This document shows positions 1-64,000 of a DNA stretch of 64,000 bases, in pieces. Source of the DNA: Leifsonia shinshuensis (GTDB taxonomy: Bacteria > Actinomycetota > Actinomycetes > Actinomycetales > Microbacteriaceae); assembly GCF_022606355.1 (NCBI RefSeq), contig NZ_JAHHZQ010000001.1, forward strand, positions 806,001-870,000, read 5' to 3'. How positions within the stretch are numbered: position 1 is the stretch's first letter; each line of letters begins with the position of its first letter. A program made the translations under genes and the position numbers. A model generated the notes under the pieces. The model ran no database searches. It was not told the DNA's origin and was given only the letters and a program-made list of their open reading frames with translations.

Positions 1-57
1 CTCGACGCCATCGACGCGGAGCGCGCGCATGACGCGCCCGCCCTGCCCGGAGACGCC

Positions 58-423
58 ATGACCATCACCGAGCTGTCGGTCGCGATCGGCGTGCGCTCGT
101 CGACGCTGCGCTTCTGGGAGCAGCAGGGCCTCATCACCCCGGAGCGCGACGCGACCTCGGGTGCGCGCAGGTATCCGCCGGACGCGGTGCGCAACGCGCG
201 GATCGTGCGCTCGCTGCGCGCGGGCGGCTACCGCATCCCCGACGTACGGGTCGTCCTGGGGTCGCTGATCGGCTCCGGGAATCCCGCCGAGGCGCGCGAG
301 GCGCTGCGGGGCCGGTTGCAGGCCATCGCCGTGCAGTCCGAGGCGCTCGTGCGGGCCGGCGCGGATCTCGCCGATCTGCTGACGCCGCCCGAGGACGGCC
401 GGTCAAACGGCGGCGGCCGCTAG
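58..423 (+). CDS. MerR-family transcriptional regulator (possibly 5'-partial)
   Basis: DNA-binding regulator. The N-terminal winged HTH is clear: ITELSVAIGVRSSTLRFWEQ followed by GLITPERD, then the ARRYPPDAVRNARIVRSLR wing and helix. The C-terminal part is short and has no obvious cysteine or drug-binding effector domain, so the ligand cannot be predicted. ATG at 58 puts the HTH right at the N-terminus as usual for MerR, and GGAGA lies only 4 nt upstream, which is tight. The reading frame stays open back to base 1, so the true start could be outside the window and the domain could be the second half of a longer protein. At 121 residues it is short for the family. Confidence 0.8.
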   Translation: MTITELSVAIGVRSSTLRFWEQQGLITPERDATSGARRYPPDAVRNARIVRSLRAGGYRIPDVRVVLGSLIGSGNPAEAREALRGRLQAIAVQSEALVRAGADLADLLTPPEDGRSNGGGR

Positions 424-636
424 CTAGCGGCCCTCTTCCCTGTCCTCTTCAGCCCACTTCGCACTGTTCTCGCGGAGCTTCTCGAGGGCGTTCTCGGCCT
501 CGGCGTGCGTGTCGAACGGGCCGACACGGTCGGGCGCGGGCGACAGGAAGCCCTGCTCGACCTGGCCGGTCTTCAGGTTGTACCAGTACTTGTGCTCGGC
601 ATCCTGGCGGATCCCGTAGTCGTTCTCGCCGGTCAT
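424..636 (-). CDS. Small SPOR-domain-like protein
   Basis: A 70-residue protein with the pattern [14 protein letters not shown], then [19 protein letters not shown], then WAEED at the end. This resembles small actinobacterial proteins annotated as SPOR-domain proteins that lie next to methionine aminopeptidase genes. SPOR domains usually bind denuded glycan strands, but this one has no signal peptide or membrane helix, so that role is doubtful here. It is divergent from the aminopeptidase gene, with only 12 bp between start codons, so each promoter must overlap the neighbouring gene. The ATG at 636 is the first in frame with the conserved part. Function unknown. Confidence 0.7.
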
Positions 637-641
637 AAGCT
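636..641 (+). promoter_or_regulatory. -10-like hexamer of map (leaderless candidate)
   Basis: TAAGCT lies exactly 7 nt before the map ATG, leaving no room for a ribosome-binding site. It overlaps the start codon of the divergent small SPOR-like gene. No convincing -35 was assigned. Confidence 0.45.
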
Positions 642-648
642 TGATCCT

Positions 649-1515
649 ATGCCCAAGGATTCCGCCGGTCACCTGATCCCGGGCCGCGTCACCGCGATGC
701 GCCCCGTCCCGTCGCGCATCCCGCGGCCGGAGTATGTCGGAAAGCCCGGCCCGACGCCAACGGACCGCGGTGACGTGTACACGCCGGCGGAGGTCGAGCT
801 GATCCGCGAGTCCGGCAGGATCGCGGCACGGGCGATCGAGCGGGTCGGTCAGGCCGTTCGCGCCGGCATCACGACGGAGGAGCTCGACGCCATCGGCCAC
901 GAGTTCTTGATCGAGCACGACGCCTACCCGTCGACGCTGGGTTACCGGGGCTATCCGAAGTCGCTCTGCAGCTCGGTCAACGAGGTCGTCTGCCACGGCA
1001 TCCCCGACGACACCGTGCTCGAAGACGGCGACATCGTCAACATCGACATCACCGCGTACAAGAACGGCTTCCATGGCGACAGCAACCAGACTTTCATCGT
1101 CGGAACGGCCTCCCAGGAGGTCACCCTGCTGGTCGAGCGCACCCGGGAGGCCCTGAACCGCGGCATCAAGGCCGTCGCCCCCGGCCGACAGGTCAACGTG
1201 ATCGGCCGGGCGATCGAGTCGTACGCCCGGCGCTTCGGCTACGGCGTGGTGCGCGACTTCACCGGACACGGCGTCGGGGCGACCTTCCACTCCGGCCTGA
1301 TCATCCCGCACTACGACGCGGCTCCGGCGTTCGACGACGTGATGGAGGTCGGCATGGTCTTCACCATCGAGCCGATGCTGACCCTGGGAACGAGCGAGTG
1401 GGACATGTGGGCGGACGACTGGACGGTCGTCACACGCGACCGGAGCATCACCGCCCAGTTCGAGCACACGCTCGTCGTCACCGAGCGGGGCGCGGAGATC
1501 CTGACGCTGCCGTAG
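649..1515 (+). CDS. map: Methionine aminopeptidase type I (MapB-like)
   Basis: Removes the initiator methionine from nascent cytosolic proteins. The 288-residue protein shows the five metal ligands of the pita-bread fold: D133 (NIDITAY), D144 (HGDSNQ), H207 (TGHGVG), E241 (TIEPML) and E272 (QFEHTL). The N-terminal extension with [16 protein letters not shown] matches the actinobacterial MapB subgroup. The start at 649 is supported by TAAGCT at 636-641, 7 nt before ATG, suggesting a leaderless transcript; ATG at 697 is an alternative. Its last 38 bp overlap the 3' end of the convergent MFS gene. Confidence 0.93.
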
Positions 1516-2950
1516 CGGGAGCGGACGAGGGAGCGGGCGCCGGACTCGCCGCCGCAGCAGCCGCAGCGGCCTTCACCGCACCCGCTGACGGCAGGACGAA
1601 CGAGATCCCCACGCCCAGCACGGTCGCGGCCGACGCCACCCAGAACGCCAGGTCGAACGCCCCGGTGAGCTCGGCCCCGCCCTGCACCGCCGCCTGCAGG
1701 AGCACCGCGAACAGCGCCGTGCCGAATGAGCCGCCGAGCTGCTGGGCCGTGCGCGTGAGGATGCTCGAGTGCGCGATCTGCTCCCCCGCGAGACCCTCGT
1801 AGGACGCGACCATGAGCGGCATGGTGATCGCCCCGAGGCCGAACCCGCGGACGAAGAGCGCGACGAGCAGCAGCGGATCGGCGGCGGAGGTCGGGCCGAG
1901 GGCGAACGGAACCGTCGCGACGGCGACGATCGCGAAGCCGACCACGGCGATCCAGCGCGCACCGACGCGATCGATGAGCCGCCCGGCGATCGGACGGCAG
2001 GCCAGGGTGCCCAAACCCTGCGGCACGAGCAGGAGGCCGGCGCCGAGGGCGTCGGTGCCGCGCACCTGCTGAAAGAACAGCGGAAGGAGCAGCATCGCCC
2101 CGTAGAGCGCGACGCTCGACAGGAAGAGCAGCGCGGACGCCGACCAGACCGAGCGCACGCGCAGCAACCGCACATCGACCAGGGCGGCGCCGCGCCGCCG
2201 GAGCGCCCAGAGAGTGAACCCCGCGACGAGCGCAGCGCCGCCCGCGAGCGGAAGCCACGCGTCCAGCCGGCCGAACCCGCCCGGCTGCACGGAGTTCGAG
2301 AGCCCCAGCAGGAGTCCGGCGAGGCCGGGCACGAGCAGGACGACCCCGACGACGTCGAGCCGGCGCTTCGGATCGCGACCGCGGTCGGACGGCAGCATCC
2401 GCCAGGCCAGCAGCAGGCCGGCGACCGTGAACGGGATGTTGACCCAGAAGATCCAGCGCCAGTCCCCCAGAGCCAGGATCACCCCGCCGAGCACCGGCCC
2501 GAGCACCGGCCCGGCCATCGCCGGCAGCCCGATGACCGCGGACACCCGGCCGAGCTGCCTCCCGCCGGCGACCTCCATCACGAGCGTCGTCATCACGGGC
2601 AGCATCAGGCCGCCGCCGACACCCTGGAGGATGCGGAAGGCGATGAGGGACTCCGCGTTCCACGCCAGGCCGGAGAGGACCGAGCCGGCCAGGAAGATCG
2701 CGAGCGCGACCATCCAGACGCGCTTGCCGCCGAACCGGGCCAGGAGCCACGCCGAGAGCGGCACCGTCGCGGCGAGCGCCAGCAGGTACCCGGTCGTCAC
2801 CCACTGGATCTGCGCGACCGGCGCGTGCAGGTCGATCGCGAGCGTGTGCAGCGCGACGCTGAGGACCGTGGTGTCGAAGACGACCGCCAGCGCACCGATG
2901 ACCAGCGCGGTCGCGGTGCGGACGACCGTCCTGTCCAGCTTCTCCGCCAT
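1478..2950 (-). CDS. MFS drug efflux transporter, DHA2 (14-TM) type
   Basis: Proton-driven multidrug exporter of the inner membrane. The 490-residue sequence has the motif A region ([18 protein letters not shown]), the early motif of DHA2 pumps ([16 protein letters not shown]), motif C-like [12 protein letters not shown] and about 14 hydrophobic helices, followed by an Ala/Pro-rich hydrophilic tail. The divergent TetR gene 73 bp away makes local drug-responsive repression likely. RBS-like GAAGGGC precedes the ATG at 2950. Substrate cannot be told from sequence. The 3' end overlaps map by 38 bp. Confidence 0.9.
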
Positions 2951-3023
2951 GTCGAGCCCTTCGTTAAGATGCAGTCGCGTATCTAATCAGCATTACCATA
3001 GCTCTCCCCGATAAGATGCGCAA
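2951..3023. promoter_or_regulatory. Divergent promoter/operator region of the MFS-TetR pair
   Basis: This 73-bp A+T-enriched intergenic stretch holds the starts of both genes. TAAGAT at 3012-3017 is 6 nt before the TetR ATG, a leaderless arrangement; on the minus strand TAGATA serves as a likely -10 for the transporter. An imperfect inverted repeat with AGAT (2967-2970) and ATCT (2981-2984) arms, plus a second copy of the TAAGATGC half at 3012, is a plausible TetR operator. Inferred, not proven. Confidence 0.45.
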
Positions 3024-3629
3024 ATGGATCTTGACGAGCCCCTCGCCCGCCGTCGCCGCGGAGCCGAGCTCGAAGCCGCTCTGCTGGACGCGGCGTGGGC
3101 CGAGCTCGACGAGAACGGGTATTCGGCCCTCACGATGGAGGCGGTGGCGGCGCGCGCGGGCACCAGCCGTCCGGTGATCGCCCGCCGCTGGCCCACGCGG
3201 AGCGAGCTCGCACTGGCGGCGGTCCGGCACCACTTCGACGCGGAGAGGATCGAGCTCCCCGACCACGGCAACCTCCGCGACGACCTGATCGACTACCTGC
3301 GCCAGGCGAACGCCCGCCGCAGCCAGCTCGTCGGGCCCATCATGCTCCGCTTCAGCGGTATCGTCTCCGACAGCGAGGGCGGCATCGCGGGGCTGCGCGA
3401 GCAGCTCATCGGCGGTCGGCCGACACTGCTCGACGCACTTCTCGAACGGGCCTCCGCCCGTGGCGAGCTCGACCGGCGCGCCCTGCCGGCGATCGTCGCC
3501 CAGTTGCCGCTCACCTTGTTGCGTCACGAGCTGCTGATGCGGATGGCCCCGGCCGCCGACGAGACGATCGTCGCCATCGTCGACGATGTCTTCCTCCCGC
3601 TCGTCGCCCGGTACTCGAGCGCAGGGTAG
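3024..3629 (+). CDS. TetR/AcrR-family transcriptional regulator
   Basis: A 201-residue repressor. The N-terminal HTH is typical: GAELEAALLDAAWAELDENG, then YSALTMEAVAARAGTS and the recognition-helix region SRPVIARRWPTRSELALAA. The rest is helical and forms the ligand-binding and dimer domain, ending in the TetR_C-like DETIVAIVDDVFLPLVARY. It probably represses the divergent efflux gene and itself. ATG at 3024 has no ribosome-binding site but a TAAGAT hexamer 6 nt upstream. The ligand is unknown. Confidence 0.9.
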   Translation: MDLDEPLARRRRGAELEAALLDAAWAELDENGYSALTMEAVAARAGTSRPVIARRWPTRSELALAAVRHHFDAERIELPDHGNLRDDLIDYLRQANARRSQLVGPIMLRFSGIVSDSEGGIAGLREQLIGGRPTLLDALLERASARGELDRRALPAIVAQLPLTLLRHELLMRMAPAADETIVAIVDDVFLPLVARYSSAG

Positions 3630-3632
3630 ATT
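3627..3632 (+). promoter_or_regulatory. -10-like hexamer of ppgK (leaderless candidate)
   Basis: TAGATT sits 7 nt before the ppgK ATG, overlapping the TetR stop codon region. Same spacing as at map and aspC. Confidence 0.4.
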
Positions 3633-3639
3633 CGTGCAC

Positions 3640-4398
3640 ATGAGCGCGCAGAACCACGCAATCGGAATCGACGTCGGCGGAACGGGCATCAAGGGGGCGC
3701 TGGTCGACCTGGAGACGGGCGAGCTGCTCAGCGACCGGATCAAGCTCCCCACCCCGGAGGGCGGCAAGCCCGACGACATCGTGGAGACCACGAAGGAGAT
3801 CGTCCAGAAGCTCGCCGCGGAGGAGCCCGACGCGCCCGTCGGCGTGTGCTTCCCGGCGATCGTCAGCCATGGCGTCACCCTGTCGGCGGCCAACGTGTCG
3901 AAGAAGTGGATCGGCCTGCACGCCGAAGACCTCTTCGAGAAGGGGCTGGGCCGCGACATCCACTTCGTCAACGACGCCGACGCCGCCGGTTACGCCGAGA
4001 CGCGCTTCGGCGCGGCGAAGGGCAGGGACGGCCTGGTCATCATGACCACGCTCGGCACCGGCATCGGCTCCGCGCTCATCTACGACGGAGTGCTCATCCC
4101 GAACGCCGAGCTCGGGCACCTGGAGATCGAGGGGCACGACGCGGAGTCGCGCGCCGCCTACTCCGCGAAGGAGCGCGAGGAACTCTCCTGGGAGAAATGG
4201 GCCAAGCGCCTGCAGAAGTACTACTCGACGGTCGAGTTCCTGTTCACTCCCGACCTCTTCATCGTCGGAGGCGGGGTGTCCAAGAACTACGAGGAGTTCC
4301 TGCCGCTGCTCGAGCTCAAGACGGAGATCGTCCCCGCTGTGCACCGCAACAACGCGGGGATCCTCGGAGCGGCCGCGCTGGCGGAGCGCAGCTCCTGA
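3640..4398 (+). CDS. ppgK: Polyphosphate glucokinase
   Basis: Phosphorylates glucose with inorganic polyphosphate (or ATP) to feed glycolysis; a hallmark of Actinobacteria. The 252-residue protein has the ROK-type phosphate loop GIDVGGTGIKGALVDLETG at the N-terminus, the catalytic NDADAAGYAE segment, the second phosphate motif TLGTGIGSAL and ELGHLEIEG. The C-terminal KLQKYYSTVEFLFTPDLFIVGGGVSKN is typical of the ppgK subgroup. ATG at 3640 was chosen over an upstream ATG at 3586 because conserved sequence starts at residue 8 and a -10-like hexamer is correctly placed for it. It is followed after 64 bp by kdpD. Confidence 0.93.
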   Translation: MSAQNHAIGIDVGGTGIKGALVDLETGELLSDRIKLPTPEGGKPDDIVETTKEIVQKLAAEEPDAPVGVCFPAIVSHGVTLSAANVSKKWIGLHAEDLFEKGLGRDIHFVNDADAAGYAETRFGAAKGRDGLVIMTTLGTGIGSALIYDGVLIPNAELGHLEIEGHDAESRAAYSAKEREELSWEKWAKRLQKYYSTVEFLFTPDLFIVGGGVSKNYEEFLPLLELKTEIVPAVHRNNAGILGAAALAERSS

Positions 4399-4462
4399 GC
4401 CGCGGCGACGCGCCGAAGCGAGGTCACAGAGAGCAGGTAACGAGCGATGGGGTGTCAGTGAC

Positions 4463-6958
4463 ATGGCCCGTGGTCATCTCAGGGTCATGCTCGGCGCGGC
4501 TCCCGGCGTCGGCAAGACCTACGCCATGCTCGAAGAGGGCAAGCGGCTGAAAGCCCTCGGCAAGGATGTGGTGGTCGCGGTCGTGGAGACCCACGGTCGA
4601 GCCGCGACCGCTGCCCTGCTCGAGGGGCTGGAGGTCGTGCCGCGCCGGGCGGTCGAGCACCGTGGGATCGAGCTCACCGAACTCGACCTCGACGCCGTGC
4701 TCGCCCGCCGGCCCCAGCTCGCCCTGGTGGACGAGCTCGCGCACACCAACGCCCCCGGCCTGCAGAACCAGAAGCGCTGGGAGGACGTGGAGGCGATGCT
4801 CGCCGCCGGCATCGACGTGATGTCGACCGTGAACATCCAGCACATCGAGTCGCTGAACGACGTGGTCGAGCAGATCACCGGCGTGCAGCAGCGCGAGACC
4901 ATCCCGGACGCCGTGCTGCGCCGCGCCGACCAGATCGAGGTCGTCGACCTCGCACCGCAGGCGCTGCGCGACCGGCTCGCCGAGGGCGTCGTCTACCCGG
5001 CCGCACGGGTGGACGCCGCGCTGTCGAACTACTTCCGGCTCGGCAACCTGACCGCCCTGCGCGAGCTCGCCCTGCTCTGGCTGGCCGACGAGGTCGACAG
5101 CGCGCTGCAGAGATACCGCGCGGAGCACGGCATCGCCGGAAAGTGGGAGGCACGCGAACGCGTGGTGGTCGCCCTCACCGGCGGTCAGGAGGGCGAGACG
5201 CTGCTGCGCCGGGGCGCGCGGATCGCCGCGCGCTCGGCAGGCGGGGAGCTGCTCGCGGTCCACATCACCAGCCAGGACGGGCTCCGCGACGCGGCGCCCG
5301 GCGCTCTCGCCGCGCAACGCGCCCTCGTCGAACAGCTCGGCGGGAGCTATCACCAGGTGGTCGGCAGCGACATCCCGCGGGCGCTCGTCGATTTCGCGCG
5401 CGGCGAGAACGCGACTCAGCTGGTGATCGGCGTCTCGCGTCGCAGCCGGCTCGCCGCCCTGTTGACCGGGCCGGGCATCGGGTCGACCGTGATCCGGGAG
5501 TCCGGCGACATCGACGTGCACATCGTGTCGCACTCGCGGGCGGGCGGCCGCTTCTCGCTTCCCCGGCCGCGCGGCGGGCTCACCGTGCGGCGACGTGTCT
5601 ACGGCTTCCTGCTCGCGCTGGTCGGCGGACCGCTGCTCACCCTGCTGCTGGTCACCATGCGCTCGGGCGAATCGATGACCGCCGACGTGCTCAGCTACCA
5701 GCTGCTCGTCGTGATCGTCGCCCTGGTCGGCGGGATCTGGCCTGCGCTCTTCGCTGCGCTGCTCTCCGGGCTCACGCTCGACTACTTCTTCGTTGCTCCG
5801 CTCTACACGATCACCATCGCCGAACCCCTCCACCTGCTGGCGCTCGTGCTCTACCTGGTCATCGCCGCTCTGGTCAGCCTCGTCGTCGACCAGGCCGCCC
5901 GCCGCACCCGGGCCGCGAAACGCGCCGCGGCGGAGGCCGAGCTGCTCGCGACGGTCGCCGGCGGCGTGATCCGCGGCGAGGACGCGCTGCAGGCGCTCGT
6001 GACCCGCACCCGCGAGGCGTTCGGGCTGACCGGCGTGCGCCTGTTCGACGGCGACGAGGTGGTCTCCACCGACGGCGAGCCCGCCGACCCCGCCCACACA
6101 CAGCGGATCCCCGTCGGCGACCGCGGCATGCTGGAGCTGTCCGGGCGCGATCTGGAGGCGGCCGACCGCCGGCTGCTCGCCGCCATCGTCGCGCAGCTCG
6201 ACGCGGCGCTCGAGCACAGGGAGCTCGCCGCGACCGCGAGCGAGCTCGGGCCGCTCGCCGAGACCGACCGGGTGCGCAGCGCGCTCCTCGCAGCCGTCGG
6301 GCACGACCTCCGCCGCCCGCTCGCGGCCGCCACCGCTGCCGTGACGACACTGCGTCAGACCGACCTCGTCCTCAGCGACGCCGACCGGGAGGCGCTCCTG
6401 GAGACCGCGGAGGACAGCCTCCACGGTCTCGCGACCCTCGTCACCAATCTGCTCGACGTGAGCCGGGTGGAGGCCGGCGTCCTGGGGGTGTCGATCGCTC
6501 CGACCGAGATCGACGACGTCATCCCTCCCGCCCTGGACGAGCTCGGGCTCGGCCCGGCGGAGGTCGCGCTCGACCTGCCCGACGGCGTTCCTCCCGTGCT
6601 CGCAGACGGCGTCCTCCTGCAGCGCGTGCTGGTGAACCTGCTCGGCAACGCCCTGCGCTTCTCGCCGCGCGACCGCCCTCCGGTGATCGCGGCCAGCGAG
6701 TTCGGCGGCACGGTGCAGCTGCGGGTCATCGATCACGGGCCCGGCATCCCGGGCGAGCGCCGCGAGGCCGTCTTCCAGCCGTTCCAGCGGCTCGGCGACA
6801 CGGACAACGACGCCGGGATCGGGCTCGGACTCGCGCTCTCGAAAGGCTTCACCGAGGGGATGGGCGGCACGCTGGAAGCCGAGGACACCCCGGGAGGCGG
6901 CCTCACGATGGTGGTCTCGCTCCCCGCGGCCACCGACCGGACGGAAGGACAGCGATGA
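4463..6958 (+). CDS. kdpD: KdpD osmosensitive K+ sensor histidine kinase
   Basis: Membrane histidine kinase that senses K+ limitation and phosphorylates KdpE. Domains in the 831 residues: KdpD cytoplasmic domain with Walker A (GAAPGVGKT, about 11-19) and DELAHTN; a USP-like domain (about 230-345); four TM helices (about 380-475); a GAF-like region; then the transmitter with phospho-acceptor His614 in GHDLRRPLAA, the N box NLLGNALRFSP and G boxes DHGPGIPG and GIGLGLALS. It overlaps kdpE by 4 bp (ATGA). The kdpFABC pump genes are not adjacent: ppgK lies upstream and rnpB downstream. Confidence 0.95.
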   Translation: MARGHLRVMLGAAPGVGKTYAMLEEGKRLKALGKDVVVAVVETHGRAATAALLEGLEVVPRRAVEHRGIELTELDLDAVLARRPQLALVDELAHTNAPGLQNQKRWEDVEAMLAAGIDVMSTVNIQHIESLNDVVEQITGVQQRETIPDAVLRRADQIEVVDLAPQALRDRLAEGVVYPAARVDAALSNYFRLGNLTALRELALLWLADEVDSALQRYRAEHGIAGKWEARERVVVALTGGQEGETLLRRGARIAARSAGGELLAVHITSQDGLRDAAPGALAAQRALVEQLGGSYHQVVGSDIPRALVDFARGENATQLVIGVSRRSRLAALLTGPGIGSTVIRESGDIDVHIVSHSRAGGRFSLPRPRGGLTVRRRVYGFLLALVGGPLLTLLLVTMRSGESMTADVLSYQLLVVIVALVGGIWPALFAALLSGLTLDYFFVAPLYTITIAEPLHLLALVLYLVIAALVSLVVDQAARRTRAAKRAAAEAELLATVAGGVIRGEDALQALVTRTREAFGLTGVRLFDGDEVVSTDGEPADPAHTQRIPVGDRGMLELSGRDLEAADRRLLAAIVAQLDAALEHRELAATASELGPLAETDRVRSALLAAVGHDLRRPLAAATAAVTTLRQTDLVLSDADREALLETAEDSLHGLATLVTNLLDVSRVEAGVLGVSIAPTEIDDVIPPALDELGLGPAEVALDLPDGVPPVLADGVLLQRVLVNLLGNALRFSPRDRPPVIAASEFGGTVQLRVIDHGPGIPGERREAVFQPFQRLGDTDNDAGIGLGLALSKGFTEGMGGTLEAEDTPGGGLTMVVSLPAATDRTEGQR

Positions 6959-7647
6959 GGATCCTGATCGCCGACGACGACCAGCAGATCCTGCGGGCGC
7001 TGCGCATCCTGCTCGGTGCCCGCGGCTACGAGGTCATCACCGCGAAGAACGGCGCCGAAGCGCTGTCGCAGGCGGTCGAACACCATCCCGACCTGGTGAT
7101 GCTCGACCTCGGGATGCCGGAGCTGAACGGCATCGAGGTCATCGAGGGGCTGCGCGGCTGGTCGTCGGTGCCGATCCTCGTCGTCTCCGGGCGCACGGGC
7201 TCCGTCGACAAAGTGGACGCTCTCGACGCCGGCGCCGACGACTACGTGACGAAGCCGTTCGCCGCGGACGAGCTGCTCGCACGCATCCGCGCCCTCACCC
7301 GCCGGCAGGCGAGCTCTGCCGACGAGCCGGCCGTGCGGTTCGGCGACATCACGGTCGACCTCGCCGCGCACCAGGTGCTCAAGCGCGGTCCCGACGGCGA
7401 GAGCCCGGTGCGACTGACGCCGACGGAGTGGGCGATCCTGGAGGTGCTGCTGCGCAACCCGCGCAGGCTGGTCACCCGGCAGTCGCTGCTCACGCAGGTC
7501 TGGGGTCCGCAGTACACGAACGACACCGGCTACCTGCGGCTCTACCTGGCGCAGCTGCGCAAGAAGCTCGAGCCGGTGCCCTCCGCCCCCCGCTACCTCC
7601 TCACGGAGACCGGCATGGGCTACCGCTTCTCCCCCGACCCCGAGTGA
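6955..7647 (+). CDS. kdpE: KdpE response regulator (OmpR/PhoB type)
   Basis: Partner of KdpD; activates kdpFABC transcription when phosphorylated. Receiver domain residues 1-120 with DDD near residue 8, phospho-acceptor D51 (VMLDLGMPEL) and the KPF lysine loop; C-terminal winged helix (about 130-228) with LTPTEWAILEVLLRNPRRLVT and YLRLYLAQLRKKLE, characteristic of KdpE. 230 residues, usual length. Start ATG overlaps the kdpD stop, so the two are translationally coupled. Confidence 0.95.
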   Translation: MRILIADDDQQILRALRILLGARGYEVITAKNGAEALSQAVEHHPDLVMLDLGMPELNGIEVIEGLRGWSSVPILVVSGRTGSVDKVDALDAGADDYVTKPFAADELLARIRALTRRQASSADEPAVRFGDITVDLAAHQVLKRGPDGESPVRLTPTEWAILEVLLRNPRRLVTRQSLLTQVWGPQYTNDTGYLRLYLAQLRKKLEPVPSAPRYLLTETGMGYRFSPDPE

Positions 7648-7651
7648 GCAG

Positions 7652-7708
7652 CGAGGGGCACGTAGGCGTCCTCAAAACGGCGTTTTGAGGACGCCTACGT
7701 GCCCCTCG
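7652..7708. repeat. 57-bp perfect palindrome, probable bidirectional terminator
   Basis: Two 28-bp arms (7652-7679 and 7681-7708) are perfect reverse complements around a single base at 7680. It lies 4 bp after the kdpE stop and about 10 bp past the 3' end of the convergent rnpB, so it could end both transcripts. No T-tract follows the stem on either side; only four A/T pairs lie near the centre. The complete match is stronger than a normal terminator needs, so a repeat or protein-binding role remains possible. Confidence 0.75.
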
Positions 7709-7718
7709 GCGGAGTGTG

Positions 7719-8098
7719 AAGGGAACGGGACGGCCGATACGCCGGGTTCTGTCACGACGCTCGCGCGCCGCGGACGGCCATCTCTCTCGGGACGACGTCG
7801 CCGCCGCCCTCTAGCGGTCTACCCGGGGACGAGGCGAGCCACCTCATAGTCCCCTGTCTGACCTTGCTCCAGGCGAGGTTTACCCAGCCGGCCGGGTCAC
7901 CCCGGCCGCTGGTGGTCTCTTACACCACCGTTTCACCCTTACCGCGCACTCGCGTGCGAGGCGGTCTGCTCTCTGTTGCACTTTCTCGCGGGTCACCCCG
8001 GGTGGGTGTTGCCCACCACCCTGCTCTGCGGAGCCCGGACGTTCCTCGGCGGCCCGCTCGCGCGGACCGACGCGACCGTCTGGCCGTCCCGTTCCGGG
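7719..8098 (-). ncRNA. rnpB: RNase P RNA, bacterial class A
   Basis: Catalytic RNA that matures tRNA 5' ends. On the minus strand the RNA shows the P1 pairing (8082-8095 with 7722-7735), conserved region GAGGAACGTCCGGGCTCC near the 5' end, GGGTGAAACGGTGGTGTAAG then GACCACCAGCG, CCTCGCCTGGAGCAAGG, GGGTAGACCGC and the 3' block GAACCCGGCGTATCGG. Length about 380 nt fits class A of high-G+C Gram-positives. Ends are estimated from P1 and may be off by several bases. Short open frames in this interval are not coding. Confidence 0.95.
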
Positions 8099-8149
8099 CT
8101 CCACCCTAGCGCAGCACGGCTGTGGGGCGGCCCCGCGGCCGGGCCTCGG

Positions 8150-8884
8150 TCAGAGGCCGGACTCCTCGTTGCGGATCAGGATGGCGCCGCTGTCCGGGCA
8201 CAGCACGACGTCATCGTCCGCGGCACGTCGGATCTCGGCGAGGTCGGACTCCGTGAGCTTGACGTTCGACCCCATGGACACGCCGCGCAACAGGAGGGCG
8301 GCGCCCAGACCGTAGCGGGCGCGCTGGCGCTCGTACAGGGCGACCAGATCTTCCGGCAGCGCCCCGGCGATGGTGGCGCGGTCGCGGGCGAGGGCGTCGC
8401 GCTGCGTGCCGACGGTGCCGGCCTCCGCGTCGCGCGCTGCCTGCAAGGTCTGCACGCGGGCCTCGAGCTCCGAGCGCTCGGCGTCGATGGCCGCCAGCGC
8501 GCTCTCGAGACCCTCCACCCGCTCCATGACCGTGAGCTCGATCTCCTCGAGGTCGTTCTGCCGTTTGTCGAGGGCGGCGAGCTCGGCCTCGAGCGCCTGC
8601 ACGTCCTTCATCGACGAGGTCTGCTGCACGCGCTCGGTGTCGCGGCGCTTGCGGGCCTCCACGAGCTCGACGTCCGACTCGACGCGCTTGAGCTCGGAAC
8701 GGGCGTCCTCGACCTCGCCGGTCGCAGCGATCCAACGCGCGCGGAGGGCGTCGAGCTCCGGTTGCAGGGCGGCGAGCTCTGCGGCCTGCGGGAGGTTCCT
8801 GACGGCGTGGTCGAGCTGGCTGAGGCGCGTGTCGGCGGCCTGCAGCCTCAGGAGCTCGTTCTGGTCGGAGGGGCTGGCTTTCAC
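8150..8884 (-). CDS. Coiled-coil protein with degenerate C4 zinc-ribbon (zf-RING_7 / CT398-like)
   Basis: A 244-residue cytosolic protein: long heptad-rich coiled coil (about 10-170) followed by the C-terminal segment that in this family carries four zinc-binding cysteines. Here only one cysteine remains (VVLCPDSGAILIR); the first CxxC position reads GVSMGSNVKL and the second pair is CPDS. Zinc binding is therefore probably lost while the fold (ALPEDLVALYERQRARYG) is kept. The gene next to nif3 is the common actinobacterial arrangement. GTG start at 8884; 57 bp separate it from nif3. Molecular function is not established for the family. Confidence 0.85.
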   Translation of the reverse strand: MKASPSDQNELLRLQAADTRLSQLDHAVRNLPQAAELAALQPELDALRARWIAATGEVEDARSELKRVESDVELVEARKRRDTERVQQTSSMKDVQALEAELAALDKRQNDLEEIELTVMERVEGLESALAAIDAERSELEARVQTLQAARDAEAGTVGTQRDALARDRATIAGALPEDLVALYERQRARYGLGAALLLRGVSMGSNVKLTESDLAEIRRAADDDVVLCPDSGAILIRNEESGL

Positions 8885-8941
8885 AGTGGTCTGCTCTCTG
8901 CTGTCGTATTCGGTGCTGTGCTCATCGTCGCTGATGGAGGC

Positions 8942-9760
8942 TCACTGCAGGATGGCGAAATCCCACGGGTCGGTGCGCAGCTCGCTGACGGTGACCTCCA
9001 CGCCCGGCAGCGCCGCGCGCAGGGACTCCGCCGCCGTGTCGAGCCACAGCCATTCGCTCGCCCAGTGCGAGACGTCGAGGAGCGCCGGGCCGCCGCCGAG
9101 CACGGCCTGCTCGCGCGCCTCGGAGGCGGGATGGTGCCGCAGGTCGGCCGTGATGTAGACGTCGGCCCCGCGGACCGCCTCCGTCGCGAGCAGCGAGTCG
9201 CCCGCGCCGCCGCACACGGCGACGCGCGAGACCGGCTGGTGATAGTCGCCCGCCGCGCGCACGCCGCCCGCGGTGGGGGGAAGCAGATCGGCGAGGACGC
9301 GCGCGAGGGCGCCGAGGGTCAGGGGCTCGGCGAGCGTGCCGACCCGCCCGATCCCGGTGACGCCGTCGGCTGCCGGGGTGATCGGTGCAGTGTCGGTGAG
9401 GCCGAGGGCCGCCGCCAATACCGCACTCGTGCCGTCGGCCACGACGTCGGCGTTGGTGTGCGCGGCGATGAGGGCGCAGTCGGCGCGGATCAGCGTCGCC
9501 AGCAGCGCACCCTTGTATCGATCTTCTGCGATGGAGGTCACGCCGCGCAGGAGCAGCGGGTGGTGCGCGATCAGGAGGTCGGCGTCGAGGCCGACGGCTT
9601 CGTCGACCGTCGCGGCGACGGCGTCCACGGTGAGGAGGATGCGGTCGATCGGAGCATCGGGGTCGCCTGAGATCAGGCCGGGCGCATCCCACCCCTCCGC
9701 GCCGGCGATCGGCCAGAGCGCTTCGACGACGTCGCAGACGGAACGGAGAGTGTGCGGCAC
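8942..9760 (-). CDS. Nif3-like dinuclear metal-centre protein
   Basis: Member of the Nif3/YbgI family, hexameric proteins with a two-metal site; a GTP cyclohydrolase or related activity has been proposed but the role is unsettled. The 272 residues show the paired-histidine motif LIAHHPLLL near residue 63, AAHTNADVV, and the C-terminal YITADLRHHPASEARE and LLDVSHWASEW segments that complete the metal site. GTG start at 9760 has TAGGCT 7 nt upstream, suggesting a leaderless message. Co-directional with the downstream zinc-ribbon-like gene. Confidence 0.9.
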   Translation of the reverse strand: MPHTLRSVCDVVEALWPIAGAEGWDAPGLISGDPDAPIDRILLTVDAVAATVDEAVGLDADLLIAHHPLLLRGVTSIAEDRYKGALLATLIRADCALIAAHTNADVVADGTSAVLAAALGLTDTAPITPAADGVTGIGRVGTLAEPLTLGALARVLADLLPPTAGGVRAAGDYHQPVSRVAVCGGAGDSLLATEAVRGADVYITADLRHHPASEAREQAVLGGGPALLDVSHWASEWLWLDTAAESLRAALPGVEVTVSELRTDPWDFAILQ

Positions 9761-9767
9761 GCTCTAG

Positions 9768-9773
9768 AGCCTA
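9768..9773 (-). promoter_or_regulatory. -10-like hexamer of the Nif3-like gene
   Basis: TAGGCT on the minus strand, 7 nt before the GTG start. No SD sequence is present. Confidence 0.4.
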
Positions 9774-9796
9774 CGTGATCGCCGCCGCCGGGGGCT

Positions 9797-9894
9797 CGTC
9801 GGCAACGGAGGGGATCCGACTCGACACGCCGTCGCGCCGCAGCCGGCGGAGGTGATCGGAGGGCCGCCCGCGACCGGCTCCTCCGTTGCCGACG
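9797..9894. repeat. 98-bp element with 15-bp perfect terminal inverted repeats
   Basis: Arms 9797-9811 and 9880-9894 are exact reverse complements (CGTCGGCAACGGAGG type) enclosing 68 bp. It fills most of the gap between the NCS1 permease 3' end (9901) and the Nif3-like gene start (9760). It could be a long-stem terminator for the permease gene or a small non-autonomous element. No target-site duplication was seen. Confidence 0.55.
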
Positions 9895-9900
9895 CCGCCG

Positions 9901-12333
9901 CTACGCCTGCGCCCGCTCCTGGCGGCGCACCGCAGGGATGCCCGACACCATCGGCGTGAGCAGCCCCACGGCGAGCGCGATCACGACGCCCACGTTGCTC
10001 GCGCCGATCCCCGCGTGCGGGTCGACGCCCAGCGTCCGGAAGAGATAGCCCTCCCACGCGAGCCACGGCAGCGACGAGCTCACGAAGCCGAGTCCCAGCG
10101 CGCTGGCGACGACCAGCATTGCGAGGTTGGGCCAGCGCCAGTCCGGGTACACGCCACCGCGGGTCAGCAGCGACGGCTGGTGGAACCTGCGGGTGCGCAG
10201 CATCATCTCCCCGGTGAACAGCCCCGCCCAGGCCGCCACCGGGACGGCGAGGGTGGTGGGGACGCCGCGCACGACATCGTCGAGGTCGCGCACCGTGAGC
10301 GTCAGCGCGACCCCGGCGACGGCGATGGCGCCCGCCACGATCACGGTGCTCCACCGCCTCCCGAGCCGGACGCCGAGCGCATCCAGGGTGAAGCCTCCCG
10401 AGTACATGGTCAGCACGAGCGCCGAGATCAGGCTGAGACCGACCGCGAGCAGCAGCGGCACCGGATACCAGGCCGGCAGCCCGAGACGGGTGAGCCCGGC
10501 GACCGGATCGCGCGCGATGTCGGCGGCCAGCGACGGATCGGAGGCGGCGAGCAGTCCGCCGTAGGAGACCAGGACGAACGGCGGCACACCGGCTCCGAAG
10601 GTCGCCCACAGCATGCCGGCCGCGCCGGACGACTTCGGGCGCTGATAGCGTGCGACCTCTGCGCTGCTCATCGCCCAGGCCAGGCCGACATAGCTGAAGA
10701 CCAGCACGGCTCCCGTGACGACGTGCGTCCAGACAGCATCGGGCACGCCGAGCGCGCGCGTCAGGTCGACGTGCCGCCAGGTGGCGGCGATCATCACGAC
10801 GATCAGCACCGCGGACGCGATCGTCAGCACCAGCTGCACGCGCGCGAGCAGCCCGTAGCCGAAGTAGGCGACGACCCCGGCGACGGCCACGGTGACCAGG
10901 AGCGCGAACGTCGTCGGCCCGACGCCGAGCTGCGACCAGCCGCCGGCGATGGCGACGGACCCGGTCGCCGCCGCAGCCAGCCACAGCAGCACCGCCCCCC
11001 AGAACACCTTGGTCACGAGGGCGAGCGCGGTCGGCACGGCGTTGCCGAGCAGACCGAAAGCGGCACGGGAGACGACCATCGTCGGCTGCCCGCTCCACTT
11101 GCCGGCCAGGGTGCCCAATCCCAGCGGGAGGAACGACAGCGCGACGCCGACGAGTGTGGCCACGAGCAGCTGCCGGAGGCTGAGCCCGAGCAGGAACAGC
11201 GTTGCGCCGACGCCGATGCTGATGAGCGAGGACGTGCCGGCGAACCACAGCCAGAACAGCCGGGACGCCCGCCCGGCCCGCTGCTCCAGCGGGGTCGGCT
11301 CCAGGTCGGCCGTCTCCGGCACGAACGGCGGGGGCTGCGCCGGAGGCGCACCGAAGAGCACGGAGCCGTCGGGCAGGCGCGGCGTCGCCACCGGTGTGGG
11401 AGCGCCGGCCCGCACGTCGTCGGCGTCGTCGGCGACATCCCCGTCGATGTGGTCGGGCCTGGCCGTCGTCGCACCGAGGTCGTGGGCGACCAGCGGCTCC
11501 TGCGCCGCGAGCAGAACGACCACCGGCGCGGAGGGCAGGACGTCCGAGATCAGCGGGACGGGCTGGGAGTCGCGCGGAGCGAACTCCTCGGGGACGAGCC
11601 CGAGCGGCTCGACCCGCGCGGGAGTCGACGTGTCGGCGGGGGGCTCGGACTCCCGGCCGGCCGCGGGCGACTCCATAGCGACAGCGGGGAACTTCGGGGG
11701 TGAGACGTCCTCCGCGACCGCTGCCGGGGGTGCGGGAGGCGGCGGCGGTTTCGGCGGCGTCGGTTTCGGCTGCGGAACGGCCGCGCCGACCCACGCGCTG
11801 TAGGTCGGCTGCGGTCCCGTGTCCCGCTTCCGCACAGGGAGGTCGTCGAAGCTGATCAGCTGCGTCGGCGGGCCGGCCCAGTCATCCTCGTCCTCGTCCT
11901 CGTCGTCGGCGCCCGAGTCCGCGTCGGGCTCGTCGGCAACCGGCTTGTCCGCAACGGGCGTTTCAGCGACGGGCGTGCCGGCAACGGGAGCCGCGGTGAC
12001 CTCTGCGGCGCGCGGCTCGGCCTCCCGCACCCGCTCCTCCGTCCCGACCACCGGGATGGATGAGGTCGCCGCCCTGGCGTCCAGCACCGACTGCAGGTGC
12101 GCGATCGCCGCGGTCGTATCGTGGATCCTCAGGTCGGCGTCCACGATGGCGGTGACCTCGTCGTCGCTGAGCGCGGCGGCGTCGGGCCGCACCACCGTCG
12201 GCCCCGCGATGATCGGGACCGCTGCAGTGACGCGATCCACCTCGGCCTGCAGGGCGTCGGCCAGCTCGTCGTCGCTGTGGCGGATCCTGCGGTCCGGCTC
12301 GGCGACGCCCTCCCCATCAACGCCATCGGCCAT
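9901..12333 (-). CDS. NCS1-type (purine/cytosine permease-like) transporter with long disordered N-terminus
   Basis: 810 residues. Residues about 359-805 are a 12-helix permease resembling nucleobase:cation symporter-1 proteins ([57 protein letters not shown]). Residues 1-358 have no recognisable domain: helical start, VAxxP repeats (114-135), an acidic run (DDEDEDEDD, 143-151), a [10 protein letters not shown] stretch and many Pro/Ala/Asp residues. Family members are usually near 450-500 residues. The substrate is unknown and the extension may be a cytoplasmic interaction or regulatory tail. ATG at 12333 has TAGGCT 6 nt upstream; identical ATG contexts recur at 12392 and 12451. Confidence 0.8.
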
Positions 12334-12494
12334 GCTCGAAGCCTACGACGGGAACATCCTCCAGGTCAGGGGTCAACAACGCCATCGGCCATGCTCGAAG
12401 CCTACGACGGGAACATCCTCCAGGTCAGGGGTCAACAACGCCATCCGCCATGCTCGACGCCCACGACGGGAAGGTCGGGCGGGTCAGGGGTCAT
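12318..12494 (-). repeat. Three tandem 59-bp units duplicating the NCS1 gene start region
   Basis: Units begin at about 12318, 12377 and 12436; the first two are nearly identical and the third is diverged. Read on the minus strand each unit has ATGGCSGATGGCGTTG and a TAGGCT-like hexamer just before the next ATG. The two upstream copies therefore carry their own start codon and encode an 8-residue peptide MADGVVDP before TGA, while the copy nearest the gene continues into the permease. Units also contain TTGACC and GGAGG. Confidence 0.85.
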
Positions 12495-12511
12495 CCGCGC
12501 CCCGGGCGAAG

Positions 12512-12517
12512 TACCAT
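12512..12517 (+). promoter_or_regulatory. -10-like hexamer of thyA
   Basis: TACCAT ends 7 nt before the thyA ATG; no SD sequence is present. Supports ATG 12525 as start. Confidence 0.4.
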
Positions 12518-12524
12518 CGTCTCG

Positions 12525-13334
12525 ATGAGCACGCCGATCCCGACTCCGTACGAAGACCTGCTGCGCGACGTCCTCGCGAACGGCAGCCACAAGTCCGACC
12601 GCACAGGGACGGGCACGCGCAGCGTGTTCGGTCGCCAGCTGCGGTTCGACCTCGCAGAGGGTTTCCCCCTGATCACCACCAAGCGCGTCCACTTCAAGTC
12701 GATCGCCTACGAGCTGCTGTGGTTCCTGCGCGGCGAGAGCAACGTGGGCTGGCTGCGCGACAACGGTGTGACGATCTGGGACGAGTGGGCAGACGAGCGC
12801 GGCGAGCTCGGCCCGGTCTACGGCGTCCAGTGGCGGTCGTGGCCGGCGCCCGACGGAACCCACATCGACCAGATCCAGCAGGTCATCGACACCCTGCGCC
12901 GCGACCCCGACTCCCGGCGCATCATCGTCTCCGCGTGGAACGTCGCCGACATCCCGGACATGGCACTCGCCCCCTGTCACGCGTTCTTCCAGTTCTACGT
13001 CGCCGACGGACGGCTTTCGTGCCAGCTCTACCAGCGCAGCGCCGACCTGTTCCTCGGCGTCCCCTTCAACATCGCCAGCTACGCCCTGCTCACACTGATG
13101 GTCGCGCAGCAGGTGGGGCTGGAGCCCGGCGAGTTCGTCTGGACGGGCGGCGACTGCCACATCTACGACAACCACGTCGAACAGGTCACCGAGCAGCTCA
13201 CGCGCGACCCGTATCCCGCGCCGACACTACGGTTCGCGCGCACCCCGGAGAGCATTTTCGACTACCGGTTCGAGGACTTCGTGATCGAGGGCTACCAGCA
13301 CCACCCGGCGATCCGCGCGGCCGTCGCGGTATGA
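12525..13334 (+). CDS. thyA: Thymidylate synthase
   Basis: Converts dUMP to dTMP with methylene-tetrahydrofolate, producing dihydrofolate. 269 residues. Visible signatures: [14 protein letters not shown], the folate/nucleotide segment [13 protein letters not shown], catalytic cysteine in [32 protein letters not shown] and the C-terminal [10 protein letters not shown]. The product dihydrofolate is the substrate of the next gene, which overlaps it by 4 bp (ATGA). An in-frame upstream ATG at 12450 would add 25 residues lying in the tandem repeat and is rejected. Confidence 0.96.
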
Positions 13335-13810
13335 GCCTCGCTCTCATCTGGGCCGAGGCCCACGACCGGGTCATCGGCGCGGGCGGTGTGATGCCGTGGC
13401 ACCTTCCGGAGGACCTGAAGCACTTCCGCGAGCAGACCGGAGCCGACCCGGTCGTGATGGGCCGCCGCACGTGGGAGTCCCTCCCCGAGCGCTTCCGGCC
13501 GTTGCCCGGCCGGGCCAACATCGTCGTGACGCGCCAGCAGGACTTCGACGCGCCAGGTGCGACGGTCGTCCACTCCCTCCAGGACGCGCTGAGCGGCCAC
13601 GACGGCTCGACCGTCTGGGTGATCGGCGGCGCAGAGCTCTACGGGCAGGCGCTGCCGCTGGCCGACCGTGTGGAGGTCACCGAGATCGACCTCGACGTGG
13701 CCGGCGACACCGTCGCGCCCGCGCTCGGGCCGGAATGGCATGGCGAGCGAGGACAGTGGCTTCAGGCCGCGAGCGGACTGCGCTACCGGTTCATCCGCTA
13801 CCTCAGGTGA
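13331..13810 (+). CDS. folA: Dihydrofolate reductase
   Basis: NADPH-dependent reduction of dihydrofolate to tetrahydrofolate; regenerates the cofactor used by ThyA. 159 residues with the family pattern [25 protein letters not shown], the acidic catalytic residue in the EDLKHFRE helix, [19 protein letters not shown] and the NADPH loop [14 protein letters not shown]. Translationally coupled to thyA. The stop overlaps the 3' end of the convergent DUF1345 gene by 8 bp. Confidence 0.95.
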
Positions 13811-14447
13811 GACCGGCCACCAGGTTGACGGTCGCGGCGACGATCACCGTGCCGAACACATACGACAGCAGTGTGTGGCCCAGGATCGTGCGACGCAGAT
13901 ACGAACTCGTGATGTTCGTGTCGGACACTTGGAACGTCATCCCCAGCGTGAACGCCAGGTACGCGAAGTCGCTGTACCGCGGCGGGTCGTCCTGGTTGAA
14001 GTCCACGCCGCCGTCCCGCCGGTAGTAGATGCGCGCGTAGCGCAACGTGTAGAGCGTGTGGACGAGCAACCACGACAGCGCGACGCTCACGATGGCGAGC
14101 AACGCCACCCCGATCTGCGCGCCGCCCTTCAGGCTGCGCGCGTCGACCAGCACCCAGACGACCGCGATCACACTGGCCAAGGCCGCGATGATCAGGACGA
14201 GATCCACCGTCCTGCGACCGGGATCCTCCAGCGTCGCGTGGCTCTTGGTGTCCGCCGCACCCATGCGCCAGATGGCCGACCAGACCCAGACGACGTACAC
14301 CAGGCACGCCATCGCCCAGCCGGCGATGACCGCGTGGTGCACGACGTCGAAGAAGGAGGCCGCGACCGCTACGACCACCCCGACGGCCAGGGACAGATAC
14401 AGCTTCACGCGGGTGCGGCCCCGGCCGCGCTTCAGTTCGTCCGTCAC
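13803..14447 (-). CDS. DUF1345 membrane protein
   Basis: A 214-residue inner-membrane protein with about five helices (residues ~17-35, 42-60, 80-100, 115-135, and C-terminal 190-212). The conserved C-terminal segment DDPPRYSDFAYLAFTLGMTFQVSD followed by LRRTILGHTLLSYVFGTVIVA is diagnostic of the DUF1345 family, whose function is unknown. GTG at 14447 is preferred because the longer form from 14546 would run into the divergent aspC coding region; the added residues look unlike coding sequence. Confidence 0.8.
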   Translation of the reverse strand: MTDELKRGRGRTRVKLYLSLAVGVVVAVAASFFDVVHHAVIAGWAMACLVYVVWVWSAIWRMGAADTKSHATLEDPGRRTVDLVLIIAALASVIAVVWVLVDARSLKGGAQIGVALLAIVSVALSWLLVHTLYTLRYARIYYRRDGGVDFNQDDPPRYSDFAYLAFTLGMTFQVSDTNITSSYLRRTILGHTLLSYVFGTVIVAATVNLVAGLT

Positions 14448-14496
14448 AGTCTGGATGTTCGCACGCCACGGCCGGGCGAGCGCGCCAGCGCGCCGG

Positions 14497-14502
14497 TACG
14501 AT
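14497..14502 (+). promoter_or_regulatory. -10-like hexamer of aspC
   Basis: TACGAT followed by 6 nt and the GTG start at 14509; no SD sequence. Fits the leaderless pattern seen elsewhere in the window. Confidence 0.4.
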
Positions 14503-14508
14503 CGGATT

Positions 14509-15798
14509 GTGACCACCGCTCCCGCTCCCCTCGCCGACCTCGACACCGAAGCGCTGCGCGCCGCCCACGCGGAGTTCGCGCGCGCCTACGACGCCCTCGC
14601 GGCCCGTGGCCTCGCGCTCGACATCACCCGTGGCAAGCCGTCCGCCGAGCAGCTCGACCTCTCCGACGACCTGCTGCACCTGCCCGACGGCGCGTTCCGC
14701 GACGCCGCGGGAACCGACCTGCGCAACTACGGAGGCCCGAACGGCCTCCCGGAGCTGCGGGCGATCTTCGCCGACGCGCTGCGCGTGCCGCCGGCGCAGC
14801 TTCTCGCGCTCGGCAACTCCAGCCTGACGGTCATGCACGACACCGTCGCGCAGGCGCTGCTGCACGGTGTCCCCGGCGGCGACCTCCCGTGGGGCCGCCA
14901 GCCGATCTCGTTCCTGGCGCCGGTGCCGGGCTACGACCGCCACTTCACGATCTGCGAGCGCTTCGGCATCCGCATGATCGCGGTGCCGATGAACGACGAC
15001 GGCCCCGACATCGCGATCATCGAGACGCTGCTCGCGACCGACGACAGCATCAAGGGCATGTGGTGCGTGCCGGTGTACTCCAACCCCACCGGCGCGGTCT
15101 ACAGCGAGGAGGTCGCCCGCGCGCTCGTCTCGTTGCCCGCCGCTGCCGACTTCCGCCTGTTCTGGGACAACGCGTACGTCGTGCATCACCTCTCCGACGA
15201 ACGGCCGGAGCCGATCGACGTCCTGGCGCTGGCCGCCGAGGCGGGCAACCCCGACCGCCCGCTGATCTTCGCCTCCACGTCCAAGGTCACCTACCCGGGT
15301 GCCGGAGTCGCGTTCATCGGCGCCTCCGAGGCGAACATCGCCTGGTTCCAGCGCAACTCGGCCGCGCAGAGCATCGGCCCCGACAAGCTGAACCAGCTGC
15401 GCCACGTCCAGTTGCTGCGCGACGCCGACGGCCTGGCCGCGCACATGGAGAAGCACCGCGCCATCCTCGCGCCGAAGTTCGCCGCGGTCGACGAGACCTT
15501 CCGCGCCCGCCTGGAGCCGTGGGGCGCCGGTGCGTGGAACGCTCCGCTCGGCGGCTACTTCGTCAGCCTCGACGTGCTCGACGGCTGCGCCAAGCGCGCC
15601 GTGCAGCTGGCCAAGGAGGCCGGGATCGCGGTCACGCCCGCGGGCGCGACCTTCCCATACGGTGAGGACCCGCGGGACGCGAACATCCGCATCGCGCCCA
15701 CCTTCCCTCCGCTGACCGAGCTGCGCGAGGCCCTCGACGGCCTGTGCACGGCGATCCTGCTCGCCGAGACCGAGGCGCTGCTGGCCGAGCGGAACTGA
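14509..15798 (+). CDS. aspC: Aspartate aminotransferase, class Ic type
   Basis: PLP enzyme interconverting aspartate/2-oxoglutarate and oxaloacetate/glutamate. At 429 residues it aligns in memory with the mycobacterial AspC (Rv3722c) type: LDITRGKPSAEQLDLSDDLL, RNYGGPNGLPELRAIFA, PVPGYDRHFTICERFGI, FRLFWDNAYVVHHL, the PLP lysine in FASTSKVTYPGAGVAF, SIGPDKLNQLRHVQ and NIRIAPTFPP. GTG start at 14509 has a -10-like hexamer just upstream and no SD. The next gene starts one base after its stop, so they are probably co-transcribed. Confidence 0.88.
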   Translation: MTTAPAPLADLDTEALRAAHAEFARAYDALAARGLALDITRGKPSAEQLDLSDDLLHLPDGAFRDAAGTDLRNYGGPNGLPELRAIFADALRVPPAQLLALGNSSLTVMHDTVAQALLHGVPGGDLPWGRQPISFLAPVPGYDRHFTICERFGIRMIAVPMNDDGPDIAIIETLLATDDSIKGMWCVPVYSNPTGAVYSEEVARALVSLPAAADFRLFWDNAYVVHHLSDERPEPIDVLALAAEAGNPDRPLIFASTSKVTYPGAGVAFIGASEANIAWFQRNSAAQSIGPDKLNQLRHVQLLRDADGLAAHMEKHRAILAPKFAAVDETFRARLEPWGAGAWNAPLGGYFVSLDVLDGCAKRAVQLAKEAGIAVTPAGATFPYGEDPRDANIRIAPTFPPLTELREALDGLCTAILLAETEALLAERN

Positions 15799-15799
15799 C

Positions 15800-16342
15800 G
15801 TGGCCGCGCACCGGCGCGACGCGACCGATCCTCCCGGGGCCGGTCGAGCCTGGGAGGTCCGTCCGGCCGTGGAGGCCGACTGGCGCGCCTACCGGGCGAT
15901 CCGGCTGGAGATGCTCGAGGACACGCCGATCGCGTTCCTCGAGACGCTGGAGGCTGCTCACGCGCACCCGGAGGAGCACTGGCGACGCCGCGCGGCGAAC
16001 GGGTCGTCCACCAGCCGGTTGTTCTGCGCCGTCACCGACGACGGACGCTGGCTCGGCACCATGGGCGGCTTCCACGCCACGGGCTCGCCGGATCCGCACC
16101 TGGTCGGCGTCTACGTGACGCCGTCGCGGCGCGGCCCCGCGCACGGCGTCGCGGACGCTCTTCTCGACGCGGTCGTCGGCTGGGCGCGGCTGCGCTCCGG
16201 GCGGCTGCTGCTGGAGGTGCACGAGCACAACCTGCCGGCGATCCGCTACTACGAGCGACACGGCTTCACCTTCACCGGCCGCACGCAGCCGTACCCGCTG
16301 GACCGGACCGCGCTCGAACTCGAGATGGCGGTCGAGCTCTAG
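15800..16342 (+). CDS. GNAT-family N-acetyltransferase
   Basis: Acetyl-CoA-dependent acetyltransferase, 180 residues. The GNAT core runs from VRPAVEADWRAYRAIRLEML through HLVGVYVTPSRRGPAHGVADALLDAVVGWA to LEVHEHNLPAIRYYERHGFTFTGRT, which contains motifs A and B and the terminal N..A..YYE.HGF signature. The usual Q/RxxGxG/A acetyl-CoA loop reads RRGPAHGVA, a mild deviation. GTG start one base after the aspC stop implies coupling. Substrate unknown. Confidence 0.85.
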   Translation: MAAHRRDATDPPGAGRAWEVRPAVEADWRAYRAIRLEMLEDTPIAFLETLEAAHAHPEEHWRRRAANGSSTSRLFCAVTDDGRWLGTMGGFHATGSPDPHLVGVYVTPSRRGPAHGVADALLDAVVGWARLRSGRLLLEVHEHNLPAIRYYERHGFTFTGRTQPYPLDRTALELEMAVEL

Positions 16343-16358
16343 CCGGCGTGCGTGGCGC

Positions 16359-17093
16359 TCAGACCTCGCCGAACCCGCTCTCGACAAGCTCGACCAGCGC
16401 ATCGACGGCGGCTTCGCCCTCGTCGTCCGGAGATGCGATCGAGGCGGTCGAGCCGGCGGTCAAGCCGAGTGACATCACGCCTAGGAGGCTCTTGGCATCC
16501 TTCCCGTTGACCGTCACCTTCACCGGGAAGGTGTTCGCCAGCTTCACGAACTCGGCCGCCGGGCGCGCGTGCAGTCCTTGCGGGTTGCGCACCAGCACCT
16601 CGCGCTCGTAGCCGCTGTCGCCTCGCCTGCCTCCGTCGTCGCGCGGCTCGGCCGTCGGCGTGCCGGGGTCGGCCTCGGGCGCCGGGGACTGCTCCGCGCC
16701 TCCCCACGCCGACCGTGCGCCCTCGACGGCGGCGGCGACGCCCTCCAGGTCGGCTCCGGTCTCCGCCGCCACCGCTGCGGCGACACCGCCCTCGACGAAC
16801 GGGCCGTCGACCACGCGAACGCGCGCGCGCTCGTCGTCGGGCAGCAGGTCCAGCACCGTCTCGGCCGTCAGCAGGGCGGAGCCGAGGTCGCTCACGACCA
16901 CGACGCCCGCGCCTTGGTCGGCCTCGCCGACCGCGGTCATGACCTTGCCGAAGCTCGTGCCGATCCCGTCGTCGTCCGTCCCGCCTGCGGCCAGCAGCGG
17001 CACCGACGGCGCCATCTGCCCGGCGAGGGCGACGACACCGGCGGCGAGCTGCGAGCTGTGCGAGACGAAGACGATCCCGACCGTCCCACTCAT
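16359..17093 (-). CDS. dhaM: PTS-dependent dihydroxyacetone kinase phosphotransferase subunit DhaM fused to HPr
   Basis: Relays phosphate from the PTS to the ADP bound on DhaL. Residues 1-130 form an EIIA-mannose-like domain with active His12 (FVSHSSQLAAG) and VVVSDLGSALLTAE. A Pro/Asp-rich linker (135-162) leads to an HPr domain (163-244) with phospho-His175 (GLHARPAAEF) and DAKSLLGVMSLGL around the regulatory serine. Unlike the E. coli protein there is no EI-like third domain. 4-bp overlap with dhaL. Confidence 0.93.
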   Translation of the reverse strand: MSGTVGIVFVSHSSQLAAGVVALAGQMAPSVPLLAAGGTDDDGIGTSFGKVMTAVGEADQGAGVVVVSDLGSALLTAETVLDLLPDDERARVRVVDGPFVEGGVAAAVAAETGADLEGVAAAVEGARSAWGGAEQSPAPEADPGTPTAEPRDDGGRRGDSGYEREVLVRNPQGLHARPAAEFVKLANTFPVKVTVNGKDAKSLLGVMSLGLTAGSTASIASPDDEGEAAVDALVELVESGFGEV

Positions 17094-17722
17094 CCGGCTG
17101 CTCCGGCAGCGGCCCGGAGGATCAGGGCCGTCGACTGCGCTCCCGGGTCGCGATGGCCGGCGGAACGCTCACCCAGGTAGCTGGCGCGGCCCTTGCGGGC
17201 CACGAGCGGGATGGTCGCGTCCGATCCCTTCTCGGCGGCATCGGCCGCGGCGGAGAGGACGGCCGCGGGGTCGGCCCCCGCGGCGAGTGCGGCCGAGGCC
17301 GCCTCCACCGCGGGGGTCCAGGCGTCGATCATGGTCTTGTCGCCCGGTTCCGCCTTGCCGCGGGACACGATGCCGTCGCGAGCCGCCGCCAGGAGCGCCA
17401 CGAGGGTCTCCGCGTCGATCGTCTCGGCGTCCCCCACCGGCTCCGCCGCCTTGAGGAAGGCGGTGCCGTAGAGGGGGCCGGAGGCTCCACCGACCGTGGA
17501 GATCAGGGTCATCGCGATCGAGCGCAGCGCCGCGGACGGCGTCGCGTCGCCCGGCAGCTTCGCCAGCGCGTCCACGGAGGCGCGGAGGCCGCGGTCCATG
17601 TTCTCGCCGTGATCGCCGTCGCCGATCTCCCGGTCGAGCGTGTTCAGCTCGCCTTTGTGCTCGGTCACGGCCTCCGCCGCAGCCGAGATCCAGGACGAGA
17701 CCCAGTTCGTGTCCAACGCCAT
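17090..17722 (-). CDS. dhaL: Dihydroxyacetone kinase ADP-binding subunit DhaL
   Basis: Holds ADP/ATP as a tightly bound cofactor and transfers phosphate to dihydroxyacetone on DhaK. 210 residues; magnesium-binding aspartates in LDREIGDGDHGENMDRG, nucleotide loop STVGGASGPLYGTAFLKA, GDKTMIDAW and the C-terminal ARKGRASYLGERSAGHRDPGA. ATG at 17722 follows a GGAAGGGA ribosome-binding site; a longer frame upstream is rejected. Between dhaK and dhaM in a three-gene unit. Confidence 0.95.
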   Translation of the reverse strand: MALDTNWVSSWISAAAEAVTEHKGELNTLDREIGDGDHGENMDRGLRASVDALAKLPGDATPSAALRSIAMTLISTVGGASGPLYGTAFLKAAEPVGDAETIDAETLVALLAAARDGIVSRGKAEPGDKTMIDAWTPAVEAASAALAAGADPAAVLSAAADAAEKGSDATIPLVARKGRASYLGERSAGHRDPGAQSTALILRAAAGAAG

Positions 17723-17781
17723 CAGCGTTCCCTTCCTCGCGTCGTCTGTGTCGTTCTGCCTGCTGATGCCCGCGGGCCCCC

Positions 17782-18783
17782 TCAGACGCCCCAGCGGAGC
17801 GCTGCGGTGTGCACCGGGGCGTCCCACAGGGCGGTGAGCTCGTCGTCCAGCTTCAGCACCGAGATGGAGGCGCCCTGCATCTCCAGCGAGGTGACGTAGC
17901 TGCCGACCAGCGACCGACCGAGCACGATGCCCTTCTCGTCGAGGATCTCCGCCGCGCGCCGGAACAGGATGTAGAGCTCCGACAGCGGTGTGCCGCCCAT
18001 CCCGTTGACGAACAGCAGCACCGTGTCGCCCGACGAGAACGGCAGATCGCTGAGGATCGCGTCCATCATCCGGTCGACCAGCCGGTCGGCCGGCTCGATC
18101 TTGATGCGTTCGCGACCCGGCTCGCCGTGGATGCCGACGCCGAACTCGATCTCGTCCTCGGGGAGCACGAATCCGGGCTCGCCCGCGTGCGGGACGGTTC
18201 CGTCGGTCAGGGCGAGACCGATCGAGCGCACGTTGGCGTTGACCTTCTCGGCGATCGCGGTCACGGCGTCGAGGTCGTCGCCGCGGTCGGCCGCGGCCCC
18301 GGCGATCTTCTCGACGAGCACGGTGCCGGCGACACCGCGTCGCCCCGCCGTGTAGAGCGAGTCCTGCACCGCGACGTCGTCGTTGGTGACGACGGCGCGC
18401 ACCGTGATGCCCTCGGCGCCCACCAGGTCGGCGGCCGTCTCGAAGTTCAGCACGTCGCCCGTGTAGTTCTTCACGATGTGGAGGACGCCCGCGCCGCCGT
18501 CAGCGGCCTTGGTGGCCTCCACGATCGGCATCGGGGTCGGCGAGGTGAAGACCTCGCCCGGCACGGCTGCATCCAGCATGCCCTTCCCCACGAATCCGGC
18601 GTGGAGCGGCTCATGACCGCTGCCGCCGCCGCTGACCAGGCCGACCTTGCCGCGCACCGGGCCGTCGGCCCGGGAGACGAAGCGGGGGTCCTGCGACACC
18701 GAGACGATGTCCGCGTGAGCTCGGCCGAAGCCCGCCAGGGACTCCGCCACGACGTCGGGTACGTCGTTGATGAGCTTCTTCAT
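17782..18783 (-). CDS. dhaK: Dihydroxyacetone kinase substrate-binding subunit DhaK
   Basis: Binds dihydroxyacetone covalently as a hemiaminal and presents it to DhaL. 333 residues. Visible: GLVSGGGSGHEPLHAGFVG at the phosphate/substrate site, KNYTGDVLNFETA, and the substrate-binding His219 in FGVGIHGEPG. ATG 18783 is preceded by GGAAGGAAGGG. The trpD stop is only 40 bp upstream with no hairpin between, so read-through from trpD is likely. No dhaR or glycerol dehydrogenase gene is adjacent. Confidence 0.95.
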   Translation of the reverse strand: MKKLINDVPDVVAESLAGFGRAHADIVSVSQDPRFVSRADGPVRGKVGLVSGGGSGHEPLHAGFVGKGMLDAAVPGEVFTSPTPMPIVEATKAADGGAGVLHIVKNYTGDVLNFETAADLVGAEGITVRAVVTNDDVAVQDSLYTAGRRGVAGTVLVEKIAGAAADRGDDLDAVTAIAEKVNANVRSIGLALTDGTVPHAGEPGFVLPEDEIEFGVGIHGEPGRERIKIEPADRLVDRMMDAILSDLPFSSGDTVLLFVNGMGGTPLSELYILFRRAAEILDEKGIVLGRSLVGSYVTSLEMQGASISVLKLDDELTALWDAPVHTAALRWGV

Positions 18784-18823
18784 TGAAAACCCTTCCTTCC
18801 ACTTGCTGTCGGTGCTTGCTACA

Positions 18824-19873
18824 TCAGTGCGTAGCCGCCACCCACTCGTCGAGCTTCGCGGCCGCGGCCCCGGAGTCGATCGCACGGGCGGCGACCTCCA
18901 TGTGCGAACGGAACCGATCCAGGATGGACTCCTGGACCCTCGACGGGTCGGACGCGAGCTCGTACGACACGAGCCCTGCCGCCGCGTTGAGCAACACGAT
19001 GTCGCGCACGGGGCCCTCCTGGCCCGCGAGCACGGCACGCACGACAGCCGCGTTGTACGCGGCGTCCTTTCCGAGCAGGTCGTCGATCCGTGCGCGCGGG
19101 ATGCCCAGATCGCGCGGATCGATGTCGTGCTCGGTGACGAGGCCCCTCGAGACCTCCCAGACGTGGCTGTGGCCGGTGGTCGACAGTTCGTCGAGTCCGT
19201 CGTCGCCGCGGAAGACCAGCGCGGTCGCGCCGCGGGTCTGGAACACGCCGACGATCAGCGGGATGCGGTCGAGCGTCGCGACGCCGACCGCCGACGCCTC
19301 GGGGCGGGCCGGATTGCACAGCGGCCCCAGGAAGTTGAAGACTGTCGGGACGCCGAGCTGCGAGCGCACGGGGCCGGCATTGGCGAAACCGGGGTGGAAC
19401 GCGCTGGCGAAAGCGAAGGTGATCCCCGTTCGGCGCAGCACGTCGGCCACCCGCTCGGGCGGCAGCGTCAGGTCGATCCCGAGCGCCGCCAGCACATCGG
19501 AGGATCCCGACGACGAGCTGGCCGCCCTGTTGCCGTGCTTGATCACGGGCACGCCTGCGGCGGCGGCGACGATGGCCGCGGTGGTCGAGACGTTGACGGT
19601 GCCGAAGCGGTCGCCGCCTGTCCCGACGATGTCGAGCGCCATCGGGTCGACGGGCAGCGGGACGGCGTGGTCGAGGATGGCGTCGCGGAAGCCGACGATC
19701 TCGTCGACGGTCTCGCCCTTCGCCCGCAGTGCGATCAGGAACGCCGCCAGCTGGGCCTCGGTGGCCTCGCCCGCCATGACCTGATCCATGGCCCAGGCCG
19801 CGTCCGCCACACTCAGGTCCTCGCGGGCGAGGAGCGTGGTGAGCACGGACGACCAGGACTGCATTTCCGTCAT
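18824..19873 (-). CDS. trpD: Anthranilate phosphoribosyltransferase
   Basis: Second step of tryptophan synthesis: anthranilate plus PRPP gives phosphoribosyl-anthranilate. 349 residues with the PRPP loop DIVGTGGDRFGTVNVST, VIKHGNRAASSSSGSSDVL, FAFASAFHPGFANAGPVR and FNFLGPLCNPARP. No other trp gene is near, as is usual in actinobacteria where this copy sits beside ctaE-qcr. ATG 19873 has TAGGAT 6 nt upstream and no SD, so it is probably leaderless. Divergent from ctaE. Confidence 0.95.
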   Translation of the reverse strand: MTEMQSWSSVLTTLLAREDLSVADAAWAMDQVMAGEATEAQLAAFLIALRAKGETVDEIVGFRDAILDHAVPLPVDPMALDIVGTGGDRFGTVNVSTTAAIVAAAAGVPVIKHGNRAASSSSGSSDVLAALGIDLTLPPERVADVLRRTGITFAFASAFHPGFANAGPVRSQLGVPTVFNFLGPLCNPARPEASAVGVATLDRIPLIVGVFQTRGATALVFRGDDGLDELSTTGHSHVWEVSRGLVTEHDIDPRDLGIPRARIDDLLGKDAAYNAAVVRAVLAGQEGPVRDIVLLNAAAGLVSYELASDPSRVQESILDRFRSHMEVAARAIDSGAAAAKLDEWVAATH

Positions 19874-19879
19874 ACAGCG

Positions 19880-19885
19880 ATCCTA
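19880..19885 (-). promoter_or_regulatory. -10-like hexamer of trpD
   Basis: TAGGAT on the minus strand, 6 nt before the ATG. Confidence 0.4.
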
Positions 19886-20001
19886 TTGGGAGGCGACACG
19901 CCACGGGGAGCAGGGGCTTTGTACCAGGTGTAAGGCGGCCCTCACCCGAATCGAGGTGAATTCGTGCCTTTCAGGTGAGAAAACCACGGCTTCTTTTCAG
20001 C

Positions 20002-20007
20002 CATAAT
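20002..20007 (+). promoter_or_regulatory. -10-like hexamer of ctaE-qcrCAB
   Basis: CATAAT precedes GTG at 20015 by 7 nt. It overlaps the in-frame ATG at 20006, which would therefore not be transcribed if this is the true -10. Confidence 0.45.
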
Positions 20008-20014
20008 GGGTTTT

Positions 20015-20650
20015 GTGACGAGCACCTCCATTTCCCCTGCAACGAGTGCGCCGGCGATCAACCGGCCCAATGTCGTGGCCGTCGGCACGATCGTCTGGCT
20101 CGGCTCCGAGGTGATGTTCTTCGCGGGTCTCTTCGCGATCTACTTCACGCTCAAGTCGACGTCGGGCGCGCTGTGGACCGCCGAGACGGCGCACTTGAAC
20201 ATCCCGTACGCGGCCGTGAACACCACGATCCTGGTGCTCAGCTCCGTGACCTGCCAGATGGGCGTGTTCGCCGCCGAGCGCCTCCAGCCGCGGCGCAGCG
20301 GCGGCCTGTTCCAGTTCTGGAAGTGGGGCATGGTCGAGTGGTTCGCCCTCTCGTACATCATGGGCGCCATCTTCGTCTCCGGTCAGGTGCTCGAGTACGC
20401 CACGCTCGTCTCCGAGGGCATCGCGTTCGACTCCAACGCCTACGGCTCCGCCTTCTATCTGACGACCGGCTTCCACGCCCTGCACGTCACCGGCGGCCTC
20501 ATCGCCTTCCTGCTCGTCATCGGCCGCGCTTTCGCGGTCAAGACCTTCGGCCACAAAGAGGCCACGAGCGCCATCGTCGTGTCGTACTACTGGCACTTCG
20601 TCGACGTCGTGTGGATCGGACTGTTCGCGGTCATCTACATCATCCGATAG
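20015..20650 (+). CDS. ctaE: Cytochrome c oxidase subunit III
   Basis: Structural subunit of the aa3 terminal oxidase in the cytoplasmic membrane. Five hydrophobic helices; conserved [45 protein letters not shown] and the C-terminal [22 protein letters not shown]. 211 residues from GTG 20015; an ATG at 20006 would add three residues but overlaps the predicted -10. First gene of the ctaE-qcrC-qcrA-qcrB operon, the standard actinobacterial bc1-aa3 arrangement. Confidence 0.93.
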
Positions 20651-20674
20651 ATCAACAGGAGCTGACCCCACCTC

Positions 20675-21526
20675 ATGCGTCCCCGCGTTCCCGGCACCCA
20701 GAAGTCCCGCGCCACGGCCCCCGGCCGCACCACCGCAGCGCGCAAGACCGGTCGCCGCCACCCGCTCGCCACCGTCGCCCTGCTCGCCATCGGCCTCGGC
20801 CTCACCGGCGGAGCGTACGCCGCGTTCACCACCACGACGGCGTCGGCCGACACCCCTTCGGTGCAAGCGTCGTCGCAGTCCCAGATCGACAAGGGCGAGA
20901 AGCTCTTCCAGGCCAACTGCGCCACCTGCCACGGCATGGACGCACAGGGCACGGTCAACGCGCCGACCCTGATCGGCGTCGGCGCCGCCGCCGTCGACTT
21001 CCAGGTCGGCACCGGTCGCATGCCCATGCAGATGCAGGGGCCGCAGGCGGAGCAGAAGCCGGTGCAGTTCTCCGACGCCGACGTCGCGGCCCTCGCCGCC
21101 TACGTCGCGTCGCTGGCTCCCGGCCCCTCCGTCCCCGAGCAGAAGTTCCTCGACGGCAAGGGCGACGCCGCCGCCGGCGCCGAGCTCTTCCGCATCAACT
21201 GCGCGATGTGTCACAACGTCGCCGGTGCGGGTGGAGCGCTCACCGAGGGCAAGTTCGCCCCGCCGCTGACCGGCGTCAGCGCCAAGCACATCTACGAGGC
21301 CATGATCACCGGCCCGCAGAACATGCCGGTGTTCAACGACCTGAACATCTCGCCCCAGGGCAAGGCCGACATCATCACGTACCTCAAGTACATCCAGAAC
21401 AACCCGTCGCCCGGCGGCTTCGAGCTCGGCTCGCTCGGCCCGGTCGCCGAGGGACTCTTCCTCTGGATCTTCGGCCTGGGCGCCATCGTCGCCCTGACCG
21501 TGTGGATCACGGCGAAGTCCAACTGA
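20675..21526 (+). CDS. qcrC: Dihaem cytochrome c subunit of bc1 complex
   Basis: Carries electrons from the Rieske protein to the CuA site of cytochrome oxidase, replacing a soluble cytochrome c. 283 residues: N-terminal positively charged segment and membrane anchor/signal (about 30-50), two CxxCH haem sites (CATCH near 89 and CAMCH near 178), and a C-terminal TM helix (about 257-278). AGGAG lies 12 nt before the ATG. Two haem motifs in one subunit are diagnostic of actinobacterial QcrC. Confidence 0.95.
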   Translation: MRPRVPGTQKSRATAPGRTTAARKTGRRHPLATVALLAIGLGLTGGAYAAFTTTTASADTPSVQASSQSQIDKGEKLFQANCATCHGMDAQGTVNAPTLIGVGAAAVDFQVGTGRMPMQMQGPQAEQKPVQFSDADVAALAAYVASLAPGPSVPEQKFLDGKGDAAAGAELFRINCAMCHNVAGAGGALTEGKFAPPLTGVSAKHIYEAMITGPQNMPVFNDLNISPQGKADIITYLKYIQNNPSPGGFELGSLGPVAEGLFLWIFGLGAIVALTVWITAKSN

Positions 21527-21570
21527 CCGTTCTGTCGTACTTGTAGAAGCACAGCGTAAGAAGGAGAACA

Positions 21571-22644
21571 ATGGCACAGGACGAGAACGGCGGTCACGAG
21601 CTGACGCCAGCCAGTTCGTCGGCCGTCGACGTGCACCGGACCGGAGACCCCGGAACGGCGGTGATCATCCGCGACGCCGTCGAGAACCCCGGTTTCCCGC
21701 CGCACCGCCCCCGGGTGACCGACCTCGACCCCAAGAAGGAACGGCGCGCCGAGCGCACCGTCTACACGCTGTTCTATCTGTCGATCGCGGGCTCCGTGTG
21801 GGCGGTCGCCGCCTACATGGCGTTCCCGATCAACGACACCGACCCGGGCTCCGTGCGTCTGAACAACCTGTTCATCGGCCTCGGCATCGCCCTGGCGCTG
21901 CTCGCCATCGGCATCGGCGCCGTGCACTGGGGCAAGGCCCTCATGCACGAGAAGGAGGGCGTCGACCTCCGCCACCCGGTCCGCGGCTCCGAGCAGACCA
22001 CTGAGCGCGCCGCGGAGATCTTCCGCCAGGCCGATCAGGAGTCCGGCTTCAACCGCCGCACGCTGGTGCGCAACAGCCTCATCGGAGCGCTGATCGCCTT
22101 CCCGCTGCCCGCGGTCGTCCTGTTCCGCGGCCTCGCGCCGCAGGGCGAAGACCCGGCCGAGCTGCTCTCGCAGACGATGTGGGCCAAGGGCATCCGCCTG
22201 ACGCGCGACCCCTCCGGCACGCCGATCAAGGCGTCCGACGTCACGCTGGGCAGCGCCTTCCACGTCATCCCCGAGGGCCTGATCGACGCTCCCGACATGC
22301 TCGAGCAGAAGGCCAAGGCGGCCGTGCTGCTCATGCGCCTCAAGCCCGAAGACCTTCACGTGTCCAAGGGCCGCGAGAACTGGAACTACGACGGCATCGT
22401 CGCCTACTCCAAGATCTGCACGCACGTCGGGTGCCCTGTGGCGCTCTACGAGCAGCAGACCCACCACCTGCTGTGCCCGTGCCACCAGTCGCAGTTCGAC
22501 ATCACGCACGAGGCAGAGGTCATCTTCGGACCGGCGAAGCGGCCACTGCCGCAGCTGCCGATCACCGTTGACGCCGACGGTTACCTGGTCGCTCGCAGCG
22601 ACTTCCACGAGCCCGTCGGCCCGAGCTTCTGGGAGCGCCATTGA
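21571..22644 (+). CDS. qcrA: Rieske iron-sulfur subunit of bc1 complex
   Basis: Passes electrons from menaquinol to QcrC through a 2Fe-2S cluster. 357 residues: hydrophilic N-terminus, three TM helices (about 65-85, 100-120, 166-184) as in the actinobacterial form, and the cluster motifs CTHVGC and CPCHQSQF with the disulfide cysteines. AAGGAG precedes the ATG by 5 nt. Overlaps qcrB by 4 bp. Confidence 0.95.
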   Translation: MAQDENGGHELTPASSSAVDVHRTGDPGTAVIIRDAVENPGFPPHRPRVTDLDPKKERRAERTVYTLFYLSIAGSVWAVAAYMAFPINDTDPGSVRLNNLFIGLGIALALLAIGIGAVHWGKALMHEKEGVDLRHPVRGSEQTTERAAEIFRQADQESGFNRRTLVRNSLIGALIAFPLPAVVLFRGLAPQGEDPAELLSQTMWAKGIRLTRDPSGTPIKASDVTLGSAFHVIPEGLIDAPDMLEQKAKAAVLLMRLKPEDLHVSKGRENWNYDGIVAYSKICTHVGCPVALYEQQTHHLLCPCHQSQFDITHEAEVIFGPAKRPLPQLPITVDADGYLVARSDFHEPVGPSFWERH

Positions 22645-24260
22645 GCACCACGACCGCCGCACCTCCTGCGGCAGAAACCACGGTCAAGAGCGGCGGCTTC
22701 ACAGCGGCGGCTGCCAACTACATCGAGGACCGCACCAGCATCTCCGGCGCGGTCAAGGAGTTCGGTCGCAAGATCTTCCCGGACCACTGGTCCTTCCTGC
22801 TCGGTGAGGTCGCGCTCTACAGCTTCATCGTCATCCTCCTGACCGGAACGTTCCTGACGTTCTTCTTCCAGGCGTCGATGGCCGAGGTCGTCTACAACGG
22901 CTCGTACGTCCCGCTCAAGGGCATCCACATGTCCGCGGCGATGGAGTCGACCCTCAACATCTCGTTCGAGGTGCGCGGCGGCCTGCTGGTGCGCCAGATC
23001 CACCACTGGGCGGCTCTGCTGTTCGTGGCCGCGATCGGCCTGCACATGCTCCGCATCTTCTTCACCGGTGCGTTCCGCAAGCCCCGCGAGCTCAACTGGG
23101 TGATCGGCTTCACGCTGTTCATCCTCGCGATGGCCGAGGGCTTCACGGGCTACTCGCTCCCCGACGACCTGCTCTCGGGCAACGGCCTCCGCATCATCGA
23201 CGGCCTCATCAAGGGCCTCCCGGTCGTCGGCACGTGGATCTCGTTCCTCCTCTTCGGCGGCGAGTTCCCCGGCACGGCGATCGTCGGGCGCCTGTACACG
23301 CTGCACATCCTGCTGCTGCCCGCGCTCGTGGTCGCGTTCATCGCACTGCACCTGGTGTTCGTGGTCGTCCACAAGCACACGCAGTACGCCGCGCCCGGTC
23401 GCACCCAGGGCAACGTCGTCGGCTACCCGGTCCTCCCGGTGTACGCGGCGAAGGCCGGCGGCTTCTTCTTCATCGTGTTCGGTGTCGTCGCCCTCATGGC
23501 GTCGCTCTTCACCATCAACCCGATCTGGAACTACGGCCCGTACGATCCCTCCCCCGTGTCCGCCGGAACCCAGCCCGACTGGTACATCGGCTTCGCGGAC
23601 GGCGCACTGCGTCTCGTTCCACCGGGCTGGGAGTTCGTCTGGCTCAACCGCACCTGGTCGTTCAACATCATCGTCCCGGTCGCCATCCTCGGTCTCTTCA
23701 TCGTGACCGTGATGATCTACCCCTTCATCGAGGCGTGGATCACGGGCGACAAGCGCGAGCACCACATCCTCGACCGGCCGCGCAACGCGGCGACCCGCAC
23801 CGCCATCGGCGCTGCCGGCGTGACGTTCTACGCGGTCTTCTGGGCGGCGGCGTCGTCCGACATCATCGCGACGCACTTCATGCTGACGATGGAGGGCGTG
23901 ATCCACACGCTCCAGGCACTGCTGTTCGTCGGCCCGGTGGTCGCGTACTTCCTCACCAAGCGCGTCTGCCTCGCGCTGCAGAAGAAGGACCGCTCGGTCG
24001 CGCTGCACGGTTACGAGACCGGCCGCATCGTGAAGCTCCCCGGTGGCGAGTTCATCGAGGTGCACGAGCAGCTCAGCGACTACGAGCGCTGGCGCCTGGT
24101 GAGCTTCGAGGCGTACGAGCCGCTGATGATCCGCCCGAACAAGCGCGGCAAGATCACGGCCGGAACGCGGATGCGCGCGAGCCTGTCCCGCTGGTTCTTC
24201 GAAGACCGGCTGGTTCCGCCGACCCGCGGAGAGCTCGAGTCGGGACACGGTCACCACTGA
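22641..24260 (+). CDS. qcrB: Cytochrome b subunit of bc1 complex
   Basis: Membrane quinol-oxidising subunit with two b haems. 539 residues; eight TM helices; haem-ligand histidines in RQIHHWAALLFVAAIGLHML and LHILLLPALVVAFIALHLVFVVVHKHTQY; the quinol-site PDWY motif reads QPDWYIGF. The C-terminal ~120 residues are hydrophilic, as in mycobacterial QcrB. The only start overlapping the qcrA stop is TTG at 22641, giving TTGA coupling. A strong hairpin follows. Confidence 0.95.
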   Translation: MSTTTAAPPAAETTVKSGGFTAAAANYIEDRTSISGAVKEFGRKIFPDHWSFLLGEVALYSFIVILLTGTFLTFFFQASMAEVVYNGSYVPLKGIHMSAAMESTLNISFEVRGGLLVRQIHHWAALLFVAAIGLHMLRIFFTGAFRKPRELNWVIGFTLFILAMAEGFTGYSLPDDLLSGNGLRIIDGLIKGLPVVGTWISFLLFGGEFPGTAIVGRLYTLHILLLPALVVAFIALHLVFVVVHKHTQYAAPGRTQGNVVGYPVLPVYAAKAGGFFFIVFGVVALMASLFTINPIWNYGPYDPSPVSAGTQPDWYIGFADGALRLVPPGWEFVWLNRTWSFNIIVPVAILGLFIVTVMIYPFIEAWITGDKREHHILDRPRNAATRTAIGAAGVTFYAVFWAAASSDIIATHFMLTMEGVIHTLQALLFVGPVVAYFLTKRVCLALQKKDRSVALHGYETGRIVKLPGGEFIEVHEQLSDYERWRLVSFEAYEPLMIRPNKRGKITAGTRMRASLSRWFFEDRLVPPTRGELESGHGHH

Positions 24261-24277
24261 TCCATCCAGCCCCACCC

Positions 24278-24312
24278 GAAGGCGCCGGTGCAGTCTCTGC
24301 ACCGGCGCCTTC
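24278..24312 (+). terminator. Hairpin terminator after qcrB
   Basis: Perfect 16-bp stem (24278-24293 with 24297-24312) and a 3-nt loop, 17 bp after the qcrB stop. No T-tract follows, as often in high-G+C actinobacteria. Confidence 0.75.
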
Positions 24313-24342
24313 GCCGCTCCACCCGCAGCTGAGAGGACGTCG

Positions 24343-25155
24343 ATGGCCGACCTGACACGCCTGGCCTCCTGGCTGCGCTGCCCCGTGTGCAGCCACGACC
24401 TCGAGCAGGTCGACCGGCTCACCCTCGGCTGTGACGCCGGCCACCGCCACGATGTGAACAAGCGCGGCTACGTGTCGCTCCTCGGCGGAGGCAGCAAGTT
24501 CCTCGGCGACACGGCCGACATGCTCGATGCCCGGGACGCCGTGCTCGAACGCGGCACCTACTCCCCCATCGCAGACAGCCTGGTCGCCGCGGCGGCGCCG
24601 GCGGCGGACGCGCGCATCCTCGACGCCGGCGCAGGCACCGGCTACTATCTCCGGGCGCTCCTTGCCGCTGCCCCCGGGGCCGCCGCGCTCGCCCTGGATC
24701 TCTCCCCCGCCGCCGTGACTCGGGCCGTCCGCTCGTCGCCGCACATCGACGGACTCGTCGCCGACACCTGGCGCCCGCTCCCCGTCCGTTCGGGCGGAGT
24801 CGATCTCGTCGTCGACGTGTTCGCGCCGCGCAACCTCGCCGAGTTCCATCGGGTGCTGCGCCCTGGAGGCACACTCGTCGTCGTCGTGCCCCGTGCGGAT
24901 CACCTGGCGTCGCTGCGTCAGGAGGGGACGATGCTCGATATCCCCGCAGACAAGAGCGACGACGTCAGTGCCGCCGCTACGCCTCTGTTCGCCCCTCTCG
25001 CGCGCGAACGTGTCACCTACGCCCTTCCGGTCGATGAGGCACTTCGACGCGCTCTGACAGCCATGGGCCCCTCGGCGCGCCACGCTGATGCGGCGCCCGC
25101 CGAGGTTGCAGAGACGACCGTGTCGGTCGACGTGCTCTCCTTCGCCGCCCGCTGA
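24343..25155 (+). CDS. RlmA-like 23S rRNA (guanine-N1)-methyltransferase
   Basis: Putative SAM-dependent rRNA methyltransferase of the RlmA(I)/(II) type. 270 residues: N-terminal zinc finger (LRCPVCSHDLEQ...GCDAGHRHDVNKRGYVSLL, residues ~10-45), then the Rossmann SAM domain with LDAGAGTGYYLRALL, DLSPAAVTRAV and VDVFAPRNLAEFHRVLRPGGTLVVVVP. The combination of a CxxC...C..H finger with KRGYVSLL is characteristic of RlmA; homologues in actinomycetes can give macrolide (tylosin/mycinamicin) resistance, which is not shown here. GAGAGGA precedes ATG. Confidence 0.85.
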   Translation: MADLTRLASWLRCPVCSHDLEQVDRLTLGCDAGHRHDVNKRGYVSLLGGGSKFLGDTADMLDARDAVLERGTYSPIADSLVAAAAPAADARILDAGAGTGYYLRALLAAAPGAAALALDLSPAAVTRAVRSSPHIDGLVADTWRPLPVRSGGVDLVVDVFAPRNLAEFHRVLRPGGTLVVVVPRADHLASLRQEGTMLDIPADKSDDVSAAATPLFAPLARERVTYALPVDEALRRALTAMGPSARHADAAPAEVAETTVSVDVLSFAAR

Positions 25156-25157
25156 GT

Positions 25158-25182
25158 TCCGGCCGCCGCTGCGACGGCCGGA
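25158..25182. terminator. Bidirectional hairpin between convergent genes
   Basis: 8-bp stem (25158-25165 with 25175-25182) and 9-nt loop located between the stop codons of rlmA and the secreted Ig-like gene. No T-tract. Confidence 0.5.
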
Positions 25183-25192
25183 GCTCCGGGGC

Positions 25193-26089
25193 CTACACGA
25201 TCGCGAGGACGCGGGACCAGCGCAGGGACTGACCGGCTCTCGTCGCCCGGTACATGGCCCCCGTAACCTCGATCGACTGCTCCGCGCCCGTGAGTCGCCG
25301 GAACTCGAGTGACAGCGGAGTGTCGATGGGGACGCGAGGGCTCAGCGCGACATCCAGGGCGTTGCGTCCGCTGGTGTTCGAACGCGCACCCCAGGCGATG
25401 CTGGCCGTGCCTGAGAGAGATGCCCCGTACCCGCCCGTGTACCACTTGCCGAGTTCCAGACGCTCCCACGTCGCGGTGCCGTACCACTGCCCTGTCTCCG
25501 GTTTGACGACCATCCAGTAGTTGCTGTTCGACGTCACGAGTTCCTGCATCACCCGGTACTGAAACAGTCCGGTTGCCGCGCGGTCCGGCAGGATGCCCCC
25601 TTGCATGAGGAGGTTCAGCGGCTCGGTGAACGTCGTGCCGAGAGAGCCCGCGTATGACACGGACTCCGACGGCAGGTACAGCGTGAAGGTCGACGTCGCT
25701 GCGCCGCAGGTGGCCACCAGCTCGCGGTCCCCGGCGATGGCGTTCGGCGCTGGAGTGAGCGTTGCGGTGAAGCGCCCCGCCCCGTCCGTCAGGCCCGTCA
25801 CCGTGGCAGCATCACCGAAACGGGTGCCGTCCGGCGCGATCAGGATGACCCGTTGCCCGCTCGCGGCTCCACCGCGCTGGTCGGTGACAGTGACCGTGTA
25901 GTCCTGCGGCCCGTCGAGGACCTCCGCTCCGGACAGAACGACCAGCTGGGCCTCCGGCGGCGAAGAGGCGTACGCCGGCGAGGCCACCGACAGGGTGATG
26001 GCCGGCAGCGACCACGCTGCGGCCGCGACGAGCGAGCGGCGGGAAGGCCCGTACTCTTCGACCTGTGGACGCGCTGACATGTTGCTCAT
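25193..26089 (-). CDS. Secreted protein with Ig-like domain, function unknown
   Basis: 298 residues. N-terminal signal with twin arginines (SRRSLVAAA at 16-24), hydrophobic core and likely cleavage after A41 (SPAYA), so export by Tat or Sec. Residues ~45-140 resemble a bacterial Ig-like (Big/invasin-type) domain: YTVTVTDQRGGAASGQRVIL, TDGAGRFTATLTP, ELVATCG. Residues ~150-298 are a beta-rich, unrecognised module with MVVKPETGQWYGTATWERLE and GYGASLSGTASIAWG. No LPxTG or C-terminal TM helix. ATG 26089 is chosen for the strong AGGGGGGAT ribosome-binding site 5 nt upstream and because the signal peptide starts there. Sits alone inside the cta/qcr region. Confidence 0.7.
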   Translation of the reverse strand: MSNMSARPQVEEYGPSRRSLVAAAAWSLPAITLSVASPAYASSPPEAQLVVLSGAEVLDGPQDYTVTVTDQRGGAASGQRVILIAPDGTRFGDAATVTGLTDGAGRFTATLTPAPNAIAGDRELVATCGAATSTFTLYLPSESVSYAGSLGTTFTEPLNLLMQGGILPDRAATGLFQYRVMQELVTSNSNYWMVVKPETGQWYGTATWERLELGKWYTGGYGASLSGTASIAWGARSNTSGRNALDVALSPRVPIDTPLSLEFRRLTGAEQSIEVTGAMYRATRAGQSLRWSRVLAIV

Positions 26090-26108
26090 AGATCCCCCCT
26101 CAGAGAAC

Positions 26109-26149
26109 AACGCCACATCTGGCGTTCTAAATGCATACATTGCATGTAT
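26109..26149 (-). promoter_or_regulatory. A+T-rich regulatory region of the secreted Ig-like gene
   Basis: Two inverted repeats lie in an island much richer in A+T than its surroundings: AACGCC(26109-26114)/GGCGTT(26121-26126) around 6 nt, and ATACAT(26135-26140)/ATGTAT(26144-26149) around 3 nt. The second looks like a dimeric operator; the first would form a short hairpin in the 5' leader. Confidence 0.45.
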
Positions 26150-26301
26150 TAATGTCAGCCTAGTGGACGGAGAGACGGCCCACAACCGCAGTGCGCAGCG
26201 GTACCCTCCCCAACGCAGAACTGCTCCCCACGAGCTCGAATGGAGATGTCCCATCCGGCTCACGGGGAGCAGTTCAGAGCGAGGCGAACCTCAGCGGTAA
26301 C

Positions 26302-26724
26302 TCAGCGGGCGAAGAAGCCCCGGTAGTACTCGTAGACCCAGCCGACGATGCAGACCAGCGCGAAAGCCACACCGATGAAGCAGATCCAGAACCCGACAGC
26401 GAGGCCGAGCATCACCAGAGCCGCGGCGGCGGCGAGGGCCACCGGCCACCAGCTCCACGGCGAGAAGTGACCCAGCTCGGGGTCGCCGTCGTCGATGTTC
26501 GCGTCGAGCTTGTCCTCCGGCAGCTCACCGCCCTGCGAGGCGTGCGAGCGCCCCACGTAGAACGCGATGAACGCCGCGAGGATCGCGCTCAGCGTGAGCG
26601 CCACCGTGCCGACCCACTCGACCTTCAGGTGCATCGGGTCGAGCAGGCTCCACAGCGTATAGACGATCGCCGAGAGAAGGAAGAAGATCGCGAGGATCCA
26701 GAAGAGGATTGCGTTGGCTCTCAT
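26302..26724 (-). CDS. ctaF: Cytochrome c oxidase subunit IV (actinobacterial type)
   Basis: Small accessory subunit of aa3 oxidase. 140 residues with four hydrophobic helices (about 5-28, 36-57, 92-112, 115-133) and the conserved HFSPWSWWPVALAAAAALV and CIVGWVYEYYRGFFAR end. Lies 4 bp downstream of ctaD in the ctaC-ctaD-ctaF operon. Confidence 0.93.
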   Translation of the reverse strand: MRANAILFWILAIFFLLSAIVYTLWSLLDPMHLKVEWVGTVALTLSAILAAFIAFYVGRSHASQGGELPEDKLDANIDDGDPELGHFSPWSWWPVALAAAAALVMLGLAVGFWICFIGVAFALVCIVGWVYEYYRGFFAR

Positions 26725-26728
26725 GGGT

Positions 26729-28480
26729 TCACTTCACCTTGCTGTCTGCAATGTCGAGCACAGGGGCGTCAGGGGCGTCCTTGCCTCCGCCCACGCCGAT
26801 CGGGATGCCGGCCTCGGGGTGGTTGAGGTCGAACGCCGGCGACTCCGAGCGGATACGCGGGATCGACGTGAAGTTGTGCCGCGGCGGCGGGCAGGACGTC
26901 GCCCACTCGAGCGAGCGGCCGTAGCCCCACGGGTCGTTGACGGTGACCTTCGGCGCATTGCGGGCGGTCAGGTAGACGTTGACGAAGAACGGGATCATCG
27001 ACACGGCGAGGATGCCCGCGCCGATCGAGGAGACCTGGTTCATCCACGTGAAGCCGTCGGACGGCAGGTAGGTCGCATACCGTCGGGGCATGCCCACGAC
27101 GCCGAGCCAGTGCTGGATGAGGAACGTCGTGTGGAAACCGATGAACAGCAGCCAGAAGTGCCACTTGCCCAGCCGGTCGTTGAGCATCTTGCCCGTCCAC
27201 TTGGGCCACCAGAAGTAGAACCCGGCGAACATCGCGAACACGACGGTTCCGAACACCACGTAGTGGAAGTGCGCGACGACGAAGTACGTGTCGGACACGT
27301 GGAAGTCGAGCGGCGGCGACGCGAGGATGACACCGGTCAGACCACCGAAGGTGAACGTGATGAGGAAGCCGATCGACCACAGCATGGGGGACTCGAAGGT
27401 CAACGAGCCCCGCCACATCGTGCCGATCCAGTTGAAGATCTTCACACCGGTCGGAACCGCGATGAGCATGGTCATCAGCGAGAACCAGGGCAGCAGGACC
27501 GAGCCGGTCACGTACATGTGGTGCGCCCACACGGTGACGGACAGCGCGGCGATCGAGATCGTCGCGTAGATCAGGGTCTTGTACCCGAAGATCGGCTTGC
27601 GGCTGAACACCGGGAAGATCTCCGACACGATGCCGAAGAACGGCAGCGCGATGATGTAGACCTCCGGATGCCCGAAGAACCAGAACAGGTGCTGCCAGAG
27701 CAGTGCCCCACCATTGGCCGCGTCGTAGATGTGCGCACCGAACACACGGTCGGCTGCGAGAGCGAAGAGCGCAGCGGCCAGGACCGGGAAGGCCATCAGC
27801 ACGAGGATCGACGTGACCAGGATGTTCCAGGTGAAGATCGGCATGCGGAACATGGTCATTCCGGGGGCACGCATCGTGATGATGGTGGTGATGAAGTTCA
27901 CCGCACCGAGGATCGTTCCGAAGCCCGACAGGCCGAGCCCGACCACCCAGAGATTGCCTCCGACGCCCGGTGAGAACGTCGTACTCGACAGGGGCGCGTA
28001 GGCGAACCATCCGAACGACGCGGCACCCTGCGGAGTGAGGAAGCCGGCGACCGCGATCAGCGATCCGAACGAATAGAACCAGTACGCCAGCGCGTTCAGA
28101 CGCGGGAACGCCACGTCGGGAGCACCGATCTGCAGCGGCATGAGCACGTTGGCGAAGCCGGCGAACAGCGGCGTCGCGAACATCAGCAGCATGATCGTGC
28201 CGTGCATCGTGAACAGCTGGTTGTACTGCTCCTTGGTCTGGACGACCTCCAGGCCGGGCTCGAACAGCTGGGCACGGATGATCAGCGCCATGACGCCGCC
28301 GATCAGGAAGTAGATGAACGACGAGACGAGGTACATGTACCCGATCGTCTTGTGGTCCGTCGATGTGATGTAGTTCACGAGGATGTTGCCCTTGCGCTCC
28401 ACCCCGTTCGCGGTGAGGAGAGTGGGCTTCGGAGCTGCAGGAGCGGTGGTCGCTCCCGGCGCCGGTGCTGTCGTCGTCAT
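26729..28480 (-). CDS. ctaD: Cytochrome c oxidase subunit I
   Basis: Catalytic subunit of aa3 oxidase with haem a and the haem a3-CuB site. 583 residues and 12 helices; key parts [12 protein letters not shown] (haem ligand), [19 protein letters not shown] (CuB His and cross-linked Tyr), [10 protein letters not shown] (CuB HH pair) and [16 protein letters not shown] (haem a/a3 ligands). Long N-terminal Ala/Pro/Thr stretch before [18 protein letters not shown]. Separated from ctaC by 25 bp. Confidence 0.97.
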
Positions 28481-28505
28481 GCGTCTGTCCTACTCGTTGC
28501 CGGAA

Positions 28506-29393
28506 TCACTCGTTGCCCGTGGGGGCGCCCGTGCCGGGCAGGTTGTTGTTGCGGTCGTACTCCGACCCCAGCTGCCCCTCGAAACCCTTGTCGCGGAGGG
28601 ACTGGATGTGAGCGTCGTACTCGCTCTGCGAGACGATCTTCACGTTGAAGAGCATCGCCGAGTGGTACTCGCCGCACAGCTCGGCGCACTTGCCGACGAA
28701 GGTTCCCGTGCGGCCGGTGGTCGAGAAGTACATGTAGTTCGTCTTGCCCGGGATGACGTCCTTCTTGTAGAGGAAGGCCGGCACCCAGAACGAGTGGATC
28801 ACGTCGCGCGAGTCGAGCTGGATCGTGACCTTCTTGTTCTCGGGGAGGTAGAGGGTGGGGATCTGGCTCTCTTGGACCGTGCCGGGCGCGGCGTTCGCGT
28901 CGTCCGGCTGCGCCTGGATTCCCGGGTCGTACACGTTGTCGGTGACGTAGTTGAAGTCCCACGCCCACTGCTTGGCGTAGACCTGGATCTTGAGGTCGGG
29001 GTGCGCGTACGGCTGCTCGATGGCGTTCTGGTCGCGCGCGGTGAAGGCGAAGAAGCCGAGCACCAGGATGAGCGGCACGATCGTGTAGAAGATCTCGATC
29101 GGCATGTTGTAGCGCAGCTGCACCGGGAGACCGGTCTGACCCTTACGGCGCCGGTAGACGATGACCGCCCAGAGGATCAGGCCCCACACGACGATGCCCA
29201 CGATGAGAAGGACGATCCAGCTCGTCACCCAGAGACCGCTGATGCGGTCCGTGTGGTTCGTAACGGGCTGCTCGCCCTCGACGAAGCCCGGCAGGAAGCC
29301 GTGGAGCTGGGCCTGCGTGCAGCCCGCGAGGACGAGAGCGAGTGTCGCTGCGATCGGGATGGCAGCCCATCGGAGACGGCGATTGTGACGCAC
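28506..29393 (-). CDS. ctaC: Cytochrome c oxidase subunit II
   Basis: Receives electrons at the CuA centre. 295 residues. N-terminal lipoprotein-type signal ending LALVLAGC (Cys25), two TM helices (about 54-78 and 100-120), and a periplasmic cupredoxin domain with CuA ligands in VIHSFWVPAFLYKKDVIPG and CAELCGEYHSAM. The lipobox predicts LspA cleavage; lspA is in this window. GTG start with GAAAGG 8 nt upstream. First gene of ctaC-ctaD-ctaF. Confidence 0.96.
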   Translation of the reverse strand: MRHNRRLRWAAIPIAATLALVLAGCTQAQLHGFLPGFVEGEQPVTNHTDRISGLWVTSWIVLLIVGIVVWGLILWAVIVYRRRKGQTGLPVQLRYNMPIEIFYTIVPLILVLGFFAFTARDQNAIEQPYAHPDLKIQVYAKQWAWDFNYVTDNVYDPGIQAQPDDANAAPGTVQESQIPTLYLPENKKVTIQLDSRDVIHSFWVPAFLYKKDVIPGKTNYMYFSTTGRTGTFVGKCAELCGEYHSAMLFNVKIVSQSEYDAHIQSLRDKGFEGQLGSEYDRNNNLPGTGAPTGNE

Positions 29394-29479
29394 CGGTGAC
29401 CTTTCGAGAGACTCGGGGACAGTTCACATGCAACTGTATGTGGCGTTCTCTACCCTACTCCGCTGGACACCCGGTTTTG

Positions 29480-29519
29480 AACACAAAGGGCCGCCCACAC
29501 GGGGCGGCCCTGAGGTGTT
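29480..29519 (-). terminator. Rho-independent terminator after erpA
   Basis: 9-bp GC stem (29488-29496 with 29502-29510) inside an outer AACAC/GTGTT pairing (29480-29484 with 29515-29519). On the minus strand it follows the erpA stop and ends in a T-rich TTTGTGTT stretch. It separates erpA from the downstream ctaC promoter. Confidence 0.75.
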
Positions 29520-29537
29520 TTCTATGCTATGGACGAC

Positions 29538-29894
29538 TCAGTGGAACGAGTCTCCGCAGGCGCACGAACCCGTCGCGTTGGGGTTGTCGATGGTGAATCC
29601 CTGCTTCTGGATGGTGTCCTCGAAGTCGATCGTGGCGCCGTCCAGGTAGGGCACGCTCATCTTGTCGACGATGACCTCGACCCCGTCGAAGTCCACCGTG
29701 GCGTCTCCGTCGAGCATGCGCTCGTCGAAGTACAGCTGGTAGATCAGGCCGGAGCAGCCGCCGGGCTGGACGGCGACGCGCAGACGCAGGTCGTCGCGGC
29801 CCTCCTGCTCGAGCAGGCTCTTGACCTTGCCTGCGGCGTTGTCGGTCAGGCCGACGCCGTGGGCCTTGGTCGCGGTCAGCGCTGTGTCGGTCAT
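29538..29894 (-). CDS. erpA: Iron-sulfur cluster insertion protein (HesB/IscA family, ErpA-like)
   Basis: A-type carrier that passes Fe-S clusters to apoproteins, relevant to the neighbouring Rieske and respiratory enzymes. 118 residues with the three conserved cysteines: GGCSGLIY (Cys47) and the C-terminal CACG pair. ATG 29894 has GAGGAG 5 nt upstream; longer in-frame sequence upstream is out of character and rejected. Its promoter region (29895-29998) has TACAAT on the minus strand. Confidence 0.93.
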   Translation of the reverse strand: MTDTALTATKAHGVGLTDNAAGKVKSLLEQEGRDDLRLRVAVQPGGCSGLIYQLYFDERMLDGDATVDFDGVEVIVDKMSVPYLDGATIDFEDTIQKQGFTIDNPNATGSCACGDSFH

Positions 29895-29998
29895 GGGGCT
29901 CCTCACACCTCTGTCGAGAGTTCGATTGCGAAATCTGGGTCGATTGTACGTCTCTTCGATGCAAGATCGCTCAGCAGCGGCCGATCCACCTGCCGCGC

Positions 29999-31432
29999 TC
30001 AGCTCTCCCGGCGGTTCAGCCGCGCCAACAGCAGGGCCTCGGCGAGAATCGCCCGCTTGAACACCCCCAGGTGCAGCGACTCGTTCGGGCTGTGCGCGCG
30101 GGTGTCCGGGTCCTCGACGCCGGTCACCAGGATCTGCGCCTCCGGGAACTCGCGCACGAGGTCGGCGATGAACGGGATCGACCCGCCGACGCCGGTCTCG
30201 ACGGCGTCCTTCCCCCAGGCGTCGGCCATGGCCTGCTTCGCCTCCGTCGCGGCCCAGCCGGCCGTGTCGACCAGGAACGCGTCGCCGGTGTCGATGTCGC
30301 TGATCTCGACGTGCGCGCCGAAGGGGGCGTTCGCGCGCAGGTGGCGCTCGAGGGCCGCGTAGGCCTCGGAGGCCGGCTGCCCCGGCGCGACGCGGGCGCT
30401 CAGGCGAACCGCCACGCTGGGGAGCAGGGTGTTGGAGGCGTCGACGACGCTCGGCGCGTCGATGCCGGTGATCGTGACGGTCGGCTGCGACCACATCCGC
30501 GACAGGATCGGCCCTGTCCCGATCGGGGTCACGCCGGGCAGCAGCGCGGCCTCTTCGCGGAACTGCTCGTCGCTCAGCGCCGGCGGCTCCGCTGCGTCGT
30601 CGTGCGAACGAAGGCCGTCGACCGCGACGGAGCCGTTCTCATCGTGCAGCGTCGCCAGCAGGGCGACGAGGGCGAGCATCGCGTCGGGCGCCGCTCCCCC
30701 GTACATCCCGGAGTGCGAGGCGTGCTCGAGCGTGGAGACGGTGAGCTTGAAGGTCACGTTGCCGCGCAGGGAGACCGTGAGGGCCGGGGTGTCGACGTCC
30801 ACATTGTCGGAGTCGGCGACCACGATGACATCCGCCGCCAGCGCCGCCTTGTTCTGTTCCAGGAAGTTGGCGAACGAGCGCGAGCCGAACTCCTCCTCGC
30901 CCTCGATGAAGACCGCGAGCCCCAGGTCGAAGTCGGGCCCGAGCGCCTCCACCAGTGCGCGCACGCTGGCCACGTGCGACATCACGCCCGCCTTGTCGTC
31001 GGCTGCTCCCCGCCCGTAGAGGCGGTCGCCGCGCACCGTCGGCTCGAACGGAGGGGTGTCCCAGTTCGCGGCGTCGCCCTGCGGCTGCACGTCGTGGTGG
31101 GCGTAGAGCAGGACTGTGGGGCGACCGTTCTTCGCGGCGCGGGTCGCGAGCACGGCAGGCTGGCCGAGGGTCTCCCCCGCGATCGGCGCCTGCTTCACCT
31201 CCACGGTCTCGAACGCGCCGGTCTCACGCAGCAGACCCGCGACGGCGTCGGCGCTCGCACGGACGTTGGCGGGGTCGTAGGCCGTCCACGACACGGACGG
31301 GATGCGCACCAGACGCGAGAGCTCGGCGATCGTGGAGGGCAGGCCCGCCTCGACGGCGGAACGGACGCGCGCTTCGGCGTCGGCGTCCGCACCTGCGATT
31401 CGGCCGGAAGGAGTCTGCTGGGAGTCTGTCAT
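29999..31432 (-). CDS. M20-family dipeptidase
   Basis: Zinc-dependent cytosolic dipeptidase of the ArgE/DapE/CPG2 group. 477 residues; metal-site motifs VLLYAHHDVQPQG, YGRGAADDKAGV (bridging Asp) and the catalytic IEGEEEFGS, with the dimerisation domain VTFKLTVSTLEHASHSGMYGG and the C-terminal THR-AHSPNESLHLG region. Start ATG 31432 opens right at conserved sequence; a -10-like TAATCT of the divergent DUF3043 gene lies beside it. Exact substrate unknown. Confidence 0.9.
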   Translation of the reverse strand: MTDSQQTPSGRIAGADADAEARVRSAVEAGLPSTIAELSRLVRIPSVSWTAYDPANVRASADAVAGLLRETGAFETVEVKQAPIAGETLGQPAVLATRAAKNGRPTVLLYAHHDVQPQGDAANWDTPPFEPTVRGDRLYGRGAADDKAGVMSHVASVRALVEALGPDFDLGLAVFIEGEEEFGSRSFANFLEQNKAALAADVIVVADSDNVDVDTPALTVSLRGNVTFKLTVSTLEHASHSGMYGGAAPDAMLALVALLATLHDENGSVAVDGLRSHDDAAEPPALSDEQFREEAALLPGVTPIGTGPILSRMWSQPTVTITGIDAPSVVDASNTLLPSVAVRLSARVAPGQPASEAYAALERHLRANAPFGAHVEISDIDTGDAFLVDTAGWAATEAKQAMADAWGKDAVETGVGGSIPFIADLVREFPEAQILVTGVEDPDTRAHSPNESLHLGVFKRAILAEALLLARLNRRES

Positions 31433-31474
31433 GCGGGTAATCTTAAACGGACCCCTGAAACGAAGGCGCAAGCG

Positions 31475-32071
31475 TTGGCGAAACGACAGAACCCGGCGGC
31501 CGAGGCGGAGACGCCCGCCGTCGAGACCCCCGAAGAGACCGCGGCCCGGCTCACGCAGGGCAAGGGCGCCCCCACGCCCACCCGACGTGAGCAGGAGGCC
31601 GCCCGCAAGCGGCCCCTGGTGCCCACCGACCGCAAAGAGGCGGCTCGTGCGGCGCGCAGCAAGCAGGCCGAGGCACGCGAGAAGGCCCGCATCGGCATGG
31701 CGGCGGGCGACGAGCGCTACCTGACCGCCCGCGACCGCGGGCAGCAGCGACGCTATGTGCGCGACTACGTCGACGCGCGCTTCAGCATCGGCGAGTTCCT
31801 CATCCCCGTCATGCTGCTCGTGATCGTGCTGAGCTTCCTCCCGTGGCAGTTCATGCAGCTCTGGGGCCTGGTCGCACTGTGGGCGTTCTTCCTGATCGCG
31901 GTCATCGACTGCATCGTGCTCGGCTTCACGGTCACCAGGAAGATCGGCGACAAGTTCGGCAAGACCAAGGTCGAGCGCGGCCTGAAGTGGTACGCGGCCA
32001 TGCGTGCGCTGCAGCTGCGCGTCATGCGCCTCCCCAAGCCGCAGGTCAAGCGCGGCCACTTCCCCAGCTGA
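31475..32071 (+). CDS. DUF3043 membrane protein
   Basis: 198 residues: charged N-terminus rich in E, T, P, R, K (1-95; KGAPTPTRREQEAARKRPLVPTDRKEAARAARSKQAE is the family signature), then YVRDYVDARFSIGEFLIPVMLLVIVLSF with two TM helices and a basic C-terminus. The DUF3043 family is actinobacterial and of unknown function. The only plausible start is TTG at 31475, giving LAKRQNP like the MAKRQ opening of relatives, preceded by GAAGGCG. One base separates it from the RNase HI gene. Confidence 0.8.
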   Translation: MAKRQNPAAEAETPAVETPEETAARLTQGKGAPTPTRREQEAARKRPLVPTDRKEAARAARSKQAEAREKARIGMAAGDERYLTARDRGQQRRYVRDYVDARFSIGEFLIPVMLLVIVLSFLPWQFMQLWGLVALWAFFLIAVIDCIVLGFTVTRKIGDKFGKTKVERGLKWYAAMRALQLRVMRLPKPQVKRGHFPS

Positions 32072-32072
32072 C

Positions 32073-33011
32073 GTGGCGATCGTCGCAGCGGCGGACGGCT
32101 CCGCCCTCGGTAACCCCGGTCCGGCCGGCTGGGCCTGGTACGTCGACGACGACCATTGGTCGGCGGGCGGCTGGCCGCACGGCACCAACAACATGGGCGA
32201 GCTCATGGCGGTCATCGACCTCCTGGAGTCCACCGCCCACGTCGACGACGATCTGCGCATCCTGTGCGACAGCCAGTACGTGATCAACTCGGTCACCAAG
32301 TGGATGCCGGGCTGGAAGCGCAAAGGCTGGCGCAAGTCCGACGGCTCGCCGGTGCTCAACCGCGAGCTCCTGGAACGCCTGGATCGCGCGCTCCAGGGCC
32401 GCCGCTACACCTTCGAGTGGGTCAAGGGCCATGCCGGCCACGACCTCAACGAGGCGGCGGACCAGCGTGCGCGGGCCGCCGCCACCGCCTACCGCGACGA
32501 CGACGCGATTCCGATCGGCCCGGGCTGGCCGGGGGCCGCGGTCCACGAGCCTGCGCCCGCCCTCGCCGTCGCCGAACCGGTCGCGCCGAGCGTCGCACCG
32601 GCCGCGCCTGCCGCGCCTGCTGCCACCAGCGTCGAGTTCGATCTGTTCGACGACCTCCTGAGCGCCGCCGAGAGCGACGAGGAGGTCGTCCGCCGCCTGG
32701 AACGCGAGCTCATCGACCCGGCGGTCCGGTCCGATGCGGCCCGTGTGGCGGCTCTGCTCCACCCCGAGTTCGAGGAGATCGGCCGTTCGGGCACGCTGTG
32801 GGGACGGGACGCGATCCTCGAGGCGTTGGCCGAAGAGGACTCCCCCGCCGCCGAACTCGCCATCCTCGGAACCGAGCGCATCGGCGCTGACGCGATCCTG
32901 CTCACCGCGCGCACGGTCGATGAGCGCGGAGCCAGCCTGCGCAGCTCGCTGTGGCTGCGCAGCAGCGGCCGGTGGCGCCTACGCTTCCACCAGGGCACGC
33001 CGGAGGCGTAG
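32073..33011 (+). CDS. Ribonuclease HI fused to a C-terminal NTF2-like (DUF4440-type) domain
   Basis: Residues 1-140 are an RNase HI that cuts RNA in RNA-DNA hybrids: catalytic D8 (AAADGSALGNPGPAGW), E43 (NNMGELMAV), D66 (LCDSQYVI) and D130 (NEAADQRAR), plus WMPGWKRKGWRKSDGSPV. A Pro/Ala linker (165-205) leads to a domain about 215-312 with RLERELIDPAVRSDAARVAALLHPEFEEIGRSG and LWLRSSGRWRLRFHQGTP, typical of DUF4440/SnoaL-like small-molecule or protein-binding folds. GTG start one base after the DUF3043 stop. Its last 33 bp overlap pyrD. Confidence 0.88.
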   Translation: MAIVAAADGSALGNPGPAGWAWYVDDDHWSAGGWPHGTNNMGELMAVIDLLESTAHVDDDLRILCDSQYVINSVTKWMPGWKRKGWRKSDGSPVLNRELLERLDRALQGRRYTFEWVKGHAGHDLNEAADQRARAAATAYRDDDAIPIGPGWPGAAVHEPAPALAVAEPVAPSVAPAAPAAPAATSVEFDLFDDLLSAAESDEEVVRRLERELIDPAVRSDAARVAALLHPEFEEIGRSGTLWGRDAILEALAEEDSPAAELAILGTERIGADAILLTARTVDERGASLRSSLWLRSSGRWRLRFHQGTPEA

Positions 33012-34022
33012 CAGCCCCGCGTTGATCTGCCGCGCCCAGAGCGGGCCGCGGTAGAGGAACGCCGTATAGCCCTGCACGAGGGTGGCGCCCGCGTCGAGCC
33101 GACGCTGCACGTCCTCCGCGGTCTCCACACCGCCGACCGAGATGACGCACAGCTCCGCGGGCACGTGCGCGCGGATCAGCCGGAGCACCTCGAGCGACCG
33201 GGCGGCCAGCGGAGCGCCGGAGAGTCCGCCGGCGCCCGCGGCCTCCACCACGGCCCGATCGGTCGTCAGGCCGTCGCGCGAGATGGTGGTGTTCGTCGCG
33301 ATGATGCCCGCGAGTCCCAGCTCGACGGCCAGCCCCGCGATCTTCTCCACCTGCTCGTCGGTCAGGTCGGGTGCGATCTTGACCAGCAGCGGCGTCGAGC
33401 CGGCGACCTCCTTCACCGCGGTCAGCAGCGGCGCGAGGAGTTCGAGCTCCTGGAGGCCGCGCAGACCGGGCGTGTTCGGCGAGCTGACGTTCACGACCAG
33501 GTAGTCGGCGACCGGGGCGAGGGCGCGGGCGCTCGTCAGGTAGTCCTGGGTGGCGTCCTCGACGGCGACGACGCGGCTCTTGCCGATGTTCACCCCGAGC
33601 ACCGGCCGCTGCCGGGCGCGCCGCACCTTCAGGAGACGGTTGGCCGCGTCGCCGGCGCCGTGGTTGTTGAAGCCCATCCGGTTGATCACCGCGCGGTCCG
33701 GGATCAGCCGGAAGAGTCGCGGCCGGTCGTTGCCGGGCTGGGCGAGCGCAGTGATGGTTCCGACCTCGACGTGCCCGAACCCGAGGTCGCCGAGCCCGAT
33801 CACGGCCTCTCCGTCTTTGTCGAAGCCGGCCGCGATGCCGAAGGGCGATGCGAACCGCAGCCCGAGCGCCTCCACGGCGAGCGAGGGGTCGGGCGCTGTG
33901 AAGCGGCGGACCAGGCCGCCCAGCCCGAGGGTGGGGAGGGCGCGGATCACCAGGAATGCGAGGTGGTGGGCGCGCTCGGGGTCGAACTTCGACAGGACGA
34001 GGGAGAAGAGTGTGCGATACAT
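32979..34022 (-). CDS. pyrD: Dihydroorotate dehydrogenase (quinone), class 2
   Basis: Fourth step of pyrimidine synthesis, coupled to menaquinone at the membrane. 347 residues: N-terminal membrane-associating helices (MYRTLFSLVLSKFDPERAHHLAFL), FMN site ASPFGIAAGFDKDGEA, VNVSSPNTPGLRGLQ, NTTISRD and GVETAEDVQRRLDAGATLVQGYTAFLYRGP; the catalytic base is the Ser of the NVSSPNTP region, as in class 2. ATG 34022 directly follows a repeat-rich gap (34041-34236). Converges on and overlaps the RNase HI gene. Confidence 0.95.
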   Translation of the reverse strand: MYRTLFSLVLSKFDPERAHHLAFLVIRALPTLGLGGLVRRFTAPDPSLAVEALGLRFASPFGIAAGFDKDGEAVIGLGDLGFGHVEVGTITALAQPGNDRPRLFRLIPDRAVINRMGFNNHGAGDAANRLLKVRRARQRPVLGVNIGKSRVVAVEDATQDYLTSARALAPVADYLVVNVSSPNTPGLRGLQELELLAPLLTAVKEVAGSTPLLVKIAPDLTDEQVEKIAGLAVELGLAGIIATNTTISRDGLTTDRAVVEAAGAGGLSGAPLAARSLEVLRLIRAHVPAELCVISVGGVETAEDVQRRLDAGATLVQGYTAFLYRGPLWARQINAGLLRLRRALVEA

Positions 34023-34040
34023 GCCGGTACGAGAATACCG

Positions 34041-34236
34041 CGCGCGGTGGAGCTGAGGGCAGCGCGCAGCGATGCCGCGACCCCAGCGCCGCGCGGTGGA
34101 GCTCAGGGCAGCGCGCAGCGATGACGCGACCCCAGCGCCGAGGGAGCCTGCGACCGAGGGCCGGAGCCTGCGACCGAGGGCCGGAGCCTGCGACCGAGGT
34201 TCAGCGGAACAGCGCGAGGAATCGAGCTCGGTGGAG
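34041..34236. repeat. Repeat element block 1 (nrdR-pyrD gap)
   Basis: Contains two direct copies of a 49-bp unit (starting near 34041 and 34090; GGTGGAGCT at 34046 and 34095) followed by a 20-bp unit (GCCTGCGACCGAGGGCCGGA) at 34146, 34166 and 34186, the last one degenerate. The block ends at the nrdR stop with another GGTGGAGCT. Same units and order occur in block 2 across nrdR. Confidence 0.85.
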
Positions 34237-34710
34237 CTACCCCTCCACCTCCACGGGCTCAGCATGGTGCTCGATGCGCAGCTGCTGGATGGCCGACTCG
34301 AAGTCTTCGAGGGAGTCGAACGCCTGGTAGACGCTCGCGAAACGCAGGTAGGCGACCTCGTCGAGCTCGCGGAGTTCGGGGAGGATCGCGAGGCCGATGT
34401 CGTTGGCCTCGATCTGGGAGGCGCCCGTCGAGCGGATCGTCTCCTCCACCTTCTGGGCCAGTACGGCGAGGTCGGAGTCGGTCACCGGGCGGCCCTGGCA
34501 GGCCTTGCGGACGCCGAGCACGATCTTCTCCCGGCTGAACGGCTCGACCACGCCGCTGCGCTTGATGACGCTGAGGCTCGCGGTCTCGGTGGTCGAGAAG
34601 CGGCGACCGCACTCCGGGCACTGCCGACGCCGCCGGATCGAGAGCCCGTCGTCGCTCGTGCGCGAGTCGATGACGCGTGAGTCCGGGTGGCGGCAGAAGG
34701 GGCAGAACAT
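34237..34710 (-). CDS. nrdR: Transcriptional repressor NrdR
   Basis: ATP/dATP-sensing repressor of ribonucleotide reductase genes. 157 residues: zinc ribbon [15 protein letters not shown]...[10 protein letters not shown] (residues 3-35), then the ATP-cone (about 46-136) with [23 protein letters not shown]. The usual start is confirmed by MFCPFC, with TAGGAT 7 nt upstream on the minus strand and no SD. It is the only coding sequence between two copies of the same repeat element. Confidence 0.95.
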
Positions 34711-34717
34711 GGGAGAA

Positions 34718-34723
34718 ATCCTA
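34718..34723 (-). promoter_or_regulatory. -10-like hexamer of nrdR
   Basis: TAGGAT on the minus strand followed by 7 nt and the ATG; leaderless candidate lying between repeat block 2 and the gene. Confidence 0.4.
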
Positions 34724-34730
34724 CCGCGAG

Positions 34731-34937
34731 GCGGAGCTCGGGCAGCGCGGAGCGCGCGGTGGAGCTCAGGGGCAGCGCGAAGCGATGCCGCGACCCCAGC
34801 GCCGAGGGAGCCTGCGACCGAGGGCCGGAGCCTGCGACCGAGGGCCGGAGCCTGCGACCGAGGGCCGGAGCCTGCGACCGAGGGCCGGAGCCTGCGACCG
34901 AGGGCCCAATCCCAACCACAGCGCCGCGCGGTGGAGC
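34731..34937. repeat. Repeat element block 2 (hisD-nrdR gap)
   Basis: One copy of the 49-bp unit (about 34753-34803), then five exact or near-exact copies of the 20-bp unit at 34810, 34830, 34850, 34870 and 34890, then a partial 49-bp-unit end (GCGCGGTGGAGCTC) touching the hisD stop at 34938. Block 1 has only three 20-bp copies, so the number varies like a VNTR. Confidence 0.85.
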
Positions 34938-36242
34938 TCACGCGAAGCGGATCGTCACCGCTTCGCCGTGCGCGGGGAGGTCTTCCGCCGAGGAGAGCGC
35001 CACGATGCGGTCGGCGACCGTGCGCAGGGCCTCCCGGTCGTAGCGGATCACCTGCTGGGGCCGGAGGAAGGAGTACGCGCCGAGGCCGGGCGAGAACCTG
35101 GCCTGGCCGCCGGTCGGCAGAACGTGGTTGGAGCCGGCGAGGTAGTCGCCGAGGCTGACAGGGGCGGTCGGGCCGACGAAGATCGCGCCGGCATTCTGGA
35201 TGAGCGCGAGCACTGCATCCGGGTCGGCCGTCTGCAGCTCGAGGTGCTCCGGGCCGTAGGCGTTGCTGAACGCGGCGGCGGCGGCGAGGTCGTCGACGAG
35301 CACGATCGCCGACTGCTGTCCGCCGAGCGCCGTGCGCACCCGCTCCGCGTGCTTGGTGGCGCCGGCGAGCGCCTCCAGTTCGGCGGTCACGCGGTCGGCG
35401 AAGGCCGGGCTGTCGGTGACGAGCAGGGAGGCCGCGGCCTCGTCGTGCTCCGCCTGGCTGATGAGGTCGGCGGCGACGTATCGCGCATCGGCGGCATCGT
35501 CGGCGATCACGAGGATCTCGGTGGTCCCGGCCTCCGAGTCGATGCCGGTCTGGCCGCGGACGAGGCGCTTGGCGGCGGCGACGTAGATGTTGCCGGGACC
35601 GGTGATGACCTGGACGGGGTCGAGGCCGATGTCCTCCACGCCGTAGGCCAACGCTCCGATCGCGCCGGCGCCTCCCATCGCGTAGACCTCGTCGATGCCC
35701 AGCAGACCCGCGGCACCGAGGATGGTCGGGTGCACCGCTCCGCCGAACTCGCGCTGCGGCGGGCTCGCCAGGGCGATGGAGGAGACGCCCGCGACTTGGG
35801 CGGGGACCGCGTTCATGACGACGCTCGACGGGTACACCGCCTTGCCGCCCGGAACGTAGAGGCCGGCGCGCTCGACCGGTTGCCAGCGCTGCACGATCGT
35901 CGCACCGGGCCCGATCGCGGTCTCGGCGGCCGGAGGCACCTGAACGGCGGTCGCCTGGCGCACGCGCACGATCGCCTCCTCGAGCGCCGCGCGCACGTCG
36001 GGCGCGAGGGCGTCGACGGCGGCGGCGATGTCGGCGGCGGGAACGCGGATCGATGCGGGTGCCCCGCCGTCGAACTTCTCCGCCTGCTCGGCGAGCGCCA
36101 CCGCTCCGCGGGTCCGCACCTCATGGATCAACTCGTCGGCGACTGTCATCGCGACCCGGACGTCGACGACGGGACGGGGGACGAGCCGCTCGAAGGCGGC
36201 GCGGGTAGGCTGGACTCCGCGGAGATCGATGGTGTTCATCAT
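34938..36242 (-). CDS. hisD: Histidinol dehydrogenase
   Basis: Last two oxidations of histidine synthesis, histidinol to histidine, NAD-dependent with a catalytic zinc. 434 residues; [71 protein letters not shown] and the closing [15 protein letters not shown] are conserved HisD segments. Two adjacent ATG codons (36242 and 36239) are possible starts. No other his gene is adjacent. The stop opens directly into repeat block 2. Confidence 0.95.
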
Positions 36243-36318
36243 GGCCGTTCCAGCCTATCCGCTCCCGACCCCTCCCCCTTCGGGAATCCCCCGCGCCGAA
36301 CGGTACTTCTTAACCTGT

Positions 36319-36825
36319 ATGAACGATGCGACGACCGACCGCACTCCCGACCTCTCCGCGTTCCGTCAGGCTTTCCGCCGGCACGCAGCCGGCGTGGCCA
36401 TCGTGACCGCCCAGACGGCCGACGGCACCCCGGTCGGCTTCACCGCCACGTCGCTCGCGTCGCTCGCGGCGGTCCCCCCGCTGGCGACCTTCAACATGGC
36501 GCTCTCGGCGTCGAGCTGGCCCGCGCTCCTGGAGACCGACCGCGTCGTCATCCACATGCTCGGCGTCCGCAACAAGGGGGTCGCCGAGATCCTCTCGGCC
36601 GACAACTCGCAGCGCTTCCTGGGTGACCACTGGCACCGCGGGCCGCACGGCCTGCCCGTCATCAACGACGTCACGTCGTGGATGGTCGGGCGCATCGTCG
36701 AGCGCTTCCCCGTGCACAACAGCGCGGTGGTCGTCGTGCAGATCGAGCAGGGCGAGCTCGGCGAGCCCGACGAGCCGCTGCTCTACCACGAGCGCCGCTA
36801 CCACCGGCCCAGCGAGCTCGACTGA
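36319..36825 (+). CDS. Flavin reductase-like FMN-binding protein
   Basis: 168 residues of the flavin reductase (FMN_red/HpaC) fold: FRQAFRRHAAGVAIVTAQTADGTPVGFTATSLASLAAVPPLATFNM is the flavin-binding start, and FPVHNSAVVVVQIEQGEL...LLYHERRYHR the C-terminal half. Such proteins use NAD(P)H to supply reduced flavin to a monooxygenase; no partner monooxygenase is adjacent, so the role is open. Start ATG 36319; earlier in-frame sequence belongs to the hisD antisense region. Confidence 0.85.
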   Translation: MNDATTDRTPDLSAFRQAFRRHAAGVAIVTAQTADGTPVGFTATSLASLAAVPPLATFNMALSASSWPALLETDRVVIHMLGVRNKGVAEILSADNSQRFLGDHWHRGPHGLPVINDVTSWMVGRIVERFPVHNSAVVVVQIEQGELGEPDEPLLYHERRYHRPSELD

Positions 36826-36841
36826 GCGCGCGGCTGAGCAC

Positions 36842-36902
36842 GCGCATTCGTCACGAATATCGACTTTCGTGGCACGAATGTCGGCATTCGTGACGAATGC
36901 GC
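36842..36902. repeat. 61-bp nested palindrome with three ATTCGTnACGAAT-type sites at 20-bp spacing
   Basis: Whole segment is a near-perfect palindrome centred on 36872 (three mismatched pairs). Inside, three smaller dyads are centred on 36852, 36872 and 36892, exactly 20 bp apart (36846-36858, 36866-36878, 36886-36898). It lies between the stops of the convergent flavin reductase and dnaE genes, so a bidirectional terminator is one reading; the helical spacing also resembles an operator array. Confidence 0.8.
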
Positions 36903-36906
36903 CGAG

Positions 36907-39900
36907 CTACACCAGGCAGTTCGGGCCGAGGAGGCCCTTGAGCTCGCCGTAGAGGTCGGGCGACAGCTTGACGTGATAGCGCGGGAGGTTCTGGACGCGC
37001 ATGACTCCGCCGTCGATCAGGCCGAGCTTCACCTCGTTCTGACCCTCGTGGCGGCGGAATATCTCGTCCAAGCGGTGGGCGATCTCCTCGGTGGCGCGGC
37101 GGTTCTGCACCGCGATCATCAACGTCCCGCCACCCTCGTCGACCTGGCCGAGGTCGGGCGACATGAGCGAATAGGCGTGCAGGTTCATGCCGTCGTCGCG
37201 AAGGCTCACCCGCCCGCGAGCGACGACGATGGAGTCGCTCTGCAGCATCGAGGAGTACTCCTGATACGCCTTTCCCATGAACATGACCGTGATCTCACCG
37301 CCGAAGTCCTCGACCTGGATCATCCCGTACTGGTTGCCGGAGGCCTTCGCCACCCGATGCTGCACGCTCGTGACGAGGCCGGCGATGGTCACGGTCTCAC
37401 CGTCCTGGATGTTCTCCGACGCGAGCAGGTCGGCGATCGAGGTGCTCGCGTGTTTGGCGAGCGGCAGCTCCAACCCTGCCAACGGGTGGTCGGACACGTA
37501 CAGTCCGAGCATCTCGCGCTCGAAGGCGAGCTTGGTCTTCTTGTTCCACTCCGGCCGCGGCTCGATGTAGTGCTGTGTCTGAGCCGACTCGTCCTCACCC
37601 CAGAGACTGTCGAAGTCGAACCCGATGTCGCCGTTCGCCTCATTGCGCTTGATCTTCACCGCGGACTCCACGGCCTCCTCATGCACGTTGAGGAGGGAAC
37701 TGCGCGTGTTCCCGAGCGAGTCGAACGCGCCGGCCTTGATCAGCGACTCGACCGTCCGCTTGTTCGCAGCGTGGATCGGCACCTTGCCGAGGAAGTCGTG
37801 GAACGACTCGAAGCGGCCTTTGGCCTCACGGGCCTCCCTGACGCCCTCGACGACGTTCGCACCGACGTTGCGCACCGCGCCCATACCGAAACGGATGTCC
37901 TCGCCGACGGCGGCGAAGTATAGGTTCGACTCGTTGACGTCCGGCGGAAGCACCTTGATGCCCATGCGCCGGCACTCGTTGAGGTAGAGCGCCATCTTGT
38001 CTTTGGAGTCGCCGACGCTGGTGAGCAGCGCGGCCATGTACTCCGCGGGATAGTGCGCTTTGAGGTAGGCCGTCCAGTACGAGATCACGCCGTAGGCGGC
38101 GGAGTGGGCTTTGTTGAACGCGTAATCGGAGAACGGCAGGAGGATCTCCCACAGCTTGCCGACGGCCTCCATCGAGTAGCCGCGGTCGACCATGCCCTGC
38201 GAGAAGCCCTCGAACTGCTTGTCCAGCTCGGACTTCTTCTTCTTGCCCATCGCGCGGCGCAGGATGTCGGCCTGGCCGAGCGAGAAGCCCGCCACCTTCT
38301 GCGCGATCGCCATGACCTGCTCCTGATAGATGATCAGGCCGTAGCTGGTCGAGAGGATGTCTTCCAGAGGCTCGGCGAGCTCCGGGTGGATCGGCGTGAT
38401 GTCTTGCAGGTTGTTCTTGCGCAGCGCGTAGTTGGTGTGCGAGTTCGCGCCCATGGGGCCCGGCCGGTACAGCGCGATGAGAGCCGAGATGTCCTCGAAG
38501 TTGTCGGGCTTCATCAGACGCAGCAGCGAGCGCATCGGGCCGCCGTCGAGCTGGAACACGCCGAGCGTGTCGCCGCGCGACAGGAGCTCGTAGGCCGGAC
38601 GGTCGTCGAGCTCGAGATCTTCCAGGACGAGGTTCACCCCGCGGTTGTCGCGGATGTTGTCGAGCGCGTCGTTGATGATCGTGAGGTTGCGCAGGCCCAG
38701 GAAGTCCATCTTGATCAGGCCGAGGGACTCGCACGCCGGATAGTCGAACTGGGTGACGATCTGGCCGTCCTGCTCGCGCTTCATGATCGGGATGACGTCG
38801 ATGAGCGGATCGGACGACATGATGACGCCGGCCGCGTGCACACCCCACTGGCGCTTGAGGTTCTCGAGCCCGAGCGCCGTGTCGAAGACGGTCTTGGCCT
38901 CGGGATCCGTCTCGACGACGGAGCGGATGTCGACGGCCTCCTTGTAGCGCGGGTGGTCCTTGTCGAAGATCCCGGTCAGCGGGATGTCTTTGCCCATGAC
39001 GGGCGGCGGCATCGCCTTGGTGAGCTTCTCGCCCATCGAGAACGGGAAGCCGAGGACGCGCCCGGAGTCTTTCAACGCCTGCTTGGCCTTGATGGTGCCG
39101 TAGGTGACGATCTGGGCGACACGCTCCGAGCCGTACTTCTCGGTCACGTACTTGATGACCTCGCCGCGGCGGCGGTCGTCGAAGTCGACGTCGAAGTCGG
39201 GCATGGAGACGCGGTCGGGGTTGAGGAAGCGCTCGAAGATCAGGCCGTGCTGCAGGGGGTCGAGGTCCGTGATGCGCATGGCGTACGCGGCCATCGACCC
39301 GGCGCCCGAGCCACGGCCGGGGCCGACGCGGATGCCGTTGCGCTTCGACCAGTTGATGAAGTCGGCGACGACCAGGAAGTAGCCGGGGAAGCCCATCTGC
39401 GAGATCACGCCGATCTCGTAGTCGGCCTGCTTGCGCACCTCGGGGGTGATGCCGTTCGGGTAGCGCTGCTCGAGCCCCTTCTCGACCTCCTTGACGAACC
39501 AGCTCTGCTCGTTCTCGCCCTCCGGAACCGGGAAGCGCGGCATGTAGTTGGCTGCGGTGTCGAACCTCACGTCGACGCGCTCGGCGATCGCGAGCGTGTT
39601 GTCGCACGCGTCCGGGTGGTCGCGGAAGAGCTGGCGCATCTCCTCGGGCGTCTTGAGATAGAACTCGTCGGCGTCGAACTTGAACCGGTTGGGGTCGTCG
39701 AGGGTGGAGCCGGACTGCACGCAGAGCAGGGCGGCGTGGCTCTTGGCATCGGCCGCGTGCGTGTAGTGGAGGTCGTTGGTGGCGACGAGCGGCAGGCCGA
39801 GCTCTTTCGCCAGCCGGATCAGATCGCTCATGATCCGGCGCTCGATGCCGAGCCCGTGGTCCATGATCTCGGCGAAGAAGTTCTCTTTGCCGAAGATGTC

Positions 39901-40434
39901 CCTGAACTCCGCCGCTGCCTTCTTGGCCTCGTCGTACTGCCCCAGCCGCAGGCGCGTCTGCACCTCTCCCGACGGGCACCCGGTGGTCGCGATGATGCCC
40001 TTCGAATAGCGGCTGAGCAGTTCGCGGTCCATGCGCGGCTTGAAGTAGTACCCCTCCATCGACGCGTAGGACGACAACCGGAAGAGGTTGTGCATCCCCT
40101 CGGTCGTCGCGGCGAGCATCGTCATATGCGTGTACGCGCCCGAGCCCGACACATCGTCGCCGCCGCCGTCGCCCCAGCGCACGCGCGTCTTGTCTGTGCG
40201 GTGCGTGCGCGGCGTGAGGTAGGCCTCGGTGCCGATGATCGGCTTGATGCCCGCATCGGTCGCGGTGCGCCAGAAGTCGAACGCGCCGAACATGTTGCCG
40301 TGGTCGGTGATCGCCACGGCCGGCATCCCCTGCTCGACGGCGGCCTCGATGAGCGGTTTGACGCGTGCGGCCCCGTCGAGCATCGAGTACTCGCTGTGGA
40401 CGTGGAGATGGACGAAGGAATCAGTCGAAGGCAC
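36907..40434 (-). CDS. dnaE: DNA polymerase III subunit alpha
   Basis: Replicative polymerase catalytic subunit. 1175 residues, the usual DnaE1 length. PHP domain at the N-terminus (FVHLHVHSEYSMLDG, AVAITDHGNMFGAF), C-family polymerase core with the catalytic acids in MPDFDVDFDDRRRGE and GPGRGSGAGSMAAYAM, beta-clamp binding region, HhH (LPPDVNESNLYF nearby), and OB-fold (TVTIAGLVTSVQHRVAKASGNQYGMIQVED). GTG 40434 has GGAG 6 nt upstream. The PHP metal-ligand histidines appear retained, compatible with intrinsic proofreading in actinobacteria. Confidence 0.97.
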   Translation of the reverse strand: MPSTDSFVHLHVHSEYSMLDGAARVKPLIEAAVEQGMPAVAITDHGNMFGAFDFWRTATDAGIKPIIGTEAYLTPRTHRTDKTRVRWGDGGGDDVSGSGAYTHMTMLAATTEGMHNLFRLSSYASMEGYYFKPRMDRELLSRYSKGIIATTGCPSGEVQTRLRLGQYDEAKKAAAEFRDIFGKENFFAEIMDHGLGIERRIMSDLIRLAKELGLPLVATNDLHYTHAADAKSHAALLCVQSGSTLDDPNRFKFDADEFYLKTPEEMRQLFRDHPDACDNTLAIAERVDVRFDTAANYMPRFPVPEGENEQSWFVKEVEKGLEQRYPNGITPEVRKQADYEIGVISQMGFPGYFLVVADFINWSKRNGIRVGPGRGSGAGSMAAYAMRITDLDPLQHGLIFERFLNPDRVSMPDFDVDFDDRRRGEVIKYVTEKYGSERVAQIVTYGTIKAKQALKDSGRVLGFPFSMGEKLTKAMPPPVMGKDIPLTGIFDKDHPRYKEAVDIRSVVETDPEAKTVFDTALGLENLKRQWGVHAAGVIMSSDPLIDVIPIMKREQDGQIVTQFDYPACESLGLIKMDFLGLRNLTIINDALDNIRDNRGVNLVLEDLELDDRPAYELLSRGDTLGVFQLDGGPMRSLLRLMKPDNFEDISALIALYRPGPMGANSHTNYALRKNNLQDITPIHPELAEPLEDILSTSYGLIIYQEQVMAIAQKVAGFSLGQADILRRAMGKKKKSELDKQFEGFSQGMVDRGYSMEAVGKLWEILLPFSDYAFNKAHSAAYGVISYWTAYLKAHYPAEYMAALLTSVGDSKDKMALYLNECRRMGIKVLPPDVNESNLYFAAVGEDIRFGMGAVRNVGANVVEGVREAREAKGRFESFHDFLGKVPIHAANKRTVESLIKAGAFDSLGNTRSSLLNVHEEAVESAVKIKRNEANGDIGFDFDSLWGEDESAQTQHYIEPRPEWNKKTKLAFEREMLGLYVSDHPLAGLELPLAKHASTSIADLLASENIQDGETVTIAGLVTSVQHRVAKASGNQYGMIQVEDFGGEITVMFMGKAYQEYSSMLQSDSIVVARGRVSLRDDGMNLHAYSLMSPDLGQVDEGGGTLMIAVQNRRATEEIAHRLDEIFRRHEGQNEVKLGLIDGGVMRVQNLPRYHVKLSPDLYGELKGLLGPNCLV

Positions 40435-40476
40435 TGGTGCTCCGGGTCGAGGTGAGGGCTTAAGACTACGTCGGAC

Positions 40477-41397
40477 CTAGGACGTTCTCAGCACGTCGAG
40501 TGCGTGTTGCAGATCCTCCGGATAGGTGGTGGTGAAGGTCACCCACTCCCCCGTCGCCGGGTGCGCGAACGCGAGCTGCACGGCGTGCAGCCACTGCCGC
40601 GTCAGGCCCAGCCGGGCGGACAGGGCGGGATCGGCACCGTACATGGCGTCGCCGACGCACGGGTGCCGCTGGGCCGCCATGTGCACGCGGATCTGATGCG
40701 TGCGACCGGTCTCCAGGTGGATCTCGAGGAGGCTCGCCGAGGGGAACGCCTCGATCGTCTCGTAGTGCGTCACGGAGGGCTTGCCGCCGGCGACGACGGC
40801 GAACTTCCAGTCCGACCGCGGGTGACGCCCGATCGGCGCGTCGATGGTGCCGGTCAGCGGATCGGGGTGGCCCTGGACGACGGCGTGGTAGATCTTCTCG
40901 ACCGTACGGTCGTGGAAGGCACGCTTGAGCACGGTGTACGCGTGCTCCGACTTGGCCACGACCATGAGTCCGCTGGTGCCCGCGTCGAGCCGGTGCACGA
41001 TGCCGGCCCGCTCGGCGGCGCCCGAGGTCGAGATGCGGAACCCCGCGGCCGCGAGCGCGCCCAGCACGGTGGGGCCCTCCCAGCCGACGGAGGGATGCGC
41101 GGCCACCCCCACCGGTTTGTCGATCACGACGATGTCGTCGTCGTCGTGCACGATCGTCAGCTCGGGAACCGCGATCGGCACGATGCGTGCCTCCTGACGC
41201 GGCTGCCAGCTCACCTCGAGCCAGGAGCCGGCCGTCAGGCGATCGGACTTGTCGGCCGAGCGGCCGTCGACCGTGACGCCGCCGGCCTCCGCGATCTCGG
41301 CGGCGAAGCTGCGCGAGAAGCCGAGGAGTTTGGCGAGGCCCGCGTCGACACGGGAACCGTCGAGGCCGTCCGGGATGGGGAAGCTGCGCGACTCCAT
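40477..41397 (-). CDS. RluA/RluD-family rRNA pseudouridine synthase
   Basis: Isomerises uridines in 23S rRNA. 306 residues: N-terminal S4 domain ([31 protein letters not shown]), then catalytic domain with [16 protein letters not shown] containing the catalytic Asp, and [24 protein letters not shown]. Start ATG overlaps the lspA stop by one base (TGATG). Exact target position is not determinable from sequence; RluD-like is the usual assignment next to lspA. Confidence 0.92.
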
Positions 41398-42044
41398 CAG
41401 GACTGCGGCTTGCCGGGTTCGTCGACGTGCGCGGCGTCGTCCATCCCGGCGCCGTCCTCGCGCACCTCGCCGGCCTCAGGCACCTCGCCGTCGTCGTCAT
41501 CGTCAGCGGGACGCCGGCCGTCCAGGCCGATGCCGCGCAGCGTGAGGATGAGGAACAGCACCATGCTCGAGACGATGGCGACGTCGGCGAGGTTGAAGAT
41601 CGCGGGGAGCAGCGGGATCTGCAGGAAGTCGACGACGTGGCCGACTCCGAATCCCGGCTCGCGGAACAGCCGGTCCGTCAGGTTGCCGAGCAGGCCCCCG
41701 AGGAGGAGGCCGAACAGGACCGCCCACGCGGTCGAGCGGATGCGCGGCGCGTACCAGATGACGAAGCCGAGCACGCCGACGCCGACGATGGAGAAGATCC
41801 AGGTCGACCCGCTGCCGATCGAGAACGCGGCGCCGGGATTCTTGACGAAGTGGAACTGGAGGAGCTGACCGAGGACCTGGACCTGCTGGCCCTCGTAGAG
41901 GTTCGAAACGACCAAGACCTTGGCGATCTGGTCGATGAGGTACACGCAGAGCGCGACCACGGCCAAGATCGCCAAGGCCCTGATGCTGACCTTGGTCCTC
42001 GAAGGACTAGCCTCCAAAGCCGGGGAAGACCGGGGGCTGAGCAC
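41397..42044 (-). CDS. lspA: Lipoprotein signal peptidase
   Basis: Aspartyl protease of the membrane that cleaves prolipoproteins after diacylglycerol transfer. 215 residues: four TM helices, conserved [13 protein letters not shown], catalytic aspartates in GNLTDRLF and FNLADVAIV, and a C-terminal acidic tail [16 protein letters not shown] 42044 overlaps divIVA by 38 bp; a TTG at 42017 is an alternative start that leaves the first helix intact. Coupled to the pseudouridine synthase gene. Confidence 0.93.
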
Positions 42045-42852
42045 CCTGGTCCTGGCTGTTCGCGTCGCCCGAGCCGGCGGGGACCCGGGTCGGGACGCTG
42101 CCGGTGCCCTGGCCCGTGCGGCCCTGGCCGAAACCGGACGGCGCGGCGACGGACTGGCTGTCGAGGTCGCGCAGCTGGCCCTCGATGTAGCCCTTCAGGC
42201 CCTGGCGGTAGTCGCGCTCGAACGTGCGGAGCTCGTCGATGCGACGCTCCAGCCCGGTGCGCTCCTGGTCGAGGGCGCTGATCTGCGCGCGCTGCTTCGA
42301 CTCCGCCTCTGCGACGATGCGGGCGGCGGTGGCGTGCCCCTCCGCGATGAGCGCGTCGCGCTTCTCGACGCCCTCGCGCACGTGCTCCTCGTGAAGGCGG
42401 CGCGCGAGCTGCAGGAGGTTGTTGGTCGCGTTCGGGTCGTTCGCGTCGGTCGCGCCGGCGGCGAACCCGGCAGCGGCACCAGCGGCACCCGCGGCGGCGG
42501 CCGGCGCGGCGGACGCCTGCTGACGCGCGGCCTCGGTCTCGCGCTGCGCTGCGGCCAGGCGCTGCTTGAGGTCTTCGTTCTCCTGCTGGAGCCGCTGCAC
42601 CTCGCCGTTGTCGGCGGCAGGGGCGGCCGCGACCGGCGCGGCCGGGGCGGCGCCGCCGCTGCGCTGGAGCTCGGCGATGCGCGAGTCGGCCGCGACGAGG
42701 CGCTGCTTGAGCTCGTCGCTCTCCTGGGTCAAGCGACGCAGCTCGACGACCACCTCGTCGAGGAAGTCGTCGACCTCGTCCTGGTCGTAGCCCTCACGGA
42801 ACTTCGTCGGTTGGAACCGCTTGTTGACTACATCTTCCGGAGTCAGCGCCAT
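42007..42852 (-). CDS. divIVA: DivIVA/Wag31 polar growth protein
   Basis: Coiled-coil scaffold at poles and septa that directs actinobacterial apical growth. 281 residues: N-terminal membrane-binding DivIVA domain (MALTPEDVVNKRFQPTKFREGYDQDEVDDFLDEVV), first coil, Ala/Pro-rich linker (65-140), second coil (150-220) and a Gly/Gln-rich tail. AAGGTGG precedes ATG; the 162-bp gap upstream up to yggT holds its promoter (TAGCGT -10-like). Confidence 0.95.
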   Translation of the reverse strand: MALTPEDVVNKRFQPTKFREGYDQDEVDDFLDEVVVELRRLTQESDELKQRLVAADSRIAELQRSGGAAPAAPVAAAPAADNGEVQRLQQENEDLKQRLAAAQRETEAARQQASAAPAAAAGAAGAAAGFAAGATDANDPNATNNLLQLARRLHEEHVREGVEKRDALIAEGHATAARIVAEAESKQRAQISALDQERTGLERRIDELRTFERDYRQGLKGYIEGQLRDLDSQSVAAPSGFGQGRTGQGTGSVPTRVPAGSGDANSQDQGAQPPVFPGFGG

Positions 42853-43015
42853 GGCAAGCCACCTTAGATCATGAAAAAGACGAACATTGAGTGCGTTCAG
42901 CCAACGCTAGCAAAGTGCACTGCGAGAGCGCACTCCGCCGCACCCGTGGTGCGTCGGCCTCGACCACACTACAACGCGAGCGCGCCGACACCCGACACCG
43001 ACGCTCGGCTGATGG

Positions 43016-43312
43016 TCAGGTGAAACTCAGGGTCACGTAGAGCCCGATGATGACGACGAGCATGGTGAGGCTCCAGCCGAAGTCGATGGCGACGGGACCC
43101 ATCGAGAGCGGCGGGATGATCCGCCGGAAGAAGCGGATCGGCGGGTCGGTGACCACGTAGGTGGACTCGGCGAGCACCAGCCCGACCCCGCGCGGGCGCC
43201 ATTGCCGCGCGAAGGTGCGCACCAGGTCGAGGACGAAACGCGCCCAGAGCACGAAGAAGTAGATCAGGAGGACGTAGTAGAGGACGTTCGCGATGATCGA
43301 GACGACAAGCAC
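43016..43312 (-). CDS. YggT-family membrane protein
   Basis: 98-residue protein with two hydrophobic helices (about 4-24 and 75-96) and the family signature TYVVTDPPIRFFRRIIPPLSMGPVAIDFGW. YggT proteins sit in division clusters between sepF and divIVA and affect cell shape or osmotic tolerance in other bacteria. GTG 43312 is placed by a -10-like CATACT 6 nt upstream; longer in-frame sequence antisense to sepF is rejected. Separated from sepF by a strong terminator, so it has its own promoter. Confidence 0.88.
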   Translation of the reverse strand: MLVVSIIANVLYYVLLIYFFVLWARFVLDLVRTFARQWRPRGVGLVLAESTYVVTDPPIRFFRRIIPPLSMGPVAIDFGWSLTMLVVIIGLYVTLSFT

Positions 43313-43340
43313 GCTTCCAGTATGAACGACCGAGAATGCA

Positions 43341-43375
43341 CGAAAGCGCACCGTCGGCCTGACGGTGCGCTTTCG
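43341..43375 (-). terminator. Hairpin terminator after sepF
   Basis: 15-bp perfect stem (43341-43355 with 43361-43375) and a 5-nt loop, 11 bp after the sepF stop on the minus strand. It implies that yggT and divIVA are transcribed separately from ftsZ-sepF. Confidence 0.75.
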
Positions 43376-43386
43376 GGCGGAGGCGG

Positions 43387-43902
43387 TCAGGCCTGCGCGA
43401 AGAAGGAGGCGTCGACGTCTGCGTCCTGGCCGCCGTGCTCGCCGGAGACCACGACGTGCGACGGGGAGAGCAGAAACACCTTGGGAGTCACCCGCTCGAT
43501 CTTGCCGTAGAGCCCCTGCGAGAGGCCGCTCGCGAAGTCGATGAGGCGGCGCGCGTCGCTCTCGCTCATCTGCGAGAGGTTGATGATCACCGGGATGCCT
43601 TCGCGGAAGGATTCGGCGATCGCCTGCGCATCGCGGTACTGGCGGGGGTGGACTGTGAGGATCTCGTTCATTTCCTGTACCGAAACATTCCGTGCGGTGG
43701 ACGATTTGCGCAGCGGCGTTACCGGAGCGCGGCCGGCCACGGGGGCGACCGGAGCGGGGTGCGGGACGGGCTGGACCGGCGCGGGCGCCGGCGACTCGCG
43801 GCGCGGCTGGTGCTGCGCCTGCTCCTGAGGCTGCTCGTCGAACTCGAGCTCCTCGTCGGCGAGGCCCAGATAGACCATCGTCTTCTTCAGCGGGTTGGCC
43901 AT
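43387..43902 (-). CDS. sepF: Cell division protein SepF
   Basis: Membrane anchor and bundler of FtsZ filaments; the main Z-ring anchor where FtsA is absent, as here. 171 residues: amphipathic N-terminal membrane helix ([15 protein letters not shown]), disordered linker, and the globular SepF domain (about 85-160) with [46 protein letters not shown] lies 7 nt before ATG. Works with ftsZ two genes upstream. Confidence 0.95.
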
Positions 43903-43971
43903 GCGCTTCCTCCGTGTAGACCGGTGCGCCGACGCCTCGCACGCACTGAATGAACCTTCTCCCTTTCGAGA

Positions 43972-44673
43972 TTAACGAAGGGTCGGCCGATTCCCGGTAA
44001 TGGCCGTGCCGATGCGAAGGTGTGTCGCGCCCGCGGCGATCGCCTCGCGGTAGTCCTGCGACATCCCCGCCGAGATCGCGGTCGCCTCGGGGGCGAGTGC
44101 GCGGACACGATCGCTCGCCCGCCTCACCCGCTCGAACGCACGGGCCGGCTCCTCGTCCAGCGGCGCGACGGCCATGACGCCGAGGAGCCGCAGCCCCTGC
44201 GTCTCGAGCACGCGCTCGACGAGCGCGTCGAGGTCGCGGTCCGAGACGCCACCGCGCGCGGGGTCGTCCGTGAGGTTCAGCTGCACGAACCCGTCCACAA
44301 CGCCCTCGTCCGAGGCCAGGGCGTCGACGAGGGAGGAGCGGTCGAGCGAGTGGATCACCCGGGCGTAACGCCGGACCTGACGCGCCTTCTTGCTCTGCAG
44401 CTGGCCGACGAAGTGCCAGCGCAGTCCGAGGTCGGCGAGTTCCGCCGCCTTCTCCTGCGCCTCCTGGTGGCGGTTCTCCCCCACGTCTTCCACGCCGAGA
44501 GCTGCGAGCTCGCGCACGAGGGAGGCCGGGTGGAACTTCGTCACGACGATGGTCGTCAGCTCCTCCGGCCGGCGGCCGGCGGCCCTGGCGGCATCGGCGA
44601 TACCGCCGCGGACCGCTTCCAGCCGCTCGGCGAGCGGGCTACTTGAGGAAGTCGGGGATGTCGAGGTCGTCAT
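43972..44673 (-). CDS. YggS-family pyridoxal 5'-phosphate homeostasis protein
   Basis: Binds PLP and maintains its pool. 233 residues, alanine-racemase N-terminal-like barrel: [20 protein letters not shown] (PLP lysine), [33 protein letters not shown] and the [27 protein letters not shown] end. Conserved neighbour of sepF in many phyla. The ATG overlaps the ftsZ end by 35 bp; no yfiH/pgeF gene lies between them. Confidence 0.93.
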
Positions 44674-45811
44674 TCTCGTCGTCGAACGCCGGGTCCTTCT
44701 GGGCCGTCTCGGTGACCGGGGTCTCGCCGGTCGCGTGCCACTCGGTGGCGGGTGCCTCGGCCGCGCCGGCCTCCACGGTCGCCGAGGCGGCCGCCGCCTC
44801 CTCCGATCCGGACTCGACGAAGGTCGAGCGCCGCGTGTCGGCCGCGGCCTGCACCGACTTCGGCTCGCCGCCGTCGAAGCCCGCCGCGATCACCGTGACG
44901 CGCACCTCGTCGCCGAGGGTGTCGTCGATGACCGCACCGAAGATGATGTTGGCCTCGGGGTGCACGGCCTCCTGCACCAGGCGGGCCGCGTCGTTGATCT
45001 CGAAGATTCCGAGGTTCGATCCGCCCTGGATGGAGAGCAGTACGCCGTGGGCGCCGTCGATGGAGGCCTCCAGCAGCGGCGAGGCGACCGCCAGCTCCGC
45101 AGCCTTGATGGCGCGGTCGGCGCCGCGCGACGAGCCGATGCCCATGAGCGCCGATCCTGCGCCCTGCATCACGGACTTGACGTCGGCGAAGTCGAGGTTG
45201 ATGAGACCCGGAGTGGTGATCAGGTCGGTGATGCCCTGGACACCGGCGAGGAGCACCTGGTCGGCGGTGGAGAACGCCTCCAGCATGCTGATGCCGCGGT
45301 CGCTGATCTCCAGCAGCCGGTCGTTCGGGACGACGATGAGGGTGTCGACCTCTTCCTTGAGGCGCTGCACGCCGGACTCGGCCTGCTGCTGGCGGCGCTT
45401 GCCCTCGAAGGAGAACGGCTTGGTGACGACACCGATCGTGAGGGCGCCGATCGACTTGGCGATTCGCGCCACCACGGGCGCACCGCCCGTGCCGGTGCCG
45501 CCGCCCTCGCCCGCGGTCACGAAGACCATGTCGGCGCCCGCGAGCGCCTCCTCGATCTCCTCCGCGTGGTCCTCCGCCGCCCGGCGACCGACCTCGGGGT
45601 CGGCGCCCGCGCCGAGTCCGCGGGTGATCTCGCGGCCCACGTCGAGCTTGACATCGGCGTCGCTCATGAGCAGCGCCTGGGCGTCCGTGTTGATGGCGAT
45701 GAACTCGACGCCGCGCAGGCCGAGCTCGATCATGCGGTTGACGGCGTTCACGCCGCCGCCGCCGATGCCGACGACCTTGATCACGGCGAGGTAGTTCTGG
45801 TTTGCTGTCAC
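44639..45811 (-). CDS. ftsZ: Cell division GTPase FtsZ
   Basis: Tubulin homologue that forms the Z ring. 390 residues: [15 protein letters not shown], GTPase signature [14 protein letters not shown] (about 102-115), T7 loop [11 protein letters not shown], and the C-terminal peptide [10 protein letters not shown] that binds SepF/FtsW. GTG 45811 has a perfect GGAGG (45818-45822) 6 nt upstream. The 142-bp gap to ftsQ suggests a separate ftsZ promoter. Confidence 0.98.
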
Positions 45812-45954
45812 TTCCGGCCTCCACGGGAACCTTCAACCTCAACTCGAGGCTTAAAGTTATGCTGAGTATGCAATTCTCGATTCGACGGTAGAGGCGCAGA
45901 GCCTCCAGCCGCCGCAGCTTCCAGGCGTGTCGGCAAAGTGGGCCTCGAACCCGG
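45812..45954 (-). promoter_or_regulatory. ftsQ-ftsZ intergenic region with ftsZ leader
   Basis: A+T-rich stretch around 45845-45885 in an otherwise GC-rich context, including TAACTTTAAG on the minus strand, then a partly symmetric CCTCGAGTTGAGG and the GGAGG site. Probably a dedicated ftsZ promoter, as known in other actinobacteria; exact -10 not assigned. Confidence 0.4.
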
Positions 45955-46959
45955 TCATCCCGTCGTCACACTGTGCGGCGACGAGACGTCGAAACGGTGC
46001 GCCTCCGGCGCGCCCTTCAGGAGCGCGGCGAGGTCGGCCGACTTGAGCGCGGAGTCCTCCGCGCTCCCCCAGACGACCGTCGCGCCGCTGTCGCGCAGGG
46101 TGAACGTCACATCGTCCTTGGTCTTGGCCGATATCGTGTCGACCCGCCCGAGCACAGCGGAGGGCAACGACGCGAGCACGGCGGAGGCCGCCGCGAACCC
46201 GGAATCCGCGTTCGCGTCCGCCGCCGCCCCCGTGGCTGCGATCAGCGGGAAACCGGCCGGCCGCGCGGCGCTCGAGGCGATCGGGACCTTGGCCTCGTCG
46301 ACGAGCACGAACGCCGAGCCCTGCTGCACCACCCCGATCGGCCGGCGCTCGACGATCCGCACGATGAGGGTGTCGGGCGGATGGCTCTCGAGGGTGTAGC
46401 TGCGGATGAGCGGGAATCCGGCGAGGTCGCTCGAGATCTCGGCCTGGTCGAGCAGCGCGAGCGGCGTGCCGACCTGATCGCCGAGCTTCTTCGCGATCGC
46501 CGACGGGTCGAGCCGGGATGCTCCGACGACCTCCACGTGACGCAGCGCGAGCAGCGGCGAGAGGCCCACCAGCACGACGCCGAGCACCAGGGCGACGACC
46601 ACTCCCGCCGCCCCCAGCCAGAGCATCCTCCGGTGCCGGGAGCGCTTGGTGAAGCGCCGCACCTCGCCGCGCTCGACGCGCTTGCGCTCGGCGCGCGCCG
46701 CCCGCAGGGCGCGGGAGATCTCACGGTTGCTGGGCACCCGGCCGATCGACGGGTCGGGCGAGCGGCGCGGAGCCGTCGGCGTCTCGGCGCGCTCCGGAGT
46801 CGTCGTGCGGACGATCGGGATGGGCTCGGTGACGGTGCCGACCGTCGCCGCGCGTTCCTGCGCCGGGCGGGCCTCGGGAGGCGCCGCGGCCGCGGCGTCG
46901 GGAACGCCCGCCCGAGCAGCAGCGGACCGGTCGAAACCCTGGGGACGCTTCACCGGCAC
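45955..46959 (-). CDS. ftsQ: Divisome protein FtsQ
   Basis: Bitopic membrane protein that links early and late divisome factors. 334 residues: long hydrophilic, Arg-rich cytoplasmic N-terminus (1-125), one TM helix (about 128-148, LWLGAAGVVVALVLGVVLVGLS), POTRA domain (ALRHVEVVGASRLDPSAIAKKLGDQVGTPL) and FtsQ domain with ESHPPDTLIVRIVERRPIGVVQQG. GTG 46959 abuts the murC stop; GTG at 46953 is an alternative. Confidence 0.92.
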   Translation of the reverse strand: MPVKRPQGFDRSAAARAGVPDAAAAAPPEARPAQERAATVGTVTEPIPIVRTTTPERAETPTAPRRSPDPSIGRVPSNREISRALRAARAERKRVERGEVRRFTKRSRHRRMLWLGAAGVVVALVLGVVLVGLSPLLALRHVEVVGASRLDPSAIAKKLGDQVGTPLALLDQAEISSDLAGFPLIRSYTLESHPPDTLIVRIVERRPIGVVQQGSAFVLVDEAKVPIASSAARPAGFPLIAATGAAADANADSGFAAASAVLASLPSAVLGRVDTISAKTKDDVTFTLRDSGATVVWGSAEDSALKSADLAALLKGAPEAHRFDVSSPHSVTTG

Positions 46960-48372
46960 CTACTCCCGGACGCGGCGGAGCGAGTCGAGGAGCTGCGGCA
47001 CGATGCGGTAGACATCACCGCAGCCGAGCGTGATGACGAAGTCGCCGTCGCGGGCGATGCTGGCCGTGTGGTCGGCGGCCGCCTGCCAGTCGGCGATGAA
47101 GGCGACGTGCTCCGGATGCTCGAAACGCTCGGCGACCAGCGCACCCGTCACGCCGGGCTCCGGGTCTTCGCGTGCGCCGTAGACATCGAGAACGACGGTC
47201 TCGTCCGCGTACGTCTCCAGCGTCTCGGCGAACTCCCGGGCGAAGAGCCTGGTCCGGCTGTAGAGGTGCGGCTGGTGCACGGCGATGATGCGTCCGTCGC
47301 CCACGACCGTCCGCGCGGCCGACAGGGCGGCGGCCACCTCGGTCGGGTGGTGCGCGTAGTCGTCGTAGACGCTCACACCTCCCACGGTGCCGTGCAACTC
47401 GAAGCGGCGCTCGGTCCCCCCGAACTCCGCGATGGCCGCCAGCGACGCAGCCGGGTCGAAACCGAGCCCGGTGAGCACCGCGAACGCTCCGCCGGCGTTG
47501 ATGGCGTTGTGACGCCCCGGCACGCGCAGCTGGGCCGTGTAGTCCTGCCCCTGGAAGCTCAGGGAGAAGGAGACCGGGCCGTCGGTGACGATCGAGTGGA
47601 CGCGCACATCGGCGTCCTCGGCCTCGCCGAAGGTGACGACGCGCTTCTCCGGCGCGACCTCGCGCAGCCGGCGGTGGACGTGCGTCGCCCGGGTGTCGTC
47701 GGACGACACGACGACGAGCTCGTTCGCCTCTTTGGCGAAGGTCACGAAGGCGTCCTCGAACGCCTCAAGCGAGCCGTAGTGGTCGAGGTGGTCGGGGTCG
47801 ACGTTGGTGATCAGGGCGACCGCGGTGTCGTAGAGCAGGAACGAGCCGTCGGACTCGTCGGCCTCGACCACGAACAACTCGCCGCTTCCGGCCTGCGAGC
47901 TCTTGCCGAGCGAGGCGATGACGCCGCCGTTCACGAAGCTGGGGTCTTCGCCGAGGCCGAGCAGACCGGTGACGATCATGCCGGTCGAGGTGGTCTTGCC
48001 GTGCGCGCCGGCGACGGCGACGAGCCGCTTGCGGCTGATCAGCCACGCGAGCGCCTGCGACCGGTGCAGCACCGGGATGCCCTTCTCGAGCGCCAGCTGG
48101 TACTCCGGGTTGTCCTGCCAGAGCGCGCCGGTGACCACGAGCGTGTCGGCGTCGCCGACGTTCGCCGCGTCGTGGCCGATCGCGATGGTGGCGCCGAGTG
48201 CGCGCAACGCGTCGATGTTCGCCGAGTGCCGCACGTCCGACCCGGTCACCGTGTGACCGGACTCCAGGAACAGACGCGCGATGCCACTCATGCCCGAACC
48301 GCCGATGCCGACGAAGTGCAGTGCGCCCAGGTCGTCGGGGATGGTGGCATCGAGGTCGGGTTTGATCGTCAC
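46960..48372 (-). CDS. murC: UDP-N-acetylmuramate--L-alanine ligase
   Basis: Adds the first amino acid to UDP-MurNAc. 470 residues: [19 protein letters not shown] (Rossmann), ATP loop [50 protein letters not shown] 48372 with GAAAG upstream. 125 bp separate it from murG, containing a two-copy 40-bp repeat and -10-like TAGCCT, so murC may have a promoter of its own. Confidence 0.95.
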
Positions 48373-48429
48373 AGGTGCTGCTTTCGGTCCGCTGGTCGGG
48401 GTGAACAGAGTACAGGCTACGCGGCGAAC

Positions 48430-48510
48430 CTCGGGATTCGGCCCAGGGCACTCCGGATCAGGTCAGCGCGCTCGGGTTCGGCCCAGGGAGCTCCGGTTCA
48501 GCTCAGCGCG
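48430..48510. repeat. Two-copy ~40-bp tandem repeat at the murG 3' end
   Basis: Copies at about 48430-48470 and 48471-48510 share CTCGGG-TTCGGCCCAGGG and CTCAGCGCG-type segments with several substitutions. The second copy overlaps the last codons of murG; the first lies in the murG-murC gap. Confidence 0.6.
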
Positions 48511-49568
48511 CTGCGGATCAGGCCGACCATCCGGTCCGAGCCGTCGCGCACGCCCGAGGTCGCGGCCTTGCGGGACATCGCGTCGACCGCCGGCCGATCG
48601 GCCAGCAGCGGAAGCAGCCGACCATCGACCCAGGACGGGACGAACTCGGCGTCGTCCACCAGGATTCCGCCTCCCGCACCGACGACACCGGCCGCGTTGA
48701 AGCGCTGCTCGCCGTTGCCGATCGGGAACGGGACATAGACCGCGGGGATGCCGAGGGCGGCGAACTCGCACACGGTCGCGGCTCCCGCCCGCGCGACGGC
48801 GAAGTCGGTCAGCGCGAACGCCAGATCCATGCGGTCGCAGTAGTCGAGGAGCCGGTAGTGCTCGATGCCGGGGTCGGTCAGCTCGCCACGGCCGCCCTGG
48901 ATGTGGAGCACCTGCCAGCCGGCCGCCGTCAGCTGCTCCGCGCGTTCGGCGATCGTACCGTTGAGGCGCCTGGCGCCGAGTGAGCCGCCCGTGACGAGCA
49001 GCGTCGGGCGGTCGTCCTCGAGCCCGAACTCGGCCAGCGCGGCCGGGCGGGCGGCTGCACGATCGAGTTCCTCGATCTCGCGCCGGAGCGGCATCCCCAC
49101 GAACCGCACGTGCGGGAGCTTGGTCCCCTCGAACGCGACACCGACCCACGGTGTGGAACGCGCGCCGAGGCGGTTCGCCAGTCCGGGCCGGGCGTTCGCC
49201 TCGTGGAGGGCGTACGGCACCTTCGCGCTGCGCGCGGCCGAGTAGGCGGGCGCTGCGGCGTAGCCTCCGAATCCGACCACCACATCGATCCCGCGATCGC
49301 GGATCAGCTCGGTCACCGATCGGACCGCTCGCCGGTACTCGCCGGGGAACCGCAGCGCGGCGCCGTTCGGCCGGCGCGGGAACGGCAGCTTCGGGATCGT
49401 CGCGAGCTCGTAGCCGCGGGCGGGCACCAGCCGGGACTCCAGCCCCTCCTTCGTGCCCAGAACGACGACCTCCGCCGCCGGGTCGTCGCGGCGCAACCGG
49501 TCGGCGACCGCCAGCAGCGGGTTGACGTGGCCGGCGGTGCCTCCGCCGGCCAGGAGGTAGCGGCTCAC
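48498..49568 (-). CDS. murG: UDP-GlcNAc:undecaprenyl-PP-MurNAc-pentapeptide GlcNAc transferase
   Basis: Converts lipid I to lipid II at the inner face of the membrane. 356 residues, GT-B fold: LAGGGTAGHVNPLLAVADRL, VVGFGGYAAAPAYSAA, HEANARPGLANRLGA, VTGGSLGARRLNG, and donor-site RAGAATVCEFAALGIPAVYVPFP. GTG 49568 overlaps the ftsW stop (GTGA). The C-terminus falls in a small tandem repeat. Confidence 0.95.
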   Translation of the reverse strand: MSRYLLAGGGTAGHVNPLLAVADRLRRDDPAAEVVVLGTKEGLESRLVPARGYELATIPKLPFPRRPNGAALRFPGEYRRAVRSVTELIRDRGIDVVVGFGGYAAAPAYSAARSAKVPYALHEANARPGLANRLGARSTPWVGVAFEGTKLPHVRFVGMPLRREIEELDRAAARPAALAEFGLEDDRPTLLVTGGSLGARRLNGTIAERAEQLTAAGWQVLHIQGGRGELTDPGIEHYRLLDYCDRMDLAFALTDFAVARAGAATVCEFAALGIPAVYVPFPIGNGEQRFNAAGVVGAGGGILVDDAEFVPSWVDGRLLPLLADRPAVDAMSRKAATSGVRDGSDRMVGLIRSALS

Positions 49569-50824
49569 GCTGCGGACCCCGAGCGGCCGGCGGCGCCCTT
49601 GGCGCGACGGGCGTCGCGGGCGTTCTGACGGGCGAAGGACAACACGATGCCGATTGCGATCATGGAACTGATCATCGCAGTCCCTCCCGCAGAGATCAGT
49701 GGGAGCGGGACGCCGAGCACCGGGATCACGCCCAGCACGACGGCGATGTTCACGAACGCCTGGAAGATGAGCCACACCATGATGGCCGCGGTCGTGACGC
49801 GCGGGAACGGGTCGGTCGAGGAGTGGATGATGCGCAGGAACACGATCGCGAGCATCACGAAGAGCAGGAGCACGACGACGGCCCCGATGAGGCCGAGCTC
49901 CTCCCCGATGATCGCGAAGATGAAGTCGGTGTCTGCGGCGGGCAGCCATGACCACTTGGAGTGGGAGTTGCCGAGCCCGACCCCGAACACCCCTCCGGAG
50001 GCGAGCGCGTAGAAGCCGTTGTCGATCTGCCAGTTGACGTCGGGGTTCGCGGCGCTCGCTCCGCCGAAGAGCGCGGCGATGCGCCCCATCCGGCTGGCGC
50101 TCGACATCGCGACGAACACGGCGACGACGGCGACCCCGGCCAGCCCGGCGAGCAGATAGCGGATCTTCACGCCGGCGAAGAACAGGCCGCCGAGCACGAA
50201 CGCGGCCATGACGACCGTCGTGCCGAGGTCGCCGCCGAGCACCACCACGCCGATGGCGCCACCCGCGATCGGCAGGATCGGCAGCGCGACATGCCGCCAG
50301 TCGTCGATGAGGTCCTGCTTGCGGGCCAGCACGACCCCGAGCCAGACCACCAGGGCGAGCTTGATGGCCTCCGACGGCTGGCCGACGAAGCCGCCGATAC
50401 GGATCCAGTTGCGGTTGCCGCCGATCTCGACGCCGAGCGGCGTCACGAGCACCAGGAGCTGCAGGAAGCACGCCGCCCCGAGGATGAACCAGATCGAGCG
50501 CTTCCAGAACGCCATCGGGATACGCGACACGATGAACATCAGCGGGAGGCCGATCAGCGTGTACGCGCCCTGCGACCAGAACCGGGAGAAGAAGTTGTCG
50601 GTGTCGTTGTGCGACTCGACGGACGACGACGAGAGCACCATCACGAGCCCGAAGACCACCATGAAGAGGGTGATCCCGAGGAGGAGGAAGTAGTCGGCCG
50701 ACTCGCTGTTCATGGCGCGCCCGAGCGAGATCCGCGCCGCCAGTGCACCCGATCGGGACCCGGACGCCGGCTCGGAGCCGGAATCGTCAGACGCCGGGCG
50801 GAGTCGAGGCGGAGTGGTCGTCAT
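49565..50824 (-). CDS. ftsW: Peptidoglycan glycosyltransferase FtsW (SEDS family)
   Basis: Polymerises lipid II at the septum together with FtsI. 419 residues: N-terminal ~45 residues hydrophilic, then about ten TM helices. SEDS signatures: LSSSSVESHNDTDNFFSRFWSQG, GIGGFVGQPSEAIKLALVVWLG-like GFVGQPSEAIKLALV, GVGLGNSHSKWSWLPAADTDFIFAIIGEELG and LPLISAGGTAMI. ATG 50824 is used; the ORF also contains a GTG 15 nt upstream. Overlaps murD by 38 bp. Confidence 0.95.
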   Translation of the reverse strand: MTTTPPRLRPASDDSGSEPASGSRSGALAARISLGRAMNSESADYFLLLGITLFMVVFGLVMVLSSSSVESHNDTDNFFSRFWSQGAYTLIGLPLMFIVSRIPMAFWKRSIWFILGAACFLQLLVLVTPLGVEIGGNRNWIRIGGFVGQPSEAIKLALVVWLGVVLARKQDLIDDWRHVALPILPIAGGAIGVVVLGGDLGTTVVMAAFVLGGLFFAGVKIRYLLAGLAGVAVVAVFVAMSSASRMGRIAALFGGASAANPDVNWQIDNGFYALASGGVFGVGLGNSHSKWSWLPAADTDFIFAIIGEELGLIGAVVVLLLFVMLAIVFLRIIHSSTDPFPRVTTAAIMVWLIFQAFVNIAVVLGVIPVLGVPLPLISAGGTAMISSMIAIGIVLSFARQNARDARRAKGAAGRSGSAA

Positions 50825-52331
50825 CCGCCTCACCTCCAAAAAACTCGTTCACGGCCGCCTGGAAGCGACGGCCTCGTTCCGCGTAGTCGGCGAACTGGTC
50901 CATCGACGCCGCCGCCGGCGCGAGGAGGACGGTGTCGCCCTCGCGCGCGAGTCCGCCGGCCAGTCGCACCGCCGTCGGCATGACCCTCTCAGTCTCGTCG
51001 GCGTCCACCTCGAGCACCGGCAGCCCGGGGGCGTGTCGCTCGAATGCGGCGAGCAGCGCGGACCGGTCCACCCCGATCAGCACGGCGCCACGCAGTCGGC
51101 CGGCGTGCGTCGCGACGAGCTGTTCGACGTCGACGCCCTTGAGCAGGCCGCCGACGACCCACACGACGGACGGGTATGCCCGGAGGGATGCGTCCGCCGC
51201 GTGCGGGTTGGTGGCCTTGGAGTCGTCCACCCAGCTGACCCCGGCCTCCACGCGCACCAGCTCGATGCGGTGGGCGTCGAGGCGGAACGCCGTGAGCACG
51301 TCGCGGATGACCTGCGGCTCCACGCCGTAGGAACGCGCGAGCGCGCTGGCTGCCAGGATGTTCGCCACGACGTGCGGCGCGGCCAGTCCGGCCTCCGCCA
51401 GCTCGTCGAGGGTGGTGAGCTCGATGGCGCTGTTGCGCCGGTCTTCGAGGAAGGCACGGTCGCACAGGATGCCGTCCACGATCCCGAAGTCGCTGGGACC
51501 CGGCACGTCGAGACCGAAGCCGATGGCCCTGGCGCCTTCGACGACCTCCGCCTCCTCGACCATCCGGAGCGTGGTGAGATCGGCGCGGTTGTACACGCAC
51601 GCGACCTGCGCGTTGTCGTAGACCTTCGCCTTGGCGGCGATGTAGGCCTCCAGCGAGCCGTGCCAGTCGAGGTGGTCGTCGGCGATGTTCAGGCAGGCCG
51701 CGGAGTACGGCGAGAGTTGACCGCCGCGATTGCGGTTCACCCAGTGCAGCTGGTAGCTGGACAGCTCGACCACGAGCACGTCGAAGCCCTCAGGGTCGCG
51801 GATCGCGTCGAGCACCGGCACGCCGATGTTGCCGCACGGAGCGACCCGCGAGCCGCCCGCGAGCAGCATCGTCGCGGTCAGTTGCACCGTGGTCGTCTTG
51901 CCGTTGGTGCCGGTGACGCAGATCCAGTCCGCCGGGCTGCCGTCGGGAGCGGTGACCTTGTCGCGCAGCCGCCAGGCGAGCTCGATGTCGCCCCAGACGG
52001 CGACTCCCTCCTGTTCGGCCCAGAGCAGCAGCGGGTGATCCCAGTGGAACCCGGGAGAGACCACGACGAGTTCAGGGGCGAACTCGACGAGCCGTGCGGG
52101 GGGCGCGCTGAGGTCGGCCTGCTCGAGCAGCTCGGCCCCGATCACCTCCAGCAGCATGGCGCGCTCCTGGTCGGCGCGCGACGCGACGACGAGCACCTCG
52201 GCCCCGAGCTCGGCCAGCGTGTCCGCCACCGAGAAGCCGGTGACCCCGAGACCGAAGACGGCGACGCGCAGCCCCCGCCAGTCGTGATGCCAGCTGGTGA
52301 GGGCCTCCAGACGTTCGCTCGGCGACGTCAC
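50787..52331 (-). CDS. murD: UDP-N-acetylmuramoyl-L-alanine--D-glutamate ligase
   Basis: Adds D-glutamate to the stem peptide. 514 residues: [24 protein letters not shown] loop [51 protein letters not shown] and [22 protein letters not shown] 52331 overlaps the mraY stop (GTGA). Slightly longer than the usual ~450 residues, with insertions in the N-terminal domain ([17 protein letters not shown] region). Confidence 0.94.
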
Positions 52332-53440
52332 GTCGCGAGCCACTCGAGGTAGAACGAGCCGACCCCGGCGGCGACCAGGAGGCCGCCGATGATCCAGAAG
52401 CGCACGACGACCGTGATCTCCGCCCAGCCCTTCAACTCGAAATGATGATGGATGGGACTCATTAGGAAGATGCGTCTGCCGTGCGTGAGTTTGAAGTACG
52501 CGCGCTGGACGATGACCGAACCGGCCTCGATCACGAACAGGCCGCCGATGAGCACGAGGAGGAGCTCGGTGCGGCTGAGGATCGCCAGCGCGGCGACGGC
52601 GCCGCCGAGCGCGAGCGAACCGGTGTCGCCGAGGAAGATCTGAGCGGGCGACGTGTTCCACCAGAGGAAGCCGACCACCGCTCCGACGATCGCCGTCGCG
52701 ACGATCGCCAGGTCGAACGGATCGCGCACGCTGTAGCACTTGGCGATGTTCTCGGGGTTCAGGGTGGGGCTGGCGCACGACTGGATCGACTGCCAGAACC
52801 CGATGATGATGTACGCGCCGATCGCCAGGATGCTCGCTCCGGAGGCGAGACCGTCGAGGCCGTCGGTGACGTTCACCCCGTTGGAGGTGGCGGCGACGAT
52901 GAAGTTGATCCAGATCAGATAGAGCCCGTAGCCGACCAGAACGCCGATGACGCCGAACTTGGTGATCGACCCGAAGTCGATCGGCAGGTCGCGGATGAAC
53001 GAGACGCTCATGGTCGCCGGGGTGTATCCGCGCGCGTCCGGGAACCCGATGGCGAGAAACGCCCAGATCGTCGCGACCACGACCTGTCCGGCCACCTTGG
53101 CCCAGCCGGTGAGCCCGAGGCTGCGCTCCCTCCGCGTCTTGAGCAGGTCGTCGACGAAGCCGACGACTCCGAGGCCGACCATCAGGAACAGGACGAGCAG
53201 CGCGGACACGCTGGTCTCGTCACCGGTGAGCAGGAGCGCCGTGAAGTAGCCGAAGAGCGTGCCGAGGATGACGACGATGCCGCCCATGGTCGCGGTGCCG
53301 CGCTTGGCGTGGTGGCTCTGCGGGCCATCGTCGCGGATGAACTGGCCCCACTGGAGGCGGCGGAAGAGCCGGATGAAGAGCGGGGTGAGGAACAGCGTGA
53401 ACGCCATCGACAGCGCGCCGGAGGTCAGAAGGGCTCTCAC
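52328..53440 (-). CDS. mraY: Phospho-MurNAc-pentapeptide transferase MraY
   Basis: Transfers phospho-MurNAc-pentapeptide to undecaprenyl phosphate, making lipid I. 370 residues, ten TM helices; [38 protein letters not shown] (catalytic aspartates), [12 protein letters not shown] and the C-terminal [15 protein letters not shown] histidine motif. Overlaps murF by 4 bp. Confidence 0.96.
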
Positions 53441-54888
53441 GAGAAGAATTCTCCCAGTCGGTCGCCGAGGAACCGCAGCCCCGCGGAGTTGGACGACTTG
53501 ACGAGCACGGTGTCACCGGCGCGCAGCGTCGAGGACAGATGGTCGAACGCCGCGTCCTGGGTCTCGAAGAACAGCGATTCGCCGTCCCACGACCCCTCGT
53601 TGATGGCGGTGATGTGCATGCGGCGCGCAGACGGGCCGACGATCACCAGCTGATCGATCCCGAGGCGCACGGCGAGCAGACCGATGCGGTCGTGCTCCTC
53701 ACCGGAGAACTCCCCCAGCTCGCTCATCTCGCCGAGGACGGCGACGGTGCGCTCCCCCGGCTCGGAGATCTGCGCCAGCGTCTTGATGGCCGCGGCCATG
53801 GAATCGGGGCTCGCGTTGTACGCGTCGTTGATGACGGTGACGCCACGGGCGCCGCCGAGGACCTCCATGCGCCAGCGTTCGGCCCGCTGCACGGTCTCGA
53901 GCGCTCCGACGATCGTGTCGATGTCGACGCCGAGCGTGTGCGCTGCCGCGGCCGCCGCCAGCGCATTCATCACGTGATGCTCGCCGAGGACACGGAACTG
54001 CACCGGCCGGGACTCCCCCGCACCCTCGACACCGGTGGGCGACGGCAGGTGCAGCGTGAACGCGGTGCCGCGGGCCGTGGACCGCACATCGGTCGCACGG
54101 ACGGCCGCCCGGTCGTCGAGTCCGAACCACAGCACACGCGCCGCGGTCTTGTCCGCCATCGAGGCGACCCGCGGATCGTCGAGGTTGAGCACCGCGACGT
54201 CGGATTCCAGCAGGTCGCTGACCATCTCGGTCTTGGCCGCGAGCGTCTTCTCGATGCCGCCGAACTCACCCGCGTGCGCCAGGCCGACCTTGAGGACGAT
54301 CCCGATGTCTGGGCGCGCCATGCGCACCAGCCGGGCGATCTCGCCGATGCCGCTCGCACCCATCTCGGCGACCAGGAACTGGGTGTCCTCCGTCACCTCG
54401 AGCATCGTGACAGGGGCTCCGACCTCGTTGTTGAACGACGCGCGCGGAGCGATGGTCGGGCCGAGCTGTTCGAGGATCGCGCGCAGCAGGTTCTTGGTGG
54501 TGGTCTTGCCGTTGGAGCCGGTGACCCCGACGATCTTCAGCGTTCCGAGTGCGCGCACCCGCGCGATGACCTCGGTGGCGAGGTCGCCGAGCGCGGTCAC
54601 CGTGTCGGTCACGAGCAGCTGGGGCACCGGCAGGTCGAGGGCGTGATCCACGACGAGCAGAGCGGCGCCGGCCTCGACGGCCTGCGGGGCGAAGAGGTGG
54701 CCGTCGGTCACTTCTCCCGGCTTGGCGAAGAAGATCGTGCCGGGCACGACCTCCCGCGAGTCGGTGGTCGAGAGGCCGTCGACGACGGTCTCGGGAGTCG
54801 CCGGAGTGCCGTCGGGGAGGACGGCGCCGTCGAGCAGGAGGGTGCCACGGGTGGCGGCGGCGATCTCGGCGAGGGTGAGGGCGATCAC
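53437..54888 (-). CDS. murF: UDP-MurNAc-tripeptide--D-alanyl-D-alanine ligase
   Basis: Attaches D-Ala-D-Ala to the tripeptide. 483 residues: [23 protein letters not shown] loop [65 protein letters not shown] and [19 protein letters not shown]. The start GTG 54888 shares one base with the murE stop (TAGTG). D-Ala-D-Ala ligase (ddl) is not in the window. Confidence 0.95.
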
Positions 54889-56465
54889 TACAGCCACCCG
54901 GCCTCTCGCAGCGCCAGCCGTGCGTCGTCGCGGGCGGAGTACGGGAGGCGCTGGCCGGCGACCTCCTGATAGTCCTCGTGGCCGGGACCGGCGTAGAGCA
55001 CGACGTCGCCGTCGCCCGCGAGGGCGAGCGCCGCACGGAACGCGGCGCGCGGGTCGGCCACCTCGTAGAGCTCGGCGTCGGGCACGGCGGTGCGCGCACC
55101 GTCGAGGAGCGCGGCGCGGATGGTGGCCGGGTCCTCCGAGCGCGGGTGGAAGTCGGTGATGACGACCGCGTCGGCCCCGCGCGCGGCGATCGCGCCCATG
55201 TCGGCGCGCTTGGTGGTGTCGCGGTCGCCGTCGGCGCCGAACACCATGACGATGCGGCCCTCGGTGACCCGCCGCAGCGCTCCCAGGAGCGATTCGAACG
55301 CGTCGGGGGTGTGCCCGTAGTCGATGAAGACGACCGGGCCACGGTCGCCAGAGAGCCGCTCGGTGCGGCCGGGCACGTACGCGTCGATGCCGCCGTCGCG
55401 ATCGAGGGCGGCGCCGATGGCGTCGAGGTCGTAGCCGGACTCCACCAGCATCACGATCGCGAGAGCCGCGTTGGCGGCGTTGTACGCGCCGAGCAGCGGC
55501 ACACGGGTCGCCAGACGCCGCCCGTCGGGCCCGGACAGCTCGAACACGGTCTCCTCGAGCGTCTCCGCGAGCACCGTGAGCGTCCAATCCGCGTCGACGC
55601 CCGGCACACCGGCGAGCGTGGTCACCGGGATGCGCGACTGCTCGACGAGGGCGTGCCCCCACTCGGAGTCGACGGTGACGACACCGCGGCGCGCCCGGTC
55701 GGGCTGGAAGAGCTCGAGCTTGGCGGCGAAATAGTCGTCCATCGCGGCGTAGTCGTCGAGATGGTCGTGGCTGAGATTCGTGAAGCCGACGACGTCGAAC
55801 TCGATGCCGTCGACGCGGTGGCGGCTCAGGGCCTGCGCCGAGACCTCCAGAGCGACGGCACGGACGCCCTCCTCGCGCATGCGCGCCAGCAGGGCGTGCA
55901 GCTCGCTGGCCTCCGGCGTCGTGAGCTTGCTCGTGATCGCGTGATCGCCGATGCGGCGCTCGGCCGTCGACGACAGCCCGGCGACGACGCCGAGCTGGCC
56001 GAGGATCGCGTAGAGCAGGTAGACCACGCTGGTCTTGCCGTTGGTGCCCGTGACCCCGAACAGCGTCGCGGCGTTCTCGTCGGTGCGGTAGACCCACGCA
56101 GCGACCGCTCCGAGCGCGGCGCGCGGGTCGGGCGTGACGATGACCGGCAGTCCGGAGTCGGCGGCGAGCTGCGCGCCGACCTCGTCGGTGAGGACGGCGA
56201 CGGCCCCCGCCTCGGCCGCGGCCGAGGCGAAGCTCGCGCCGTGCACGTTCTTGCCCGGCACGCCGACGTAGAGGTCGCCCGGCTCGACCGCCGAGCTCGC
56301 CAGGGCGGCGCCGGTGACCTCGACGGCGTCGAGATCACCTCGCACGTCCAGCCCGAACTCCGCGACCAGCTGGGCGAGCGGGCGGGCGACGGGATGCTCG
56401 GGGCGCAAAGAGGAGGGCGCCGGTCCTGTCACGGGGCTCACTTTCAGTAGACGGGCAGTGCTCAC
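54888..56465 (-). CDS. murE: UDP-MurNAc-tripeptide synthetase MurE, atypical diamino-acid specificity
   Basis: Adds the third stem-peptide amino acid. 525 residues; ATP loop [18 protein letters not shown] (137-150), carbamylated-lysine region DDYFAAKLELF (K249), FIDYGHTPDAFESLLGALRR. The specificity loop that reads DNPR (meso-DAP enzymes) is DFHPRSEDP at 438-446, so meso-DAP is unlikely; the third residue may be diaminobutyrate, ornithine or lysine as in Microbacteriaceae group-B peptidoglycans. GTG 56465; 12 bp after ftsI. Confidence 0.93.
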   Translation of the reverse strand: MSTARLLKVSPVTGPAPSSLRPEHPVARPLAQLVAEFGLDVRGDLDAVEVTGAALASSAVEPGDLYVGVPGKNVHGASFASAAAEAGAVAVLTDEVGAQLAADSGLPVIVTPDPRAALGAVAAWVYRTDENAATLFGVTGTNGKTSVVYLLYAILGQLGVVAGLSSTAERRIGDHAITSKLTTPEASELHALLARMREEGVRAVALEVSAQALSRHRVDGIEFDVVGFTNLSHDHLDDYAAMDDYFAAKLELFQPDRARRGVVTVDSEWGHALVEQSRIPVTTLAGVPGVDADWTLTVLAETLEETVFELSGPDGRRLATRVPLLGAYNAANAALAIVMLVESGYDLDAIGAALDRDGGIDAYVPGRTERLSGDRGPVVFIDYGHTPDAFESLLGALRRVTEGRIVMVFGADGDRDTTKRADMGAIAARGADAVVITDFHPRSEDPATIRAALLDGARTAVPDAELYEVADPRAAFRAALALAGDGDVVLYAGPGHEDYQEVAGQRLPYSARDDARLALREAGWL

Positions 56466-56477
56466 TGGACCGTGGTC

Positions 56478-58220
56478 TCAGTAATACGGCGGGTAGTCGG
56501 CCGGGCTCGACGTCGAAGGCTTCACCCGGTAGGTCTTCAGCACCTGGCTCATGATCGTGTGGAACAGCGGAGCGGCGGCTGCCGACGAAGTAATGGTAGT
56601 CGGGAACCCGAGGTTGACCGAAACGACGTACTGCGGGTCGTCGACCGGCGCGACGCCCATGACCGACACGTAGTACGACGGCAGGTAGCCGCCCTTGCCG
56701 TCCGCCTGCTGGGCCGTTCCGGTCTTCGCCGCGACGCGGTAGCCGGGGATCTGCAGCTGTTTCGCGAGCTCGCCCTTGGTGGTCACCGACTCCATCATCC
56801 CGAGCGTGGTGTTGGCGGCGCTCGGCGAGACGACGCTCACCGGCGTGGGCTTCGGGGTACCGGTCACGGTGCCGTCGGCCTGCTTGCATCCCTCGACCAT
56901 GGTCAGCGGGATGCGGGTGCCGCCGTTGGCGAGCGCCTGGTACGCGCTCACCATCTGCAGCTGGGTCGCCGAGACGCCCTGGCCGAACATGGTCGCGTAC
57001 TTGGTCTGGTCGTCCCAGTCCTTGACGGGGTTCAGCTGGCCGGAGGACTCGTTGGGGTACGGGAGCCCGGTCTGCTCGCCGATCCCGAACTTCTTGAGGT
57101 AGTCGTACCTGGTCTGGTCGGTCAGTCGCTGGCCGAGCTGGGACATGCCGGTGTTCGACGACATCATCAGAACGCCGGTCAACGTCAGCCGGAGCGGCGC
57201 GTGGTAGCCCGAGTCGTGGAGGTCGGCGCCCTTGCCGGACTTCCATTCGTAGGGCGCGAGGACCTGGGTCGTGGGGTTCGCCTTGCCCTGGTCGATGAGC
57301 ATGGCCGCGGTGAGCGCCTTGAACGTCGACCCCGGCTCGCGCGGGTCGGTGAAGGTCTGGAGCCGCCAGTACGACGGATCCGTCGCGTCGATGTTGTTCG
57401 GGTCGAGCGCGGGCCATTGGGCGATCGCCTTGACCTTGCCGGTCTTGGCCTCCGCCACCGTCACGTAGCCGAACTTCGACCCGGTCGCGGCGACCTGCTG
57501 GGCCAGCGTCTGCTCGGCGAACCATTGCAGGTCACTGTCGATGGTGAGCTCGAGCGTGCCGCCGTCCTTGGCCTTCTGCTGCACGACCGTGCTGCCGGGG
57601 ATGGCGACGCCGTCGGCCCCGCGCTGATAGGTCTCCTTGCCGTTCTCGCCCGCCAGGCAGGTGTTCTCGCTGTCCTCCAGGCCGCCGTTGCCCGCCTGCG
57701 AGACATAGCCGATCAGATTGCCGGCGACCGCCCCGTTGGGGTAGCTGCGCGCCTGCTTCTTGTCGAAGGTGAGCCACGGGTACGGGAGCTTGGCCAGCTT
57801 GTCGAAGACGGTCACGTCCATCCCGGACTTGATGAGGACGTACTTCGACTTGGGGTTGTCCTTGAGCGCGTCGTCGAACAGCTTCACGACAGCGTCGCCG
57901 CCCTGGCCGGTGATGGCCCCGATCTTCGCTGCGGCCTCGACCATCTTGTCGCGGCCGCCCGCGATCGCGTCGGAAGGGGATGCCTGCGCCGTGTACGTGT
58001 AGATCGTCGTCGCGAGGATCTTGCCGCTCGCGTCCACGATGTCGCCGCGGTTCCCGTAGAGGACCGTCGAGTCCTCCTTGGCGTTCACGGATTTGCGCTG
58101 CAGCTCGTCGGCTCTGACCACCTGGATGTCGACGAGCTTGCCGCCGAGGATGGCGACGAACGCCGCGACGGCGACGACCGTCAGGGCCGTGCGCCGCCGC
58201 AGCATCTTCCTGTTGAGCAT
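56478..58220 (-). CDS. ftsI: Penicillin-binding protein 2 / FtsI septal transpeptidase
   Basis: Class B PBP cross-linking septal peptidoglycan with FtsW. 580 residues: short cytoplasmic start, one TM helix (about 11-30), dimerisation domain with RGDIVDASGKILATTIYTY, and transpeptidase domain with catalytic Ser298 (PGSTFK, SxxK), S354-N356 (SSN) and K499TG. The C-terminus is YPPYY. Two upstream start options (M1, M6). Confidence 0.96.
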   Translation of the reverse strand: MLNRKMLRRRTALTVVAVAAFVAILGGKLVDIQVVRADELQRKSVNAKEDSTVLYGNRGDIVDASGKILATTIYTYTAQASPSDAIAGGRDKMVEAAAKIGAITGQGGDAVVKLFDDALKDNPKSKYVLIKSGMDVTVFDKLAKLPYPWLTFDKKQARSYPNGAVAGNLIGYVSQAGNGGLEDSENTCLAGENGKETYQRGADGVAIPGSTVVQQKAKDGGTLELTIDSDLQWFAEQTLAQQVAATGSKFGYVTVAEAKTGKVKAIAQWPALDPNNIDATDPSYWRLQTFTDPREPGSTFKALTAAMLIDQGKANPTTQVLAPYEWKSGKGADLHDSGYHAPLRLTLTGVLMMSSNTGMSQLGQRLTDQTRYDYLKKFGIGEQTGLPYPNESSGQLNPVKDWDDQTKYATMFGQGVSATQLQMVSAYQALANGGTRIPLTMVEGCKQADGTVTGTPKPTPVSVVSPSAANTTLGMMESVTTKGELAKQLQIPGYRVAAKTGTAQQADGKGGYLPSYYVSVMGVAPVDDPQYVVSVNLGFPTTITSSAAAAPLFHTIMSQVLKTYRVKPSTSSPADYPPYY

Positions 58221-58259
58221 GGAGAGCCTGTCCCGTCCGCTGTCGCGTCAGTGTCCGTG

Positions 58260-58946
58260 TCAGTGCGTCACCGGTGTCGGCAACGCTCCCTGCAACGGTA
58301 CGGACGGCTTCGCGGGACTCGTGGATGCCGCACCCGCGGCTGCGGAACTCCCAGCTTGGCCGGCGGACGCCTGCCCGGCCGCACCCTGTCCGGCCACCAG
58401 CGGCACGCCGTTCAGCTGTGAGTTGGGGACCAGATTGCCCTGGCCTCCCGTCACCGTGCCGGCAGCGCCGTTCGCCGCGACGGGTGCGCCGAGCACCGCT
58501 CCGTCGGAGAGCCGCAGATAGGCGGGGTTGCTGTTGCTGACCATGCCGAGCGCGTTCGCGTTGGCGGCCAGGTTCTGCGGGGACGTCAGCCGGTTGAGGT
58601 CCTCCGAAGCGGCCTGATAGCTGCGCTGCAGCTCGGTCTGCTTGGTCTGCAGCGAGCTGAGCTGGTAGGCCCCCTGCGACACACCGATGCTCAGGAGGAG
58701 CTGCGTCACCACGATCACGAGCAGTGCTGAGACGGCCGTGATCGCGTACAGCGTGCGCGGGCGGGCCCGGCGCTGGCTGCGGGTGGAGACCACCTCGAGG
58801 TGCGTGCGGCGCTCACGTTCCGGCCGCTGCGGCCTGTCGAGAGCCGGCTCCTCGAGCTTGGGCGCGGTCGCGCCGGTGGACGCCGGGACGTGCCAGGTCA
58901 TCGTGGGACGTCTGCGGACGCCCACCCCCAGGTCGTTGCTGCTCAC
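58260..58946 (-). CDS. ftsL: FtsL-like bitopic division protein with extended tail
   Basis: Positioned between rsmH and ftsI as ftsL always is. 228 residues: basic cytoplasmic part, single TM helix about residues 72-94 (LYAITAVSALLVIVVTQLLL), then a coiled-coil-like stretch SSLQTKQTELQRSYQAASEDLNRLTSPQNLAANANALGM. After ~150 it continues with 75 residues of Ala/Gly/Gln/Pro-rich low-complexity sequence. Typical FtsL is nearer 100-130 residues. GTG 58946 overlaps the rsmH stop (GTGA). Homology is by position and architecture. Confidence 0.75.
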   Translation of the reverse strand: MSSNDLGVGVRRRPTMTWHVPASTGATAPKLEEPALDRPQRPERERRTHLEVVSTRSQRRARPRTLYAITAVSALLVIVVTQLLLSIGVSQGAYQLSSLQTKQTELQRSYQAASEDLNRLTSPQNLAANANALGMVSNSNPAYLRLSDGAVLGAPVAANGAAGTVTGGQGNLVPNSQLNGVPLVAGQGAAGQASAGQAGSSAAAGAASTSPAKPSVPLQGALPTPVTH

Positions 58947-59893
58947 GAGCCCCTCCTCACTCGTTCTGCCGCGCGCAAGCGCACGGGTGTGGCCCGCGGG
59001 TTGGCGGCCTTCTCGTCGTCGTCCGCCAGCTCCGCCCCCCGGATCAGGAGCTTCAGCTGCGGCCGGTGCTCCGGCAGCTCGACCGGAAGCCCGGCCGGCG
59101 CGCTGGAGCGCGACCTGGTCTGGAGCTCGCGCTTGACGATGCGGTCCTCCAGCGACTGGTAGGACTCCACGACGATGCGACCTCCCACGTCGAGCGCGTC
59201 GATCGCGGCGGGGATGGCGCGCTCCAGCACCGCGAGCTCCTGGTTCACCTCGATGCGCAGCGCCTGGAACACGCGCTTGGCCGGGTGGCCCTGCCGCTGG
59301 ACGGCGACCGGGGTCGCCTTCTGCAGGATGTCGACCAGCTGGCCCGAGCGCACGATCGGAGCCGACGCGCGCTCCTCGACGATCCGCCGCGCGTAGCGGG
59401 CGGCCAGCTTCTCTTCCCCGTAGTCGCGGAAGATGCGCCGCAGGTCGGCCTCGGAGTACGTGGCCAGCACCACCTCGGCCGTCAGCTCGCTCGTGCCGTC
59501 CATCCGCATGTCGAGCGGCGCGTCCTTCGAGTACGAGAACCCGCGCTCGACGCGGTCGAGCTGCAGGGACGAGACGCCGAGGTCGAACAGCACGCCATCG
59601 ATCCGATCGAAGCCGAGGCCGTCGAGGGCGTCGCGGATGCCGTCGTAGACGGTGTGCACGAGGTGGACGCGGTCGCCGAAGCGCTCCAGGCGGGCGCCGG
59701 CGATCGCGAGGGCTTCCGGGTCGCGGTCCAGTCCGACGAGCACGACGTCGGGGAATCGCTCCAGCACGCCGGCCGAGTGGCCGCCCATGCCGAGCGTCGC
59801 GTCGACGAAGACCGCTCCCGGCTTCGCGAGGGCGGGGCCGAGGAGCTCGATGCAGCGTTCCAGCAGAACGGGGGTGTGGATGTCGTCCGTCAT
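58943..59893 (-). CDS. rsmH: 16S rRNA (cytosine-1402-N4)-methyltransferase
   Basis: Methylates C1402 in the ribosomal P site. 316 residues: HTPVLLERCIELLGPALAKPGAVFVDATLGMGGHSAGVLERFP (SAM site), DGVLFDLGVSSLQLDRVERGFSY, GHPAKRVFQALRIEVNQELAVLERAIPAAID. Formerly MraW; second gene of the dcw cluster. ATG 59893 is chosen over a start at 59935 because conserved sequence begins four residues later. Confidence 0.95.
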   Translation of the reverse strand: MTDDIHTPVLLERCIELLGPALAKPGAVFVDATLGMGGHSAGVLERFPDVVLVGLDRDPEALAIAGARLERFGDRVHLVHTVYDGIRDALDGLGFDRIDGVLFDLGVSSLQLDRVERGFSYSKDAPLDMRMDGTSELTAEVVLATYSEADLRRIFRDYGEEKLAARYARRIVEERASAPIVRSGQLVDILQKATPVAVQRQGHPAKRVFQALRIEVNQELAVLERAIPAAIDALDVGGRIVVESYQSLEDRIVKRELQTRSRSSAPAGLPVELPEHRPQLKLLIRGAELADDDEKAANPRATPVRLRAAERVRRGS

Positions 59894-59999
59894 GTCCGCA
59901 CCCGGGAGGGCCGGCCCCTGGTTCCGGATCCCCATCCATTCCGACCTGCCACCGGGGAAGTGGTGTCAGGGCGTATGGCTGGGAGTCCGGCGCCAGGCG

Positions 60000-60431
60000 C
60001 TAGAACAGTCCCGGGATCACCTCCTCCTCCGTGTTCGCGAATGCTGCCTCCTGCTCGGCGAGGTAGGTCTCCCACGCCGAGGCCGCCCAGATCTCGGCGC
60101 GGCTGCCCGCGCCGATCACGACCAGGTCTCTGTCGAGACCCGCGTACGTCCGCAACGGGGTCGGGATGGTGACCCGGTTCTGCTTGTCGGGCACCTCCGC
60201 GCTCGCCCCCGAGAGGAAGACGCGCAGGTAGTCCCTGGCCTGCTTGCTGGTCACCGGCGCCTGCCGGATCTTCTCGTGGAGGGACTCGAACTCCCGCTGC
60301 GAGAAGACGTAGACGCAGTGCTCCTGGCCGCGGGTCAGAACGAGGCCGGAAGCGAGCTCATCCCGGAATTTGGCCGGCAGGATGATGCGCCCCTTCTCGT
60401 CCAGCTTCGGGGCATAGGTGCCGAGGAACAT
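60000..60431 (-). CDS. mraZ: Transcriptional regulator MraZ
   Basis: DNA-binding regulator of its own dcw operon. 143 residues made of two SpoVT/AbrB-like halves: [26 protein letters not shown] and [44 protein letters not shown]. The conserved MFLG start fixes ATG 60431. Its binding site lies 41-66 bp upstream. 106 bp separate its stop from rsmH. Confidence 0.96.
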
Positions 60432-60471
60432 CGGTCCCACCCCCACTCTCCCGGCCACGGTTGCGGTGTGC

Positions 60472-60497
60472 CTCCACTTTACTCCACTCTCATCCAC
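60472..60497 (-). promoter_or_regulatory. MraZ-binding repeats upstream of mraZ
   Basis: Three direct GTGGAG/GTGGAT hexamers on the minus strand (60472-60477, 60482-60487, 60492-60497), exactly 10 bp apart. MraZ proteins bind closely spaced direct repeats upstream of their own gene, so this is the probable autoregulatory site of the division cluster. Confidence 0.75.
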
Positions 60498-60622
60498 AAA
60501 GTCAGCAGAAGCGACCGTTTTGCCCCGTTTAGGGGTGAAAGAACCCAGTGAATACACGGAAGAATCCGGTGGAGGGAAATGGAGGGCAATGGCGCCGAAA
60601 GGGAGTGCCGGGCGCACGAAAA

Positions 60623-60646
60623 AGGGCCGATCCGAAGATCGGCCCT
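60623..60646 (-). terminator. Rho-independent terminator after the DUF3040 gene
   Basis: On the minus strand: 10-bp stem, TTCG loop (60633-60636), followed by a TTTTT run, 35 bp past the DUF3040 stop. The UUCG tetraloop plus T-tract is the most canonical terminator in the window; it insulates the dcw operon from upstream transcription. Confidence 0.85.
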
Positions 60647-60680
60647 GAAGTAGGGGTGCGCGGGGAGCGCGGTGGAGGGG

Positions 60681-61061
60681 CTAGCCCTGACCGTCCTGCC
60701 GCTTGTCCCAGCGATCGTTCATGCGGTCCATGAAGCCGGGCTGCCCGCGTGTCGGCTTGCCCGACTTTCCGGCGGCGGCCGCGTCGGGATCGATCGCGAC
60801 GCGTTTGCCTGGCGCGATCGCCAGCAGTACGCCGGCGAACATCACGACGAAACCGAGGATTCCGACGATCGGCAGCTGGACGAAGACGCCGGTCACCAGC
60901 ACGGCGACACCGACGACGGCGACGAGCACACCGAGGACGATCGAGCGATACGCGGGTCGTGCCCGCTTGCCTCCCACCTTGGCGACGAAGTCTGCGTCGT
61001 TCTGGTAGAGACTGCGTTCCATCTCTTCGAGGAGGCGCTGCTCATGTTCTGAAAGCGGCAT
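60681..61061 (-). CDS. DUF3040 membrane protein
   Basis: 126 residues. Conserved opening MPLSEHEQRLLEEMERSLYQNDADFV and two adjacent TM helices (about 44-64 and 66-86) are the DUF3040 signature, an actinobacterial family of unknown function often beside dcw genes. Basic C-terminus with RWDKRQDGQG. ATG 61061 is preceded by GAGGGGGAT at normal spacing; longer upstream frame is rejected. TACAAT (61106-61111, minus) is a good -10. Confidence 0.9.
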   Translation of the reverse strand: MPLSEHEQRLLEEMERSLYQNDADFVAKVGGKRARPAYRSIVLGVLVAVVGVAVLVTGVFVQLPIVGILGFVVMFAGVLLAIAPGKRVAIDPDAAAAGKSGKPTRGQPGFMDRMNDRWDKRQDGQG

Positions 61062-61139
61062 CCGGATCCCCCTCTTTCTAGCGGGTTCTAGGCGTTGTGT
61101 GGCCGATTGTAGCCGCACCACTCTGACTAGGCTATACGT

Positions 61140-62258
61140 GTGTCTGAAAGCATCCGATTCGTCGACCTCATCCAGTCAAGAATCGATGGATTCTTCGATG
61201 CACGTGCATCCATTCTCGTCTCGATCGCCGACGAACTCGCCCCGATCGCGGCTTTTTCGAGGGATTTTCTCAGCGGCGGCAAGCGTTTCCGTGCGCTTTT
61301 CTGCTTCTGGGGGTGGCAGGCGGTGCGCACGACGGGTGACGAGCCCGATGGGGCACCGGTCACCGCGGGCGGCCCGCTCGACGGCGTGGTCTCCGTCGCG
61401 TCGGCCCTCGAGCTGTTCCACGCGGCCGCGCTGGTGCACGACGACCTCATCGACAACTCCGACACGCGCCGCGGAAAGCCGGCGGCCCACCGGCGTTTCG
61501 AGCACCTGCACGAGCAGGAGGGCTGGCAGGGATCCGGCGCCGCGTTCGGCACGGGCGCCGCGACGCTCTTGGGCGACTACCTCCTCATCCTGAGCGACGA
61601 GCTCTTCGACGAAGGGCTCACCCAGACCGTGAGCGCCTCGGCCCGGCGGTCGGCGCGGGCGGAGTTCAACCGGATGCGGCTCGACGTCACCGCCGGTCAG
61701 TACCTCGACATCTTCGAGGAGATCGGCTGGGCGGGCCGGCCCGACGCGGACCAACTGGCCAGGGCCGAACGCGTCATCGTCTACAAGTCGGCCAAATACT
61801 CCATCGAGTCACCCCTCCTGATCGGCGCCAGCCTCGCCGGGGCGACGGTCGGACAGCTCGATTCACTCCGCAGGTTCGGCCTCCCGCTCGGCATCGCGTA
61901 CCAGTTGCGCGACGACCTCCTCGGAGTCTTCGGCGACGCGGAGGTCACCGGCAAGCCGAGCGGGGACGACCTGCGCGAGGGCAAGCGGACCGTGCTGATC
62001 GCCCTCACCCGCCAGGCCGTTCCCGCCGGAGCCAGGGCGGCGCTCGACGAGTTGCTCGGCGACCCCGACCTCACCCCCCAGCAGATCGAGACGCTGCAGA
62101 TGACCATCCGGGAGTCCGGTGCGGTCGAGAAGGTCGAGAAGATGATCGCCGACAACGTCGACCGCGCGATCGAGGCGCTGGAGGGCGCGCAACTGGGTGC
62201 TGGAGCGCGCGCGCAGCTCCGCGAGCTCGCGATCACCGTTACACGACGCTCGTACTGA
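61140..62258 (+). CDS. Polyprenyl diphosphate synthase (geranylgeranyl/farnesyl type)
   Basis: Trans-prenyltransferase building isoprenoid diphosphates from IPP for quinones, carotenoids or envelope lipids. 372 residues: LSGGKRFRALFCFWGWQA, first Asp-rich motif HDDLIDNSDTRRGKPAAHRRF, second YQLRDDLLGVFGD, and KSAKYSIESPLLIGA. Actinobacterial IdsA-like proteins of this size make C15-C20 products. GTG 61140 follows TAGGCT by 6 nt, consistent with a leaderless start. Divergent from DUF3040. Confidence 0.92.
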   Translation: MSESIRFVDLIQSRIDGFFDARASILVSIADELAPIAAFSRDFLSGGKRFRALFCFWGWQAVRTTGDEPDGAPVTAGGPLDGVVSVASALELFHAAALVHDDLIDNSDTRRGKPAAHRRFEHLHEQEGWQGSGAAFGTGAATLLGDYLLILSDELFDEGLTQTVSASARRSARAEFNRMRLDVTAGQYLDIFEEIGWAGRPDADQLARAERVIVYKSAKYSIESPLLIGASLAGATVGQLDSLRRFGLPLGIAYQLRDDLLGVFGDAEVTGKPSGDDLREGKRTVLIALTRQAVPAGARAALDELLGDPDLTPQQIETLQMTIRESGAVEKVEKMIADNVDRAIEALEGAQLGAGARAQLRELAITVTRRSY

Positions 62259-62295
62259 GGTCGGCCCGCCGACCGAGGTCGGCACGCCCTGCCGC

Positions 62296-62637
62296 TCAGG
62301 CCAGGGCTTGGGCGACCCTCCTGACCTCGGCCTTGCGGCCGGCGCGCAACGCTTCGATCGGAGCCGTGCCGAGGCTCTCGTCGTCCGCCAGGAGCCAGTC
62401 GACCGCCTCCTCGTCGTCGAAGCCGTTGTCCGCGAGCACGATGAGGGTGCCGTGGAGCTCGCTGAGGGGTTCGCCGTCGCGGAGGAAGACGGCGGGGACC
62501 TTGACCACTCCGTCGATGCGCTTCGCCGCGAGGTGGCGGTCTTCGATGAGGCGGCGCACCCGGCTGACACCGAGTCCCAGCTGCTCCACAAGGTCGGGGA
62601 TGGTGAGCCACTCGGTGGCCTGGACCTGCTCGTTCAC
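62296..62637 (-). CDS. Rv2175c-family DNA-binding protein
   Basis: 113 residues with an HTH (WLTIPDLVEQLGLGVSRVRRLIEDRHLAAKRIDGVVKVPAVFL) and a helical C-terminal part (LIVLADNGFDDEEAVDWLLADDE). In Mycobacterium the orthologue is a substrate of the adjacent Ser/Thr kinase PknL and lies next to a prenyl synthase, matching the synteny here. The kinase gene is expected just outside the right edge. GTG start at 62637; divergent from the LysM gene. Confidence 0.88.
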   Translation of the reverse strand: MNEQVQATEWLTIPDLVEQLGLGVSRVRRLIEDRHLAAKRIDGVVKVPAVFLRDGEPLSELHGTLIVLADNGFDDEEAVDWLLADDESLGTAPIEALRAGRKAEVRRVAQALA

Positions 62638-62788
62638 AAGGACAAGCGTGCCACGACCACGCTGCCAGCACGAGTCGAAGCAAATGTTACGGTCGTGTTA
62701 ACTGTTGTCACATCAGCCACATTGGTTGACTCCTTACTCAAGGTGTGTCAGCGTGGGAACGGCTATGTCACTCACGGAGGGGTAGACC
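62638..62788. promoter_or_regulatory. Divergent promoter region, Rv2175c-like and LysM genes
   Basis: 151 bp, more A+T-rich around 62680-62745, containing GTTAAC (62697-62702 region) and TTGACT before the LysM gene. No clear paired -35/-10 or operator was assigned. Confidence 0.35.
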
Positions 62789-63916
62789 ATGTCTGCGATC
62801 GAGAGCACGAAGCGTCAGCGGCGACCGCACGGGCGCACCGGCGGAATGCTGGGCACCGTCCCGATCGCCGTCGCCGGCAGCATCGCCGTGACCCTCAACC
62901 TGCTGAGTCCCGCACATGCCGCCACCGACTCCGAGCGCGAACGCGCGCCGGAGAAGAGCGACGCGACAGGTCCGCAGAAGACCGCACGCGACACGATCCG
63001 CGGATCGTTCGGGCACGAGGCCGCGACGGCCTCCGCCGCCGCCACCGACACCGCGGCGGCGCCGGCGACCTACCGCGTGCAGACCGGCGACACGGTCTCG
63101 ACCATCGCCGCCCGATTCGGGCTCTCGACCGCAGCCGTCCTCGCGCTCAACGGGCTCAGCTGGAAGAGCCTGATCTTCCCCGGCCAGGTGCTGGCCCTCG
63201 GCGGGGCGGCGACCCCGGTCCCTGCCCAGGCGCCCGCACCGGCACCCGCTCCGTCTGCGACCTCGTACACGGTCGCCCGCGGCGACACGATCAGCGGGAT
63301 CGCCGCCCGGTTCGGTCTGCGCACCTCCGTCGTCCTCAGCGCCAACGGACTCAGCAGCTCGAGCATCATCTACCCCGGACAGCGCATCGCCATCCCCGGA
63401 GTCGCCGCCGCATCGCTCGACACGCCGAGGGCGGTCGCCGCCCCCGCACCCGTGGTCACTGCGCCGACCCCGGCACCGGCGCCGACGGTGCAGCCGGGGC
63501 AGGTCGTGGCCCTCACCGACGAGATGCGCGCCAACGCCTCCCTGATCATCCGCATCGGCAAGCAGGAGGGCGTGCCGGCCCAGGGCATCGTCGTCGCCCT
63601 CGCAGCGGCGGCCCAGGAGTCGGGCCTGCGCAACGTCCGCTACGGCGACCGCGATTCGCTCGGGCTGTTCCAGCAGCGCCCGAGCACCGGCTGGGGCACT
63701 CCCGACCAGGTGCTCGATCCCACGCGCGCGACCCTCGCGTTCTACGGCGGGGCGAACAACCCCAACAAGGGCCGCACGCGCGGGCTCCTCGACATCCCGA
63801 ACTGGAGAGCGATGAGCGTAACGCAGGCCGCCCAGGCCGTCCAGATCTCGGCATTCCCCGACGCATATGCGAAGTGGGAGACCTCGGCGCGCGCATGGCT
63901 CGCGCAACTCGGGTGA
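62789..63916 (+). CDS. Secreted LysM cell-wall protein with lytic-transglycosylase-like C-terminus
   Basis: 375 residues: basic start and signal peptide (about 20-45, LSPAHA), two LysM domains (YRVQTGDTVSTIAARFGLS...IFPGQVLAL and YTVARGDTISGIAARFGLR...IYPGQRIAI, about 94-138 and 153-197) joined by Pro/Ala-rich linkers, then a C-terminal domain (220-375) with GVPAQGIVVALAAAAQESGLRN, DRDSLGLFQQRPSTGWGTP. The E of AAQESG and GLFQQRPS resemble lysozyme-like wall hydrolases. RBS GGAGGGG lies 6 nt before ATG. Likely peptidoglycan remodelling. Confidence 0.9.
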   Translation: MSAIESTKRQRRPHGRTGGMLGTVPIAVAGSIAVTLNLLSPAHAATDSERERAPEKSDATGPQKTARDTIRGSFGHEAATASAAATDTAAAPATYRVQTGDTVSTIAARFGLSTAAVLALNGLSWKSLIFPGQVLALGGAATPVPAQAPAPAPAPSATSYTVARGDTISGIAARFGLRTSVVLSANGLSSSSIIYPGQRIAIPGVAAASLDTPRAVAAPAPVVTAPTPAPAPTVQPGQVVALTDEMRANASLIIRIGKQEGVPAQGIVVALAAAAQESGLRNVRYGDRDSLGLFQQRPSTGWGTPDQVLDPTRATLAFYGGANNPNKGRTRGLLDIPNWRAMSVTQAAQAVQISAFPDAYAKWETSARAWLAQLG

Positions 63917-64000
63917 CCGGAAGGTCACAGCAGGGTCACGGCCCCGCAGCACACCGGTGTTTTGCAGGGTTCACGCACCCGCTGTTCCCTAGACTCGATC
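63917..64000 (+). promoter_or_regulatory. Right-edge intergenic with possible promoter
   Basis: After the LysM stop, CCTAGACT (TAGACT at 63990-63995) resembles the -10 boxes seen elsewhere, so a plus-strand gene probably starts just beyond the edge. No gene is visible inside the window. Confidence 0.3.

Follow-up and report, generated by a model that had tools for sequence, protein, structure and literature searches.

Two similar arrays of repeat units lie on either side of nrdR, the gene for the NrdR repressor, in Leifsonia shinshuensis, one in the hisD-nrdR gap and the other in the nrdR-pyrD gap. This arrangement raises the question of whether the units were copied locally from one gap to the other or belong to a wider family of elements, and, if the latter, how such an element came to occupy both sides of a single gene. 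We addressed this question in the window, the stretch of 64,000 nucleotides analysed here, and in sets of related genomes that each hold one genome per species. The reading that we favour, with a probability of about 0.75, is that the units form a small, non-autonomous, mobile palindromic element of a REP/RPE-like kind, which has spread through the Microbacteriaceae, and that the copies beside nrdR are insertions later grown by slippage and partly exchanged.

Organisation of the Two Gaps

All features of the locus lie on the minus strand. The gene order is hisD (histidinol dehydrogenase; Pfam Histidinol_dh; 34938–36242) upstream, nrdR (Pfam NrdR Zn ribbon and ATP cone; 34237–34710) between the gaps, and pyrD (dihydroorotate dehydrogenase; Pfam DHO_dh; 32979–34022) downstream. 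Both gaps show the same succession: an CTCCACCG end that includes the upstream stop codon, 20-bp units, 49-bp units, a −10-like hexamer recognised by eye, and the next gene.

In the hisD-nrdR gap, the 3′ end of hisD reads TGAGCTCCACCG, a motif that includes the hisD TGA stop. Comparison of the two gaps identified an element 3′-end relic at 34927–34940, the first three bases of which are this stop. The relic is followed by an array of five 20-bp modules, each consisting of the 5′ half of hairpin H1, its loop, and a GGC linker (34807–34906; 5.0 perfect copies by Tandem Repeats Finder). The full element, with hairpins H1 and H2, spans 34755–34823 (core match G000:C1:840755-840823, from which window positions are obtained by subtracting 806000). 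Tandem Repeats Finder resolved the 49-bp unit into one full copy and a degenerate piece (34725–34784), and a degenerate partial H2 module (34725–34754) lies directly upstream of TAGGAT, the −10-like hexamer of nrdR as judged by eye (34723–34718).

In the nrdR-pyrD gap, the corresponding relic, TAGCTCCACCG, forms the 3′ end of nrdR (34229–34239, from the same comparison), and its first three bases are the nrdR stop codon. It is followed by an array of about three 20-bp modules (34143–34199; 2.8 perfect copies by Tandem Repeats Finder) and a full element with H1 and H2 (34092–34159; core match G000:C1:840092-840159). Here, the 49-bp unit occurs twice in tandem (34041–34140, 96%; Tandem Repeats Finder). 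The second H2 module (34043–34091) ends beside TATTCT, the −10-like hexamer of pyrD, again by eye (34037–34032).

A 94-bp stretch is common to both gaps with 98% identity. These results confirm the description in the earlier note of one arrangement repeated in both gaps on the minus strand, and the unequal numbers of 20-bp units fit the slippage that it proposed. The 49-bp unit is present on both sides, as stated there, but not as a single copy: the number of these units also differs between the gaps, since one holds two in tandem and the other a full copy with a degenerate piece. Allowing up to three mismatches, GCGCGGTGGAGCTNAGGG occurs seven times in the 64-kb window, against 0.99 expected, and none of 100 shuffles reached seven. 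Its sites within the two gaps comprise three exact matches and one with two mismatches.

Other tandem repeats were observed elsewhere in the window. A 59-bp unit is present in three tandem copies at 12318–12493 (92% matches), and a tandem 40-bp unit with a 20-bp sub-period, by eye unrelated to the element at nrdR, is located at 48430–48516.

A Core of Two Covarying Hairpins

The core of the element, about 68 bp, is composed of two adjacent hairpins, H1 in the 5′ half and H2 in the 3′ half. H1 consists of the stem CCNNNN..NNNNGG around the loop TCGCAGGCTC, which hardly varies between copies. The outer stem of H2, CGCTGGGG..CTCCACCGCG, is conserved; its inner stem varies and is maintained through compensatory change.

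Among 88 distinct copies from other genera, two-sided change was found in 180 cells, compared with 56.4 in shuffles (0 of 500). The covariation score of this set was 0.259 versus 0.087 for shuffled copies (0 of 500), and slid partners gave at most 0.052. The counts of individual pairs in the 88 copies show the exchanges in both hairpins: in H1, pair 5-18 is GC50/CG28/AU5 and pair 6-17 is CG36/GC29/UA15; in H2, pair 38-55 is GC40/CG35/AU10/UA2/GU1. Because the model used to align these copies included H2 and not H1, the H2 counts are tilted in favour of that hairpin. The 30 distinct copies of the model-building set agree, with one pair of the H2 inner stem found as CG in 13, AU in 7, GC in 7 and UA in 3. 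The number of pair types was no higher than in shuffles in either the 30-copy or the 88-copy set.

Two H1 pairs, 3-20 and 4-19, lack pairing in 71 and 76 of the 88 copies, respectively, and some copies have full H1 stems at these columns, such as CCGC/GCGG and CCTG/CAGG. At columns 31 and 68 of alignment A4, CTGGGG..CTCCACCG and CTGGCG..CTCCAGCG vary in concert in the rows inspected, a paired change at odds with the nested H2 stem as given above. The H2 outer stem contains a G-U pair that was constant in the first set (30 of 30); in the second, it was GU in 71 and unpaired in 16 of the 88 copies. Its constancy in the 30-copy set would suggest that the strand as written is the one that folds.

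Folding of the element strand, a check named in the earlier note, showed it to be no more stable than shuffled sequence: single-sequence folding was not better than shuffles for RNA (z = 0.76, 1.10 and −0.69 for three strands) or for DNA (z of about 1). We therefore rejected folding energy as structural evidence and relied on covariation.

Distribution in the Genome, Genus, and Family

The two-gap stretch gave 13 matches in this genome, itself included, and the 68-bp core, which combines a 20-bp and a 49-bp module, gave 19, with tandem modules counted apart. The core was found in 18 of 28 Leifsonia genomes and is identical over 68/68 positions at unrelated sites of three species. A search for an exact 30-mer yielded 25 stretches from GTDB genomes, all of the Microbacteriaceae (15 Leifsonia, 3 Frigoribacterium, 3 Salinibacterium, 1 Microbacterium, 1 Glaciihabitans, and 2 other Microbacteriaceae).

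With a covariance model, we found the element in 94 of 398 Microbacteriaceae genomes, representing 32 of 85 genera. This search applied stricter filters and scored the 12 best candidates per genome, so genomes showing 12 copies are saturated. In a 297-genome sample of the order, four genomes matched: this one, two others of its family, and one from a different family (E = 5e-5). The suggestion in the earlier note that the units represent a repeat family is thus borne out, as both this genome and related species contain them at numerous sites.

An Rfam search of window positions 30000–40000, with E values up to 1, returned four weak matches, none of them within the element. No match was detected among viral contigs, searched with one strict pattern, or among phages and plasmids, searched with the core, and carriage by a phage, plasmid or virus was rejected for these collections. 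The open-access literature searched, outside which most subscription papers lie, contained no paper on the element family. As an interspersed element of the Microbacteriaceae, it appears not to have been described before.

Empty Sites and Flanking Duplications

Orthologous loci free of the element were found at nrdR, at the L029/L049 site, and in a gene for an ATP-dependent DNA ligase (Pfam PF01068). Of the 28 nrdR loci compared, three have the element in the hisD-nrdR gap and five in the nrdR-pyrD gap, all eight in the same orientation; only in this genome are both gaps occupied. We recognised no flanking duplication in the nrdR gaps, and by eye the old spacer there seems to have been replaced rather than merely interrupted.

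Direct duplications of about 13–43 bp flank eight of 184 distinct copies, none of them at nrdR. The scans covered 86 and 100 rows, with two copies in both, and seven of the 86 are weak or partial matches. At L104, a perfect 29-bp duplication with 24 extra bases on the 5′ side scored 29, compared with 15 for the best of 300 controls. The duplications at L205, L273, L278, L279 and L280 measure 42, 39, 43 (with mismatches), 22 and 20 bp, respectively. These are the five of 100 copies that, with scores of 42, 39, 34, 19 and 17, beat the best of 400 cross-pair controls, which scored 11. At L029 and L049, the duplications measure about 13 and 20 bp, with 5′ additions of 19 and 30 bases, respectively; their scores of 11 and 14 are not above those of the controls (best of 300 = 15), and the two are backed by the empty orthologs L154 and L169. 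The L029 site was judged in 24 of the 28 genomes.

In all eight duplicated copies, the second duplicate begins at most two bases from the end CCGCG, which makes the 3′ junction sharp, and 0–30 unexplained bases stand on the 5′ side. L205, L273 and L278, with 0, 0 and 5 extra bases, may instead reflect tandem growth of the element together with its spacer. Spacer and element are repeated in tandem at L278 and L273, with a period of about 118 bp at L278.

We also compared 53 separate flanks, kept from 66 after removal of likely orthologs. The core is directly preceded by A in 34 of them and directly followed by C in 47; apart from a few adjoining bases, the flanks look random. At four loci from other genera (L194, L198, L202 and L203), the element directly adjoins short GGTCGAGTAG / GGTTGAGGAG-type sequences, which are perhaps other palindromic repeats that form mosaics with it.

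Shared Sites and Possible Inheritance with Loss

The most serious alternative is that the copies are old insertions inherited by descent and frequently and precisely lost, with little or no recent mobility, so that the patchy distribution reflects deletion between flanking duplications or exchange between species. In support of this view, 43 same-site pairs among 55 copies are more alike than others (mean of 3.1 versus 4.3 hairpin-tip differences; p = 5.8e-5, with pairs that are not independent), and L045 and L106, which occupy one site, have an unusual hairpin in common. The greater average likeness of same-site copies indicates that part of the distribution is due to inheritance with loss. 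As an account of the whole, it is set against core sequences that are identical between species at unrelated sites, and against the trees: in a quick tree of the nrdR locus, each occupied gap needs its own change, three for three and five for five.

The ligase site bears on both sides of this question. The gene is uninterrupted in 19 of 28 genomes; six carry the element antisense but in frame, with 69 bases each; G022 has a truncated copy in the opposite direction; one further genome has an apparent relic, recognised by eye; and G005 has no clear ortholog. The carriers of the insert in this ligase loop (L307 and L309–L315) are thus seven Leifsonia genomes with an in-frame copy, one of them reversed, and an eighth with a likely relic. 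The copies in the six genomes have identical junctions, a point in favour of inheritance. On the other side, a quick tree requires six changes for the eight carriers, with the relic and the reversed copy counted (27 of 28 genomes judged), and the ligase tree in the main follows the groups of the nrdR-locus tree rather than the insert. The six carriers do not form one clade (p-AU = 1.8e-5), a result obtained with 26 of the 28 genomes, one of them on a very long branch; G024 was missed by the search pattern, and G005 has no ortholog at this position. The result would still be compatible with an early insertion that was lost many times. The reversed element in G022 also speaks against simple descent. 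Taken together, inheritance with loss is a possible but clearly less probable account than spread of a mobile element.

Gene Context and In-Frame Copies

The element is mostly intergenic, is commoner just downstream of a co-oriented gene, and sometimes lies in frame within a gene. In 81 placements, assigned from the 86 rows with a home-made gene caller, it lies between two genes co-oriented with it in 26 and between two opposite ones in seven, in convergent gaps in eight, in divergent gaps in three, inside an open frame in 30, and without a neighbour in seven. The figure of 30 is an overestimate, as several are reading-frame extensions, and placements common to several species are not independent.

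In addition to the ligase, in-frame copies were found in an Lhr helicase of a Salinibacterium MAG (two in tandem), in an ArsR-type regulator of this genome and in its counterpart in G016 (one each), and at L003, where a single open frame has an FAA-hydrolase domain and an RraA-like domain with two element copies between them as a linker. The label "non-coding" in the earlier note does not hold for the family in general, since some copies are translated in frame, as in the DNA ligase and Lhr.

Five of the six frames of the element consensus are open. The nrdR and pyrD reading frames extend upstream through the repeats on the minus strand (34237–34941 and 32979–34265; ORFs of 234 and 428 aa). 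The open frames of the element stretch gene predictions across the gaps in this way and are likely to be a source of wrong N-terminal extensions of NrdR and PyrD in annotation.

The placements also bear on a second alternative, in which the element is a fixed intergenic regulatory RNA or terminator/attenuator, retained because of its action on the neighbouring genes. The covariation of the hairpins agrees with such a role, as do the excess of co-oriented over opposite gene pairs (26 versus 7) and, by eye, the position of the 3′ end of nearly every copy at nrdR and pyrD near the −10, with L150 farther away. The neighbouring genes are varied, however, copies occur in convergent gaps and inside genes in both orientations, and occupancy of the same gap differs between sister species. 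Terminator function, which the earlier note had raised, was not supported: positions 33900–35000 contain no terminator-like site, and at L054 and L085 ordinary terminators, with a hairpin and a T-run, precede the element (by eye). A sigma-70 promoter consensus scan of the same region gave no site. We consider a fixed regulatory function unlikely as an explanation of the family. For the mobile element that we favour, an effect on nrdR or pyrD expression may be surmised from the position of the copies, and arrays whose length varies, placed between a stop codon and the following −10, could modulate expression and be of use as typing markers.

Relationship between the Two Gaps

The linker CGGC is present in the 20-bp arrays of both nrdR gaps and at no other locus compared, which argues for exchange between the gaps. 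The 49-bp units show other affinities. The unit of the hisD-nrdR gap is one change from the units of L004 and L005 and three from those of the nrdR-pyrD gap; of the latter, one is identical to L002 and to a unit that precedes a secG-like gene, and the other differs by two changes from both its neighbour and L002.

A local duplication or assembly accident, by which the repeat was copied from gap to gap with no wider element behind it, could explain the shared linker and the 94-bp identity, but as the sole cause it is refuted, and on the whole very improbable, given that the core recurs elsewhere in this genome and in 32 genera and that the 49-bp unit of the hisD-nrdR gap resembles units at other loci more closely than those across nrdR. 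Of the proposal in the earlier note that one element was duplicated on either side of nrdR, what holds is a likely exchange between the two 20-bp arrays, as their common linker indicates; the 49-bp units and the separate occupancy of the gaps across the 28 genomes do not agree with the rest. Judged from the sequences, two insertions followed by exchange of the small 20-bp arrays would be the simplest account of the gaps.

Possible Routes of Movement

We searched for enzymes that could mobilise the element. A RAYT transposase (Y1_Tnp, PF01797) was found in none of the 28 Leifsonia genomes, 18 of which are carriers, and in none of 18 chosen carriers of other genera, whereas five of 14 control genomes were positive; RAYT mobilisation was accordingly rejected. 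The reverse transcriptase domain PF00078 was detected in only two of the 28 Leifsonia genomes, G012 without the element and G019 with it, and mobilisation by this enzyme was likewise rejected. No autonomous partner was seen by eye among the partial core matches. Ku is present in all 28 Leifsonia genomes, and it therefore neither supports nor excludes repair-based capture.

A sequence of events can be proposed on this basis. Mobilisation or recognition would act on a folded single strand of the element; the 3′ end of this strand would be joined to a staggered break, and the gaps would then be filled in. Repair-based capture of a folded strand, we infer, fits the variable duplications and the extra bases. 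The copies flanking nrdR would represent separate insertions between a stop codon and the −10 of the next gene, which may subsequently have been enlarged by slippage within the modules while partly exchanging sequence.

A bolder version of this proposal is that the element represents a new, SINE-like kind of bacterial mobile element: a short two-hairpin unit, folded strand-specifically, with an exact 3′ join, a variable duplication of 13–43 bp, a short 5′ addition and no transposase or reverse transcriptase of its own, which moves perhaps via staggered breaks and the Ku-dependent end joining that may exist in all 28 Leifsonia genomes, and which in different lineages has come back to identical gene ends and to one and the same protein loop. 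We regard this version as speculative and rather doubtful.

Comparison with Known Repeat Systems

Several known classes of element have features in common with the one described here. A miniature derivative (MITE) of a DDE transposon is a poor match: by eye, the ends are not inverted repeats beyond a few bases, and the duplication length is not constant, varying from about 13 to 43 bp. The sharp 3′ junction, loose 5′ junction and variable duplication of the eight duplicated copies might point to a target-primed retroelement, but the cases are few and may have other causes. Integron attC sites act as folded single strands in which the ends are conserved and the tip of the hairpin varies; they undergo site-specific recombination and are not known to duplicate the target. 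By analogy, our element would resemble attC in its putative folded strand, conserved ends, and variable tip, and would differ from it in the target duplication seen at some copies.

The MIRU-VNTR loci of Mycobacterium are, in the part of PMC2734929 drawn on here, interspersed units of 40–100 bp, and a tandem array upstream of fpg1 is linked to its expression. Compared by description only, both families consist of small interspersed units of variable copy number in an actinobacterium, and the double hairpin of our element has no counterpart in that description. Rickettsia palindromic elements (RPE) are described in the available portion of PMC10969869 as elements of about 150 bp that insert in frame into unrelated protein genes. 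Our element, again compared by description only, shares this in-frame insertion but measures about 68 bp and occurs in the Microbacteriaceae instead of Rickettsia.

With the GTAG REPs and their RAYTs, as presented in the excerpted text of PMC2817692, our element shares the character of dispersed extragenic palindromes. It differs from them in the absence of a Y1_Tnp gene and in the flanking duplications at some copies, as known IS200/IS605 members make no larger target duplications according to the same excerpt. By eye, no GTAG/GGAG tag stands beside the hairpin, and the inner stem is mostly preceded by TCGC.

The nearest known kind, as far as the text at hand describes it, is that of the CGTC REPs, which include Rickettsia RPE-4/RPE-6 (Di Nocera 2013, PMC3733652). 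The words Actinobacteria, Leifsonia, Microbacterium and Clavibacter are absent from the main text of that paper. In the portion considered, CGTC REPs are single stems of 8–9 bp with loops of 4–5 nt, a CGTC-type tag and a CCA-type tail, and are found mostly in alpha-Proteobacteria. Our element differs in having two unlike hairpins in a fixed order and a 10-nt H1 loop. By eye, a CGTC (or TGTC/CCTC) tag and a CCA-type tail are absent, and the inner stem of H2, about 8 bp long with a loop of 3–4 nt, comes close to the stems described there. According to the same portion, CGTC REPs also occur inside replication and repair genes, and no dedicated transposase is reported for them. Like CGTC REPs and RPE, our element is a small palindromic repeat that lies between genes and in frame within them, including DNA ligase and Lhr, and it adds peptides to DNA-repair proteins; similarly, no dedicated transposase was found for it among the Y1_Tnp and RVT_1 domains sought. 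It offers a clear example with which to approach a question that CGTC REPs have raised, namely how palindromic repeats spread without a dedicated transposase.
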